From the NCBI RefSeq assembly GCF_032854445.1, contig NC_088306.1:18695764-18759763 (forward strand): a stretch of 64,000 nucleotides of DNA. The letters are read 5' to 3'. This DNA comes from Liolophura sinensis (taxonomy: Eukaryota; Mollusca; Polyplacophora; Chitonida; Chitonidae). The position numbers and the translations under genes were made by a program. Position 1 is the stretch's first letter. Every line of letters begins with the position of its first letter. Below, piece after piece: positions 1-64,000 of the stretch. The notes under the pieces were generated by a model. It saw nothing but the letters and a program-made list of their open reading frames with translations, searched no databases and was not told the DNA's origin.

Positions 1-189
1 ACTAAACTTCTACTGTTCATGTATTACATACCGGCTTTGACTAAAACCTGTTCAACAGTTAGCTTTTTTTGTTAAAATCTTTTTGATTCCGTTTGCAATA
101 CAGAATGAATTTAAACAGTTTCTAAAACAATATTCATTATGGTTAGTATAGCCACGTGATTTCATTACAGAAATGCCGCCTCACGTCGG

Positions 190-1375
190 ATGTTCGTGTG
201 CCTGATTACATGTGTGATGCTCCTTATGATAGCCATTATGCGGTCAGAGACAGTTTTCTGCTACTTCTCCAAGGCGACACCGAGTTTAACACGCTCAATT
301 GTCCAGAGTCTTTGGTCTGATCGCGACAAACAGAGCGCAGTGTTTTCTCTTCCCCCTAAAGTATCCACGTCATCCTTCACTCCTGAACAGTCCCATAGAA
401 ACGCGCATGCCAAGTGTAAGGAAAAACGTCACGTGATCTACGTCAGAATCCCCAAAACTGGAAGCAGCACGATGACCTATCTCATTTGGCGATTTGGAAA
501 TTCCAGAGGTCTCAGGTTTTTGCTTCCAAGGCCAGGTTTTCAAGACACCCAACACAAACTCACGTTCAGAAGGTTTTACTTACCAAATGCGAACAAATAT
601 TGCGATTTGATGGCCAATCACGTGATCTATGGTTACGCAAATTTCAAACGATATTTTCCTGCTGATGTTGTCTTCGTTTCTCTGTTACGAGAACCAATGG
701 ACCAGTTATATTCAACCATCTATTACCTGAACTATAACATTCCTGGAGAAAACAAAGTAAAAAATTATTTACTCGACCCTGTAAAATATGAACCCAAATC
801 TGGTTATCGATTCTTCACCCATAACCCAATGATGTCATATTTTGGCTTAGCTCCGAGTTATTTTCGAAATGTTGATAAAATCCGTCAAAAAATCGCAGAA
901 GTTGATGACAAATTTGCAATGGTGTTGATTTTGGAGAAATTTGACGAGTCGCTGGTGTTACTCAAACGTAAGCTCTGCTGGACGACAAATGATATTTTAT
1001 ATATGGTCCAAAATGAGAACAGAAAAAAAACCAGTTGTAAATATTACCGCACAGGACAAAGAGAACCTAAAAAACTGGTCAATGGCGGACTACACTTTGT
1101 ATGAACACTTTCTTAGTAAACTTCAACGATCCATTGAAACCGAAGGGGAAGACTTTCAACAGGAACTCTCATTGTTCCGTGCTATTCAACGACAATTCGT
1201 GGAATTTTGCCGAAGTCCAAACTCTAACCAAACGCTGAGAATCGCGTCTAGTAAATTTTCTGCGAAATTTAAAGTTCCATACAGGGATTGTCAGTGGATG
1301 GCAACACGTGGACGGCACGTGCTACAGGACATTCGACGTCAACAAAGTCTGACCAATTTTTGTAATTATGAATAA
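190..1375 (+). CDS. Gal3ST-like sulfotransferase, copy 1 (one frameshift)
   Basis: Galactose-3-O-sulfotransferase-like protein, a Golgi type II membrane enzyme family that moves sulfate from PAPS to galactose on glycolipids or glycoproteins. Seen: an N-terminal hydrophobic anchor (residues 3-17), a 5'-phosphosulfate-binding loop IPKTGSST (87-94), and a 3'-phosphate-binding segment VSLLREP (163-169) followed by an aromatic helix. The reading frame breaks in an A8 run at 1023-1030; with one A fewer it continues to a stop at 1373-1375, giving about 394 aa, the usual family length. The original start was probably ATG 173, aligned with the start of copy 2 at 18674; a 1-base loss puts it out of frame here, so ATG 190 is used. 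A splice acceptor (ttcattacag) ends just before, so an upstream noncoding exon is likely. An AATAAA overlaps the stop. Family assignment is strong; substrate is unknown. Pseudogene or homopolymer error both fit the frameshift. Confidence 0.82.
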
Positions 1376-1928
1376 AAAAAAAAACTCTGAGCATGTATGC
1401 TAAAATATTAAGGTGGATTTGTAATTCGTTTATCACTTGTATCTGGCATATATATATTTATTATCTACCTATTACCAATATTTCACAAAGATATGACCAA
1501 AGTTGTCCATAATGACACAAAAACTCGGTGACAAGGAGCGGAGACAATGAGGTTTACTCGAAGTCTCTAGAAACTTTTCCCAAGATACCATAGCTCCAGA
1601 GCTGAAAAACAACACAAGAAAAACTATTTTTGTATTCTATATTTCGGCGTGACTTCAGGGATTAGTGAAGAAACAAAACCTTTCTCTCCTTCAGGAAACA
1701 GAAACAAACAGTTTTTTGTACATGGCCACATACTTACTTTGAAATATAGAACACCAAAACTTGGTGTTGACTTTAATGTTAGTCAGAAAAAAATATTGTT
1801 TTCACTGCCTATTAAAATGAGAAACGGTCATAATGAAAACGTTGTATGTAATGCAAAGCAATGAGTCCACAGTGAAAGAAAGTATGTATCCGCTATACAC
1901 TAAATGTTTCTCGTCTTGTGCCCAGTTG
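1376..1928. other. Convergent 3' region
   Basis: Short intergenic stretch between two tail-to-tail genes; probably the 3' UTR of the SLC16-family gene. No other gene seen. Confidence 0.4.
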
Positions 1929-2155
1929 TTAATCAGCGCTGGGAACCAGCAGTTCGACAGTTCTCGGTCGGATTTCGAGGTAAGCGGACGGAACTCCTGG
2001 TGTTGACAACTGGCTCGCGTACAGCACACTGCTGGGCCGCGAATGGCGAGGGCTTTTACACTCCGGGTCGTAAATGTCTAACTCCGCGACGTTCCTGGGC
2101 TGCTTGAACTTGATGAGAACGAAACCCAGGACTGCACTACATGCACAGGAGATAC
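1929..2155 (-). CDS. SLC16-family gene, coding exon 5 and stop
   Basis: Acceptor TCTGTTGCAG/GTATCTCC. Begins with helix 12 (ISCACSAVLGFVLIKF) and ends with a hydrophilic Pro/Ser-rich tail to TAA at 1931-1929. The phase agrees with exon 4. A possible AATAAA on this strand is at 1462-1457. Confidence 0.8.
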
Positions 2156-5100
2156 CTGCAACAGACGTTACAACTGGTGGTTACAGACTTCTGCATCATC
2201 TAACTACTAGGATGGTTAATACTCTACTGTAGGCATCTGTTGGGCATTACGAACTTGGTTGAACGAAAACAAGGCTGCATTCAGGCAAACCTATCATGTC
2301 TCATCCAATCAAATCGCCCCCAAGGCGTTCAGAGATTTGAAGAACATGATGTCTGAACAATGACGTGCTCAGGGGAAAATTAATACACGTATGAGTGCCC
2401 GATGATTAAACGTCAATCTACATATTTAACTCTTCGTGCATTTCCATAAATATTGCCATCTCCACCGAAAGTGTGTACCGGTACTTAATTAATTGGTAAA
2501 AAAAGTCAAACCCGCTAGACGTATGGGTTAGTAATCGTTATACAGCGTTGTAAGCGAAAGACCACTTAGATACGATCTGATTTCATTTCTTCTTTCATTT
2601 GTCTGGTGTTCAATTTTTCATTTATCTTGTGGGAATATTATTGTTAGAACCCACCGCACTTCGCTAGGTACAGGACAAAGGCTCCGACTGTAAGCCGCAC
2701 CCAAAACAGAGGACGCTGGATGCGATACGTGTATAAACCCAGACGGTTATCATCTCATTTGATTTGTGGTACATGCGGTACAAAATACAGTTTGTTTTGC
2801 AGAATCTTCCTGTTTCTTTGGGCTTTGGTTTTTGTCGTTGTACCCAAGAATATTCCACTTATACGATCGTGCGTTGAATTATTGGTGGAGACAAACACCA
2901 GCCGATTTCGGCATGTCTGAGTTTGTGCCCTTATTTTTTATACTGACACCTGCATAATACCAGCGATACTCGTATTTACCCAGTAGAACTGCAACATTTC
3001 AGCCTGCTAGCGAGGTTATGTATATCTTTTACTTCTACATAATGGAAGAATGGGGTCATTCATTTTGGCTTCGCTTTCATTGTAATTTTTTTTTTCAAAA
3101 GAGGTCTTAAGGGTAACAAGTCGTGTTGGCATCTCTCATTTCTCAGTCTTATTAAATGTATGCCACTGCCTTCCTTACATATCTGGATCGCGAACATAAT
3201 TAATAAACCACCTCAAATATGTGACGTGTGGGGTCAATGGTATTTTACACGTCGCATGTGGTTATAAATGAACACGGCCGAAGTAGTGATCTGAGTGACG
3301 TTTGACCTGTCACGTCACGTTGCACGTGAAGGTTGTCGTGGTCTACGTAATAGAGTGTGGACATCGGGGAGCAAAAGTGAACATGGCCTTTGTAACATTT
3401 CCACACGGTGTTATTCTTGCCCGAAGCACACATAATTCATTGTGAAGGCAAACTATGGGCATGTTATAGGCATGTTAACATTGAAGAAACAAGCTGTTTA
3501 GAGCATCAAATTACGAAATAAAAGGGCTAGACACCTGGTACCTGCAGTCCTAAATATACCTCCTATAGTTTGCAAATCCGTCGGGTGTTTGTGTATTACT
3601 AACATTAGTATAATACAACAAGATAGAGTCAACAAGGTACCCGCTGTAAACCAATCAGTAGGCGAGGGTCCCCCAATCATGACATAGAACGTAATTGGGC
3701 AAGGACTTGTCGTGTGTGGAGAGCGGTGCCGTGGACGACTCAGTAGGCGAGGTTCCATTCCATTCATGACGGAAAGCCATACTGATCAAGTATGATGTTG
3801 AAAGCGGTGCCGTGGACGACACAGTATGCCAGAATCCCCCCCCCCCCCCCCCCATCTACCCCCCAAGTCATGACAGTCATTGATTATTATGATGTGCAGA
3901 GGGGAACGGACAAAAGCCCCGGTGGACAAAAAGCCTCACAGAGCTTTTGTCCTGGATTCTGTACAAAGCGGTGCCGTGGTCGACACAGTACACGAGGGTT
4001 CCTTCAATCATGACAAGGAGCCAAGCAGGCTACCTGAATAATTTCAACTTGGCGGCCAAGAGTTTCAGCTCTTGCTTTTGCCAGATTATAGATTAGTAAA
4101 GAGGCTCACACGTAACCTGTGAAATACCGCCTCTTGTCAGTTTACCTCAGTTACCATTTTATTCTAACTATTCATTTAAAAAGTTGCAAATTATACAGCC
4201 CCTAGCACCATGGCTAAAGCTGAACTAGGTAAAAAAAGATACAGCGATGGTACATCACTGGTCGAGAAATACTCAAAATGCTATGTCGTCATTATATTTA
4301 ACATACAATCACATTAAAACGATGCAAAGGGGACAGGCCTCGGGGATGCTTAGCCCACCAGCAGGATTCTGGTGCATGCAGGAATACAATACAACTAAGA
4401 CGTACAGCATAGAGAGAAAAACCAGAGCAGCGGCGACAGTGTGATAGCTGGCAAATGCTCACACGTAACCAGTGAAATTTACCTTGTGAATTTACATCAA
4501 TTACAGTTTTATTATACCTGTTAATGTAAATGCATATGTCTCTTAATAAACGTCGCCCATTTTGTTTTCAGTAAACAAACCGTCATTTAAGCCCGGCGCA
4601 CACGAGAGCTATGTGCTTAGCAAAAACTTCATTCGTCGCACTTTCCTTAAGCAATTAACTCTGGTCTGCGGTCAACTTTTCCGTAAGTTTTTGCCTTTTG
4701 TGGAGGTGTGCCAGTATCTAACGTGTTTGATAATTTCTTTCATTTGTGCATTATGTCTTGCCGTGTGTGACGAAAGAAAGCTATTTCCTTTCAAGCGTTT
4801 CCATGTCACATGATCTGGAATATGGGCGGTCCACAACGACATGATAATAGCAGACGACCAAAGCCGACATCTGTGTGTTATGAATATAGAAATGCAAACA
4901 TTCGGCCTACGAGTTTGACCAAGTTTACCGGCGATTTCTTCCTGTGGCGATATCATCTTATCCCGATCTTTGAAATCTATGGAGCGAACATCATGAAAGC
5001 ACGGACAGCATGGCCACAATTCAACCAAATTAGGCTATCTTCCAGCGTCTGTTATCATGTCGCTGTGGACCGCCATCTTGCAGATCATGTGACCTGAAAA

Positions 5101-8100
5101 AGCTTGTGCATTGCCCACTATCTGAAAGAAGATAGCTTTCGTTCGTCGCACACGACAAAACATTGTGCATGAATGTCTTTGATATTTGGCGCAGCTCCAC
5201 AAAAGACAAAAACTTACAGAAAAGTTCACTGCAGACGAGAGTAAAGTGTTCGAGGCAAGTGCCGCGAATAAATTTTTGCTAAGCAAATAGTTCCCGGGCT
5301 TAAACGTCATGCGTGCTTAACTTACCTGCAAACACAAAGCTGTATAGGTAAGACCCTGAAGACTCCGCCAAGAGAGCTGCGAGACAAAAATTAATGTTTG
5401 GGAATAAAAATAAATAAATATTAATTAGTTTATTTATTTGATCATTAGTTATCGTCGAATTAAAAAACTTCCGATACTTTGACGATTAGTTTTAATGGTG
5501 GAATAAATACAATAAAGTTTTACGATAAAGATTAAGTTTTAAATCTCATGCATAGTGTAAATATTTAATGAAATACGGTACTAAGTGTTGTGAACGCGCG
5601 TTTACATTTGTGTTGAGTATAGATAATTAATGTTACATGGCACAGTTAACTGTGGTTTAACGCTATCATATGATGTTCAACATATGTTCTAACAGATAAG
5701 GGTAATTCATTGATTTGATCGGTGAATATTCACTTATACGCCGGTGGCCAGCATTATGGTGGGAAGAAATCGGACAGAGCCCAAGGGAAAGGATGAGGGT
5801 AATTGTTCAATACATTCTATGCTTAGCATGTAGACGACAACAAGAAAGAGGTTACTGTGAAGTATTTCTTTAAAACCATTAGGCGTGAGGACGGAAATGC
5901 CGTTTGTTATTTCAACTGATTTCGTTACCTGTCACGGGCGGTCCTATCAAGTAGCCAGTTCCCGATACCATCATCTCGACGCCGAAGGCTGTAGCAAGGT
6001 GCGCCAGTCCTGCTAAGTCTTTCGTCATTGGCGTTAGCACTACGTAAGGTCCTCCGGTAAAGAGTCCCATTAGACCAGCAAATGCCATGGACAACGTTAA
6101 AGAGGGAGAAACAAAGGGAAAGCCTGTTGTCAAGACAGCTATTATGGCAAACGAAGCACAATATAAAATAAACTTGTCCACGAAGGCTACAGTAAATCCC
6201 GTGAGAAGTCGCGAGACAATGTTACAGACGCCCATGACTGTGAAGAGAAGCGCAGACTGTGTCATGGTGGCTCCGTTGAACATGACGTAGCTGGGTAAAT
6301 ACATGTTCACCCAGGAAACGGTTATACTCCACAGGAAAATGCTGCTGTAAAACAAAAGCATGGGCAGGCTGAGGACGACTTTCAAAGAAGTTTTAATCGT
6401 CTTCTTCCAGTGAGACTCCGGACCAGAAGGGGGGTCATCCAGAGGTTTCTCCGTGACGGCTCCTGGGTGGTCGGAATGATCAGCACGATTCCCCCAATGG
6501 GATCTTTCCACGCTGTTCGGATGAATAATCATGGCAGACACGAACAGATTGGCGCTGATCCCAGCTAACATCAGGAACATTCCACGCCAGCCGAAAACGT
6601 TCTCGAAGAATCCAAGCAGCGGGGCACCAACTAGCATACCGATTCCTCCTCCAGTCATGACCAGGGCGATGGCCACGTTTAAGTACTTGTCAAAGTAAAA
6701 CCCTATTATCACCACAGAAGGTGCAAATACCATACCAGAGCCAAGGCCTGCAAAACAAACAAGTTTCTTGTGACTGATGATATAGAAAACAGTGGGCAAT
6801 TTTAACGTGGCATTGACCACATCCGCAGACCGGACAGGTAGATGTTAGTGTTACAGTAGTAACCCTGTAATGAGTTCCAGTGTAATACTATTTTATGATT
6901 CCACTATTTCTCCTTCGAAAGCTCAGCTCAATTTCAGATTAATAAGTCTTAGCGCTCATCTCACCTAACATTGTCCTTTCGACCAACACGTACGTGAGTT
7001 TTACGCATCTCAATTGTCACTGTAAGGAAACGGTGAGGTTTAAGAGTAAATGAATGGTCATGGCTAAACGGCCTATCGGCAATATTTCAGTACGTCTGTA
7101 AGGGCAACCTCACTTGTCATTAAGAACAGTGTTATGTTTTAGATTAAAGTTCCTCACCTGTCATTAAGGACAGTGTGATGTTTTAAATTAAGGCTCCCAT
7201 GAGATTCTCCAGACTACCTCACCTGACATTAAGGACAGACTAATCTTTTAGAATCAGTCTCCATGGATTTCTGCTCACTACCTCACCTGTCATTACGGAC
7301 AGTGTCATGTATTACATTAAGGCTCCATTGGGTTTCTGCTGGCTATCTCACCTGTCATTAAGGAGAGAGTGACGTACAGGTGGTCCAGTCTTGTGACAAA
7401 TGCACTGGCTGTACAGCCGATGAAGATGAGGAGGCTACCGAGCATCATGGACGTTCTACAGCTGGTCATGTTTGTCAAGAATCCAACCAACGGACCTACG
7501 ACGGTAAAGTTATTTATTGATTTATTTACTTATTTGATTGGTGTTTTACGCCGTACTCAAGAATATTTCACTTATTCCACGGCGGCCAGCATTGTGATGG
7601 GACGAAATAGGGCAGATTCCGGGGGGAAACCCACGACCATCAGCAGGTTGCTGGAAGACCTACACACATACGGGGGTAAAGTTAAGACGAAGAATAGCAG
7701 TATGATACCCACAATAGTGCAAAGCTAATGTATACGTCTGAGTTGACACTGCTATAACGGCCTTGCACACTTCATCTGACACTGTTCACAGTTGTAAGAG
7801 ATTGTGACACTCTTACGAAGAATCTGCGAGCTATATTTAATGATAAATTATGGAGTCCACAAATTCGCATAATATATCCAGTAACTTAAAGTTAATTTAT
7901 TTATTTAAACGACTGATATTTTACACCATACTCAAGAATATTTCACTTATACGACGATGGCCAGCATTACGGTGGGAGGAAATCGACCATAGCCTGGGGG
8001 AAACATACGACCATCCACAGGCTGCTCCAATGATTATATTTCTAATGGTCTTAAATAAATGTTATATCATATACATGTTTTTATATATTGTTTTTAGTTT

Positions 8101-9707
8101 TGTGTGCATTTATTTATTTATTATTCGATCGGTGAATACGGCATGCAAGCATTCCCCCTTATATGACGGTGCTCTAGTTATTAGGTGGAGGAGATCGGGC
8201 AGAACCCACTGGAAACCAATCACACCTGTCTACTTACCTCAGCGTAAAGTGTGGAACCACACATAACATCAGAAACCAACTGATTCAACATTGACATTTG
8301 AAGGCCCTTGGAACAGTAGAGAAATATCTTCAGTTTCATGCAAAAATAGAGGTCATCCACATCAAACGGTATCAATTCAATAAAATGTGGTATAGTAATA
8401 ATCGTTATTATTGGAAGGTTTTCCGTGGCCGGGGGGGTAGTCAGCGCGCCAGCGCGGCGCAATTACCCAAATGTCTCTCACCAGTGCTGTCGATGAGAGT
8501 TCAAGTCCAGCTCATGGTGGCTTCCTCTCCGGGCGTACGTGGGAGAGTCTGACAGCGGCCTGCGGATAGTCAGGTTTCCCCCATCATAATGCTGGCCGCT
8601 CTCGTAGAAGTGAAACAGTCTTCAGTAAGGCGTAAAACACCAGTGAAATAAATAAATAAATATTGAAAGGTTTAAGACATGCCGGTTTACGAAACTGGCC
8701 CAGCTTTGTTTATTGTGTGGCGGGGCACCAAATGCCACAGACTCCTAAAAATGCCCTTTTCACATGATGTTTTGAATATAAAGGTTGATAATGAACATTG
8801 AAAAAAAAAAGTTAATTATTCTGTTAATCTGTTAATCTCAACAGAGAGTGTGTTGTCTGAGTGATGCCACAGTGTATTCTGTTGTTATAACACAGTATTC
8901 TGTTATGTTTAACACAATACACTGTTAGTCTAATAGAATGATTATGAATGATGAATGAATTAATAGAATATGTGTGTTATATTCAACAGAATAAGCTTCT
9001 TCAATAACAGAGTACATTCTAGCATAGACAACATACTTTCTGTTAAATTCAACAGGTTTTTTTTTTTGAGAGAGAGAGAATCACCGGGGTTTAATAGTAT
9101 ATGTTGTCCGCTGTTGTAATACATAAGGAGTATCCGTATTTAAACTATACAGTGCAACAAAAGTAAGTCCCCCCCAAACGTATTTTGATATCTCCCTTGA
9201 TATGTAACAGATCGCAATGAAATTCTGCACACACTATCACAGTAATCCGGCGGACGTGGTGTATCAAGGATTAGCTTGTGAAATTTTCAAAATGGACCGA
9301 TTTTCAGTTTGCGCATGCCCATTAGCGCACAACTGCACCTGCACGTTAATATTTGATATACCACGTCCACTGGATTACAGTGATGATGTGTGCAAAATTT
9401 CATTGCGATCTGGTACATATCAAGGAAGATATCAAACAACGTTTTGGGGGGGGGGGGTACTTTTGTTGCACTGTTGCCCTATAATCTTTACTTCGTCTTT
9501 ACCTGTTAAATTGACTAGAGAAGTTGTTATACTGAGAACCCAGGATGTCTTCACCAGTCCTTCGTCGAACGTGTCTAGCAGGACGATCTGTATGACGCCT
9601 AAGCTGTACACCAACACGGCAATGATGATTTCAGCAAGCATTGCCGAAGCCATGACAAGCCAGGCCCAGCCGCGGTCCACGTCAGGCGCTCTGTCCCGGA
9701 GGACCAT
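1929..9707 (-). CDS. SLC16 monocarboxylate-transporter-family gene, five coding exons
   Basis: Twelve-helix major facilitator of the SLC16 family in the plasma membrane; members carry monocarboxylates, thyroid hormones or aromatic amino acids, and the substrate here is unknown. Exons joined by me: 9707-9503, 7495-7352, 6747-5929, 5376-5326, 2155-1929. Every junction is GT-AG, all introns are phase 1, and the sum is 1446 bases: 481 codons plus TAA with no internal stop. Family marks: DRGWAW at the start of helix 1 (family [D/E]G[G/S]WGW), the conserved 144-base second exon, GLGSGMVFAP in helix 4, YFDKYLNVAIALVMTGGG in helix 5, and a central cytoplasmic loop between helices 6 and 7. Exon 4 ends helix 11 and exon 5 carries helix 12 and a cytoplasmic tail of about 60 residues. 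ATG 9707 is the first Met before DRGWAW; an acceptor-like site at 9735 suggests a 5' exon further up. The gene converges on sulfotransferase copy 1. Confidence 0.88.
2835..2896 (-). repeat. SINE-A fragment, degenerate
   Basis: Only the 3' segment is recognisable (ccaagaatattccacttat, then tggtggaga). It lies in intron 4 of the SLC16-family gene. Confidence 0.45.
3630..4015. repeat. Degenerate tandem repeat, about 4 units
   Basis: Repeated blocks share gcggtgccgtgg (3723, 3811, 3970) followed by acacagta, a g/c-rich block and aatcatgaca. Spacing is irregular (about 85-160 bases). A C18 run interrupts at 3836-3853. Confidence 0.6.
4099..4216 (-). repeat. Dispersed repeat R1, copy 1
   Basis: Reverse-strand copy of a family defined by comparison inside this window. 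Shared cores: cacacgtaacctgtgaaat, tttacctcagtt, attttattctaact and a cccctagcaccatgg block. Confidence 0.6.
4447..4536 (-). repeat. Dispersed repeat R1, copy 2 (short)
   Basis: Second reverse-strand fragment: gctcacacgtaaccagtga, then gttttattatacctgtta. It lies 230 bases from copy 1 in the same orientation. Confidence 0.55.
4587..5303. mobile_element. 709-bp foldback DNA transposon
   Basis: The two ends are inverted repeats of about 280 bases: TTTAAGCCCGG at the left, CCGGGCTTAAA at the right, with matching inner blocks (cttagcaaaaa, gtaagtttttg, cttttgtggag, tcacatgatctg, cggtccaca, cgacatgataa). It is bounded by TTAA on both sides (4587-4590, 5300-5303). Just outside, CGTCA occurs on both sides, so the duplication could be TTAA (piggyBac or Kolobok type) or the 5-mer. 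No transposase; ORFs inside are arm shadows. It sits in intron 4 of the SLC16-family gene, next to exon 4. Confidence 0.85.
5326..5376 (-). CDS. SLC16-family gene, coding exon 4 (51 bases)
   Basis: A microexon flanked by TTTTTGTCTCGCAG and GCAG/GTAAGTT. Phase 1 to phase 1; it translates to ALLAESSGSYLYSFVFAG (first and last codons split). This fits the family's post-GPP segment, where vertebrate members have a W-YD-T--Y motif; that motif is only partly kept here (GSYLYSF). The donor lies 22 bases from the end of a 709-bp foldback element. Confidence 0.8.
5708..5800 (-). repeat. SINE-A fragment
   Basis: The 3' half of the tRNA-derived SINE (ttatacgccggtggccagca, then ggacagagccc), in intron 3 of the SLC16-family gene. 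Confidence 0.75.
5929..6747 (-). CDS. SLC16-family gene, coding exon 3 (819 bases)
   Basis: Acceptor TTTGTTTTGCAG/GCCTTGG, donor GTGACAG/GTAACG. Carries helices 4 to most of 11: GLGSGMVFAP, the helix 5 signature YFDKYLNVAIALVMTGG, a hydrophilic loop of about 45 residues rich in His, Pro and Glu, then helices 7-11 ending GYLIGPPVTG. No stop or frameshift. Confidence 0.9.
7100..7360. repeat. Minisatellite of about 64 bp duplicating a splice donor
   Basis: Five spaced copies of cctcacctgtcattaagga (near 7107, 7153, 7217, 7281, 7346) with shared gacagtgt and attaaggctcc blocks. The last copy is the real donor of SLC16 exon 2; the others lie in the following intron. Confidence 0.8.
7352..7495 (-). 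CDS. SLC16-family gene, coding exon 2 (144 bases)
   Basis: Acceptor CCGTCGTAG/GTCCG, donor ATGACAG/GTGAGA, phase 1 at both ends. Translates to the helix 2-3 region (GPLVGFLTNMTSCR through HLYVTLSLMTG). A 144-base exon at this place is typical of SLC16 genes. The donor region is duplicated downstream in the intron as a minisatellite. Confidence 0.88.
7510..7675 (-). repeat. SINE-A copy, 3' two thirds
   Basis: Begins with the (AAAT)n-type tail on the reverse strand, then gttttacgccgtactcaaga and the conserved gccagca...ggaaac block; the tRNA head is missing. It is in intron 1 of the SLC16-family gene, immediately before exon 2. Confidence 0.85.
7893..8025 (-). repeat. SINE-A copy, 3' half
   Basis: Tail, ccatactcaagaatatttca and gccagcattacggtgggagg are present; the head is absent. 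Intron 1 of the SLC16-family gene. Confidence 0.8.
8106..8218 (-). repeat. SINE-A copy, degenerate
   Basis: A tttatttatttatt tail then a diverged body ending cgggcagaaccc. Same orientation as the previous two copies. Confidence 0.6.
8428..8662 (+). repeat. SINE-A copy, near full length
   Basis: A decayed tRNA-like head with B-box-like gagttcaagtcc, the body cttcctctccgg, then ggcgtaaaacaccagtgaaa and an (aata)n tail. Confidence 0.85.
8800..9062. mobile_element. Putative MITE, CTGTTAA family, copy 1
   Basis: AT-rich block with repeated inverted ctgttaa / aacagaat motifs and atgccacagtgtattctgtt. It resembles 50775-50990 and 61249-61486. The ends are not sharp here. Confidence 0.5.
9150..9473. 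mobile_element. 324-bp foldback element, Tc1/mariner-like ends
   Basis: Perfect outer inverted repeat CAGTGCAACAAAAGTA (9150-9165 and the complement ending 9473). Homology between the arms continues for about 120 bases through G/C runs, tgatatctcccttgatatgt, agatcgcaatgaaatt and gacgtggtgtatcaa. A TA lies at the left edge; the right flank is TT, so the TA duplication is imperfect. No transposase ORF. It is in SLC16 intron 1. Confidence 0.85.
9503..9707 (-). CDS. SLC16-family gene, coding exon 1
   Basis: Encodes residues 1-68 with the family signature DRGWAW and helix 1-2. The donor reads ACAG/GTAAAG and the exon ends in phase 1. Reading remains open upstream of the Met to an acceptor-like CCTCAG at 9735-9740, so the exon may start at 9734. 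A 324-bp foldback element begins 30 bases into the intron. Confidence 0.85.
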
Positions 9708-10260
9708 CGTGGACCAACCCTCGGTCCGGCTGTACTGAGGTGTGGGATGAACAGGAGCCGATCAGAGGGCGGGGTGGGAAAGGAACGAAACGAGGATGGT
9801 GCTGGGTTCAGCAGGCCTGGATCAGCATCTTATGCAAGTACACCCAACCCTGGCGTGACAGGCAGATCACGAGGCGTGACGATGTTAACACCTGTAGACA
9901 GTGCCTCCGTGCCCAGGCCCTCGCAGTACGGTATGTTTCAGCTCTCAGCAAACAAACGTATGTAGGGCCGAGTCAGTCATCTTCATTTACACACACGCGT
10001 GAGCGCGCAGGCCTGATCTAAGACTACGTTCTCCTTAGACTAAACATAAGACCACTATTTATTCCAAAGTCCTCTATTCATTGAAAGAAAAGATAACACC
10101 AGCCCAAATGTATGTAGGTTATACATGGATAAAGTGTCCCACAGGAAGTTTAAAAAGCATAACTTTTTATTTTTGCGATGTTGCACAACCGAGATAGCAC
10201 AGTTCAAAGTAAGCAATATCGCGCATATTGACATCGTGGAAAACATTACCATGCTAGTGG

Positions 10261-10846
10261 TTTTAAAGGAGAAGAAAACATAAAAATGATGCCAAAATCA
10301 GATGCAAGAGCGTCAAAACTTAGTTACAAATATCATCTTTAACATTTTTTTGGAATTTTTTTTTTCAAGAGAAAGGGTATTTGAAAAGATTTTTGTATGG
10401 GGGGGGGATATTTGGGACCAACTTTTGTTATTTATCGTCGTTGCATAATAATGTTCTAAATAAGGATGCGGTGCTTGTCTAATAAATTTATTTGAATGTA
10501 AATTTGTTTATATCCAAACATATGCATTTAACCTAAATTATGATAATATTTATGAGCATATTAAAATATAAATATGATCCAAATTTAGGTTTAATACATT
10601 TGCTAGCTGGAAAGAACAAATTCTAGTGCAAAAATATTTATTAAACCTTTGTTACATCCTCATTTATGACATTATTAACAAAAGACTATAAATACCAAAG
10701 GTGGTCCCAAATACCCACCTTACAAAAATTATTTTCAAGTGTCTATTTTCTCCTTACGGAAAAATATTGAAGTCCACATTTAGGAATAATTTTTCACTCT
10801 CTTTCATCTGAACTTTATGTCATGTTTATGTTTTCTCCACTTTTAA
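10261..10846. mobile_element. Foldback element F2, about 586 bp
   Basis: Left (10261-10440) and right (10680-10846) parts are inverted copies: aggagaagaaaacat, then gtatttgggaccaac against its complement, then ttatttat. The central 240 bases are AT-rich. A single left-type arm recurs at 44998-45168. Confidence 0.75.
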
Positions 10847-10850
10847 CGTT

Positions 10851-11010
10851 TACGTGGAAAGTCTGCCAGCAACATGGTGTTGGGTTTCCCCGCCCCCGGC
10901 TGTGCCCGGCTTCCTCCCACCATGATGCTGGCCACCGTCGTGTAAGTAAAATATTCTTGAGTAGAATACGCCCTACGGCATAAAACACGAATCAAAGAAA
11001 TGAATAACAG
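10851..11010 (+). repeat. SINE-A copy, 3' half
   Basis: From tacgtggaaagtctgcc through tcctcccaccatgatgctgg to the tail; it abuts foldback element F2. Confidence 0.8.
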
Positions 11011-11077
11011 TATTATTGTTAATAGGGATTACACTTCCGGAATATATCACAGATTCTAGTGCTGAAATTTGGCCACT

Positions 11078-11383
11078 GCGGGTTTCGAACCAGCGACCTC
11101 AGAGACAGGCACCAAATCGCCAGCGATACATGTCAACCGATTAGATCACTCGACCAACAGGCCTTCCACAAAAATAAAAGGTGGACTTTACAGCGAACAT
11201 GCATTACCCCTCTGATAATCACAAATGACGTCACTCCCTGCGGTGAATATATCAGATAGGTACAGATGTCATTTAGATGAACATTTTTGTGGAAGGCCTA
11301 TTGGTCGAGTGGTCTAGATGGTTGACATGTATTCCTTCCTATTTGGTGCCTGACCCTGAGGTCTCTGGTTCAAAACCCGCACA
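11078..11383. repeat. Head-to-head tRNA-like inverted repeat
   Basis: The right arm (11280-11383, +) is tRNA-like: A-box-like ttggtcgagtgg, B-box-like ggttcaaaaccc. The left arm (11078-11182, -) is its inverted copy with B box ggtttcgaacc. About 97 bases separate the arms. Both ends of this element would carry internal RNA polymerase III promoters facing apart. Confidence 0.75.
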
Positions 11384-11399
11384 TCGTGTTTCCGGTTGC

Positions 11400-12480
11400 T
11401 GTAATGCGGAGCAGTCCATAGACTCGTAAGAATTCGTCACTTACAAATTCATTTATAGAGTTATCAAACACGTCAAAAAAACGTCTGTGGCGGTTTAGTT
11501 CTGTTTCCACCACACACTGGTCCTAAATAACTCAGGCTATATTATTTTTTATTCTTTAAAGCGACCTGGTCGCCCAAACATTAGTTATCTTTGCGTTACT
11601 ACAGAACGGCATGAGTATCGGGGTATTTTTCTCAAGAAGTGAAAGTTACAAGATTTTCGTTAATCCCAGACCCAACATTGTACGTTAAGTAAATGTTTAA
11701 AAATAACAACAACAGCAAGAGCAACAACGACAAGAAATGAAAGTCTGCCAGAATATTTAAATGAGGCGCTGCCAATCCAGTGGAAATGGAGCATGTGCAC
11801 AGCGCTAGGTAAATGTTCACATGTAAACGAACATGGCTGATTACACGTGCAAAAAGACCTTACGGCTCGCTCATTTTGATTGATTGATTTTATTAGCCAT
11901 GCAATAATAAATATATACATTGGATTTTAAGACATCAACAAAATACGGATACAATGTGATAACAATGAAGTCTAGAAAGATATAATACATGGTGGGAATA
12001 AAGCTCAGGTTGAGCTTGTTCTATCCCATGTATAAGTAATAACAGCATTGGAGATGTGAGCCTGACAGTTTGTGTCTAAAAATATATTTTTTATTTCTAA
12101 ATATATATGAATTTATTTTTTACCTCAACTATGCCTTAATTGTGTAATGTTAGACTAAAGATTGCAGCTTAGAGATTAGAGTAGAAAAGTAGAAAAGATT
12201 TTAATAAAGACTGAAAGTGCGATTAAGAAGAAACTGATCTTAGTGTTAATGGAAGTTTATTCCATTCCCTAGAACAATGGTTTATACAATGGTTTGTGGA
12301 AGGCTAGTTGTCTGTCTCTCGTGTGATATGGATATAAAATTTAAAATGATTAAACGGGAATAGTGCCTATGGAATACAAGTAAATATGAGTTTGTAACAG
12401 AGTAGAAAATAGAGATAGTTCGGCAAGATAACCAAATCCGGAAATTGGAGCTATTTTCTTGTTATTGCACTGAGAAAAGT
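11400..12480. other. AT-rich stretch without genes
   Basis: No coding signal. One hairpin at 11987-12035 (atacatggt ... cccatgtat, with gctca/tgagc inside). Confidence 0.4.
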
Positions 12481-12658
12481 TAATGAGTCACTGTTGTGTC
12501 ATATGGACTCATCCCAGCGAGTGAGTTGTGTTCGACTCAGTGATGTCAGTCACATGACCTACTCTGGACACAAACTGAGTCGCGTCTGAGTAACTTTCTT
12601 GGACAAATGACTCATCGCATGAGTTTTAGTAATCGTCCCAGTGAGTCATATGACAGGT
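12480..12658. repeat. TGAGTCA-rich degenerate repeat, left part
   Basis: Repeated gagtca / gactca words at irregular spacing, including exact TGAGTCA and TGACTCA heptamers. Related to 14300-14665 on the far side of the 122-bp satellite. Confidence 0.5.
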
Positions 12659-12961
12659 GAACAATGGTAAACTGTTTAAAATCTTACACCAAATGCAATC
12701 CAGTACGAACTAGATTAGCCCCGTATCCATTCCTGTAGGTCTGTAACGTTTTGTGACCAAATGGGTTATGCATTTAATATCTAATGCCGAGAACAATATG
12801 GTTAGCCCAGCTTGGACTTTAATTCCCAGTGTGTGTTAAAACAAGTGGAAGCAAGCCATGTTATGTTACTTTTTTCTGACACTTAAGGTGATCTCGTTCA
12901 TTACTCAAAATAAGTTTTATATAAATGTATTCAGTATAAGTGAACGGGAGCTTTTTTTGTG

Positions 12962-13938
12962 TGAAAAGAGGATTTACATGTAAATCTGAGACTGCTATAT
13001 GTAGTACACTAAAGCTTCTCGTGGTGAACAGTACCACCTTGTATTTGAACCCAGGAGAATGCATGGTGATCACGGATAGTACCAGAAAAGAGGATTTACA
13101 TGTAAATCTGAGACTGCTATATGTAGTACACGAAAGCTTCTCGTGGTAAACAGTACCTCCTTGTATTTGAACCCAGGAGAATGCATGGTGATCACGGATA
13201 GTACCAGAAAAGAGGATTTACATGTAAATCTGAGACTGCTATATGTAGTACACTAAAGCTTCTCGTGGTGAACAGTACCACCTTGTATGTGAACCCAGGA
13301 GAATGCATGGTGATCACGGATAGTACCAGAAAAGAGGATTTACATGTAAATCTGAGACTGCTATATGTAGTACACTAAAGCTTCTCTTGGTGAACAGTGC
13401 CACCTTGTATGTGAACCCAGGAGAATGCATGGTGATCACGGGTAGTACCAGAAAAGAGGATTTACATGTAAATCTGAGACTGCTATATGTAGTACACTAA
13501 AGCTTCTCTTGGTGAACAGTACCACCTTGTATGTGAACCCAGGAGAATGCATGGTGATCACGGATAGTACCAGAAAAGAGGATTTACATGTAAATCTGAG
13601 ACTGCTATATGTAGTACACTAAAGCTTCTCGTGGTGAACAGTACCACCTTGTATGTGAACCCAGGAGAATGCATGGTGATCACGGATAGTACCAGAAAAG
13701 AGGATTTACATGTAAATCTGAGGCTGCTATATGTAGTACACTAAAGCTTCTCTTGGTAAACAGTACCTCCTTGTATTTGAACCCAGGAGAATGCATGGTG
13801 ATCACGGATAGTACCAGAAAAGAGGATTTACATGTAAATCTGAGACTGCTATATGTAGTACACTAAAGCTTCTCTTGGTAAACAGTACCACCTTGTATTT
13901 GAACCCAGGAGAATGCATGGTGATCATGGATAGTACCA
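12962..13938. repeat. 122-bp satellite, 8 copies
   Basis: Starts at 12962, 13085, 13207, 13329, 13451, 13573, 13695 and 13817; spacing 122 (first 123). Copies differ at only a few positions each. Every unit has the perfect 16-base palindrome GATTTACATGTAAATC and ends in gatagtaccag. Because 122 is not a multiple of 3, no long frame is preserved. Confidence 0.95.
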
Positions 13939-14109
13939 GTGCTTGTATTTGTTCTTTTACTGACAGTGCACTTTACTGTTATCTCTCTTTTTCTTTTTCC
14001 TGGACTCGTTTTATGCATGGATATTTCTAAAATTCAGTGACAAGGACAAACATTTGTGCTAAACATCAAAATTCTGTTGTGTAATGGGCTACTGTCATGA
14101 CTGTAGTAT

Positions 14110-14288
14110 TTACTTTACTTATTGGTGTTTTACGCCGTAGTCAAGGATATTTCACTTACACCATGACAGCCAGCAAAAAGATGGGAAGAAGCTGGTCAGT
14201 CCCTGGGGGAAAACCCACTACCATGCGCAGTATGTTCGCAAACCTTCAAGCTTTCCACCGGAGAGAAAGACAGCATGAGCTGGCCATT
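14110..14288 (-). repeat. SINE-A copy, 3' two thirds
   Basis: ggtgttttacgccgtagtca, catgacagccagc and cccactaccatgcgcag are recognisable on the reverse strand; the head is missing. Confidence 0.75.
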
Positions 14289-14299
14289 ATATCTTGCTA

Positions 14300-14665
14300 A
14301 CAGGCTATAGTCACTCGTCAGACGGTAGTTAATTAGAACAGCGTTATCACAAGTCTAGGTAGTCCTGTGACTCGTCAATGTATAGTCATGTGACTAACAA
14401 TGAGTTATCTGACCAGCGGAGAGTCCATTGACCAGCGGAAGGAGTCCTTGGAGCAAATGAGCGAGTCTTTTGACCAATAAAATGAGTCTTTTGTCTAGTT
14501 TAGCGAGTCTTTTGACTAAATGCATGAGTGGTGAGTACTCATGTGAGTTTCATGACCGACCAAGTGAGTCTTTCATAACTCAGCTGATCTGGTCATATGA
14601 CTCAGTTTTCTGCGTGAAATTAGCTCAGTTGTATAACTCAGATTATTGAGTCAGCTGACCCGAAC
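14300..14665. repeat. TGAGTCA-rich degenerate repeat, right part
   Basis: Units of about 25 bases around gagtcttttgacc and atgagtc, drifting in length. Contains TGACTCA and TGAGTCA matches. Confidence 0.55.
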
Positions 14666-15226
14666 TTTTCTCTCTGTGTGTGGTTTATTAACATATATTT
14701 GGCTTTGGAGGCATTCATAGGGAGGAGGGAATTGGGTGACTGATCAAATGTTTCACAAAAGTGACCAACAGTTTGACTGGGTCAAACCCACTAAGTGAGA
14801 GGTCGATCGACCTGGCATTTTTACTACTTTTGCCTGGGGTGCATACATCACCATTTTCTTAAAAACATAAATATTCATACAGAAAGCAAGCAGAAATAAA
14901 GCCACAGCTTCAGTATGTCTGAGAATCTTACTTGATCATCATAAAGAGTCCATTGCATGAGTTATGGAGTATACAGAGAGGATCTCGAAAACAAGCGAAA
15001 TGAAGAAAACTATATACCCCAATTTTTTTTAAATATTCCTTTTGGGGTATTTTTTACACCTGATAATTACCCATCTGTTTTATGCATATTTTCCGTCATT
15101 GGTGGGATTTTTCGGTAATTACATCATCGTTGATCTTGCTCGGAGCGCGGCGAACACCCCGAGGTGCCCCGAGCCCAGTGAACTGTGGTCGATATAGTGA
15201 CGAAACCCGAGCGTATTTAACTTATC

Positions 15227-15403
15227 GGTATAGTGTTCATATGTTTTGATATTTCGAAAGCATTCGATAGAGTTGGGCACCGTGGACTTATCGCAAAACT
15301 GCCGTTCTGGGGTATTAATAGAAAACTACTCAATTGGTTCATGGAAAATAGAGGCTATCTATATTACAGAGGACTGAAAGACACTCCTTTTCTTTACATG
15401 TGA
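15227..15403 (+). pseudogene. LINE reverse transcriptase fragment
   Basis: An open stretch from about 15227 to TGA 15401-15403 contains the non-LTR reverse transcriptase palm motif FDISKAFDRVGHRGL. The first Asp of FDISKAFD is the motif A metal-binding residue. It is followed by IAKLPFWGINRKLLNW, the usual next segment, and a YLYYRG remnant. Only about 55 residues survive out of several hundred; flanks are noncoding. It is most like Jockey/CR1-type elements; the clade is not resolvable by eye. Confidence 0.8.
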
Positions 15404-15511
15404 GACACTGACATCAGTAAAACTTTATCCACTCAGTTGAAGTGCGGGTCAACAGAGACAGCTCGTGGTATGTAGACAAACAATATGTCCCTGTTTTAAG
15501 TTAAATACATA

Positions 15512-15513
<2 letters not shown>

Positions 15514-15590
<77 letters not shown>
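15514..15590. repeat. (AT)n microsatellite
   Basis: About 38 uninterrupted AT dinucleotides. Confidence 0.95.
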
Positions 15591-15593
<3 letters not shown>

Positions 15594-15777
15594 CGTATCT
15601 GTATAATGTGGACATATACGTACCTTCATTTGTTCTCAATAGAACCTACACATCGTACTCTAATACTGGATGTATACACTACCATCCATAACTGTCATAT
15701 ATGTTCTATGACGCAGCCTCTATGCTTGAAACGAATTATGCAGGAAACAGGCCTATATACAGTGTGTATATGTGCGT

Positions 15778-15885
15778 GCTTGGGGTTTAAAGTCTTCGGT
15801 ATGACACGAGCCGGGTTTCATTCCTGGGTCTCTCAACTTCGGGGCGGACGCTGTAATCATTAGGCCACCTAAGCGGTCCAGAGTG
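15778..15885 (-). repeat. SINE-B remnant: tail joined to tRNA head
   Basis: tgcttggggtttaaagtctt is followed directly by the tRNA-like head of SINE-B on the reverse strand (ggcggacgctgtaatcatta). The internal body is deleted. Confidence 0.65.
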
Positions 15886-16046
15886 AGTGAGTGTGAGTGT
15901 GTGGAGTTATATTTACAATGTTCTAGTATTTTTCAACTTGCGCAGCTCATACTCTTTCGATCGCTTTTTGGCTTGTGAGTCGTTTTGCACATACAATAAT
16001 CGCATCCCCACAGAGCAAAATACTATCTAGTATTTGTATGTTAATG

Positions 16047-16140
16047 ACTGATTTTATTCATTTGAATGGTGTTTTATAGGTCGTACTAGAGAATATATCA
16101 CTTATACAACGGTGGCCAGCACAGTGATGTGAGGATATAG
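16047..16140 (-). repeat. SINE-A fragment
   Basis: ggtgttttataggtcgtact, then acaacggtggccagca; 3' part only. Confidence 0.7.
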
Positions 16141-16645
16141 AATACGTATAGCCAACAGAGAATAGACGCAAATGCCGACTAACAATAGAAAGTTTGCTGA
16201 TGGCGACGAGCAAAATGTCAAAGATGGGTTAACCTTAGAATTGTATAATAATACACCATATTTGGTTTACCATATCAATGCAGGCAAGTTCGTGGCTATT
16301 TCAGTACAGAAGGACACAATTAACTTGAAAATTCACGGGAAACTGTTAACCCTGACAACCAATAAAATGACACTTAAAATAGACCTTGCTTGATCACAGG
16401 GTTCATAGTTTATCTGTTAGAGTTATCAGATGGTGTATAGGTTAATACCCTGTGTCAGTTAGATTACGGCCATACATGACAGACGTATTGACTAGCAACT
16501 GCCCAAGGTCAACCAGATTTTGCGCTAGATCAAACAACAGGAGTCGCTGATGAAATCTTCCTGAACATTTTCATGAGCCTTAACAGGGGATGTTGGGAGA
16601 GCTGGCCCGGCTAAACATTGCAGGTACAAACTATAAAGCCTAAAT

Positions 16646-16750
16646 CTGACGGCGAGGAGCTCTGACTGTGAGGAGCTCTGACGGTGAGGAGCTCTGACGG
16701 TGAGGAGCTCTGACTGTGAGGAGCTCTGACGGTGAGGAGCCCTGACTGGT
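16646..16750. repeat. 16-bp minisatellite, about 6.5 copies
   Basis: Unit gaggagctctgacggt with g/t alternation at one position (gacggt, gactgt). Contains the AGCTCT/GAGCTC palindromic site. Confidence 0.9.
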
Positions 16751-16979
16751 AACTCCATTATTTTTTCAAATAGGTCAAATTTTTGATGTGTTTGTTGTTT
16801 ATTGCCATATTCTAGAATTTTTCTAAAAACGGTAAGTTGTTTTTGGGTTGAGTCAGCCGGAGTTCCAGGGATAAACTAAACCTGCCTTTGGCGAAAGGTT
16901 AATTTTAAGAGGAACTTGAACCGCTCCAGTGGGTCATGTGGTTGTAGGCCTATAGGCCTATCTGAAAAAATCCATTTAT

Positions 16980-17412
16980 TCTAGTGAAGCCAGTGTTGGT
17001 CACACTTGTTCTAGTGTAGCCAGTTTTGGTGACCCTTGTTCTAGTGTAGCCACTTTTGGTGAAAGTTGTTTTATAGTGTAGCCAGTTTTAGTGACAGTTG
17101 CTCTGGGGCTTCCAGTTTTGGTGATAGTTGTTCAGGCGTAGCCAGTTTTGATTACTGTTGCACTGGCATAGCCAGTTTTGGTGACCGTTGTTCAGGCGTA
17201 GTCAGGTGTGGCGATTGTTGATCTGGCGTTGGCAGGTTTGGCGACTGATGTTCTGGCGTAGCCAGTTTTGGTTACTGTTGTACTGGCAGTTTTGGTTACT
17301 GTTGTACTGGCATAGCCAGTTTTTGTGATAGTTGTTCAAGCGTAGTCAGGTTTGGCGATTGTTGATCTGGCGTAGCCAGTTTTGGTGGCTGTTGTACTGC
17401 CGTAATCAGTCT
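16980..17412. repeat. Degenerate minisatellite of about 30 bp, about 14 copies
   Basis: Recurrent gtagccagttttggtgac separated by ttgttctagt or ttgtactggc variants; unit length drifts from about 27 to 33. Confidence 0.85.
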
Positions 17413-18672
17413 ATGATTTGAATCTGCGAGAGTTGTTGATCTTTTATATAGTATTTACATTGGCTAACAACCTTCCTAGTCTTAATGAGATTTTAATTAT
17501 ATCCAGGCGTCAAAAGTGGAGGTCCTTGGTCAATAATCGCAAGGCCCATTACCAAACAGCGTTCAACACAAACCACTTAAGAACTATAAATAGAGATTAT
17601 CACACCAGTGTCGCGAGGCTGATGCACAGGCCGACCGCAACAACATCGCGGAACACACACTTTTATGATAGTCTATTTATCATATACCTTTATTTATGCA
17701 TAATAAGTTGTCAGCGTTTTTTTTCATCAGTCAGCAGACCGACTTGCTAGAGACCCAGCGCCGACAAATATAGTCCATGTATAAATGAGCCCAATTTCTT
17801 CAGCTCGAAAACTATTATGTTCTGTAAATTTCTATTTCATTAGTTTCAGTTGCAAACTATTTAAAAAATCAGTCTAGTAAAACTTCACGAGCCTAAACTA
17901 TTGCAAGGTCGCCACTTCACGAGATGAGGTGAAATCCCTACGCCACGGGAATTCCCTCACGCTCTGGCGTCACGCGAGAGAGACGTAGGTTACGTTAGCA
18001 AAGTTTCAACGTGCGGTATGGTTTAAAATCATATCTTGTTTGAAAGGAACGGCTTCAGACCCTGATGTTGATAGGACTGAAAGTTTGGCTCTACAAAGGT
18101 CATGTGAAGTGTGCATTTATTGAAAGTGTCATCCCCGTGTGGCCCTGTATTCACCGAGCGTGTGTGGCTGTAGGTCCGGTGACTCCACCAGAAATTTTCA
18201 AAAAGAGCAGTGAATATTGATCATGGCGCACCGGTATAAATTAATGATGAACCTACTGACGACTGTCGTGAGTATGTGAGAGCCGAATATATTTGGTATT
18301 TTTACTGTTCACATTCAGTAAATGGGAAGACGAAATTTCATCGACCCTCATTGAAACGATGAGAGATCACCGACTGTATGCGATGACGAACATGTGAATA
18401 TTTATCTGCCCGACCTTGTGTTTAGGTTACTTAAGGGACAAAGTTAAGGATTTTCACCAAGAAATGAATATGAGAAGAAGATTCGCCAAAAAATTTATCC
18501 TGACTCCCATTCAAGGCTTCTTGGAAATGGATTTAGAGCACAAAAAGAAACACAATTTTGATATTATGTTCGTATTTGTATTATTCATCTGTCCTCATCA
18601 TACATATGGGAAGACAGCCCATATATTTGTAGCTTCATTCTAGCTTATCGCAATTCCACTCTTTCTTCACAG
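17413..18672 (+). other. 5' flank of sulfotransferase copy 2
   Basis: No recognisable protein. A possible 5' UTR exon could end near 18268 at gtgagtatg, pairing with the acceptor at 18672 (ttctttcttcacag); this is inference only. Small ORFs here match no family I know. Confidence 0.3.
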
Positions 18673-18673
18673 A

Positions 18674-19879
18674 ATGGCCAGCCCACGTTCGATGTTCCTG
18701 GGCCTGACTGCGTGTGTGTTTCTCCTTACAGTGGTCATGCTCTGGTCAAAGATAATTCTACATCTCTCTATCGTGGTACCTCCGCGTTCTACAAAAGCAG
18801 TTTTCAAATACCACAGACCAGTCCTCAGGAAAGAGGGAAAACTTTTTTCTCGTCCTCTGTTGTCAACGTTATCCTCTACAAAAGCCCTTGTGCCGTCCCC
18901 TATCAACGCGCATGCCAAGTGTAAGGAAAAACGCCACGTGATCTACGTGAGAATCCCCAAAACCGGAAGCAGCACGATGACCCACCTCATGTGGCGTTTC
19001 GGAAATCAGAGAGGCCTCAGGTTTTTGCTTCCACGGCCTGGTTTCGAAGGGAGTCAAAACAAACTCTCTTTGAATAAGTTTTATTTACCAAACTCCAGAA
19101 AATATTGTGACTTGATGGCTTAATCACGTGATCTATGATTATGCAAATTTCAAGCGATATTTTCCTGCTGACGTTGTCTACATTTCTCTGTTACGAGAAC
19201 CTATGAACCAGTTATATTCAACCATCTATTACCTGAACTTTAACATTCAGGGTGACAACAAAGTAAAGGAATTATTTGCTCAAGCCTGAAAAGTATGAAC
19301 CAAAGTCTGGTTCCCGATCTTTAACTCATAACCCAATGATGTCATTCTTTGGCTTAGCTCCGAGTTACTTTCGAAATGTTGATAAAATCCGTCAAAAAAT
19401 CGCAGAAAATTGATGAGAAATTTGCAATGGTGCTGATTTTAGAGAAACTGGACGAGTCGCTGGTGTTACTCAAACGTAAGCTCTGTTGGACGACAAATGA
19501 TATTTTGTATATGATAAAAAATAAAAACTGGAAAAAACCAGTTGTCAATATTACCGACGAAGACTACAAAAGGTTAAAAAATTGGTCAATGGCGGACTAC
19601 ATTTTGTATGAGCACTTTCTTGGTAAACTTCAACGATCCATTGAAACCGAAGGGGAAGACTTTCAGCAAGAACTTTCCTTATTCCATTCAATAAAAGACA
19701 TTTAAGGAATTTGTCAAAGGGGAAACTCTAACCAGACTTTGACAATTGCATCTAGCAAGTTTTCTGCATCATTCAAAGTTCCTTACAGGGATTGTCAAAG
19801 ACTGGCCTCGCGTGGGCCGCTCGTCCTAGACGATATTCGACGCCAACAAAAACTGAAGAATTTTTGCAATAGTAAATGA
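18674..19879 (+). pseudogene. Gal3ST-like sulfotransferase, copy 2, decayed
   Basis: Paralogue of the gene at 190-1375, same strand, 17 kb downstream. It keeps the better N terminus: MASPRS then a signal anchor, and the PAPS loop IPKTGSST (94-101). Compared with copy 1 it has single-base insertions near 19120 (creating TAA 19121-19123), near 19270 and near 19408, plus a compensating shift pair at about 19695-19712. With those allowed for, homology runs to TGA 19877-19879, about 400 codons. The acceptor ttcttcacag ends at 18672, two bases before ATG, matching copy 1, so the coding region was one exon in the ancestor. AATAAA follows at 19879. At least four lesions make a real pseudogene likelier than sequencing error, though all are 1-base events. 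Confidence 0.85.
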
Positions 19880-20240
19880 ATAAATGTATACAGACAAATT
19901 ATTATTATTATGGTGGTTTTAAACTGTAATATTATCTAGTAGAATTAATACACAATAACAGCTTATGTTTCCTCCATCTCATGCGGATTTGAGTGTACAT
20001 AATTAATGTGATTAAGCTGTGCATTCAACTGTCACACCGAAACACCTTCATGTCCCACAAAACAATGCAATCTGCTTGACCTTCAAATCACGGAAAATCA
20101 CACAGCCTACGTGATCTTCTGGTATTATACGTCCGAGAACTTACCGGTTTCAGAGCTGGTACCCAAGCATTCACCACTAAATTGACGATCACATCACGAT
20201 TTTGTCTTTGCAAAATGTTACATTGATTGTCTACCAACAT
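19880..20240. other. Intergenic, nothing recognised
   Basis: AT-rich 3' flank of the sulfotransferase pseudogene. Confidence 0.3.
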
Positions 20241-20242
20241 GC

Positions 20243-20445
20243 CGAGGATAGAATATTTAATCAGCACGAAATGAGAGAGGAAACCGGGCAAAACCCGAGG
20301 GAAATCCACGAAGGTTGTTGGCAGACCTTCCCACGTAAAGTATGAGTGGAAGTCAGCATGCATGAGCTGGACTTGAACTCACAGCGACCATACTGGCGGG
20401 AGGCTTATGGACCATTGTTTTTATGTGCTGGCGTGCTAACCCCCT
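20243..20445 (-). repeat. SINE-A copy, 5' two thirds
   Basis: gaggaaaccgggcaaaaccc, gcagaccttcccacgt, then catgagctggacttgaactc with the B box complement; the distal 3' end is diverged. Confidence 0.8.
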
Positions 20446-21125
20446 CGGCCTCGGATCACCACCCCCCTCCCCCCATTTGTCTGGTGTTTAGTGTTATAAA
20501 GAGTACAGATAATGTCTGTACAACATATGTTGTCGTGATGGCTAAGGACTTATATAGGCTAAGTGCGCTTCATGAAACCGAGGACTGTCCTGGGATGGAA
20601 CTAGTCTATCTCAGGCATGATTAATACATAGGCACTCGCACAACAAGGCTACAGTATACAGATGTGTAGCGAATGTCTTTCGTTGTGTCCGCCTATCACC
20701 GTGCCCAGTGGACAGGATTCCAGTGCCTGTAGCAAGTGTCTATCGATGACGTGTTATGGACACCACAGTGCAATCCATTGATATCAAATAAGGAAAAGCA
20801 GAATTCTGTCAAGTATCAAATATACAGTATACCTGCAATATGCATTCCATGAAATCACATGACTTTAAAAACTGAATGAACTCTACAAACAATCCCACAT
20901 CTAAATTAAAAAGTTTGTCTGTCAGTATTCAATAAATAAATAAATAAATAAACAAAAATTCTACTCTTTTGCACTCGCACTATTTTGTAGTATGGTGTGG
21001 CTTTATGACATTCAAAACTTGCATAGACACGAGACTAGCGTAATACAACCCTGTTAATGAATTACTGCACAATCAAACATGTTTAGCAGGTCTATATACA
21101 TCATCTGTGCACAGCCAATATAGAC
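20446..21125. other. Intergenic, nothing recognised
   Basis: Contains a short (aaat)n tract at 20930-20955; no gene. Confidence 0.3.
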
Positions 21126-21129
21126 AGGC

Positions 21130-21755
21130 GGCCTCCATGCCCGAGGTTGTTAGCGTGCCAGCGCGGTGCATTATCCCATGAGCCCCTCACCAATGCGGTC
21201 ACTATGAGTTCAAATCCATATCATGCTGTCTTCTTCTGGGAGTGAGTGAGTGAGTGCTTGGGGTTTAACGTCGTACTCAACAATTTTTCAGTCATATGAC
21301 GACGAAGGAATCATTAGGGTGCATGTACGTATAATGTGCCTCCTTGTTGCAGGACGGATTTCCACCGCTCTTTTATTTAGTGCTGCTTCACTGAGGCGAC
21401 TTACCGAAGGCAAGTAAGCGGCCCCGCCCGAGCCATTATACTGATACGGGTCAACCAGTCGTTGCACTATCTCCTTCATGCTGAACGCCAAGCGAGGAAG
21501 TTACAACTTCCTCTTTTAAAGTCTTAGGTGTGACTCGATCAAGGATTGATCCTGGATCTACTGGTCCCGAAGCGGACGCTCTACCAACTGTGCTATCCGG
21601 GCCGGTCTCTTCTTCTGGGAAGGTCTGTCAGCTACCTGCGTATGTTTGTAGGTTTCCCCCGGGCTCTGCCCGTTTTCCCTCCACCATAATGCTGACCGCA
21701 GTCGTAAAAATGAAATACTCTTGATTGCGGCGTAAAACATTAATGAAACAAATAA
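21130..21755 (+). repeat. SINE-A copy split by a SINE-B insertion
   Basis: The SINE-A head and body (21130-21241) break at tcttcttctggga, which is repeated at 21608-21620 where SINE-A resumes to its tail near 21755. The intervening DNA is SINE-B. Confidence 0.92.
21242..21607 (-). repeat. SINE-B, near full length, nested insertion
   Basis: Reverse-strand tRNA-derived SINE: (gagt)n, gcttggggtttaacgtcgta, a middle with atatgacgacgaagga and ttacaacttcctcttttaaa, and the tRNA-like head at 21560-21605 (complement of tagcacagttggtagagcg). Flanked by 13-base target duplications. Confidence 0.92.
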
Positions 21756-22137
21756 ATATATCTAGTGACAGGTACGTTGTTTGTAACTTTTATGAGGATA
21801 CAATTTTAGTAGTATTCATTCAGTAAAATGCACTTACAGACCCAATTACAAAGTGTATGCCCTGTACAGAATATTGTTTGTACGGAGCTGGGTATCTACC
21901 GTGAAAACAACGACAACAAAAACGACCCAATAGACAGAGGCTTACTTTGTTCGATCATGTGACCAATGTTCCGGTAAATCACCATAGCCCTGTTGCTAAG
22001 CTCTGTGAAGAGCAGTCAAGACACTTCATCTATCTGTTGAGCCTATATCGACCTACACCGTTCTAGGTCACTTTGTACGCATGTACGGGTTTACCATTCG
22101 CACTATTCATTTTTGATCTGGTAAGATAGAGGCCTAT

Positions 22138-22172
22138 GTCTAAACCGGGCAGAGCACGGGGAAAACCCACAG
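22138..22172 (-). repeat. SINE-A scrap
   Basis: aaccgggcagagcacgggga only, at the edge of the 29-bp array. Confidence 0.5.
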
Positions 22173-22186
22173 CGATTCGCTGTTTA

Positions 22187-25100
22187 TACGGGTATTGGGT
22201 ACACAGACATGTTTATATGGGTATTGGGTTCACAGACCTGTTTACATGGGTATTGGGTACACAGACCTGTTTATATGGGTATTGAATACTCAGACATGTT
22301 TATATGGGTATTGGATACTCAGACATGTTTATATGGGTATGTGATACTCAGACATGTTTATATGGGTATTGAATACTCAGACATGTGCATATGGGTATTG
22401 GATACTCAAACATGTTTATATGGGTATTGAATACTCAGACATGTTTATATGGGTATTGAATACTCAGACATGTTTATATGGGTATTGGATACTCAGACAT
22501 GTGCATATGGGTATTGGATACTCAGACATGTTTATATGGGTATTGGATACTCAGACATGTTTATATGGGTATTGGATACCCAGACATGTTCATATGAGTA
22601 TTGAATACTAAGACATGTTTATATGGGTATTGGATACTCTGACATGTTTATATGGGTATTGGATACTCAGACATGTTTATATGGGTATTGAATACTCAGA
22701 CATGTTTATATGGGCATGTGATACTTAGACATGTTTATATGGGTATAGAATACTCAGACATGTTTATATGGGTATGTGATACTCAGACATGTTTATATGG
22801 GTAGTGAATACTTAGACATGTGCATATGGGTATTGAATACTCAGACATGTTTATATGGGTATTGAATACTCAGACATGTTTATATGGGTATTGAATACTC
22901 AGACATGTTTATATGGGTATTGAATACTCAGACATGTTTATATGGGTATTGGATACTCAGACATGTTTATATGGGTATTGGATACTCAGACATGTTTATA
23001 TGGGTATTGAATACTCAGACATGTTTATATGGGTATTGGATACTCAGACATGTTTATATGGGTGTTGGATACTTATACATGTTTATATGGGTATTGGATA
23101 CTCAGACATGTTTATATGGGTATTGGATACTCAGACATGTTTATATGGGTAATGGATACTCAGACATGTTTATATGTGTATTGAATACTCACACATGTTT
23201 ATATGGGTATTGGATACTCAGACATGTTTATATGGGTATTGAATACTCAGACATGTTTATATGGGTATTGGATACTCAAACATGTTTATATGGGTATTGA
23301 ATACTCAGACATGTTTATATGGGTATTGAATACTCAGACATGTTTATATGGGTATTGGATACTCAGACATGTTTATATAGGTATTGGATACTCAGACATG
23401 TTTATATGGGTATTGGATACTCAAACATGTTTATATGGGTATTGGATACTCAAACATGTTTATATGGGTATTGAATACTCAGACATGTTTATATAGGTAT
23501 TGGATACTCAGACATGTTTATATGGGTATTGAATACTCAGACATGTTTATATGGGTATTGGATACTCAAACATGTTTATATGGATATTGGATACTCAAAC
23601 ATGTTTATATGGGTATTGGATACTCAAACATGTTTATATGGGTATTGGATACTCAAACATGTTTTTATGGGTATTGGATACTCAGACATGTTTATATAGA
23701 TATTGGATACTCAAACATGTTTATATGGGTATTGGATACTCAGACATGTTTATATGGGTATGTGAAACCCAGACATGTTCATATGGGTATTGAATACTCA
23801 GAGATGTTCATATGGGTATTGGATACTCAAACATGTTTATATGGGTATTGGATACTCAAACATGTTTAATATGGGTATTGGATATTCAAACATGTTTATA
23901 TGGGTATTGGATACTCAAACATGTTTATATGGGTATGTGATACCCAGACATGTTCATATGGGTATTGGATACTCAGACATGTTTATATGGGTATTGGATA
24001 CTCAGACATGTTTATATGGGTATTGAATACTCAGACATGTTTATATGGGTATTGGATACTCAGACATGTTTATATGGGTATTGAATACTCAGACATGTTT
24101 ATATGGGTATTGGATACTCAGACATGTTTATATGGGTATTGAATACTCAGACATGTTTATATGGGTATTGAATACTCAGACATGTTTATATGGGTATTGA
24201 ATACTCAGACATGTGCATATGGGTATTGGATACTCAGACATGTTTATATGGGTATTGGATACTCAGACATGTTTATATGGGTATTGAATACTCAGACATG
24301 TGCATATGGGTATTGAATACTCAGACATGTGCATATGGGTATTGGATACTCAGACATGTTTATATGGGTATTGAATACTCAGACATGTGCATATGGGTAT
24401 TGAATACTCAGACATGTGCATATGGGTATTGAATACTCAGACATGTTTATATGGGTATTGAATACTCAGATCTGCATATGGGTATTGGATACTCAGACAT
24501 GTTTATATGGGTATTGGATACTCAGACATGTTTATATGGGTATTGAATACTCAGACATGTTTATATGGGTATTGGATACTCAGACATGTTTATATGGGTA
24601 TTGAATACTCAGACATGTTTATATGGGTATTGAATACTCAGACATGTGCATATGGGTATTGAATACTCAGACATGTGCATATGGGTATTGAATACTCAGA
24701 CATGTGCATATGGGTATTGGATACTCAGACATGTTTATGTGGGTATTGAATACTCAGACATGTTTATATGAGTATTGGATACTCAGACATGTTTATATGG
24801 GTATTGAATACTCAGACATGTTTATATGGGTATTGGATACTCAGACATGTTTATATGGGTATTGGATACTCAGACATGTTTATATGGGTATTGGATACTC
24901 AAACATGTGCATATGGGTATTGGATACTCAGACATGTTTATATGGGTATGTGATACTCAGACATGTTTATATGGGTATTGGGTACTCAGACATGTTTATA
25001 TGGAAATTGGTTACCCGGAACTGTTTATATTGGTACTGGATACTCAGACATGTTTATATGGGTATTGGGAGCCCGGACCTGTTTATATGGGTATTGAGTA

Positions 25101-26335
25101 CCCAGAACTGATTGTGTTGGTATTGGGTACTCAGACCTGGTTATATGGGTATCGGGTACCCAGAACTGTTTACATGGGTATTGGGTACCCAGACCTGTTT
25201 ATATGGGTATTGGGAGCCCGGATCTGTTTATATGGGTATTGAGGAACCAGAACTGATTGTGTGGGTATTGGGTGCTCAGACCTGTTTATATGGGTATTGG
25301 GAACCCGGATCTGTTTGTATGGGTATTGGATACCCAGAACTGTTTATATTGGTATTGGGGGCTGAGAACTGTTTATATGGGTTTTGGGAATCCGGATCTG
25401 TTTATATGGGTATTGAGTACCCAGAACTGAATGTGTGGGTATTGGGTACCCAGATCTGTTTATATGGGCATGGGGTACCCAGAACTGTTTATATGGGTAT
25501 TGGATACTCAGACATGTTTATATGGGTATTGGATACTCAGACATGTTTATATGGGTATTGGATACTCAAACATGTTTATATGGGTATTGAATACTCAGAC
25601 ATGTTTATATGGGTATTGGGCCTGTATAAGGACTGTATGTATAAGTACATATGGGTACTGAGTATCTAGACATGTTAATATAGGTATTGGGTGCTCAGAA
25701 CTGTTTATATGGGTACTGAGTACCCAGAACTGTTTATATAAGTAGTGGGAACCCGGATCTGTTTATATGGGTATTGGGTATCCAGATCTATTTGTATGGG
25801 TATTGAGTACCCAGAACTGTTTATATGGGTATTGGGTACTCAGATCTGTTTATATGGATATTGAGTACTTGGGTCTGTTTATATGGGTATTGAGTACCCA
25901 GAATTGTTTATATAAGTATTGGGAACCCGGATCTATTTATATGGGTTATTGGGTACCCGGATCTGTTTATATGGGTATTTAGTACCCAGAACTGTTTATA
26001 TGGGTATTGGGTACTCAGACCTGTTTATATGGATATTGGGTATTCAGAACTGATTATATGGATATTGGATACTCAGACATGTTTATATGGGTATTGGGTA
26101 CCCGGATCTGTTTATATGGGTATTGAGTACCCAGAACTGTTTATATGGGTATTGGGTACTCAGACCTGTTTATATGGGTATTGGGTACTCAGACCTGTTT
26201 ATATGGGTATTGGGTATTGAGTACCCAGAACTGATTACATGGATATTGGATACTCAGACATGTTTATATGGGTATTGGGTGCTCAGATCTATTTATATGG
26301 GTATTGGGTGCTCATATCTATTTATATGGGTATTG
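22187..26335 (+). repeat. 29-bp minisatellite, about 143 copies (4.1 kb)
   Basis: Unit core acatgtttatatgggtatt plus ggatactcag. Two unit classes: A (ggatactcag or gaatactcag, then acatg), filling 22260-25000 and 25490-25615; and B (gtacccag or aacccgg, then aactg or atctg), filling 25000-25490 and 25660-26335. Within A, g/a at one position and tt/gc at another (gcatatggg) alternate. The unit has no stop in any forward frame, so three units (87 bases) make a 29-residue repeat in each frame. Breaks come from rare indels (near 23867 and 24471). A coding role is unlikely but not excluded. Confidence 0.97.
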
Positions 26336-26339
26336 ATTC

Positions 26340-26640
26340 CAGTTGGATAACTACTGTTCGATACGTCACGATGTAGTAAGAGAAACGTTTGTAGGGGTGA
26401 TCCCCCTTGGTAAGACCCTCTTCTGTACACTCTGAAGGGATCGATTTCTGGTACGATCAGCACTTTTTTTTGCCACTGTGTTGTTTTCACGAAATTATGA
26501 TGTTTATTCTGTTTTTTTTTGTGATTTTCTACCTCTCAGTCAGAATAAGGAACGACATCGGTGCGCGTATGTAAGTATGAAACAACAACCGATGTTTTCA
26601 GCGTTAAGTTTTGTGTGCACGAAATCCAATAACGAAAACT
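26340..26640. other. Intergenic, nothing recognised
   Basis: Short T-rich runs; no gene. Confidence 0.3.
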
Positions 26641-26650
26641 GGTCGTTTGT

Positions 26651-26982
26651 TAGCCCCGAAAGACTCCAACTCCTTTTCTTATATACTGGCCTAGCGTCGA
26701 TAGAGTCTCGACGCTAACATTGTTAATTTCGTACTCAACGAAGGCCCAGGCCGATTTTCGGAGCCTTCATGGCTATAATAAAACTATTCTAAACCGAGTA
26801 GGGACGTATGGTTGCGGTGCGGAAAACAGGTCTCTAAGTTGGTGTCTTACTTGCGCGAGACTTGTTCAGTAACAAAGACAATCTGCCTGGACCTTCGTTA
26901 AGTACAAAATTAACATTGTATGCGTCGAAACTCAACGACGCTAGGGAAATATAAGAAAAAGAGTTGGAGTCTTTCGGGGATA
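26651..26982. mobile_element. 332-bp Mutator-like foldback element
   Basis: Long terminal inverted repeats starting TA(G/T)CCCCGAAAGACTCC and extending over about 110 bases (ttttcttatat, cctagcgtcg, tgttaatttcgtact, caacgaagg). Flanked by the 9-base direct repeat GTCGTTTGT at 26642-26650 and 26983-26991. Long arms with a 9-base duplication are the Mutator (MULE) pattern. No transposase. Confidence 0.88.
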
Positions 26983-27090
26983 GTCGTTTGTTAGCCAAAT
27001 AAATTAGAACTTTTTTATGCTAACGATATAACATTTGCATAAAACGTTTAGCCTAATCAATTAGACTAGCCTTCATTTAAATCAGCATTT

Positions 27091-27375
27091 CGTATATGCA
27101 AGTCCGCATTCCATATATGCAAGTCTGCTGTCCATATTATATCCATTTCATATTGGCATTCAGCATATGCACAAGTCTGCATTCCATATGCATTAGAATG
27201 TTTTTCATTTCACATGTCTGCATACTTTGTATAGTAATCTGCGTTCCATATATAGAAATATGCATTCCATCTATACAAGTTTGCATTCCTTATATACAAG
27301 TTTGCATTCCATGTTTATGTGTTTGCATTAAACAGGACTGCATAATCTTTTAAATTTGCACTCCACATATATACA
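27091..27375. repeat. Degenerate minisatellite of about 21 bp
   Basis: Variants of tatatacaagtttgcattcc, about 13 copies, many with indels. Confidence 0.75.
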
Positions 27376-27577
27376 AAACAGATTGCATTTATATGTTGTG
27401 TTTATTGACTGTTTCTTAATTTTTTATTTTATTTTACTGTTTAGGTCCTTGAAGAAAAATAGCCAAATCTGAGTGTTTGGGTGACAGATTTATGCAGGTC
27501 AGTCACCTTTGAATACGATGAAGAAATCCATTCCGAGAAAGCAAACCTAAATGGAGTTATGATGATAGAGTGAAGCA

Positions 27578-28290
27578 ATGGATAGACATTTGAAGAGGTG
27601 TCATTCTTTTTTCATAAACTTGTAAGTTTAATTGTTTAGTGTGGGAACTGTGGAAAGGCTTTAATGTTTGTGTAATTTCACTTATATTTATAGATTCACT
27701 ATTGTTTATGTTCAGTGTGTTTTTTATTGTTCAAAATTTAAACACGTCTTCCAGTGTCTAGTATATTGCAGAATGTCATAGATATCTGAACTTCATTCAT
27801 GCTTCCGTCATCACCTTATATCAATATACATTTTTGGAAATACTTTATTTTTTCATTCAAATTCCAAAATTAACTGCCTTGAAAGGAAGGGAGCTGGCAC
27901 TTCTCAGATTTCTCCACCCTATGAAACTCTCACTAGTACTACCTATCCAAAATGCTTTCACCAAATAAAGATTTCTGGGAGTGAGGCATAACTCATAGAG
28001 CGAGTTAGTTTTGTGACTCCCAATCACATGGCACTCAGGGTATCGCTGTGAGTTCAGTCCCGGTCATGGACAAGCGATTTCTACATTCTCATCTTATAGT
28101 TCATATTTGTAGAACAGTTGTGATAATAAATGATCGTTGACACTTTTGTGGCTATATATGGCTTTACCCTCCTGTTCGCTTAGACCACTTGAATGGCCTA
28201 ATGGTTAGAGCGCCCGCCTCAAAGTCGGGAGACCCGGGATAAAACCCGGGTTGGGTCATACCAAAGACTTTATAAGTGGTACTTGCTGCT
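27578..28290 (+). repeat. Segment duplicated at 63295-64000
   Basis: 713 bases matching 63295-64000 with five substitutions and two small deletions by direct comparison. The last 100 bases are the start of SINE-B; the first 600 are unique sequence with no gene I recognise. Confidence 0.95.
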
Positions 28291-28520
28291 GCCTCGCTTT
28301 GTGCTCAGCACTGAGAGGTTAATGCAAGGAAATGGTGCCAGAATTATGTGACTGGGTGGGGTGTCATGTCTGGTGTCTTCGGCATGATACTTCAGTGATG
28401 GCAGCACTTTGGCGGCATGGAGCCCTGCCACAATAAGACACAGTATATGTACAAACACCTAATGACTCCTCCTCGTCATATGGCTAAAAAAATTGTTAAG
28501 TATGACGATAAACCCCAAGC
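28186..28520 (+). repeat. SINE-B variant, near full length
   Basis: tRNA-like head ggcctaatggttagagcgcc with paired ccgcctc...gtcggg, then B-box-like gataaaaccc, a body with gtgactgggtggggtgtcat, and the end gataaaccccaagcattc. Confidence 0.88.
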
Positions 28521-28694
28521 ATTCATTCAGTCATTCTTTCCTTCCTCTCCACTTGAGACCAATTTTCTTTCTTCCCCAATATGACATGTTTACCTATATG
28601 TGACACATTTGGATGTTTGCCAGTAATTTGCCAAAGATTTATGGTTTAACCCAGGCACTCCAGTTTCCTCCACCTATAAAAATTGCATGCTAAG

Positions 28695-28892
28695 CCATCA
28701 TATTAGTGTCCAGCTCATGCTGGCTTCCTGTTCTTTTGTAAATGGGTAGGTGTAGCAGCAAACCTGCAGATGGTTGTGGGTTTCTTTTGCACAGGTTTCC
28801 TCCCATCGTAATGTTGGTCACTTTCGTATAAGTAAAATATTCTTGAGTACGGAGTAAAGCAGTATTCAAATAAAATAAATAAATAAATATAA
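28695..28892 (+). repeat. SINE-A copy, 3' two thirds
   Basis: gtccagctcatgctggcttc, gcagatggttgtgggttt, cataatgttggt variant and (aaat)n tail. Confidence 0.82.
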
Positions 28893-28989
28893 GGAAAACA
28901 TTCTGGAGATTTGCAAGATTAAAGGACAATGATTTTCCTAGCATTTTGAAGGACTGGAATTTCAGTTTTAAATATTAACTCTATATTGT

Positions 28990-29074
28990 GTTGGCTGAGT
29001 GGAAGATCATCCACCTCATGGGCAGGATATTCTTGACTACTGCATAAAACACTAATCAAATAAATAAATAAATC
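28990..29074 (+). repeat. SINE-A copy with large internal deletion
   Basis: A head scrap (ttggctgagtgg) joins directly to gatattcttgactactgca and the tail. Confidence 0.6.
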
Positions 29075-29545
29075 ATGGTCAGGAGGTCAGAGGTTTAATC
29101 CCAAGTCTGCTTATACCCAAGACGATTACAATCAACAATCTTTGCATTACAAATCTTGCTGTCTGACTGCAGCTTAACTTCATTAGACTGGGATAATGGG
29201 TTCATAATATATGTCGAAAATTCAAACACAGCTAAAGTTAAAATGTTTTGCTCTAGTAATTTCAAAATTTGCACACTGATGCTTCACTGCAAAACATTGT
29301 ACCAACCATAGTTTGAATTCTTTCCTGTTCTGAGTTTGGCTTTTAAAGCACTTGCGATTATAACTTAAGCCTTACTTTCCTTGATAAATACGAGCATAGT
29401 TCTTACTTTGCCATGTGGTTGTATACTCCAAGCCAATGCTGCAAATTACATTGTATGAACAGGGCTGCGTTTTAACATTGGTTACCCTTGATCACGATCA
29501 TGTCCTTTTTATAACATGTCAGTGTTGCTACTTGAGCAACTGGAA

Positions 29546-29760
29546 ATAAGGTCTCTCACCAATGCGACCACTGTGAGTTCAAGTCCAGCTTATGCTGGCT
29601 TCCTCTCCGGCCGTAAGTGGGAAGGTCTGACAGCAACCTGCAGATGGTCGTGGGTTTCCCCCGGGCTGTGCCCGGTTTCCACCCACCATAATGCTGCGTC
29701 GTCGTATAAGTGAAAAAATCTTGAGTACGGCGTAGAACACCAATCAAATAAATAAATAGA
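29546..29760 (+). repeat. SINE-A copy, nearly full
   Basis: From ctctcaccaatgcgaccac through the cggcgtagaacaccaatcaa end and tail; well conserved. Confidence 0.88.
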
Positions 29761-30887
29761 ATGAAACCGCAGACAAATACTGAGTTTCCCCTAAAGTTTG
29801 GTGTGTCTAAATTAACTTACACAAGCACGTAAAGGCCTTAAAATGATACTTTTTGTACCAACATTCAAGTTATTCTGATCAGAAATTAAACTAACTTTAC
29901 GAAAAACTCCTAAGTGGCTCTTGCAAGGTTGATGAATCAGTTAGAATCTAGCAGAATGTTCCACTTCAGAAAAGTTAAACATCAGGTGAAAAATAGTAGT
30001 GAGATTAATTTTTTATACATTCACCTTTGGATACTGAGAATTATTAAACGCGCATGATTGCCTTGCCTTGTCTCACGTTTACACCTACATGTAGTTTTTT
30101 AAGTGTTTGAGTATAAAATGCCCTTTGAAGTCCCCCAGTGCATGCAAAATGACCAGTTTGGCAAAGGTTGTCGGTGTGTTCTGGCGACTTAGTGTACTCC
30201 AATTTGACACCCTCTTTGAAATTTCTGACAAACCGTGTAATCATTCACCCGTAAACCCCGCCATGGTCCTCTTAGTGAAAAACCGCAGTTTCATTTATTA
30301 ACTGTTTTAATACTGTTCCTGTAATACGAAATACTGCATCTCAGTGTGAAGTTTGTTCAGAATATAGGACGGACGGGTATAAGCCAGTCTATCTGATAAC
30401 ATGCAAATCTCGCTCTAAAGCGTGATTGCACCTTACATCCATGAATGCCATGCCCAAACTTTGAGTGCAGCATTAATCAGCAGTGAAATAAATAATGATG
30501 GTATATAAAAAGAAAAAAGGTTGACATTGTGATATGTTGCAGATTCTTTCGCAATGGCTGTGACACGTGTCATGCCTGTAGCCCTGGTGGAAAATGGAGC
30601 AAATTTCCGTAGAAAGTAATTCAGGCCTAACCTCTGTAGTCTGTTCTTCATTGCAGCCTTCAACGTAGCGTTTTATGGGAATGCTAGCTATGTAGTGCGC
30701 GTGTATCGTAAGATAACAGTTATCTATCCAGCTTGGACCCGAGGCTCCGTTATGGAGGAAAGTGAGGTATCCCATTCAAGCTGGTGCCCTCGCTGCTCAA
30801 GTCTTCTCACAGACCACCAAATAACTGTCCCCATCAGGTCGCGCTAGGTTTTCAGATTGCCGATTATGCCAGATCATGATCAGTCGG
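29761..30887. other. Flank of the ankyrin/SOCS gene
   Basis: No exon could be shown. Upstream exons of the ankyrin gene are expected here or further left but were not identified. Confidence 0.3.
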
Positions 30888-31005
30888 AATAAAACTGAGG
30901 TAAATTGAGATGAGGCGGGATTTCACAGGTAATACATGTGGTCATTTGCCAAACACCACTCTCGTCACTGCCCTGGTGGTATTATTCGCTGTGTTAAGAG
31001 TCTTC
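30888..31005 (+). repeat. Dispersed repeat R1, copy 3
   Basis: ggaataaaactgaggtaaat, then gatttcacaggtaata and gtggtcatttgccaaacacc. Confidence 0.65.
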
Positions 31006-31089
31006 TACATTTTATCCACTATGAACCGATGAACTGTGCCTTGTTTAATTGTTGACCAATTTTTTACGCTTTCCCATTGACGGCTCCAG

Positions 31090-32018
31090 GGACTGTGTGG
31101 ACCTACTGATTAAGGCCAGGGTTCACCTCGAGTGTCGGGATATCTGGCAACGGACCCCGCTACTGAAGGCCGTTGTGAATCACCATTATACCATCGCCTC
31201 CATGTTAATGGTCGCGGGGGCAAGTGTCAACGCCGCGGACGATGATAAGAAGGTTCCGCTACACGTAGCCGCGAGCTACGGGAATTCTCGCGGCGTCAAC
31301 GAACTCCTGGAGTGTGGTGGGGATATCGACTTCCAGGATCTGAACGGCAGAACTGCTCTGTACTTTGCGGTACTTTCGGGTCACAATCACATCGTTACCA
31401 AGTTGATAAAACACGGTTGCAATGTGAACCTACGCCGACGAGAAGGGACAAATGCATTGTACCTGGCCGCAAGAAACAGAACTTGAACTGTGTCCGGCAG
31501 TTGTTAGAGGCCGGTGCTGATACAGTTCACGTAGACCCTAGGAATTATCAGAATAGGGACCGAATTGGTGAGGATAGCTATTCGCCAGCTAGGCTCTCAG
31601 GGAAAAACTCCACCGGACGCCTTTGAAATTCTGAACTTGACAATAACTGCCCACGGCCTGGTACCTGGACAGCAGCTAATGTCATCGGCGCTCACGCAGT
31701 ACAAGAAGCAGCCGAACGGAGACATGCGATTGGTCATTCACCGCCTGATTTTGGCAGGGGGTGTGGTTAAAGTGCCGGACTCTGGGAAATAACTCGCCGA
31801 CCATTGGCTACCAAGAACTGCAAGAGGCGGTGTCAAAGTGGCAAATGGAGCACGGGATTGGTAATCCGAAAGCTCCGTCCACTCTGAAGGACGTTTGCCG
31901 GAGGATTATCAGAAGCTCGATCATGCATTCCTGTTCGGCAGGCAATGTCCTCTGCGCGTGTGATCGCTTACACCTTCCAAGGGCATTAAAAGAAATCATT
32001 TTGTTGCAAAGACTATAA
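31090..32018 (+). pseudogene. Ankyrin-repeat / SOCS-box (ASB-like) gene, 3' exon, frameshifted
   Basis: ASB proteins are substrate adaptors of cullin-5 ubiquitin ligases: ankyrin repeats bind the target and the SOCS box binds elongin B/C. The exon starts after gacggctccag at 31089. Frame 2 gives about four ankyrin repeats (DIWQRTPLLKAV, KKVPLHVAASYGN, NGRTALYFAVLSGHNHIV, EGTNALYLAA). The frame then moves near 31478 to CVRQLLEAGAD, back near 31560, and again near 31787. The last frame ends with a SOCS box: STLKDVCRRIIRSS, then CDRLHLPRALKEIILLQ and TAA. The first two shifts compensate (one loss, one gain); the third is a gain. Upstream exons are not found. It could be a pseudogene or a poorly polished exon; three events favour decay. 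Confidence 0.82.
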
Positions 32019-32065
32019 TTTTACCTGTATAAATAAGTGTTTAGTGGAAAAGAATATGTTGATCA

Positions 32066-32087
32066 GGTATATATATATATATATATA
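32066..32087. repeat. Short (TA)n tract
   Basis: About ten TA dinucleotides, just 3' of the ankyrin/SOCS exon. Confidence 0.8.
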
Positions 32088-32389
32088 CTCTCCTATTTTG
32101 TGTTGAAGATTGTTATTTTTATATATTCAAAATTCTATGTGACTTTTACATTTACATAAATATGAATAGACTGTCCGTTTGTGAATCATGAAGTAGTGAT
32201 GTGCACATTGGTGAAATTTTGTGGATGTGTACCTTTATATGTAATCATTGATCTGTTAACAATGAAAGTATTCTTGCCGCCGTCGTACATCGTTCAATAT
32301 GGGGAATATGTGTTTTCGGTTATGTCTATTGTACTGCGTGTAACATAATATAGGCAATACTGGATGCTCGTTGCTATGTGGGAAAACAA

Positions 32390-32599
32390 AGTGGTTAGCA
32401 ATTCATCGCGGCGCACAGACCTAGTGACCTAGTTCAAATCACGGCCGTAGGTGGGACGGTTTGCAGCAACCAGTGAATGGTCTGGGTTTGCCCTTTGTTC
32501 GGTAGCCTCCCACCATAATGCTGGCCGCCGCCGTATAAGTGAAATATTCTTGAGTACGGTGTAAAATATCAATCAATCAAATGAATAAATAAATATGAG
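32390..32599 (+). repeat. SINE-A copy, diverged head
   Basis: cggccgtaggtgggacgg, tcccaccataatgctggccg, tgagtacggtgtaaaa and tail. Confidence 0.82.
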
Positions 32600-32764
32600 A
32601 AAACTCTACAGAAGAATTTTCTAAAAAATTAAGTAAAATTAATATATAGTGATGTTAATTGCAATATATCAGAGGTCATTAACGGGAATTAGAAGACAAC
32701 ATTTTCGACAAGCTGACAACAAAATGCTATGTTTGACTTCTAAGCACCAAAACGAAATTCTTCA

Positions 32765-32990
32765 CTGTATATTGCTTTTACCTAATTTTGCTTCAACCAT
32801 GGTTCTATAGGGGGCGTGTAGTTTGCTACTATTTAAGCATTTACACGAACAGTTAAAATAAAACTCGGGATGAGGTAAATTGATAGGAGGTGTTTCAACG
32901 GTTACGTGCGACAAGTTTGTCAACTATCATACTGTCGTCGCTACTCTGGTTTTTATTCTCTTTGCTGTACGTCTTTGATTATATCATATT
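32765..32990 (+). repeat. Dispersed repeat R1, copy 4
   Basis: ggggcgtgtagtttgctact, atttacacgaacagtta, gatgaggtaaattgat, then actgtcgtcgctactctgg and ctgtacgtctttgattat. Confidence 0.75.
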
Positions 32991-33006
32991 TTGTTGGTTT
33001 TGATGA

Positions 33007-33297
33007 AGTGAGTGAGTGAGTGCTTGGGGTTTAACGTCGTACTCAATTTTTCAGTCATAAGACGACGAAGGAATCTTTAGGGTGCATGTACGTGTAACGT
33101 GCCTCCTTGCAGCAGGACGGATTTCCACCGCTCTTTTATTTAGTGCTGCTTCACTGAGACGACTTACCGAAGGCAAGTAAGCGGCCCCGCCCGAGCCATT
33201 ATATTGATACGGGTCAACCAGTCGTTGCACTATCCCCTTCATGCTGAACGCCAAGCGAGGAAGTTACAACTTCCTCTTTTAAAGTCTTAGGTGACTC
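33007..33297 (-). repeat. SINE-B, 5'-truncated
   Basis: Same body as 21242-21607 but lacking the tRNA head. It ends at aaagtcttaggtgactc and is flanked by ggttttgatg on both sides (32997-33006 and 33298-33307). Confidence 0.9.
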
Positions 33298-33423
33298 GGT
33301 TTTGATGGATGTTTCAGAACTAATATAGGTAGTCGTAGTTGATGGCATATTTTAGGCCAGACACTGTGCCCCAGATTTCAGTCTTCAGCTGCAATATTAG
33401 ATGGTCAGATTTGTGTTGACCCA

Positions 33424-33637
33424 GGGGCCTCTCCCCAATGGGGTCGCTGCGAGTTCAAGTCCGGCTCAAGTTGGCTTCCTCTCCAGCTGTACGTGGAAAG
33501 GTCTTACAGCAACCTGCGAATGATCGTGGTTTTCCCCTGGGCTGTGCTCGATTTCCTCCCACCAGCCTGCTGGCCGCTTTCGTATGAATAAAATATTCTT
33601 GTGAATGGCGTAAAACACCAAGCAAATAAAGAAATAT
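33424..33637 (+). repeat. SINE-A copy
   Basis: ggggcctctccccaatggg, gagttcaagtccggctcaag, and aatggcgtaaaacaccaagc at the 3' end. Confidence 0.85.
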
Positions 33638-33639
33638 GT

Positions 33640-34530
33640 ACCAAAGCTTGGTAGCTCACTTATGGCTCTCTGGTTTCCTCGACCCATAAAACTAACAATC
33701 ACCATGTGAGGGGAAAAAACATTTTGGGTGTGGTTGAAAAGGGTATTCTAAGCTTAAGTCATCATATGGAATCCAAGATTCGTTCTAGTTTTTAAATTCT
33801 ACGAAAGATAGGGATGACAACTTGGCTTTGGCATATTCACTGTAAAACAGCTCACCATAAGATATAAATTTTACAGATTTAGTAAACTATTGTGAACCAT
33901 GCAAGGGTAACTCCGCCTATAATCGCAGCCACACCTGTCAACTCTCTTTTTAACGATTAAAGAATAAAGGAATATATGAATGGTTCGGTAGTACGCAATA
34001 TCCTGTGTAGGAAATAAACAAGGAAGGGAAATAAGCGTACTGAATAAGGTCATATTTAGCAAATCAGTATATGGGGTATAGTAAACCGCTCCGGTAATAA
34101 TAAACCCCATGGGTGTGGGAGAGAGAGAGAGAGACGTGGGGGAGGGGCTGGGTGGGGGGATAATCAGTTAAACATTTGGTCATTATACGTGGGACAGAAA
34201 TTAGTGTCCGAATGTCGAATAAATTGAGTATGGTTGCAATGTGGCAATGTGACTTGTGGAAAAAGTATGGGTATTCTAAATATGTCATGATGATCTATAA
34301 ATTTTTATTGGAATTAATTAAGGTGAAGTACGATTTCTCCATATATGATGCAACCACGAAGCAATAACGTCTCACTGTTTTACCTTATTGGAGGTGTGAA
34401 CAGGTCTGTTTATAGCTCTATTTAGTGAACTTTAATCCGACCCCCAGCCGTGACGATGTAAACACCATGTGCATGTACATGGGACAGCATGAGTCAATCC
34501 ACTTATAAGAATCATAATGAAAATAGTGCA
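33640..34530. other. Intergenic, nothing recognised
   Basis: A purine tract (gagagagagagaga, then g-rich) at 34112-34160 is the only notable feature. Confidence 0.3.
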
Positions 34531-34538
34531 CTCTAATG

Positions 34539-34611
34539 GGGGGGCTAGCTCACATGGTAGAGCGCTCGCTTTGCATGCGAGAGTTTCCGGGATCGATGCC
34601 CGGGCTTTCCA
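34539..34611 (+). tRNA. tRNA-Ala (TGC) or recent tRNA-Ala copy
   Basis: 73 bases folding as a cloverleaf: acceptor GGGGGGC with GCTTTCC (two or three G-U pairs) and discriminator A; D stem GCTC/GAGC; anticodon stem CTCGC/GCGAG with loop TTTGCAT, anticodon TGC (Ala); T stem CCGGG/CCCGG. The T loop is ATCGATG rather than TTCGAxx, one mismatch in the B box. A T12 run, a strong RNA polymerase III terminator, follows 5 bases after the end. No intron. The weak acceptor pairing and T-loop change leave open a tRNA pseudogene. Confidence 0.8.
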
Positions 34612-34614
34612 GTC

Positions 34615-34626
34615 TTTTTTTTTTTA
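34615..34626 (+). terminator. RNA polymerase III T-run terminator
   Basis: Twelve consecutive T residues directly after the tRNA-Ala-like gene. Confidence 0.7.
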
Positions 34627-34639
34627 TTTGAAAAAAAAA

Positions 34640-35005
34640 AAGCCAAACAATACAAGCGCCAAGAGGTAGCCAAAGATTTCTGTTTCCTAAGCTGAGCGTC
34701 CAAACAGACATTCGTTAACCATTCATAACTATCATCAACCATAATTTACATTCAGAATTAATAATCGCAGACCAATTTTCCATCAAAAAACTAAAATCAG
34801 AAGGTTACAAATTTAGTCCTGTTACAACGCTGGAACAAGACAGTAACAATATCCATCATTAAAGATGTTTCAGGTTTTACAAAGGCACGTTGGAATAAGC
34901 TGATCTAGGTAATAATTGTTTGTTTTCTGAGCCTCTGTCACATTTTCTGTTGATCAAAAAAATTCCTCTGAATAACTTATATTTATGGACATTTTCTTAT
35001 TTAGC
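34640..35005. other. Intergenic, nothing recognised
   Basis: AT-rich with no coding or repeat signal that I could support. Confidence 0.3.
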
Positions 35006-35007
35006 GG

Positions 35008-35224
35008 TTGGGGGTCTCCGTGACCGAGGTGGTAAGCGTTCTAGCGCGGCGCAATGAGCCAAGAGCCTCTCACCAACGCGGTCGCTGTGAGTTCTAGTCC
35101 AGCTCATGCTGGCTTGCTCTTGGTTTGCCTCTGCCCGGTTTCCTTCCACCATAATGCTTTCCGCCGTCGTACAGGTGAATATTCTTGAGTGTGCGACGTA
35201 AAACACCAATCAAATAAATCAATA
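35008..35224 (+). repeat. SINE-A copy with head; internal deletion
   Basis: Head ggggtctccgtgaccgaggt with A-box-like gaccgaggtggtaagcg, B box gagttctagtcc. The middle (ccggccgtacg...ggtttcc) is shortened. Confidence 0.88.
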
Positions 35225-35587
35225 TTAAGGGGTTTGAGTGTGGTGTTTGTCATGCCGGCAGTGTGCGTGTTCAAAGATGTTGCTTTTATGCTACCATCAA
35301 TCGAGAATCGGTGAGATTTTGACTGATGAGTATTGCGATGTTTGATACTTTTCATGTTTCTAGATATGATTGTCTATTGCTACTGGGTGGGTCATGTCAA
35401 CATTCAATATTCAAACATCGTTGACAGTGATAACGTACATGTTAATTTGTTTTCTGTTTGCGGGTCTGTTATTCTCGATCATTTGCCCTGACGTCATGGG
35501 TGTTATAGTCTGACGTCATCAGTTGTAAATCCACTGATTTGTGCATTCGGAACGCCTCGGGAGTTTCCGATCAGCCGTCAATGAGAA

Positions 35588-35866
35588 TTTATTTATTATT
35601 TATTTCTTTGATTGATGTTTTACGCCATACTCAAGAATATTTCACTTATACGACGGCGGCCAGCATTATGGTGGGTGGAAACAGGGCACAGCCCGGGGGA
35701 AACCCACGACCATCCGCAGGTTGCTGGAAGACCTTCCCACTTACGGCCGGAGAGGAAGCCAGCATGAGCTGGACTTGAACTCACAGCGACCGCATTGGTG
35801 AGAGGCTCCTGGGTCATTACGCTACGCTAGCGCGATAACCGACTAAGCCACGTAGCCCCCCCTCCC
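35588..35866 (-). repeat. SINE-A, full length
   Basis: One of the best copies: (aaat)n tail, cgccatactcaagaatattt, the central body, B box complement ggacttgaactc and the tRNA head to ctaagccacgtagcccc. Confidence 0.93.
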
Positions 35867-35869
35867 CCC

Positions 35870-36850
35870 CGTCAATGAGAAACCCGTTCGTACTACGTCT
35901 TTATTTTTTATGGAATTTATTTAGGTTTTGTGCATAACAAGAAAGAAAATTTGTAACGTACGTATTTTAAATAGAGATTTAGCTATAAATAATAGATGTT
36001 CATATATGATTTCAATCGTAATCATAAGTAATGCCAATGCGAGTACAATGTTATTGCTATTATTGTTTTTTTGTAGCTCTTCAAACATAAAGGGGGCATA
36101 TATGTTAGACAAAAATGCATTTTTTCTTGAAAATAAAAGAATATTTTGAAGATAAGACAAAACCTAGATTACATTTAATGGGATTTTAAACACAAGTAAG
36201 ACTACAAACGGTGTATTGTAGTCTTAATTGTGTATATATAATGTGTATACCGATTAATTAAATGCATGAAGTAGTCCTATGACAAGACAGTTGTAATGAG
36301 TGAAATATATTTATAATATGTTATATATTTACAATAACATATAATGAATGAAGTACAAGGAAGGCTAGAAGATTAATATATAGGCCTACACTGCCCTAAT
36401 TAAAACCCGCTAAAAACGTTTGGCTTTTTCCACAAGACAACAATATCCCACACATTAAGTTCATACTGTAACGTGATTTGTGTTACTCTAAATGGGTAGA
36501 GTAGGTAAATTCCCTGGGCACGAAATGACGCATAACCGACGCCTTACCATTATTAATTCCTTTTAGGTTATATTGCATAGCTGTATAGCTCCACATTCTT
36601 AAGTGTTAAAAGTCTTTCAAAACGTGGTAACTCCTCAAATCTCTGTAGGCCTATAAGTGTTAAATGTAGAGCTATATACATGCACATTTACCGGTATATG
36701 CTGTTTATTAATCAAATCTTTCTTATTTATTTTTTTTAATTTTTATTCAAAGCCTTTACTCAGTTTGTTTCTTTTTCACCAATACAACAGCATCCAATTT
36801 TATGACTGAAATAGCATATACCGATACCCAGCAAACCTCCTGAAAAAGCC
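35870..36850. other. AT-rich intergenic, nothing recognised
   Basis: No gene or clear repeat. Confidence 0.3.
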
Positions 36851-36854
36851 GCAA

Positions 36855-36930
36855 CACTAATGAACCGAGAGCGGGATTCGAACACTCGATCAACTGTACT
36901 GGTCGTAGTTACACATGCGGTGTAAAACCA
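36855..36930 (-). repeat. tRNA-like fragment
   Basis: The complement contains gtgttcgaatcccgctct, a B-box-like T arm, with no convincing full cloverleaf. Confidence 0.4.
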
Positions 36931-36934
36931 ATGC

Positions 36935-37735
36935 TTATTGCGCCTGTCAGCAACACGCAGTGCTCAAAAGGTATTTGGAAAAACGACAGACATCCAAAAG
37001 ACACCGTGCAGAGACAATTCTTTTTTTGTTAAATAAGCAAACCGTTTTTATACACGCACTCCAATATATATTTTCAACTTCCATATGTCTAAAGAACAAA
37101 TACAAATTTGATTCCATATGACATGAATGAAAAAACACGCAATGTATATGTTGCGCCTACGAGCCTCCCTTCCCAAACATAGAATACTTTAATAACTATG
37201 GTTTTTTTTCTTAAAAAAAAAAAAAAAACTTCTGTTAAATCGCTTCCAGGGTGATGACGGGTTACATTTTTGTCCATTAAGCGGAAGAAATCCATTCCGG
37301 ATTACTTCTTAATTTGGTGTCAGGAACGGATTAACTCATTATTAAAAACGCATTTTCAAGATTGGATTTATGTGTTACATTGACGTAAATCCAATTCGTC
37401 ATCACTCACGGAACGAATTTAAGGGAAGTTTTTTTTTTTAGGGTTTTTTATCCTCACAGCAACGCAGAATTTTCACTGGTCTAATTATTACAGTGACGGA
37501 AATTAAATGTATATCGTGAACATATTCCCTGACGATTTTGTGCCCATAAAAGAACACATGCAATTTGATTTGTGAATAAAACGAAAGCACAAGAAAAAAT
37601 ATTAGTCGCATTTAGAGAACATACACATTTCAATAGTAAAGCCACTGTCATTTGTAACTTGTAATTTTTTACATCTTGTTTACGACTACATATACATGAG
37701 CACATTCATAGCCCCAAGCATGTAGTTTCACTGTA
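36935..37735. other. Intergenic, nothing recognised
   Basis: Long A or T runs at 37201-37228; no gene. Confidence 0.3.
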
Positions 37736-38142
37736 GATCAGCGTGCCGTGACCTCCAATAGATGACTGTTGATTAGCCTGTTATATGACCTCGAGCAGTC
37801 TATCGCGGATCAGCGCGCCATGACCTCCTGCAAACGGGTATGTATAGCTTAGCGTGCCATTCCCTCCAGCAAACCGGTGTGTATAGATTAGCGTGCCATG
37901 AGCTCCAGCAAACCGGTGTGTATAGATTAGGGTGCCATGACCTCCAGAAAACGGGTGTGTATAGATTAGCGTGCCAGTACCTCCAGCAAACCAGTGTGTA
38001 TAGATTAGCGTGCCAGTACCCCCACCAAACGGGTGTATATAGATTAGTGTGCCATGACCACCAGCAGACGACTGTAGATCAGACTGTTCTATGACCCCCA
38101 GCAGACAACTGCAGATCAGCGTGCCATGACCTCCAGCAAACG
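37735..38142 (-). repeat. 39-bp minisatellite overlapping the TLR stop
   Basis: About ten units of cgtgccatgacctccagc, then aaaccggtgtgtatagatta. The unit at 38116-38142 is at the same time the last codons and stop of the Toll-like receptor. The array continues away from the gene and decays outwards. Confidence 0.9.
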
Positions 38143-40561
38143 GTTCCAGAAGATCCGTTCGTCACCCAGGTCATTGGCCGGCCACAGCAGGAATGTAATG
38201 TGATTCCAAAGGTTCAGCAGCGACCGTGGCATTTCCGACACGGGAATCTCTTCCATCATGATCACAATAATGGCGTTTTCATAACCATCTCTCACCATGC
38301 GCATGCCCGTCATTTGAATTTCAAATTCACACCAATCGCTTTTCAGGAACGACTTGTTGATGACTAGGATAACTTTGCGACTGTTGTTCACGGCGTCCAC
38401 TATGTTTTGCTGAATACTGACACCCACCGGGAAGTCTCGATCATGGAGACAGATCGTGTAGTTGTTTTCATCTTCCAGAAATTGTCGCAGAACAATGCAA
38501 GCCCATCGGTAACTGAAGTAATTATACGCTACGAAGGCATCGTATCGGTATTGTTCATTTGTCACTTCTTCAACGACAGAACCTCTCCTGCATTTTGTCA
38601 GAACCCAATATTTGATATTCCACCTGTAACGGTAGGCAAATATTCCTAGAACAATTACCACGGCCATCAGACTCGAGCCAACTGTGGAAAATGTCAACCA
38701 AAAGTTGCTGACACAAGATACTTCCATGTTCTTAAGCTTTGATGTGAGGCTACCAATATCCACGAACGTTCCATTTCCTAGACTGCACGTTAAGGTCAAA
38801 CGTGCTTCAACATTGGCTGAGCCGTCTAGAAGCCATCGCACAAAACTGACGGTGTTACAAGTGCAGAGGAGGGGGTTACGGTTCAGTGAAACTCTGACAG
38901 CATCTTTTGAGTGGGATGAATTGTCAGCGGTCAACCAGTCCATTTGTGCGCGTGACAAAGATGAAATCACATTGGATGACAAGTCCAAGAATGTCAACGA
39001 GACCAAATCATAGATGGACTCTGGTATATGGATCAGCTTATTGTTTGACAGGATCAAGGTTTCTAAACTTTGCAGCGGACTGAAGATGAATCTGCTTAGT
39101 GTTGTAAAATCGTTACTCGAGAGATCGAGGGTTTTCAGATGTTTCAAACTTTTGAAGATGACAGCATCTAAATCATAGCGAAAGCCAATGTCCAGTCTAC
39201 AATTTCTGGCCACCAAAACCTGAAGTGAGGTAAAATAGCTGAAGAATCTTGGAGATAACACAGCACAGTTCCATTTGGATATGTTCAGCACTTTCAAGTT
39301 CTCCAGACCAGTTACGACAAAGGAACAATCTTTGAATCCGTCATATGACACATCAAGAACTTCCACATTTTTTTCCATTAGTAAAGTTTACATCCTTATC
39401 AATTCTAATCAAACCGGCTAGAAAACTAGCGTTCAAAACTACCAAAGATGGCGGCACCACCAAATTATATTGAAAAACAGAGCTCTTCGTCCACACAAGA
39501 TCGCTGACCTCTCTCACAGTAAACGCATAACGTCTTCCTGGACTGATATTTAAATACTTTAACCTTGTGAAGTGTATCACGCCAATTGCTGCTAAGTAGC
39601 TAGTAGCGACGGGCAGATAATTGTTTCCAAAGTTAAATGTTTCTAGACACTCGGGGTACTGGAATCGGCTGAAGACATCTATTCCCACATGGATTATGGC
39701 ATTTTTGCTCAAGTCCAGGTGACGAACACAAATAGTCGCCAAGTGAGCCGTGTTGTTTGCAGTGAGAGCCAAGGTTTCGGGGTCCCTGCTGAACCCTTTG
39801 TCAGAATTTGTATTTGTGATTGTCAGATATGTCATATGGCGATGGCGCAGGTCCACGAGAGCTGATAAGGCGTTGGGTAGCGATTTTGTTCTCAGATTTA
39901 GACTTGTCACATGCGGAAAATGCTTCAAAGTCCCTTCCTCTAAACTCTGGCATCTCAACACCAATGACTGAATTGATAAGTTGGCAAACGCAGCAAATGT
40001 GTCTGGTCTGAGGCTGCTTCCAAATTCCCAACAGTAAACGGACAGACTTTTAAGCTGAGACATGCTCATGACGCCCGGTCCAAATGAAACATTGTGCAAC
40101 GGCTCGTCAACAGTCAACTCCTTCAGTGATATCAGGCTGCTGAATATCTCGTCTGGAAACTGATACGCACGGGATGAATAGCCTGGGCTATTTTCATCCA
40201 TATTTAGGATCTCTAGCTTTTGTGTAGGATGAAATACTGTGGGTGGATAGGATTCATACTCCAGCACAAATCGGTTGTTGCTTAGATCCAGGAAGCGTAG
40301 TTGTGATAATCCCTCGAACGCTGATGGTTCTAACCTCACAAGTTTGTTGTGATTTAAACTCAGTGATATAAGCCTGCTGAGAATTCGAAAGGATCCATTG
40401 GTTATCGTCTCCAGAAGATTCCAACTCAAATCCAGGCTTTCTGTTGTTGATGAGATATTTGTAGGTACGGTCCGCAGTCCTTTGTTGTGGAGATCAACAT
40501 GGTTGTCCCCATACACCGCGTTGAGAAGAACGGTTCCCAACAGAAATGCGTACACTTCCAT
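38116..40561 (-). CDS. Toll-like receptor, intronless, one frameshift
   Basis: Pattern-recognition receptor of innate immunity. 814 aa after removing one A from an A7 run (39374-39368). Order: signal peptide 1-18; leucine-rich repeats about 20-560; a single C-terminal LRR cap with Cys 566, 568, 592, 616; membrane helix 620-644; cytoplasmic TIR domain 671-810 with box 1 YDAFVAY (673-679), box 2 RDFPVG (708-713) and box 3 FW (804-805). A single cysteine cluster makes it the vertebrate-like (sccTLR) type. An acceptor-like ttttcccttag lies 18 bases before the ATG, so a 5' UTR intron is possible. Box 2 is unusual: most TLRs have RDxxPG, and here Pro is one place earlier. The inverted second copy is at 53.56-55.88 kb. 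The frameshift may be an assembly error, as the rest is intact. Confidence 0.92.
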
Positions 40562-40848
40562 AGTTGTTTTGGGTGCTAAGGGAAAAGTTGGCAGTGTTTC
40601 TACAAGGAGATGGAGTCGTTTAGCCGTTAGACGCCTGGGTAGATCTGCAGATTGTCTACTTCATGTACTATATGGTCTCTACAAATAACACTGGTTGTAA
40701 ATTTGAAATGTTTGTACAAGCGTTACACATCCTTCAACTAGGCAGTAACTCGTCAGCGACACACCGACATACAGCTGTATTTTGTCATATACACGATCAA
40801 GTGTGCTTCCTTGATACCTCATAATGAGATAGTACTAGAATGACCCGC

Positions 40849-40937
40849 TATATTTATATCTGACAGAGGAATGACGTGTGTGATTTTATGTGGTTATATG
40901 TTAAAGGTGGTGACAAATCAGCATTTCGAGTTTTTTT
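40849..40937 (+). repeat. Short repeat shared with 56297-56385
   Basis: Both contain tgacagaggaatgac and gttaaaggtggtgacaaatc. Here it lies upstream of the TLR; there it lies beyond the 3' minisatellite of the TLR pseudogene, so it is not part of the inverted gene duplication. Confidence 0.75.
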
Positions 40938-40942
40938 AGATT

Positions 40943-41055
40943 TATTTATTTATTTATTTATTTGATTAATGTTTTACGCCGTACTCAAGAATAATTCACT
41001 TATACGACGGCGGCCAGCATTAGGGTAGGTGGAAACCGGGCACAGCCCAGGGGGA
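40943..41055 (-). repeat. SINE-A copy, 3' half
   Basis: A long tttatttattta tail, tacgccgtactcaagaataa, then gggcacagcccaggggga, where it stops. Confidence 0.85.
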
Positions 41056-41304
41056 CATGCGTCGAAACAGGCATTCATATATCAGCCGTCAAAAAAGATG
41101 AAGGTTTAACAAACGCGACATGGATTCTGCATTCGGAGTGTCTTTTCTTTTGGTTTAACTCAGGTTAAGCTACGGGACTTCTAAACTAAGCAGATCTCGG
41201 CATCCAGCGGATGACGAGATTTAATCGCATGACCTCTTCGTCTGATACAAGAACAACTTTTAAATGAGAAGGCCGAAGAAAAATGATGGTCGATCCGGTT
41301 TCCA

Positions 41305-41500
41305 CCTGCGGAAACGGAGAAGCGGAGAACAGTTTTTAATGATGTTTGAAAGACGCAAGACATGTTTTTGACGAATGAGTGAAATCAGTGTTAAAATCGT
41401 GTACCATTATAAAAAATGTATCATAGATGAGCTTTGATTGCGACTGTTCATACATTCAACATGGTTATCGAATTCAACACGATGAATATAAATCCCCTAC
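41305..41500 (+). repeat. Dispersed repeat R2, copy 1
   Basis: Shares agtttttaatgatgtttgaa, gctttgattgcgactgttca and attcaacacgatgaatat with 42965-43165. Confidence 0.65.
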
Positions 41501-41504
41501 CCTC

Positions 41505-41925
41505 TATGGACTTAAATGAAGTCAAATGATTTTTATGTTTTATGTTATGTTATACGACACACAGCACACAAATAAGGGGAGAACTTGACACAAAGAAAGC
41601 TGGAATCTGAACAATCAAAGCTGGATTTGAACAGCGGAGCTGCATTTAAACTGTATTGGCCAAAAAAGCCTATGAAAAACTATTAGCTCATAATTGTCCT
41701 GATCGGTACATATTTAATTTGTGGCATACCGGAAGTGTATTTAAGTAACTTTTAAATCTCTGTGTGTGTTCCATTGCATCAATGCTATGGATTATTTAAC
41801 ATTTTGTGTACATTCGGAATTTGGAAATACAGATAAGTGTAGTCACGAGTGGTCATTACCTCAAGTAGGCTTATTACGACTTATAACGACCAGTTGTATC
41901 ACAGCGATTGCCCATTATCATATAT
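41505..41925. other. Intergenic, nothing recognised
   Basis: AT-rich with no gene. Confidence 0.3.
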
Positions 41926-41929
41926 AATA

Positions 41930-42232
41930 GGGGCATGAAGTCTAATTTTTCTGTCTCTGTATGACGTCGAGGAGTCATTCGGTGTGGGTTCATACACTGT
42001 CTTCTTGTAGCAGGACGAGTCCATGACGCCAAAGTGCTGCTCACTGAAGTATCATGCCGAAGACACCAGATATGACACCCCACCCAGTCACATTATACTG
42101 ACACCGGGCCAACCCATCATGTTTCCTTGCTTTAAGATCTCAGTGCTGCTAGTCAGCAGCAACAGCCATTTTCAAAGTCTTTGGTATGATCCGGCCCGGG
42201 TCTCCCGACTCAGAGGCGGACGCTCTAACCTC
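41930..42232 (-). repeat. SINE-B variant, full length
   Basis: ctgtatgacgtcgaggagtc, tcttcttgtagcaggacgag, atgccgaagacaccagatat, and a tRNA head with ccgggtctcccgactcagag. It is the same variant as 28186-28520 in the opposite orientation. Confidence 0.9.
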
Positions 42233-42234
42233 AT

Positions 42235-42960
42235 AACTACTGTAATTCATTCTACCGATAATAATACACCGTGATAAAATATGAAATAAACTTAAAAATA
42301 TGTTTTATCACCGTGAGTCAAAATATTAGCCTAGGACACATATAGTTGCAACCATGAACAGGATGAAAATCGCAAAACAGATACAAGCTATTGACAATAC
42401 CAGTAGGACATATAAACAGAGAGAAATTATTGAAATACTGTTTTTACAGTAACCGTATTTTTACATTTTCCATCGTTAATTGTTTTGGTTTTTTTGTGGG
42501 AGGGGGGGGGGGGGTGGGTGGTACAATGGTAAATGGTAAAATTGCGTAAAATTGTCAGTTTACCTGTGTGAAAGAAGAATATATTTGCATGTTTACGGCA
42601 GTATAGCAGTTACTGATTCTTATACATTTCAATGCTGAGAGATACGGAAGTAAAGAACAAAAGAGCGTAGTACGCCACGCTTTCTCTATGTGATTCCTCA
42701 TTTACGCACTCTTATACACTGGTGCTTATAATCACGGAAACAGCCGATCTCATGTTTTAATTTATAGACCTTTGTGCCGCAATGCATTCTGATAATTTAA
42801 GAAATAATGGATTGGTTTATGCATATATGCTGGGAAGCGGACTAGCCCGCTGCATAAGGACTAGACAAAAAATCCCTTGTTTCTGTTTTAACACATACAA
42901 AATATAGCACATTTTTTAAGTTGTAGCATTTTTCATTAATTCCTTTCCACCAAGGTTTCA
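42235..42960. other. Intergenic; G-run only
   Basis: A run of about 14 G inside a G-rich tract at 42497-42521 (potential quadruplex). No gene. Confidence 0.35.
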
Positions 42961-42964
42961 TTTC

Positions 42965-43165
42965 AAAAGAGAAGCGGTCATCAGTTTTCAGTGATGTTGA
43001 ACAAACGCCGGGAATGTCCCAGGAGAATGAATGAAATGAGTTTCCAAATCGTGTGTCATGCTTGTGAATTGTCGATAATTAAAATATTATCTCAGTTGCG
43101 CTTTGATTGCAACTGTTCATATATCAAGTATGGCGATCTAAGTCAACACGATATCTATACAACCC
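42965..43165 (+). repeat. Dispersed repeat R2, copy 2
   Basis: agaagcggtcatcagttttc, agtgatgttgaacaaacgcc, gctttgattgcaactgttca and agtcaacacgatatctatac. Confidence 0.65.
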
Positions 43166-43429
43166 CTAATCATGGGGTAACCGGAATTAGACACATTTAT
43201 GAAGCTCAGTGCCAAGGGGTTCATTTTTACTTACAGCAGAGTTATACTCATTGTAAAACGTAAGAAGCCTAGGGAGTGGGTGTTTGATGAAACAACCTAG
43301 GCACACTAGTTTTTGCACTAATGACTTATGGCGTCACATAACACACAGGATCTAACAAATGCTAGAATGTGAGACATATTACATGCTTTGATACATTGCT
43401 GTTCAGGTAATAACCCAGTCAAAGGACTC

Positions 43430-44250
43430 ATTTCCATGTTCCTCACAGTCAAGCTTTTAACAACAATTGCCGGACTCACTTCCATACGTCTCACACCCCA
43501 GGTCCCAACGACTGTAATTGTCGGATTCACTTCCATATTTCTCACGGCCCAGGTTTCAACATCTGTAATTGCCGGATTCACTTCCATATTTCTGACAGCC
43601 CAACATCTGTAATTGCCAGATTCACTTCCATATTTCTGACAGCCCAGGTTTCAACATCTGATACAGTAATTGACAGACTCGCTTCCATATTTCTCACAGC
43701 CCAGGTTTCAACATCTGTAATTGCCGGATTCACTTCCGTATTTCTGACAGCCCAGGCTTCAACATCCGTAATTGCCGGGTTCATTTCCATATTTCTGACA
43801 GCCCAGGTTTCAACATCTGATACAGTAATTGACAGACTCACTTTCATATTTCTCACAGCCCAGGTTTCAACAACTGTAATTGCCGGATTCACTTCCATAT
43901 TTCTGACAGCCCAGGTTTCAGCATCCGTAATTGCCGGATTCATTTCCATATTTCTGACAGCCCAGGTTTCAACATCTGATACAGTAATTGACAGACTCAC
44001 TTCCATATTTCTCACAGCCCAGGTTTCAACAACTGTAACTGCTGGATTCACTTCCATATTTCTCACAGCCCAGGTTTCAGCATCCGTGATTGCCGGATTC
44101 ATTTCCATATTTCTAACAGCCCAGGTTTCAACATCTGATACAGTAATTGACAGACTCACTTCCATATTTCTCACAGCCCAGGCTCCAACAACTGCGATTG
44201 CCGGATTCACATCCATACTTCTCCCAACCCAGGTTCCAACAACTGCTATC
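43430..44250 (-). repeat. 51/57-bp minisatellite with higher-order structure, about 16 units
   Basis: Units contain cacttccatatttctcacag and cccaggtttcaac. Two lengths occur, 51 and 57 (the longer has gatacagtaattgacagac). In the right two thirds they alternate 57-51-51, a 159-base higher-order unit. On the reverse strand 213 codons are open (44216-43578) because both lengths are multiples of 3; each unit contains WAVRN. A 7-base deletion near 43602 breaks the frame. No known protein family. Confidence 0.93.
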
Positions 44251-44261
44251 GGCGGAGTGCC

Positions 44262-44512
44262 TTTGCGTTATAAATTGCAATTAACATTGCTGCATTTTAT
44301 TACCAAATTGTGCTTAAACCACGGTGCTAAGGGGCGTGTAATTTGCTACTATTTATGTATGTACATGAACAGTTAGAATAAAACCCGAACGGAGGTAAAT
44401 TGAAAAGATGCCGTATTTCACCAGTTAGGTTACGTGTGACCATTTGCCGGTTATCACACCGTCGCCGCGTCTCTGATTTTTCCCTCTATGCTTTACGTCT
44501 TAATTATATTCA
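44262..44512 (+). repeat. Dispersed repeat R1, copy 5
   Basis: taaattgcaattaacattgc, ggggcgtgtaatttgctact, gaacagttagaataaaaccc, and atttcaccagttaggttacg. It abuts the minisatellite. Confidence 0.8.
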
Positions 44513-44627
44513 CTTCCATACTTCTTATAGCTCAGGTTCCATCAACTGCACATAGCCGAGTTGACTTCCATATTTCTCATAACTGCAATTTTTGACCACA
44601 CGTTCATATTATTCCTCAACGTCAATT

Positions 44628-44880
44628 TATTTGCTTATTTGAATCGTGTTTTACACCGCAGTCAAGAATATTTCACTTATACGCCAGCGGCCAGCATTAT
44701 GGTGGGAGGAAACGGAGAAAGGGCCCAGGGGAAACCCACGACCTTCCGTAGGTTGGTGTGAGGCCTACCCACTTAAGACCAGATAGGAAGCCAGCATGAG
44801 CTAGACGAACTCACAGCGACCGTATTGGTAAGAGACTCCTGTGTCATTACGCTGGGCTAGCGCGCTAACCAACTGAGCTT
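44628..44880 (-). repeat. SINE-A, near full length
   Basis: ttttacaccgcagtcaagaa, gccagcattatggtgggagg and the head to gcgcgctaaccaactgagct. Confidence 0.9.
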
Positions 44881-44997
44881 CATACATTTAACATGGGCCA
44901 GCATGAACTCAGGGTTTGACATTGATGAGAATCTTCTGGATCTTTGCGTCACGCTATTCACCAGGCCACGGAGCCCTCCGCCACCCAGCCAAGATTT

Positions 44998-45168
44998 AAA
45001 GGAGCAGAAAGAAAATGATGCAAATATTTGATGATGGAGCGTGAAAAGTTATTTGCAAATGTAGTGATTATTATTATGTAGTTTCGTTTTTTTTTCTGTC
45101 AGGGAAAAAGGGTATTTGAAACTATATTTGTATGGTGTGTATTTGGGACCAACTCTTGGTATATTCAT
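44998..45168 (+). repeat. Solo arm of foldback element F2
   Basis: aaatgatgcaaatatttgat and gggtatttgaaactatat, then gtatttgggaccaactctt; parallels 10265-10440 without the second arm. Confidence 0.65.
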
Positions 45169-45218
45169 TTAGATGATGGGTGTTTTACGCCGTCCTCAAA
45201 AACATTTCACTCAATAGA
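45168..45218 (-). repeat. SINE-A 3' scrap
   Basis: gtgttttacgccgtcctcaa and aacatttcactc. Confidence 0.55.
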
Positions 45219-45219
45219 C

Positions 45220-45705
45220 CAAATTTTAGGACAAATCAGCAATTTCTGCTATATGAAATCGACATTGTGTACGACATAAAATTTTTATACTGCCGGGTAA
45301 AAGCTTCTTTGTCGTCGTTGGACGGTTATAAATTGTTGTAATCTATGCACCAATGAAAATCTCTCCACATTTGTTCAATAATCAAGCTTGTAGTACGACG
45401 TCTCTTGTCTGTTATTTACGGACCTCCTCCAACCCCTCCTGCGACTTCTATGTGAATCATACTGCACTACCAGGCAGAATGGGGCTTGCGATTTACCCCC
45501 ACTTTATGGCAGCTGTGACATGCCATTAGTACATAATTCTCAGATAATTTTATAATCACGTTATTTCTACCAAAACTCAGCTCGGTATAAGTCACTTGCA
45601 TAAATTTTATTTGTAATTTCATATAAACTGTTTATTCAATGTCGGATTAATATAATTTTAAAGATTATATCCTTTCATTAAATTGTCACACTTGTGGCCT
45701 TGTGG
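45220..45705. other. Intergenic, nothing recognised
   Basis: No gene or clear repeat. Confidence 0.3.
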
Positions 45706-45709
45706 TTGG

Positions 45710-45798
45710 GGGTTCGCATCATTGGCGCTTGCTACTTGTGTCCGCATTATTGGCGCTTGCTACTTGTATTCGCATTATTGGCGCTTGCTACTTGTGAC
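45710..45798. repeat. 31-bp tandem triplication
   Basis: cgcattattggcgcttgcta plus cttgt, three nearly identical copies. Confidence 0.85.
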
Positions 45799-45896
45799 AT
45801 GTTTGGGACCTCATTGACATAATTCTGAATATGCAGATTTCCCAAGTGATGATACATGTACGTTAATACTTGAGCGACGTACGAGACAACATTTTT

Positions 45897-46012
45897 CACC
45901 TTGGCGGAACCAGTTCTCACCTGGTGGGACCAGTTCTGACCTCAGTTCTCACCTGGGAGGAACCAGTTCTCACCTGGGTGAAAGCAGTTCCCATTTGGGT
46001 GGAAATCTGTGT
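45897..46012. repeat. Minisatellite of about 24 bp, 4-5 copies
   Basis: accagttctcacctgggtgg-type units with small deletions. Confidence 0.75.
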
Positions 46013-46084
46013 GCTTGGAGAATGCCTAACCCCAACATTCCCCAAGAACCCGCTGCACCCAGAGCAGCGCCTTTGCAACTGAGC

Positions 46085-46435
46085 CATCGAGGGCTCGTTG
46101 TCTTTGATTTTCTATAGAGTCAAGGTTTTCCTAGATCTGTAAAAAAATTGTTTTATTAGAGTGTCTGTCTTTGATAAATTATCATCAGTGTTGTTCTTAA
46201 TTGATGATGATTATTAATGATTATTGGTGCTTCGTTGCCTTATGAATTAATGCAGTAAAATACGTATTTAGAAAGCATCTCTCCAACAGTATTATTATTT
46301 CCGGTTTGTCTCGTTCTGCTTGTTACCTTGATTAACTACAATGAATCCGTAGGAGGTATTGTTTGAGCAATAATATTTATACCGTGTATAATTGATTGTT
46401 GACTTGTATTTCACGCCGCGTTTAAAAATATTTTA
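46085..46435. other. Intergenic, nothing recognised
   Basis: AT-rich with no gene. Confidence 0.3.
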
Positions 46436-46439
46436 CTTA

Positions 46440-46704
46440 ATTAATTTATTTATTTGATTGGTGTTTTACGCCGTACTCAAGAATATTTCACTTATACGAC
46501 GGCGGCCAGCATTATGGTGGGAGGAAACCGGGCAGAGCCCGGGGGAAACCCACGACCATCTGCAGGTTGCTGGAAGACCTTCCCACTTACGACTGGAGAG
46601 GAAGCCAGCATGAGCTGGACTTGAACTCACAGCGACCGCATTGGTGAGAGGCTTCTGGGTCATTACGCTGCGCTAGCGCGCTAACCGACTGAGCCACGGA
46701 GGCC
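46440..46704 (-). repeat. SINE-A, full length reference copy
   Basis: The cleanest copy: tail, cgccgtactcaagaatattt, gcagagcccgggggaaaccc, ggacttgaactcacagcgac, and the head gcgcgctaaccgactgagcc. Read on the minus strand the A box is tggctcagtcggttagcgcg. Confidence 0.95.
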
Positions 46705-46774
46705 CCGTATTTCACTTAAGGCTGTCAGGTTTATCTGTGGAGGAAGCTGGAGTGACCAGTAAAGCACAGAGTGT

Positions 46775-47720
46775 GGAACTTTTCTAAGCTATGGATTGCA
46801 ACCTACGCAGTAGAAATTTTTCCGGCTTCAAGCGGCATCCTACCCAATAGAACTCTTCCGTTTACAAGGGGAATCCTACTAGTAGAACTTTTTTTGCTAC
46901 AGTTAGCAACCTACCAAGTAGAACATTTCTGGCCACAAGGAACAATCGACCTAGTAGAACGTTTCCGGTTACATATGTTGACTTCCTGGTAGAACTTTCT
47001 GAGCTACAACTGGCACTTACCTAATAGAACTTTTCGGCTACAAGTGTCGATCTACCTAATAGACATTTTTCTGCTACATGGTCAACCTATCTAGCAGAAC
47101 TTTTCCGACTAGAAGTGTAACATGCCTTGTAGAACTTTGCGAACTAGAATTGTTAAGCTACCTAGTAGATCCTTTCCGGCTATAGATGGCAATCCACCTA
47201 GTAGATCTTTTCCGGCTACAAGTGCAGCCTTGCTCATAGAACTTCCAGAGTTACAACCGGCAACCTGTATGTAGTAAAACTTTTCCAACTACGAGTGACA
47301 AGCTAGCTTGTAAAACTTTTCCAGGTACGAACCTCAAGCTAGCGTGTAGAACATAGATACGAGTGGCGGGGTAGCATGTAGAATTTAGGTACGAGTACCA
47401 AGCTAGCTTCTAGAACTATTCCAGCTACCAGTTCCAAGCTATATTCTAGCACTTTTCCTGCCACGAGTGCCAAACTAACACGTAGAACATAGATACGAGT
47501 ACCAATCAAGCATGTAGAACTTAGGTACGAGTGGCAAGCTGGCGCGTAGAATTTTTCCGGTGACGAGTGGCTAGCTAGCTTGTAGAACTTTTTCAGCCAC
47601 GTGTGGCAAGGTAGCAATTCGAACTTTTCCAGCTACGAGTTGCTGGGTAATGTGTAGAACTTTTTCAGCCATAAGTGGCAAGCGGAAATCTAACGTATAG
47701 AACATCCCCTGCTATGGCGG
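46775..47720. repeat. Degenerate minisatellite of about 39 bp, about 24 copies
   Basis: Repeated tagtagaacttttccggcta followed by caagtggcaa-type sequence. Early units have cctacctagtag, later ones agctagcttgtag. Confidence 0.85.
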
Positions 47721-48069
47721 CATGCCAAGCTAGAAAATAAGATTTTTCTGGCCACTATATCTTAAAAGTATTAAAATATCATAAAATCTTTCATTGGTAA
47801 CAAATGACAAACTACAATGAAGCACATTACTGATTATAAGAATAGGAAGCAAGCATGCAGTAGTTTACTGATTCAGGGTGTCAAGCTACAGTGCGGAGTG
47901 TATTTATGATGGTAAGTTATGGAGAGTTTTGGTTTTAAATTATCCATAAGCGGAGAGTTACAAGTGTCTTTCCGACAAGATGTCATCGTCTGTCATCATC
48001 ATCACCTATCATTTGTACAATATTGGAAACCACTATCACTTTCCTTTGTGAATTATAACGAATCTCGGG

Positions 48070-48313
48070 AGCTTCCGTGGCCAAAATGGTTAGCTTGCCA
48101 GCGCGGTGCAATGGCTTAGGATTCTCTCATCAGTACGTCGCTGTGAATTCAACTACAGCCCATGCTGGCTTCCTCTCCGGCCGTACGTGGGAAGGTCGTT
48201 CAGCAACCTGCGGATGGTCGTGGGTTTCTCCCGGGCTCTGTCCGGTTTCCTCCCATCGTATGAGTGGAATATTCTTGACTGCGGCATAAACACACACATC
48301 AAATAATCAATAA
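48070..48313 (+). repeat. SINE-A, full length
   Basis: ggagcttccgtggccaaaat head, cttcctctccggccgtacgt and gtgggtttctcccgggctct. It lies between two related minisatellite blocks. Confidence 0.9.
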
Positions 48314-48474
48314 ACGTATCTCACACTGCATTTCAAACACATTCATTCGCAAGGCCTGTGGTATAGATTATTTTATTCGGGAACACGCTTGCTTGTTCCC
48401 AAAACTGTATGTGTATTTGTATGTTTTGTTTTTGGAACACATTTGTCGGCATGGTGATTTTTCTGGCTCGTAGA

Positions 48475-49100
48475 AATTAGCTACGTTGTGGTGCTCTTTC
48501 AGCTACGACTGTCAAGCCATAGCATGGAGAGTTTTACGATATGTGTAAGTGGCAAGATGCAATGAAGTACTTTACTTGCTACAAGTGGCAAGCTACCATG
48601 AGGTACTTTACTAGTTACACTTAAATGTCAGTCTGCGATGGAGTACTTTACTACTTACAAGTGTTAAGCTACCATGTAGTGGTTTGCCTCTTGTAAGTGT
48701 CAAGCTACCGTGTGGTACATCTGTACCATGAAATACTTTACTTATTATACAACTGGCAAGCTACAATGAAATACTTTACTTGCTGCAAGCGGCAAGCTAC
48801 GATGAAATACTTTATTTGCTATACAGGTGGAGAGCTACCATGAAAGACTTTGCTTGCTACAAGTGGCAAGCCACCATGAAATACTTCAATTGCCACAAGT
48901 GGAAGATACCATGAAATATTTTACTTGCTACAGGTGGCAAGCTTCCATGAAATACTTTACTTGCTACAAATGACAAGCTACCATTAAGTGCTTTACCATT
49001 AGTGCCAAGCTGCAGAGGTACATTTTTGGCTACGAATGTCGATCTGTACCATGAAGTTTTTTTACTTCACGGTTCTACAAGTTGCAAGCTACCCGGAAGT
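48475..49100. repeat. Degenerate minisatellite of about 38 bp, about 16 copies
   Basis: Repeated gcaagctaccatgaaatact then ttacttgctacaagtg. It shares the gctacaagtggcaag phrase with the array at 46775-47720. Confidence 0.85.
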
Positions 49101-49109
49101 AGCTTGATT

Positions 49110-49352
49110 TATGTGAATGGTGTTTTACCTCGAACTCAAGAATACTTTAATTATACGACGGGTGCCAGCATTATGGAGGGAGGAAATAGAGCATAGCGTG
49201 GGGAAAACCCACGACCATCCGCAGGTTGCCGATGGATCTTCCCACGTACGACCGGAGAGGAATCCAACATCAGCTGGACTCACAACGACCACAGTACTCC
49301 TGGGTCATTGCGCCGTGCTGGAGTGCTAACCTCTTCGGCCACGGACGCCTCC
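49110..49352 (-). repeat. SINE-A copy, full length, diverged
   Basis: cctcgaactcaagaatactt, cgggtgccagcattatggag, and head remnants to ctcttcggccacggacgcc. Confidence 0.85.
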
Positions 49353-49369
49353 TACTTAATTATTACAAG

Positions 49370-49496
49370 TGGATGGTGGTGGGTTTCTACATTGCTCGGC
49401 CTGGTTTCTTCCTATCATAATGTTGACCGCTGTCGTTTAAGTGAAATATTCTAGAGTATTTGACGTAAAACTCCAATCAAATAAATATGTAAATAT
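49370..49496 (+). repeat. SINE-A 3' half
   Basis: gtggtgggtttctacattgc to gacgtaaaactccaatcaaa; convergent with the neighbouring reverse copy. Confidence 0.75.
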
Positions 49497-49628
49497 TTGT
49501 AAGTGACCAAGTATACTTCTTATAAGTGTCTAGTCTATCTACGCCAGGCCGTTCTAACCTACCGGCGGTAGACTTACGGCTATACAGTCCTCTGCCCAAG
49601 GAGAGTAGGAAGTATCAAGGTACTATGT

Positions 49629-50178
49629 AGTACCAGAAGTTTATTACCCGGAAGTATGCAACTTCCCTATAGCTAGTTTCCACGGCATATTACACATATT
49701 ACATCATCTGTAGAAGCTCGTGCCACCTGGTGGAGAAATATCTCTTGAGTGGAAATTGTGAACTGAATCACGGTAAATCTAATGTAAACATCTCCTATAA
49801 GAAATGGTCACACCGTGAAACCGGAACTCCGTATTCAAAAATTACTATTTCGCTAACCATTGTTGCTATGCAGTTAAGAACCTATTGACTATTTTTATAT
49901 TTCCAAGCAACTCTAAAACAATTACTATCAAAAACATTGTTGTCCTTTTACAAAAGTCTCCGTCGTAATTTTTTATAGTCTATTTCTACACAACAGCGTT
50001 TGGAACATTTTTCCCCACCACGCATCAGCCGTTTATGAAACGTTTGCTGCGCAATAGAAAGAGAAAAAATTACACGGCTGCGCAGATACGTCATACTATG
50101 TGTACAGATCAAAGAAATGTGTCGTGGAGAATAGCTATAGGGAAGCTGCATACTTCTAGGTAATGGACTTCTGGTAGT
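49629..50178. mobile_element. Foldback element P, copy 1 (about 550 bp)
   Basis: Terminal inverted repeats: left taccagaagtttattacccg, gaagtatgcaacttccctat, agctagtttccacggc; the right end is its complement ending ttctggta at 50175. The arms are about 60 bases. The interior has no transposase; it includes aaacgtttgctgcgcaat, also found in copy 2. Confidence 0.85.
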
Positions 50179-50214
50179 CCTTAATTGGACCACGAGTGTC
50201 CCGTAGAACTTTAT

Positions 50215-50330
50215 CGTTCCTCTATGGAAGCAGTTCTTATCCCCTCCTGTCGCGCCAAAATCGCGCGCGAAGGGTACTGTCTTCGTGGCGCGGGACAAGA
50301 TGTCCTCACCCGGCTTCCATATTCCTCCAT
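50215..50330. other. CG-rich imperfect hairpin
   Basis: atggaagc ... gcttccat ends with inner tgtcgcgcc and ggcgcgggaca. Contains gcgccaaaat, an E2F-like word. Its role is unknown. Confidence 0.4.
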
Positions 50331-50339
50331 TATTTCAAT

Positions 50340-50770
50340 CCACTTTGATACGTAAAAGGCATACATGATATACCCTGCATGAAAATCACACTTGAATGTT
50401 CACACAAACGTGCTCTTTAACAGATTGTTATTTTCACATGATTGTGTAATTAATATTTACATTCGACTGACATCTTGTCAGTGTTTTGTGCAGACAAAAC
50501 TGTCCACATGTAAAAAAAATAAGGAAGTTTTACACAGCAAATATCGAAGGACTGTTGAAACGGGTAGCCACTGCTGTACCTATCATCAAAGGCGGTATTT
50601 TCGGCTTCACGTTCAAACAATATTTACGTTTGTTTAACTTCCTTACAACACGTCCTGCTTGTTTGGTACATATTAACTTAACGGAACACATGAAACATTC
50701 AGTTTAGTGTTCTTTATATGCAGTTTAGGATGTGTGATAAGGCCCCAGCGGTGACTCGGAAAATTAGATA
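50340..50770. other. Intergenic, nothing recognised
   Basis: Small ORFs here resemble no known family. Confidence 0.3.
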
Positions 50771-50774
50771 CCCT

Positions 50775-50990
50775 ACGCTGTTAGAATTCACTCAAAAATT
50801 TAATCTGTTAATTTGAACAGACTGTCTGCTGTACGAGTGATGCTATAATGTATTCTGGCATTTCAACAGATTTTTGTGTTAAAAACAACAAACATACATA
50901 TTCTATTAATTCAACATAAAGGCCCTACTAGACTAACAGGATATTTTGTGGTCGGACACCAGACTTCCTGTTAAAATTAATACATTAATT
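50775..50990. mobile_element. Putative MITE, CTGTTAA family, copy 2
   Basis: cactcaaaaatttaatctgt, gagtgatgctataatgtatt and cttcctgttaaaatt echo 8800-9062 and 61249-61486. The right end is unclear. Confidence 0.5.
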
Positions 50991-51194
50991 TTCCTAGTAA
51001 ACGTTCAGCGATTACTGTACATGTTTTACATATATTGTGTAAATGTTTACCTTTTTCAGTAAACATTCCACTTTTGTAAGATGAACTAATTAAGGTGTTT
51101 TTACTTGAAATAGTAATGTTTTGAAATATTAAACATGTACATGTTCCCACCCCCCACCAAATTGCTGAACGTTTACATTTGGCAATGTAAGAGG

Positions 51195-51275
51195 CTTGTG
51201 AGTGAGTGAGTGAGTGATTGGGGTTTAACATTGTGCTTAACAATTTTAAGTCATATGACGACGAAGGAATCTAAG
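51195..51275 (-). repeat. SINE-B 3' fragment
   Basis: gtgagtgagtgagtgattgg, then gtcatatgacgacgaaggaa. Confidence 0.8.
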
Positions 51276-51411
51276 AGGCTTGTGTTTTTTAAATTATGTA
51301 TATTAAATCACTACTTTCCTAAAGCAAATAGGCCTATAAGCCTGCTGCAGCATGTATGAATAACTGCTACAAATCTAAGCTGCATCATTTTGAGTAAATG
51401 CTTCAGTGTAA

Positions 51412-51590
51412 GGTGCTGGCTTCCTCTCCGGCCGTAAGTGGGAAGGTCTGCCAGCAACCTGCGAATGGTCGTGGGTTTTCCCCGGGCTCTGCCCGGTTTC
51501 CACCCACCATAATGCTGACCGCCGTCGTATAAGTGAAATATTCTTGAGTACGGCGTAAAACACCAATCAAATAAATAAATAAGTATAAGG
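51412..51590 (+). repeat. SINE-A, 5'-truncated
   Basis: Starts at ggtgctggcttcctctccgg; the 3' end is near consensus with an (aaat)n tail. Confidence 0.9.
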
Positions 51591-51594
51591 TTTA

Positions 51595-52000
51595 CTCATC
51601 ATTAGTAAAAGTTTACCAATGTAAGTATTAACCTATATGCATCACACAAGTAAACGTATACGTTTATGTGAAGTGAAGCTTCACTGAATCGGATGTAGCC
51701 TAGCAGCACCCTTTTCAGACAATGATTACTGGAAAATGTGAAAGGTGATAGCTGTCAAAGCAACTTTGTTGGGGCCGGGACAGCCTGAATTGTGACTGCT
51801 AAGCTGGCTCCGCGTTACCAATAAGTTCATCGCTGACGTCAATTTCGAGAATTTCCGACCATTAGTGGAAATAATCATAAAAAGAGTGGTTACATATAAA
51901 ATATGTCTTATTTTTTTTTTGTTTGATATAACTTTCTTCAATTCCCATAAAAAATCTTCGTATTAGAGATTCTTTTACGTATCTTTCAAGTAAAACGTGT
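51595..52000. other. Intergenic, nothing recognised
   Basis: No gene. Confidence 0.3.
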
Positions 52001-52002
52001 AT

Positions 52003-52105
52003 CATGTCGATCGGCGCTATCGCTACGCTAAGGAAAGTCGAACGGCGTTATCGCCACGCTAAGGAAGTCGAACGGCACTATCACCACGCTAAGGAAAGTC
52101 GAACA
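52003..52105. repeat. Minisatellite of about 34 bp, 3 copies
   Basis: cggcgctatcgctacgctaa, then ggaaagtcgaa, with 1-base length differences. Confidence 0.85.
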
Positions 52106-52504
52106 CTAGAACTGGGAAGTTAAAAAGAAACCAACACTTTTCGTTTTTATACATATCCATAGTTAACTATATCAAGGGCTTCTATTTGGCCTATTCACTA
52201 ATTTCGCGCAAGTTTAAAAAAAAACACTTATACATACAGCATCGCACACGGATTGTCTAAAATGTCAGACCCATAATATTCAAAGAAACACATAAAGTTT
52301 GGTCACGTGATATTCATCGTTCATTCTTGAGCACTCAAAAGACTGAAATGCTATGTATAATATTAATAGTTTTACATCCAACATTTTGCCAGTGGTTTCA
52401 GGATGAGGAAAAGCGTTCAAAAGCTATGAATGATCATTTTTAAATTGTTAGACATTTAGTGCATTGTCCATTTTGGAGCACTCAAAAAATGTTATATATG
52501 GCAT

Positions 52505-52705
52505 TAATATTTATTTATTTATTTTTTTTATTTGCTTGGTGTTTTACGCCGTACTCAAGAATATTTCACCGATACAACGGTGGCCAGTATTATGGTGGGA
52601 ACAAACCGAGAAGAGCCCAAGGGAAACCCACGATCTTCCGCTAGCTACTGGAAGACTTGAACTCATAGCGACCGCATTAGTGAGGGACTCCTCGGTCGAT
52701 GCGAT
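52505..52705 (-). repeat. SINE-A, internally deleted
   Basis: ggtgttttacgccgtactca, acaacggtggccagtattat, then a jump to gacttgaactcatagcgacc. Confidence 0.85.
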
Positions 52706-52709
52706 GGAA

Positions 52710-53545
52710 GTATTCATAATGTCATATTTTAGCATTTTTTCAAATTATTAGAGATTTAACACTTTTCAAAAATGTTTTGTAAAATCTAATACCATCAATT
52801 ATAAAATAAAGTCAAAATCAACGATTTTAATTGCTGAATTCGGCTTTGTTAGTGCTGTGTAAAATTATGTAATCTGACAACCCTGCAAACAACCGTATGG
52901 GTAGTGGAACATTTTAACGTGTTAACATTTACATGTTACAGTACCTTACATGTGGTATTATTTTAACACTTTGGAAATCTTGACAATTTATCTCTTGAGT
53001 TTTAGAGAGCAGTTACGCACAAGATCCTGGTGGACTATTTTCAGCGGGCACGCACGTTCTGTTTGCTTTGGTCCAGGGATAAAGGAGAACATTCGCACCT
53101 GTCACGAATTTATATTTCAATAAGCAAAACTTGTTAACTGTTAATAATTTATAGTTCCGGGTGCGATCTGTATAAACTACCGGAACATTACCTTCTCTTT
53201 TAGTTTTACAGAGTTTCCAGATAGTTAGTACCATGCTAACCTTATAAGGTACGATACCACGGACAAAATTGTCAGTCCAGAGGCTTAACAACAGGAAGAG
53301 GCTCTTCTGCAATGTACTGAATTGTGGTTTAGTTTCTAAAGTAACCGAAAAACTACCAGAATACTTCAAAAAGAATCAAATCAACCTGACTAGTTAAAAA
53401 AACAGGTGGACAACTCTTAAATGAGACAGAAGAATTGCTGACTAAAAACTTCAACAAGAATCAAATCTATCAATGAAGTCAACCTGGTTGGTCAAAAACG
53501 GACGGACAACTCTTAAATAAGACAAAAACATTGCTGACTAAACTT
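52710..53545. other. Upstream flank of the TLR pseudogene
   Basis: A local duplication: gacaactcttaaatgagaca at 53410 and gacaactcttaaataagaca at 53504, each followed by ttgctgactaaa, unit about 94 bases. No promoter could be supported. Confidence 0.5.
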
Positions 53546-53548
53546 TAA

Positions 53549-55883
53549 TGGCGAACCATGTTGATCTCCACAACAAAGGACTGAGGGTCGTAGCTACAAA
53601 TATTCCATCAACAACAGAAAACCTGGATTTGAGTTGGAATCTTTTGGAGACGATGAATCAATGGAATTCTAACTTGTGAGGTTAGAACCACCAGCGTTCG
53701 GAGGGTTATCACAACTACGCTTCCTGGATCTAAGCAACAACCGATTTGTGCTGGAGTATGAATCCTATCCACCCACAGTATTTCATCCTACACAAAAGCT
53801 AGAGATCCTAAATATGGATGAAAATAGCCCAGGCTATTCATCCCGTGCGTATCAGTTTCCAGACGAGATATTCAGCAGCTTGATATCACTGAAGGAGTTG
53901 ACTATTGACGAGCCGTTGCACAATGTTTCATTTGGACCGGGCGTCATGAGCATGTCTCAGCTTAAAAGTCTGTCCGTTTACTGTTGGGAATTTGGAAGCA
54001 GCCTCAGACCAGACACATCTGCTGCGTTTGCCAACTTATCAATTCAGTCATTGGTGTTGAGATGCCAGAGTTTAGAGGAAGGGACTTTGAAGCATTTTCC
54101 GCATGTGACAAGTCTAAATCTGAGAACAAAATCGCTACCCAACGCCTTATCAGCTCTTGTAGACCTGCGCCATTGCCATATGACATATCTGACAATCACA
54201 AATACAAATTCTGACAAAGGGTTCAGCAGGGACCCCGGAACCTTGGCTCTCACTGCAAACAACACGGCTCACTTGGCGACTATTTGTGTTCGTCACCTGG
54301 ACGAGCAAAAATGCCATAATCCATGTGGGAATAGATGTCTTCAGCCGATTCCAGTACCCGGAGTGTCTAGAAACATTTAACTTTGGAAACAATTATCTGC
54401 CCGTCGCTACTAGCTACTTAGCAGCAATTGGCATGATACAACTCAAAAGGTTAAAGTATTTAAATATCAGTCCAGGAAGACGTTATGCGTTTACTGTGAC
54501 AGAGAACAGCGATCTTGTGTTGACAGAGACCTCTGTTTTTCAATTAAATCTGGTGGTGCCGTCATCTTGGTAGTTTTGAACGCTAGTTTTCTAGCCGGTT
54601 CGGTTAGAAGTGATAAGGATGTAAACTTTACTAAGGAAAAAAGTTCTTGATGTGTCACACGACGGTCAATACGTCAATGGTTGTTCTTTTGTCGTATCCG
54701 GTCTGGAGAACTGTGCTGAACATATCCAAATGGAACACTGCTGCGTTATCTCCAGGATTATTCAGGTATTTTGCCTCACTTCAGGTTTTGGTGGCCAGAA
54801 ATTGTAGACTGAGCACTGACTTTCGCTATGATTTGGATGCTGTTATCTTCACAAATTTGAAACATCTGAAAACCCTCGATGAGTAACGATTTTACAACAC
54901 TAAGTAGATTCATCTTCAGTCCGCTGCAAAGTTTAGAAACCTTGATCCTGTCAAACAATAAGCTGATCCATATACCAGAGTCCATCTATGATTTGGTCTC
55001 ATTGACATTCTTGGACTTGTCATCCAATGTGATTTCATCTTTGTCACGTGCACAAATGGACTGGTTGACCGCTGACAATTTATCCCGCTAAAAAGATGCT
55101 GTCAGAGTTTCACTGAACCGTAACCCCTCCTCTGCACTTGTAACACCGTCAGTTTTGTGCGATGGCTTGTAGAAGGCTCTGCCAATGTTGAAGCACGTTT
55201 GACATTAACGTGCAGCCGAGGAAATGGAACGTTCGTGGATATTGGTAGCCTCAAATCAAAGCTTAAGAACATGGAAGTATCTTGTGTCAGCAACTTTTGG
55301 TTGACATTTTCCACAGTTGGCTCGGGTCTGATGGCCGTGGTAATTGTTCTAGGAATATTTGCCTACCGCTACAGATTGAATATCAAATATTGGGCTCTGT
55401 CAAAATGCAGGAGAGGTTCTGTCGTTGAAGAAGTGACAAACGAACCGATACCGAGACGATGCCTTCGTAGCGTATAATTACTTCAGTTACCGATGGGCTT
55501 GCATTGTTCTGCGACAATTTCTGGAAGATGAAAACAACTACACGATCTGTCTCCATGATCGAGACTTCCCGGTGGGTGTCAGTATTCAGCAAAACATAGT
55601 GGACGCCGTGAACAACAGTCGCAAAGTTATCCTAGTCATCAACAAGTCGTTCCTGAAAAGCGATTGGTGTGAATTTGAAATTCAAATGACGGGCATGCGC
55701 ATGGTGAGAGATGGTTATGAAAACGCCATTATTGTGATCATGATGGAAGAGATTCCCGTGTCGGAAATGCCACGGTCGCTGCTGAACCTTTGGAATCACA
55801 TTACATTCCTGCTGTGGCCGGGCAATGACCTGGGTGACGAACGGATCTTCTGGAACCGTTTGCTGGAGGTCATGGCACGCTGA
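53549..55883 (+). pseudogene. Toll-like receptor pseudogene, inverted copy
   Basis: Same gene as 38116-40561 on the opposite strand. Homology begins at aaccatgttgatctccacaa, codon 20 of the intact copy, so the signal peptide was never copied or has been lost. Lesions seen: a deletion of about 60 bases near 53660-53685; frame changes near 54303, 54570 and 54640; a stop or deletion at 54885 (the LRR phrase LKTLDLSSND becomes LKTLDE and stop); stop at 55089; frame changes near 55135 and 55445. The last 103 codons, including the BB loop, box 3 and stop at 55881-55883, are intact. It cannot make a receptor as it stands. Confidence 0.93.
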
Positions 55884-56285
55884 TCTATACAAACCAGTTT
55901 GCAGGAGGTCATGGGACGCTGATCTGCGGTTGTATGCTGAAGGTAATGACACGTCGATCTATACACACCCGTTTGCTGGATGTCATGGCACACTACTCTA
56001 TACACACCGGTTTGCTGGGGGTCATCGCACGCTAATCTATACACAGCCGTTTGTTGGAGGTCATAGCACTCTAATCTATACAAACCCCTTTTGCTGGAGG
56101 TCATGGCACGTTTATCTATACACACTCGTTTGCTGGAGGTAATGGCACTGTAATCTATACACACCCGTTTGCTGGAGATAATGACACGCTAATCTATACA
56201 CAGCCGTTTGCTGGAGGTCATGGCACGTTGGTCTATATACACCCGTTTTCTGGAGGTCATGGCACGCTAATCTATACACGTGCCT
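55857..56285 (+). repeat. 39-bp minisatellite overlapping the TLR pseudogene stop
   Basis: About 11 units of cgtttgctggaggtcatggc, then acgctaatctatacacac. As in the intact gene, the first unit is the last codons and stop. It matches 37735-38142 in inverse orientation. Confidence 0.92.
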
Positions 56286-56296
56286 TCTTTATTTAA

Positions 56297-56385
56297 ACCT
56301 GACAGAGGAATGACACCCCACCAGTGTGATTTTATTGTGATTGTATGTTAAAGGTGGTGACAAATCAGAATTTTGAGTAATTCTA
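56297..56385 (+). repeat. Short repeat shared with 40849-40937
   Basis: cctgacagaggaatgacacc, then tgttaaaggtggtgacaaat. Confidence 0.75.
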
Positions 56386-56394
56386 GACCAGTGA

Positions 56395-56655
56395 CGTCTA
56401 ATAAATTGCAATTGTCATCACTGCATTTTTATTCTTTAACGTGACCTCATTCTGCTTAGGCCATGGTCCTGGTGGGGTGTAAATTTTTACTATTTAAACA
56501 TTTACATGAACAGTTAAAGTAAAGCCCTCACCGATATAAATTGACAAGGGGCTGTATTTCACCGGTTACGCGTGACCATTTGTTAGCTGTCACACTGTCG
56601 TCGCTGCTCTAGTTTCACTCTCTATGTTGTACGTCTTTAATTACTTTATTCCTCT
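56395..56655 (+). repeat. Dispersed repeat R1, copy 6
   Basis: taataaattgcaattgtcat, catttacatgaacagttaaa, aggggctgtatttcaccgg and ttgtacgtctttaatta. Confidence 0.8.
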
Positions 56656-56949
56656 CATTCAGCTACACGTAGGAAAATACTAAGAACAATGCGATTATAT
56701 TCAGTCTGTGCTGCCGATGCAAAATTAAGCCTAGTAAATTTATTTTATACTACATATGATGGATATATGTATAGAGAGAGAATTATATGTATTACAAAAC
56801 CCCAAACTATAAGAGAAAACTTTTTTTTTTAAACTTTGAAACTATTTAACAGGTTGATATCATGGACTGAGAATGAAGTAAAATTTCATGTTAAAATAAA
56901 TTTTTAAACAAAGTTATTGTTCATTGGCTGTAACGACTAATGTTAATGT

Positions 56950-57200
56950 TGTTATGTCGCCTAGTGGTTAGCGTGCTAGCGCAGCACAGTGACTCAACAG
57001 CCTCTCACCATGGCGATGGCTGTGAGTTCAAGTCTAGGTCATGCTGGCTTCCTCTCTTGTCGTACATGGGAAGGTCTGCCAGGAACCTACCAATGGTCTT
57101 AGGTCTCCCCTGGGTTTCCTCTCACCATAATGCTGGTCGCCGTCTTATATGTGAAATATCCTTGGGGGGCCGCGTAAAACACCAATGAAATGTATAGATA
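56950..57200 (+). repeat. SINE-A, full length
   Basis: Head gtcgcctagtggttagcgtg, B box gagttcaagtctagg, 3' end cgcgtaaaacaccaatgaaa. Confidence 0.88.
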
Positions 57201-57374
57201 ATGTACATCGCACAGCGTACAGATGGTGGAATCTATGCGTATTTCAGCCGCCAACCAATGTAAATTGGACTTTCCATGGCAATCGTGGCAAGTCTAATCC
57301 CAAAACAAGGTTTGACACAAACTACCAAGGAACTAAGAAAGTATGTAAAGTACGAAATTAAGACGGAATCATAA

Positions 57375-57445
57375 AAAGAGAAGCAGTCCAGTTTTTAGTG
57401 ATGTTGAAAAGACGCTAGAAATTTTCAAGGCAAATGAATGAAATT
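57375..57445 (+). repeat. Dispersed repeat R2, copy 3 (short)
   Basis: agagaagcagtccagttttt, agtgatgttgaaaagacgct and gcaaatgaatgaaatt. Confidence 0.6.
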
Positions 57446-57743
57446 AGAATTCAAATCCTGAATTTTGTACAATTGCACAATGGTACTTTCAGCAGAATTA
57501 CTGTACTTCTTGTGGTATCTTCGATAAAACAGTAAATACAAATTTGGAACAGCTTCTAATAATGCGATCTCTATATGGGGATTTATGCACATTTGGAATC
57601 CGGTTCTTGCTTCAAAGTATAAGTAGTTATAGAATACAGTGATGTTGCAGCAATTGTAGTGATAACTCCTCCACAAGAACCTGACAGTAATAATTATATA
57701 TCTGAATACATGATACACAAAGCCTAAAACTGTATAAGAGTTC

Positions 57744-57872
57744 ATGGGAAGGTTCTTCAGCAACCTGCGGATGGTCGTGAGTTTCCCCCGGGATCTGCGC
57801 TGTCTCCTCCCACAATACTGCTGGCCGTGAGATAACATAAAACACCAATGAGATAAATAAATAAAACTGTAA
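57744..57872 (+). repeat. SINE-A 3' half
   Basis: atgggaaggttcttcagcaa, tgcggatggtcgtgagttt and (aaat)n tail; the end is internally deleted. Confidence 0.8.
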
Positions 57873-58037
57873 GATATACATGAACACGAAAATATTTTTT
57901 TTGCATAAAGATTGAAATAATTTGTTTTGTACATAATATTATAGTTTCCTCTAACCAAAATACTTTTAAGAAACAGACCCTTGATACCAGAGAGTTTGAA
58001 GTGACCGTGGCAGGGTTTGGTAATCAAGAGTTACTCA

Positions 58038-58272
58038 TGTACAGATGACACTGTTCAAAACACTATTTATAAGTGTAGTCGGTTTGACACTAAGGCACTG
58101 ATTTGCCGTGCGTTACATATAGGTACGGATGACTATATTCTCAAACGCCATTTATGAGTGCAGTCAGTTTGACACTTTCAAGGTGATGTAGAGCTATTGA
58201 CCTCCCCTGCGTTACTGAGACGTACAAATAAAAACACCATTTATGCCTGTACTGAGTTTGACACTCTCGCGA
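58038..58272. repeat. Tandem repeat of about 95 bp, 2.5 copies
   Basis: Shared atttatgagtgcagtcagtt, tgacact and cctgcgttac blocks in three successive units. Confidence 0.65.
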
Positions 58273-58517
58273 CAGTGTATGGACCTACAGATCTGAGATC
58301 TGTTTCATTCTTCTCAGTTTAGCTTTCAGAGATAATGTAAAAGCTAAGCTGTGGACGTGGTCAACCCGATCTCAGAGCTAATTTAGCTGTATTGTTTAAT
58401 AAACAAAGCCTCTCTTTCATGGGGCATCATTCGGTGTCATTTAGCGCCGTTGTCCACAGTTAGGGTAATCATAATCAGAGTAAGTGAGCAGGTAAACTCA
58501 GAAATTCAATAAACGTA

Positions 58518-58640
58518 TTTATTTATTCTTTATTAATTTGAGGTATGTTTTCGCCGCAAAGATGAATAATTCACTGACAGTAATCGTACTTAAAGGTGGA
58601 GAGGAAACCGAACATTGTCCATGGTAAGCTACCGCGTCTC
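58518..58640 (-). repeat. SINE-A, degenerate
   Basis: tatttatttattctttatta tail and gaggaaaccgaacattgtcc only. Confidence 0.5.
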
Positions 58641-58750
58641 CCCAGGTGGCCTACATCCCAGACATACATCGTACAATAGTACTATAATAATAGTACTATA
58701 GTAAGATATAAGAATGCATTGTATTTATTTATTTATTTTTTTTCTGTTAA

Positions 58751-59180
58751 GACCCATCCAGACTACCCAACATCACTTAACTTTTGTTGACTCAACAAGA
58801 GTCAATTGAAGTTGAGTCAAAAAGTTGAGCCGTGTTGAGTAGTCTGGATGGGCTCTTCAACTCCGTTCAACAATACTCAACACCATCCAATTTTGTTGAA
58901 TCGGAAATGTGCATGTGTATTTTTTGTCAACAATTTGAGTCAAGTTGAGTGAACGTAGAGCGGGCGTGTAGAAATAACGTGGCCGTCTTAAGACACGTGA
59001 CCAGGGCAAATATGGCGGCACCAAAGGCGAAAGAGAGAACCTGGTATCCCGATGACAGGAGTATGGCCATGGCAATAAGCGCAATAAGTCTGGTAAACAA
59101 ACACAGCTCATCGCGGTTCAACACATGATGACAATGTTGGCAATGTTAACCTATCAGATTTGTAGTGTGGACGAGACATT
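58751..59180. mobile_element. Putative nonautonomous DNA transposon
   Basis: Imperfect terminal inverted repeats: left gacccatccagactaccc, right complement gtctcgtccacactac. The left end also folds on itself (ccatccagactac ... gtagtctggatgg, 58752-58852) around repeated gttgagtc words. The interior contains catggc-rich sequence without a complete ORF. Confidence 0.6.
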
Positions 59181-59184
59181 AGTC

Positions 59185-59315
59185 GTACTTAACAGTTTTT
59201 CAGTCAAACGACACGGAGTCAACATTAGGGGTGTGTACATATACTGTGTCTTCTTGTAGGCCAGGCCGATGTCGCCAAAGTGCTGCTGCCACTGAAGTAT
59301 TATGCCGAAGACACC
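59185..59315 (-). repeat. SINE-B fragment
   Basis: cttaacagtttttcagtcaa, tgtcttcttgtaggccagg and attatgccgaagacacc. Confidence 0.8.
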
Positions 59316-59319
59316 ATTT

Positions 59320-59423
59320 GATGAAGGTCATAGTTATGGGAATTTTTGTGACATGCTCTTTTTTTAATGCGTGTGATCGTTTTTTTTAACACCTATGATC
59401 GGAGTTAACCACTGACCTTCATC
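59320..59423. other. 104-base hairpin
   Basis: Perfect 11-base arms gatgaaggtca / tgaccttcatc around a T-rich loop; it abuts the SINE-B fragment. Confidence 0.6.
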
Positions 59424-59519
59424 GGTAACCTCCACTACAAGGTCATGGATGCGTTGTGGATAAACGCTGACTCGCTGCAGCCATTAGGGCCTTCACTGAC
59501 CAACGAGGGCGCGTTTTCG

Positions 59520-59690
59520 AGTTCAGCCGTCTCATCTCTTATGTCAGAAGTTTTTTCAGGTACCTGGCGATTGGTCTGTTGGTTACGCCGGGGACTCGGT
59601 CAGGTTTGTTCCTCCAGTAAACCTACCCAACGTCGTATAAATCAAACATTCTTGACGACAGCGTTTAAACATCAAATAAACAAAGGAATA
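59520..59690 (+). repeat. SINE-A, degenerate
   Basis: Only aacgtcgtataaatcaaaca and the aataaa-type end are clear. Confidence 0.45.
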
Positions 59691-59694
59691 TATC

Positions 59695-60754
59695 GCCTAT
59701 ATCGGCTGCCTGTAGAACAATGCCATATTCAGTTATAGTCATAGACAGAGATTTCTTCAGGATTAATGTAATTTGAACATATGAAATTATTCAGCATTAA
59801 ATTCTTATCAAGCAATAGTGCTGACACTGTACAGGCCATACATTAAGTTGTGTGGTGAAATATTAAAAATTTAAAAAAAGAAAGGCTCCTTACATCTCAC
59901 GTGACAGTCATGTGATGTATTATCAAAGAAGATGATACTGTCGCTGTGTGGAATCCTTGTCAAATGAACTGGGGAAAATATCTGATCGATAGAAGGAATT
60001 TGATTGGCCATCGACTACTGACGTCATTCGTCTTTGTGTGGCGTAAAAGGGCAGAAACACCATTTCATACACGGCTTCTGCGATGGATGCATGATTCCGA
60101 AAGTTGAGGGGTGGCAACAATACTCTGCAGGGTAAGTCTGAGAGAAAACATTTGTATTTACATCTCTGTGTGATAAGACAATATCTGTTAAGGCAAAGGG
60201 GTTGATATCGACTACTGTGCCATTAAATACACATTGAGCGAGGCTAGCCGACGGTGGTTTCGCACATGATGTACGGCCATTGTGGCTTCACTGTTTCGGC
60301 CTCCCTTGTGATACAGCGACCGGCCAGGCTGACGTATCCTCCACTCGTACACGCATAAACTACCATGCTGATCGATGCAGAACAAAGGCTGCACACTGAA
60401 TGCGGTGTACATGTGTCCGTCAATGTGTCTGCCTGTATAAACTACCAGCTGGCAATCATTAACGCGTTTTAGGCGAGATCTGTTGCCAGGATGGAGATAA
60501 AAAAAGTGCTGGATGCGATGGGGAAATGTGGCACGGGTGAAGTGGGAGAGAGATATTCTTGCAGCAGAGCAGGATATATATTGGTTGTTCTATGCCCGTT
60601 ACAATAATTGACTGATCACAACAACGCACTAAATAAATCCTCACGGCCGAAAATGATACACTGCATTAAACTTAAAAAAATAAATGAGAAATGAATAAGA
60701 TGAATAAATACTAAGTAAAGAATCCAGCTCATTAATCAACAACTATTTTTTCAC

Positions 60755-60755
<1 letters not shown>
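59695..60755. other. Intergenic, nothing firmly recognised
   Basis: A Cys-containing minus-strand stretch at about 60438-60245 after an acceptor-like atacag could be an exon but matches no family I can name. Confidence 0.25.
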
Positions 60756-60880
<125 letters not shown>

Positions 60881-61011
60881 TGTAGGTTTATAAATTTATT
60901 TAATGCCAGCATGGGACACATGTCATGTCAAAGGTACGGCTATATGATAAGACTGCTATAATAGACAAGAAGGTTATATCTCAGTGGTTTTTCGAGGTCA
61001 TTTTTATCTTC

Positions 61012-61160
61012 GACTGTACGTGGAAGGTCTTGCAGCACCCTGCGAATGGTGGTGGGTTTCCCCCGGGGTATGTCCAGTTTCCTCTCACCATAATGTTGGC
61101 CGCCGTCGTATAAGTGAAATATTCTTGAGTACGGCGTAAAACACCAATCAAATAAATCGT
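61012..61160 (+). repeat. SINE-A, 3' half, well conserved
   Basis: gactgtacgtggaaggtctt to tgagtacggcgtaaaacacc plus tail. Confidence 0.88.
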
Positions 61161-61248
61161 ATACAATACGTTAACTGAATGTAATCAACCGTTCAGCCCA
61201 CTAAAACTGCATGTTTTTTGGGAAGGACCCATGCATTCATTGATATCA

Positions 61249-61486
61249 CACTCTAAAAAGCTGATCTGTTAAACCGACAGAATACATTGTGTTTCCCAGT
61301 TAAACTGACGGCCGTCATACATGTGTATAGCGTTTAAACACCTATCGATCCAATAGAATACCTTTGTTGGTGTATGGGAGTTTGTTACTTCCCTTTACAC
61401 CTGATATTATGTTGCAGTGACATTATGTTTTGTATCGAACTACTAAGAAAATATATTATATTACATTTAACAGAATTTTTAGAGTG
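61249..61486. mobile_element. 238-bp MITE with CACTCTAAAAA ends
   Basis: Perfect 11-base terminal inverted repeats CACTCTAAAAA / TTTTTAGAGTG. Subterminal ctgttaaaccgacagaata and aacagaat connect it to the CTGTTAA family at 8800 and 50775. No clear target duplication. Confidence 0.75.
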
Positions 61487-61489
61487 CAA

Positions 61490-61960
61490 TGACATGGTTT
61501 CCACGACCATACTTCTTACAGCACATATGCCTCTCTGTGTACGCTCGCTTTACATCACTGCCACCACTTGACAAGCTTGGCCTTTGGATCCTGGGTGACG
61601 CACGAATATGCTGATTAGGCTTAGACTCACCACTGCATGGTTTCCTCGCAGTGAACCATTTAATCAGTATTCATTAATAAAATTGTTTCAGGTGCTAGGT
61701 TGGAATCATTTTGTACATACTTTAGATAAAGAGAATACACGTGTATAGGTATAATAAGAAACAATGGCTGACAGAGTTAGTCTGTTTTCTGACATCACTT
61801 CCTGCTCATCACCACGGCCCCAGTGACCTCAGAGTTGTTTAAAGTTTTCTTTACAAAATGTGCTATAATGGTGGAAGTGATGTAAAGCGAAGATAGAGAG
61901 CTGTGCATGCGCTGTAAGCAGTATGTTCCACGACCTGCCGATCTGCTATCAAATTAGCAC
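61490..61960. other. Intergenic, nothing recognised
   Basis: No gene. Confidence 0.3.
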
Positions 61961-61965
61961 CTGCA

Positions 61966-62222
61966 GTGTTATTTGTTTATTTATTTAATTGGCGTTTTAC
62001 GCCGTTCTCAAGAATATTTCACTTATATGCGACGGCGGCCAGCAATGTGGTGGGTGGAAACCGGTTAGAACCGGGGAACCACGATAATCCGCAAGATGCT
62101 GGCAGACCTTCTCACGTTATGGTCGGAGAGGAGGCCAGCATGAGCTGGACTTGAACACACAGAGACCGCATTGGTGAGAGGCTTCTGCGTCATGCTCAAC
62201 CACCTCGGCCATGTGGCCCCCG
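61966..62222 (-). repeat. SINE-A, full length
   Basis: ttacgccgttctcaagaata, cgacggcggccagcaatgtg, ggacttgaacacacagagac, and head to ctcggccatgtggcccc. Confidence 0.9.
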
Positions 62223-62227
62223 CTGTT

Positions 62228-62310
62228 GCGATGTAACGTATGTACATATGTATGTATGTATATTACGTACGTATGTATGTATGTATGTTACATACGTATG
62301 TATGTATGCT
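62228..62310. repeat. (ATGT)n microsatellite with mirror symmetry
   Basis: gtatgtatgt tracts interrupted by ttacgtacgta and ttacatacgta, so the tract is partly self-complementary. Confidence 0.85.
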
Positions 62311-62325
62311 TGGGGTTTCACGTCG

Positions 62326-62725
62326 TATCAGAAGCCCATTACCTAGAAGTATGTAACTTTCTTATAGCTAGTCCCCACGGCACTTTACACTTTTATTCGA
62401 TCTCTAACACATCATGTGGCGCATCGGCGCAGTCATGTATTTTTCTTTCTCTCTGTTGCGCAGCAAACGTTTGAGAAACAACTCATGTATAATGGTTTCG
62501 GTTGTGATGAAATAGACGTTAAAAAAAAAAGACCGGTTAACGGTGTGACCAGTTCTTGTAGCAACGTTTACAATTAGATTTCCCATGATTCTGTTTCATA
62601 ATTTCCACTCAAGAGGTTGGCCTATTTCTCCATCATGTGGCGCGAGCTCTACACATGACGCTACATGTGTACTGTGCCGTGGAGACTAGCTATAGGGAGT
62701 TGTTTACTTCTAGGTAATGGACTTC
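62326..62725. mobile_element. Foldback element P, copy 2 (about 400 bp)
   Basis: Left tatcagaagcccattaccta, right cttctaggtaatggacttca. Interior tgttgcgcagcaaacgttt is the inverse of the copy 1 phrase. It lies directly after a SINE-B 3' scrap (gcttggggtttcacgtcgta). Confidence 0.82.
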
Positions 62726-62734
62726 AAGGTGTGT

Positions 62735-63094
62735 CCTGCATCCTAGGACGTGTTTGTTTTTCTGCTATCGGTATTCCTATTTTTACCGTATGCTATCTAT
62801 ATTTAAACATCTGCAAATTTAAGTGATTTGTTACTTTAATTGGATTAGACGAAATTAAAATACAGATCTGAAAATATAATCTAATTTAGGCCTACCTCTA
62901 TCATGCGTATCATAAGTTTTAATTGCTTTTACTATAGTAGTTTTCTCAAAGATAATGAGTGCAGGATAATTAAGCGAAGAAAATTATATATACTAGCCAT
63001 ATTGCTGATACCTTAAATATGACCCAGAAATTGAAAGGACCGTACAAGCCATCCAAATCTGATTTGTCTTTTGAAGTCACTATATACTCACTAT
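62735..63094. other. Intergenic up to the gap
   Basis: AT-rich with no gene. Confidence 0.3.
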
Positions 63095-63294
63095 NNNNNN
63101 NNNNNNNNNNNNNNNNNNNNNNNNNNNNNNNNNNNNNNNNNNNNNNNNNNNNNNNNNNNNNNNNNNNNNNNNNNNNNNNNNNNNNNNNNNNNNNNNNNNN
63201 NNNNNNNNNNNNNNNNNNNNNNNNNNNNNNNNNNNNNNNNNNNNNNNNNNNNNNNNNNNNNNNNNNNNNNNNNNNNNNNNNNNNNNNNNNNNNN
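63095..63294. other. Assembly gap, 200 N
   Basis: Exactly 200 undetermined bases, the usual placeholder for a scaffold join of unknown size. Confidence 0.99.
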
Positions 63295-64000
63295 ATGGAT
63301 AGACATTTGAAGAGGTGTCATTTTTTCATAAACTTGTAAGTTTAATTGTTTAGTGTGGGAACTGTGGAAAGGCTTTAATGTTTGTGTAATTTCACTTATA
63401 TTTATAGATTCACTATTGTTTATGTTCAGTGTGTTTTTTATTGTTCAAAATTTAAACACGTCTTCCAGTGTCTAGTATATTGCAGAATGTCATAGATATC
63501 TGAACTTCATTCATGCTTCCGTCATCACCTTATATCAATATACATTTTTGGAAATACTTTATTTTTTCATTCAAATTCCAAAATTAACTGCCTTGAAAGG
63601 AAGGGAGCTGGCACTTCTCAGATTTCTCCACCCTATGAAACTCTTACTAGTACTACCTATCCAAAATGCTTTCACCAAATAAAGATTTCTGGGAGTGAGG
63701 CATAACTCATAGAGCGAGTTTTGTGACTCCTAATCACATGGCACTCAGGGTATCGCTGTGAGTTCAGTCCCGGTCATGGACAAGCGATTTCTACATTCTC
63801 ATCTTATAGTTCATATTTGTAGAACAGTTGTGATAATAAATGATCGTTGACACTTGTGTGGCTATATATGGCTTTACCCTCCTGTTCGCTTAGACCACTT
63901 GAATGGCCTAATGGTTAGAGCGCCCGCCTCAAAGTCGGGAGACCCAGGATAAAACCCGGGTTGGGTCATACCAAAGACTTTATAAGTGGTACTTGTTGCT
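63295..64000 (+). repeat. Copy of 27578-28290, starting at the gap edge
   Basis: About 99% identical to the earlier segment over its whole length, running to the window end. Includes the beginning of a SINE-B (63894 onwards). Confidence 0.95.

Follow-up and report, generated by a model that had tools for sequence, protein, structure and literature searches.

The last eight codons and the TGA stop codon of a minus-strand Toll-like receptor (TLR) gene (27 bases, stop at 38116) form the start of a tandem array that reaches to about 37730. Comparison with related genes indicates that this array is very probably a clade-specific 3′ minisatellite, born from the end of a TLR gene, which drifts as non-coding DNA and is nearly neutral for the protein. 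A preliminary description had proposed that the codons for RLLEVMAR and the stop were the first unit of the array, and this was confirmed by the end of the open reading frame (ORF), a unit-by-unit reading, pattern matches and a consensus that differs at one position. Positions refer to the window, the whole stretch of 64,000 nucleotides analysed, which is C12:18695764-18759763 in a single 609-Mb assembly of Liolophura sinensis. Features of the two gene copies in the window, A and B, are listed in Table 1.

Table 1. Toll-like receptor copies A and B and their arrays, in window positions.
Feature	Positions	Strand	Description and basis
Copy A TLR, 3′ reading frame	38116..39378	-	Leucine-rich repeats (LRR) and TIR domain, ends RLLEVMAR-TGA; ORF call, Pfam, structure alignment
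Copy A, 5′ reading frame	39353..40561	-	Start and first leucine-rich repeats; split from the 3′ frame by a frameshift
Probable founding unit	38116..38142	-	Last eight codons and stop codon; unit reading, pattern match, consensus; tail similar in array-less paralogues
Remainder of proximal 35+37 bp pair	38071..38115	-	Right behind the stop; unit reading
Six 39-bp units	37837..38070	-	In frame with the gene, in-frame TAA in each; unit reading
Distal 35, 37 and 35-type units	37730..37836	-	Unit reading
Copy B TLR	53551..55883	+	Inverted, 5′-truncated, frameshifted; ends RLLEVMAR-TGA; alignment to copy A
Copy B array	55857..56282	+	Coding unit, then 39, 35 and 40 bp units; TRF, unit reading

A Toll-like receptor combines leucine-rich repeats and a C-terminal TIR domain in one protein, and both were found here. 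The 420-aa ORF of copy A matched LRR_8 (1.9e-19), TIR_2 (1.2e-11) and TIR in Pfam, its TIR part aligned to the solved TIR structures of TLR2, TLR15, TLR6 and TLR1, and the sister copies T1 and T6 are open frames of 847 aa (T2, a further copy, has one internal TGA). Copy A itself carries a single frameshift, at an A7 run (39368-39374) where T6 has A6, which may reflect decay of the copy or an error in base calling. A frameshift common to copies A and B was dropped as a candidate because T6 has A6, and the change belongs to copy A or is a miscalled base. Single-sequence structure prediction of the TIR end was unusable (mean pLDDT 36.9), the last 44 residues gave only chance-level matches to solved structures, and viral contigs searched with the TLR protein and with the repeat unit yielded no relative. 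Elsewhere in the window, ORFs at 190-1104 and 5912-6820 matched a galactose-3-O-sulfotransferase and a major facilitator transporter.

TRF reported the copy A array as a 39-bp array at 37808-38070 and a 37-bp array at 38041-38142. Read downward from 38142, it consists of a 35+37 pair with the coding unit first, six units of 39 bp, another 35+37 pair and, at the end, one 35-type unit. Identity between the proximal 72-nt stretch (38136-38065) and the distal pair is 79%. The units lie within the roughly 10-100 bp of a minisatellite, and the earlier label of a 39-bp minisatellite fits the middle of the copy A array but not the 35- and 37-bp units on either side. A 29-nt coding-unit pattern (at most 3 mismatches) had 16 matches in the window, all inside the two arrays, and none in 100 dinucleotide shuffles, so the array is not due to chance. 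Similarly, a 24-nt core at 16/24 or better occurred at 20 places in the window, every one inside the two arrays.

We built a consensus from 13 clean downstream 39-mers (an extra base was removed from one; other units were left out), and the coding 27-mer differed from it at one position, TGA versus TAA. Differences over these 13 units were spread alike over codon positions 1, 2 and 3 (12, 10 and 12, respectively), and the units are therefore not kept as protein. The 12-nt spacer did not resemble the upstream coding sequence above chance (1150/5000 shuffles were at least as good). A pair of GATCT motifs 38 nt apart, one in the coding region and one at the stop, was considered as a founding microhomology and not relied on: the motif was picked post hoc, and any 5-mer drawn at random from the window has a second copy 38-39 nt upstream at 1.0% of positions, or at 1.9% if distances of 36-41 nt are allowed.

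The window holds other repeats. These include a 29-bp array of approximately 143 copies (22181-26335), a 122-bp array of 8 copies with 97% match (12963-13939), and a 51-bp array that entirely contains a 212-aa ORF (43578-44216) whose weak Pfam matches look spurious. A dispersed repeat forms inverted pairs of approximately 124-169 bp at 78-95% identity (35596-35764, 46444-46610, 51414-51582, 29553-29696, 61022-61157 and others); it is probably SINE-like, the name being a guess.

Copy B (53551-56282 with its array) is missing the beginning of the gene and is interrupted by several frameshifts. Its array opens with the coding unit, as in copy A and as initially described for the inverted copy, but continues with a 39-type spacer. 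Homology between A and B ends near the far end of the array and is absent in the flank beyond, while copies of the same type share the flank too. Divergence among clean 39-mers was 0.152 within A, 0.172 within B and 0.164 between A and B (permutation p 0.54), so there is no copy-specific homogenisation, and the diversity of the 39-mers most likely predates the split of A and B. The array had been held to be older than the inverted duplication; its presence at all seven C12 copies and a C1 pseudogene, with 39-mers no closer within than between A and B, agrees with this.

Genome-wide, the unit pattern had at least 63 matches, at least 61 of them in seven clusters at C12:18.634-18.787 Mb, one at C1:64848463 and one at C12:18372721; a reversed-pattern control found 0 matches in the whole genome. 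The seven clusters are TLR copies (in kb on C12): T1 (18634, minus), T2 (18646, minus), T3 (18663, plus), A, B, T6 (18769, minus) and T7 (18786, plus). Six of them form three minus/plus pairs approximately 17 kb apart, one of which is the pair at 37.7-56.3 kb of the window. At C1 the match belongs to a TLR pseudogene, whose diverged array has a 35-bp period and starts 58 nt past the stop; the match at C12:18372721 sits in an unrelated 19-bp array without a TLR match. The unit is thus not a dispersed satellite or mobile repeat with copies at many unrelated places.

Searching the genome with the TLR protein gave 102 match rows at E up to 1e-10, many with open frames of more than 800 codons, and by these matches the genome holds a large TLR family. 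From these rows we drew 53 separate TLR places whose 3′ side was inspected (29 in a first set, 20 and 4), some remaining rows being fragments of places already counted; the first set comprised 30 loci at 29 places, as L059 and L064 are both copy B. The tail-derived array was present at 8/53 places: looking for the same array at other TLR genes, as had been suggested, revealed it at five further C12 copies and the C1 pseudogene in addition to A and B. TRF covered the 30 first-set loci, L088-L091 (only 701-801 nt each) and L036, with L068-L087 left out. A self-match test did not reach the locus's own tail at L066 and L085 and met atypical tails at L072 and L080; array-less L053 and L068 had one isolated self-match each (18/27), taken as chance.

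Some array-less TLRs have other repeats behind them. L067 (C6:73415440-73419678) has a 51-bp array of approximately 26 copies 36 nt past its stop, the unit of which is not its coding tail; L053 (C5) has a 108-bp array of 6.9 copies 126 nt past its stop, and L054 (C10) a related 106-bp repeat of 1.9 copies at 131 nt. Between C12 copies and between C10/C5 copies the TIR end is more alike than the ectodomain, third codon positions included, and partly so on C11.

The preliminary description suggested that changes in array length could alter the C terminus. This did not hold among the C12 copies. The span from the stop unit to the last unit is 417 nt in T1, 377 in T2, 378 in A, 345 in T6, 387 in T3, 387 in B and 348 in T7, and despite this range all seven copies end RLLEVMAR-TGA. 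Whole-unit change in copy number was seen between paralogues, with exactly one 39-nt gap in 3/9 same-type pairs (T1-A, T3-T7 and B-T7). The rest were more complex or of equal length: T3-B had no gap, and five gapped pairs had no clean unit step (T1-T2, 42 nt in 3 gaps; T1-T6, 72 nt; T2-A, 3 nt in 3 gaps; T2-T6, 36 nt in 3 gaps; A-T6, 33 nt). The TIR ends of the C12 copies are nearly identical, probably owing to conversion, and for this near-identity the seven tails do not count as separate tests of how stable the tail is.

We also simulated exchanges between the coding unit and the downstream units. In copy A (eight downstream units × 27 junctions) the stop was kept in 216/216 cases, with 0-3 residue changes, yet in copy B (ten units), where some units have lost the stop, it was kept in 165/270 and the other 105 ran on to 21 or 34 residues. 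Most units hold both tail and stop, and an exchange extending into the coding unit would therefore scarcely change how the protein ends. In A-type copies, altering the array close to the stop would thus be largely harmless, and less so with the decayed units of B.

A further reading is that the tail of the gene still takes part in the array: sequence would keep moving between the two, and the C terminus would be rewritten from a downstream store, almost harmlessly because of the stops in most units. In T6 the stop is directly followed by a 39-type spacer, the 35+37 pair is lost, and the tail carries a synonymous GAG to GAA change. Furthermore, the C12 tail has TTG as its second codon, a codon shared with 39/51 downstream 39-type units; C11 has CTG there and C1 CTA. 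However, TTG is found in some 35-type units as well and could have arisen without a 39-type unit, which weakens the case for exchange from array to tail. In T1, T2 and A, moreover, the first 39-type unit carries CTG. On these sequences we regard such rewriting as doubtful.

The array most likely has no selected function. Three functional readings, each compatible with an origin from the coding tail, were weighed. It could be selected as a fail-safe, with extra in-frame stops catching read-through of the TGA. The following in-frame stop comes 8 codons later in A and 12 codons later in B. Frame 0 of the A stretch contains 10 stops including the gene's own, compared with 4 and 2 for the two other frames, and every 39-bp unit of T1, T6 and A retains a stop. 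Additional stop codons are said to be under selection in several eukaryotes (PMC6764699). Extra in-frame stops arise in any case because the unit copied carries a stop, and no stop enrichment was seen beyond that from unit copying. The T2 array is also out of frame across several units, in each B-type array the stop is lost from four units, and array-less TLRs are open without an array. We therefore consider selection for extra stops very unlikely.

Equally little credence can be given to the array as a structured regulatory element of the 3′ UTR. Downstream of the stop, AATAAA or ATTAAA first occurs beyond the array in 7/7 C12 copies, so that the predicted transcript may include the array. 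Folding of the arrays, however, is poorer than that of shuffled sequence (A, z 2.6; B, z 4.6; 100/100 shuffles at least as good for each), and they had no Rfam match at gathering score.

It is also very improbable that the array is a hotspot of conversion, holding the TIR domain uniform as the ectodomains drift apart. Copies A and B do differ at just 2/433 sites in the last stretch and at 91/1895 upstream. Third-position divergence among A-type copies rises from 0.007 in the last 429 nt to 0.021-0.039 upstream, and among B-type copies from 0/429 at the end to 0.019-0.052 upstream. However, the array-less C10/C5 TLRs have a similar gradient (0.10 versus 0.23-0.46), so the array is not needed for TIR uniformity; in the array-less C11 TLRs the gradient is only partial (0.046 versus 0.018-0.125).

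The order of events, tail first or array first, was read from the array-less paralogues. A closely similar tail, such as RLLDGMAR or RLLEVMARP, was found at 16/21 array-less places of the first set: 10 on C11 end like RIFWSRLLDGMAR and 6 on C10/C5 end FWDRLLEVMARP. Of the other five, one (L066) is not in frame, and the tails of the remaining four (L060, L061, L065 and L067) have diverged further, LFWERLTSALE being an example. In a tree of the last 420 nt of 26 of the 30 first-set loci (L061, L064, L065 and L066 left out), the eight array carriers fell on one side of one branch (support 87/98). Array presence mapped as one change in 86% of 200 bootstrap trees, the remaining 14% lacking a single array change, compared with a mean of 7.1 changes when shuffled (0/500 as low). 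The similar tails together with the placement of the carriers on one branch argue that the coding tail is older and founded the array, as originally proposed, and the founding event was most likely single. That an unrelated satellite or mobile repeat was instead inserted at the stop and provided the last codons is extremely unlikely, for although the window abounds in minisatellites, the array-less C11, C10 and C5 paralogues have a closely similar tail, the tail's FW-x-x-L pattern occurs in TLR15 and many other TLRs of the genome, and of the at least 63 unit matches at least 61 belong to the C12 cluster, with one more at the C1 TLR and another in an unrelated array of 19-bp units. Absence of the array beside orthologues, together with derivation of the shared bases from an unrelated inserted repeat, had been named in advance as counting against a founding coding tail. 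The array is absent beside related paralogues, but an unrelated inserted repeat is contradicted by the tails of those same paralogues.

Founding by the coding tail would have proceeded as follows. C1 and the flanks of the A-type arrays share a 35-nt form, made up of eight codons, TGA and 8 nt; the sequence behind the stop of array-less paralogues differs from this 8-nt spacer. Paralogue comparison suggests that these 35 nt, the last eight codons, the stop and the 8 nt following, were tandemly duplicated in the common ancestor from which the C12 cluster and the C1 pseudogene descend, and that the duplicated stretch expanded into a minisatellite in the TLR 3′ flank. The 35-bp form is probably older than the 39-bp form, which is absent at C1 and would have spread later within the C12 arrays, presumably via slippage or unequal exchange. 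Gene and array were copied together into the alternating inverted cluster on C12. The array would since have drifted as non-coding DNA, with whole units gained or lost.

Several features are shared with known repeats. Like gene-associated minisatellites (VNTRs), the array has head-to-tail units of 35-40 bp, some unit-step length differences between copies, and unit drift; unlike them, its first unit is coding sequence with a stop, and its length differences are known between paralogues only. Human CEL has a C-terminal coding VNTR, likewise a repeat at the 3′ end of a coding region. In the TLR array only the first unit is translated, in contrast to a coding VNTR with several translated units: the stop lies in the first unit of 7/7 C12 copies and later units lie behind it, so a change in length does not lengthen the protein. 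Human SLC6A3 (DAT1) has a 3′ UTR VNTR with a 40-bp repeat, which is near in unit size and, like the TLR array, placed after the stop; the TLR array, too, may be transcribed. The TLR unit differs in holding the coding tail and stop. A literature search by titles and abstract openings, which is weak evidence given its limited coverage, found no minisatellite with a unit made of a gene's last codons and stop.

It is often no longer possible to recognise the source from which a minisatellite arose. Here the source would be a conserved coding end, with the array-less paralogues representing the state before and the C1 pseudogene and seven C12 copies later states. A repeat spanning a stop codon can be nearly protein-neutral through its layout, and the array may be seen as a tidy example of the birth of a repeat, not as a new system.
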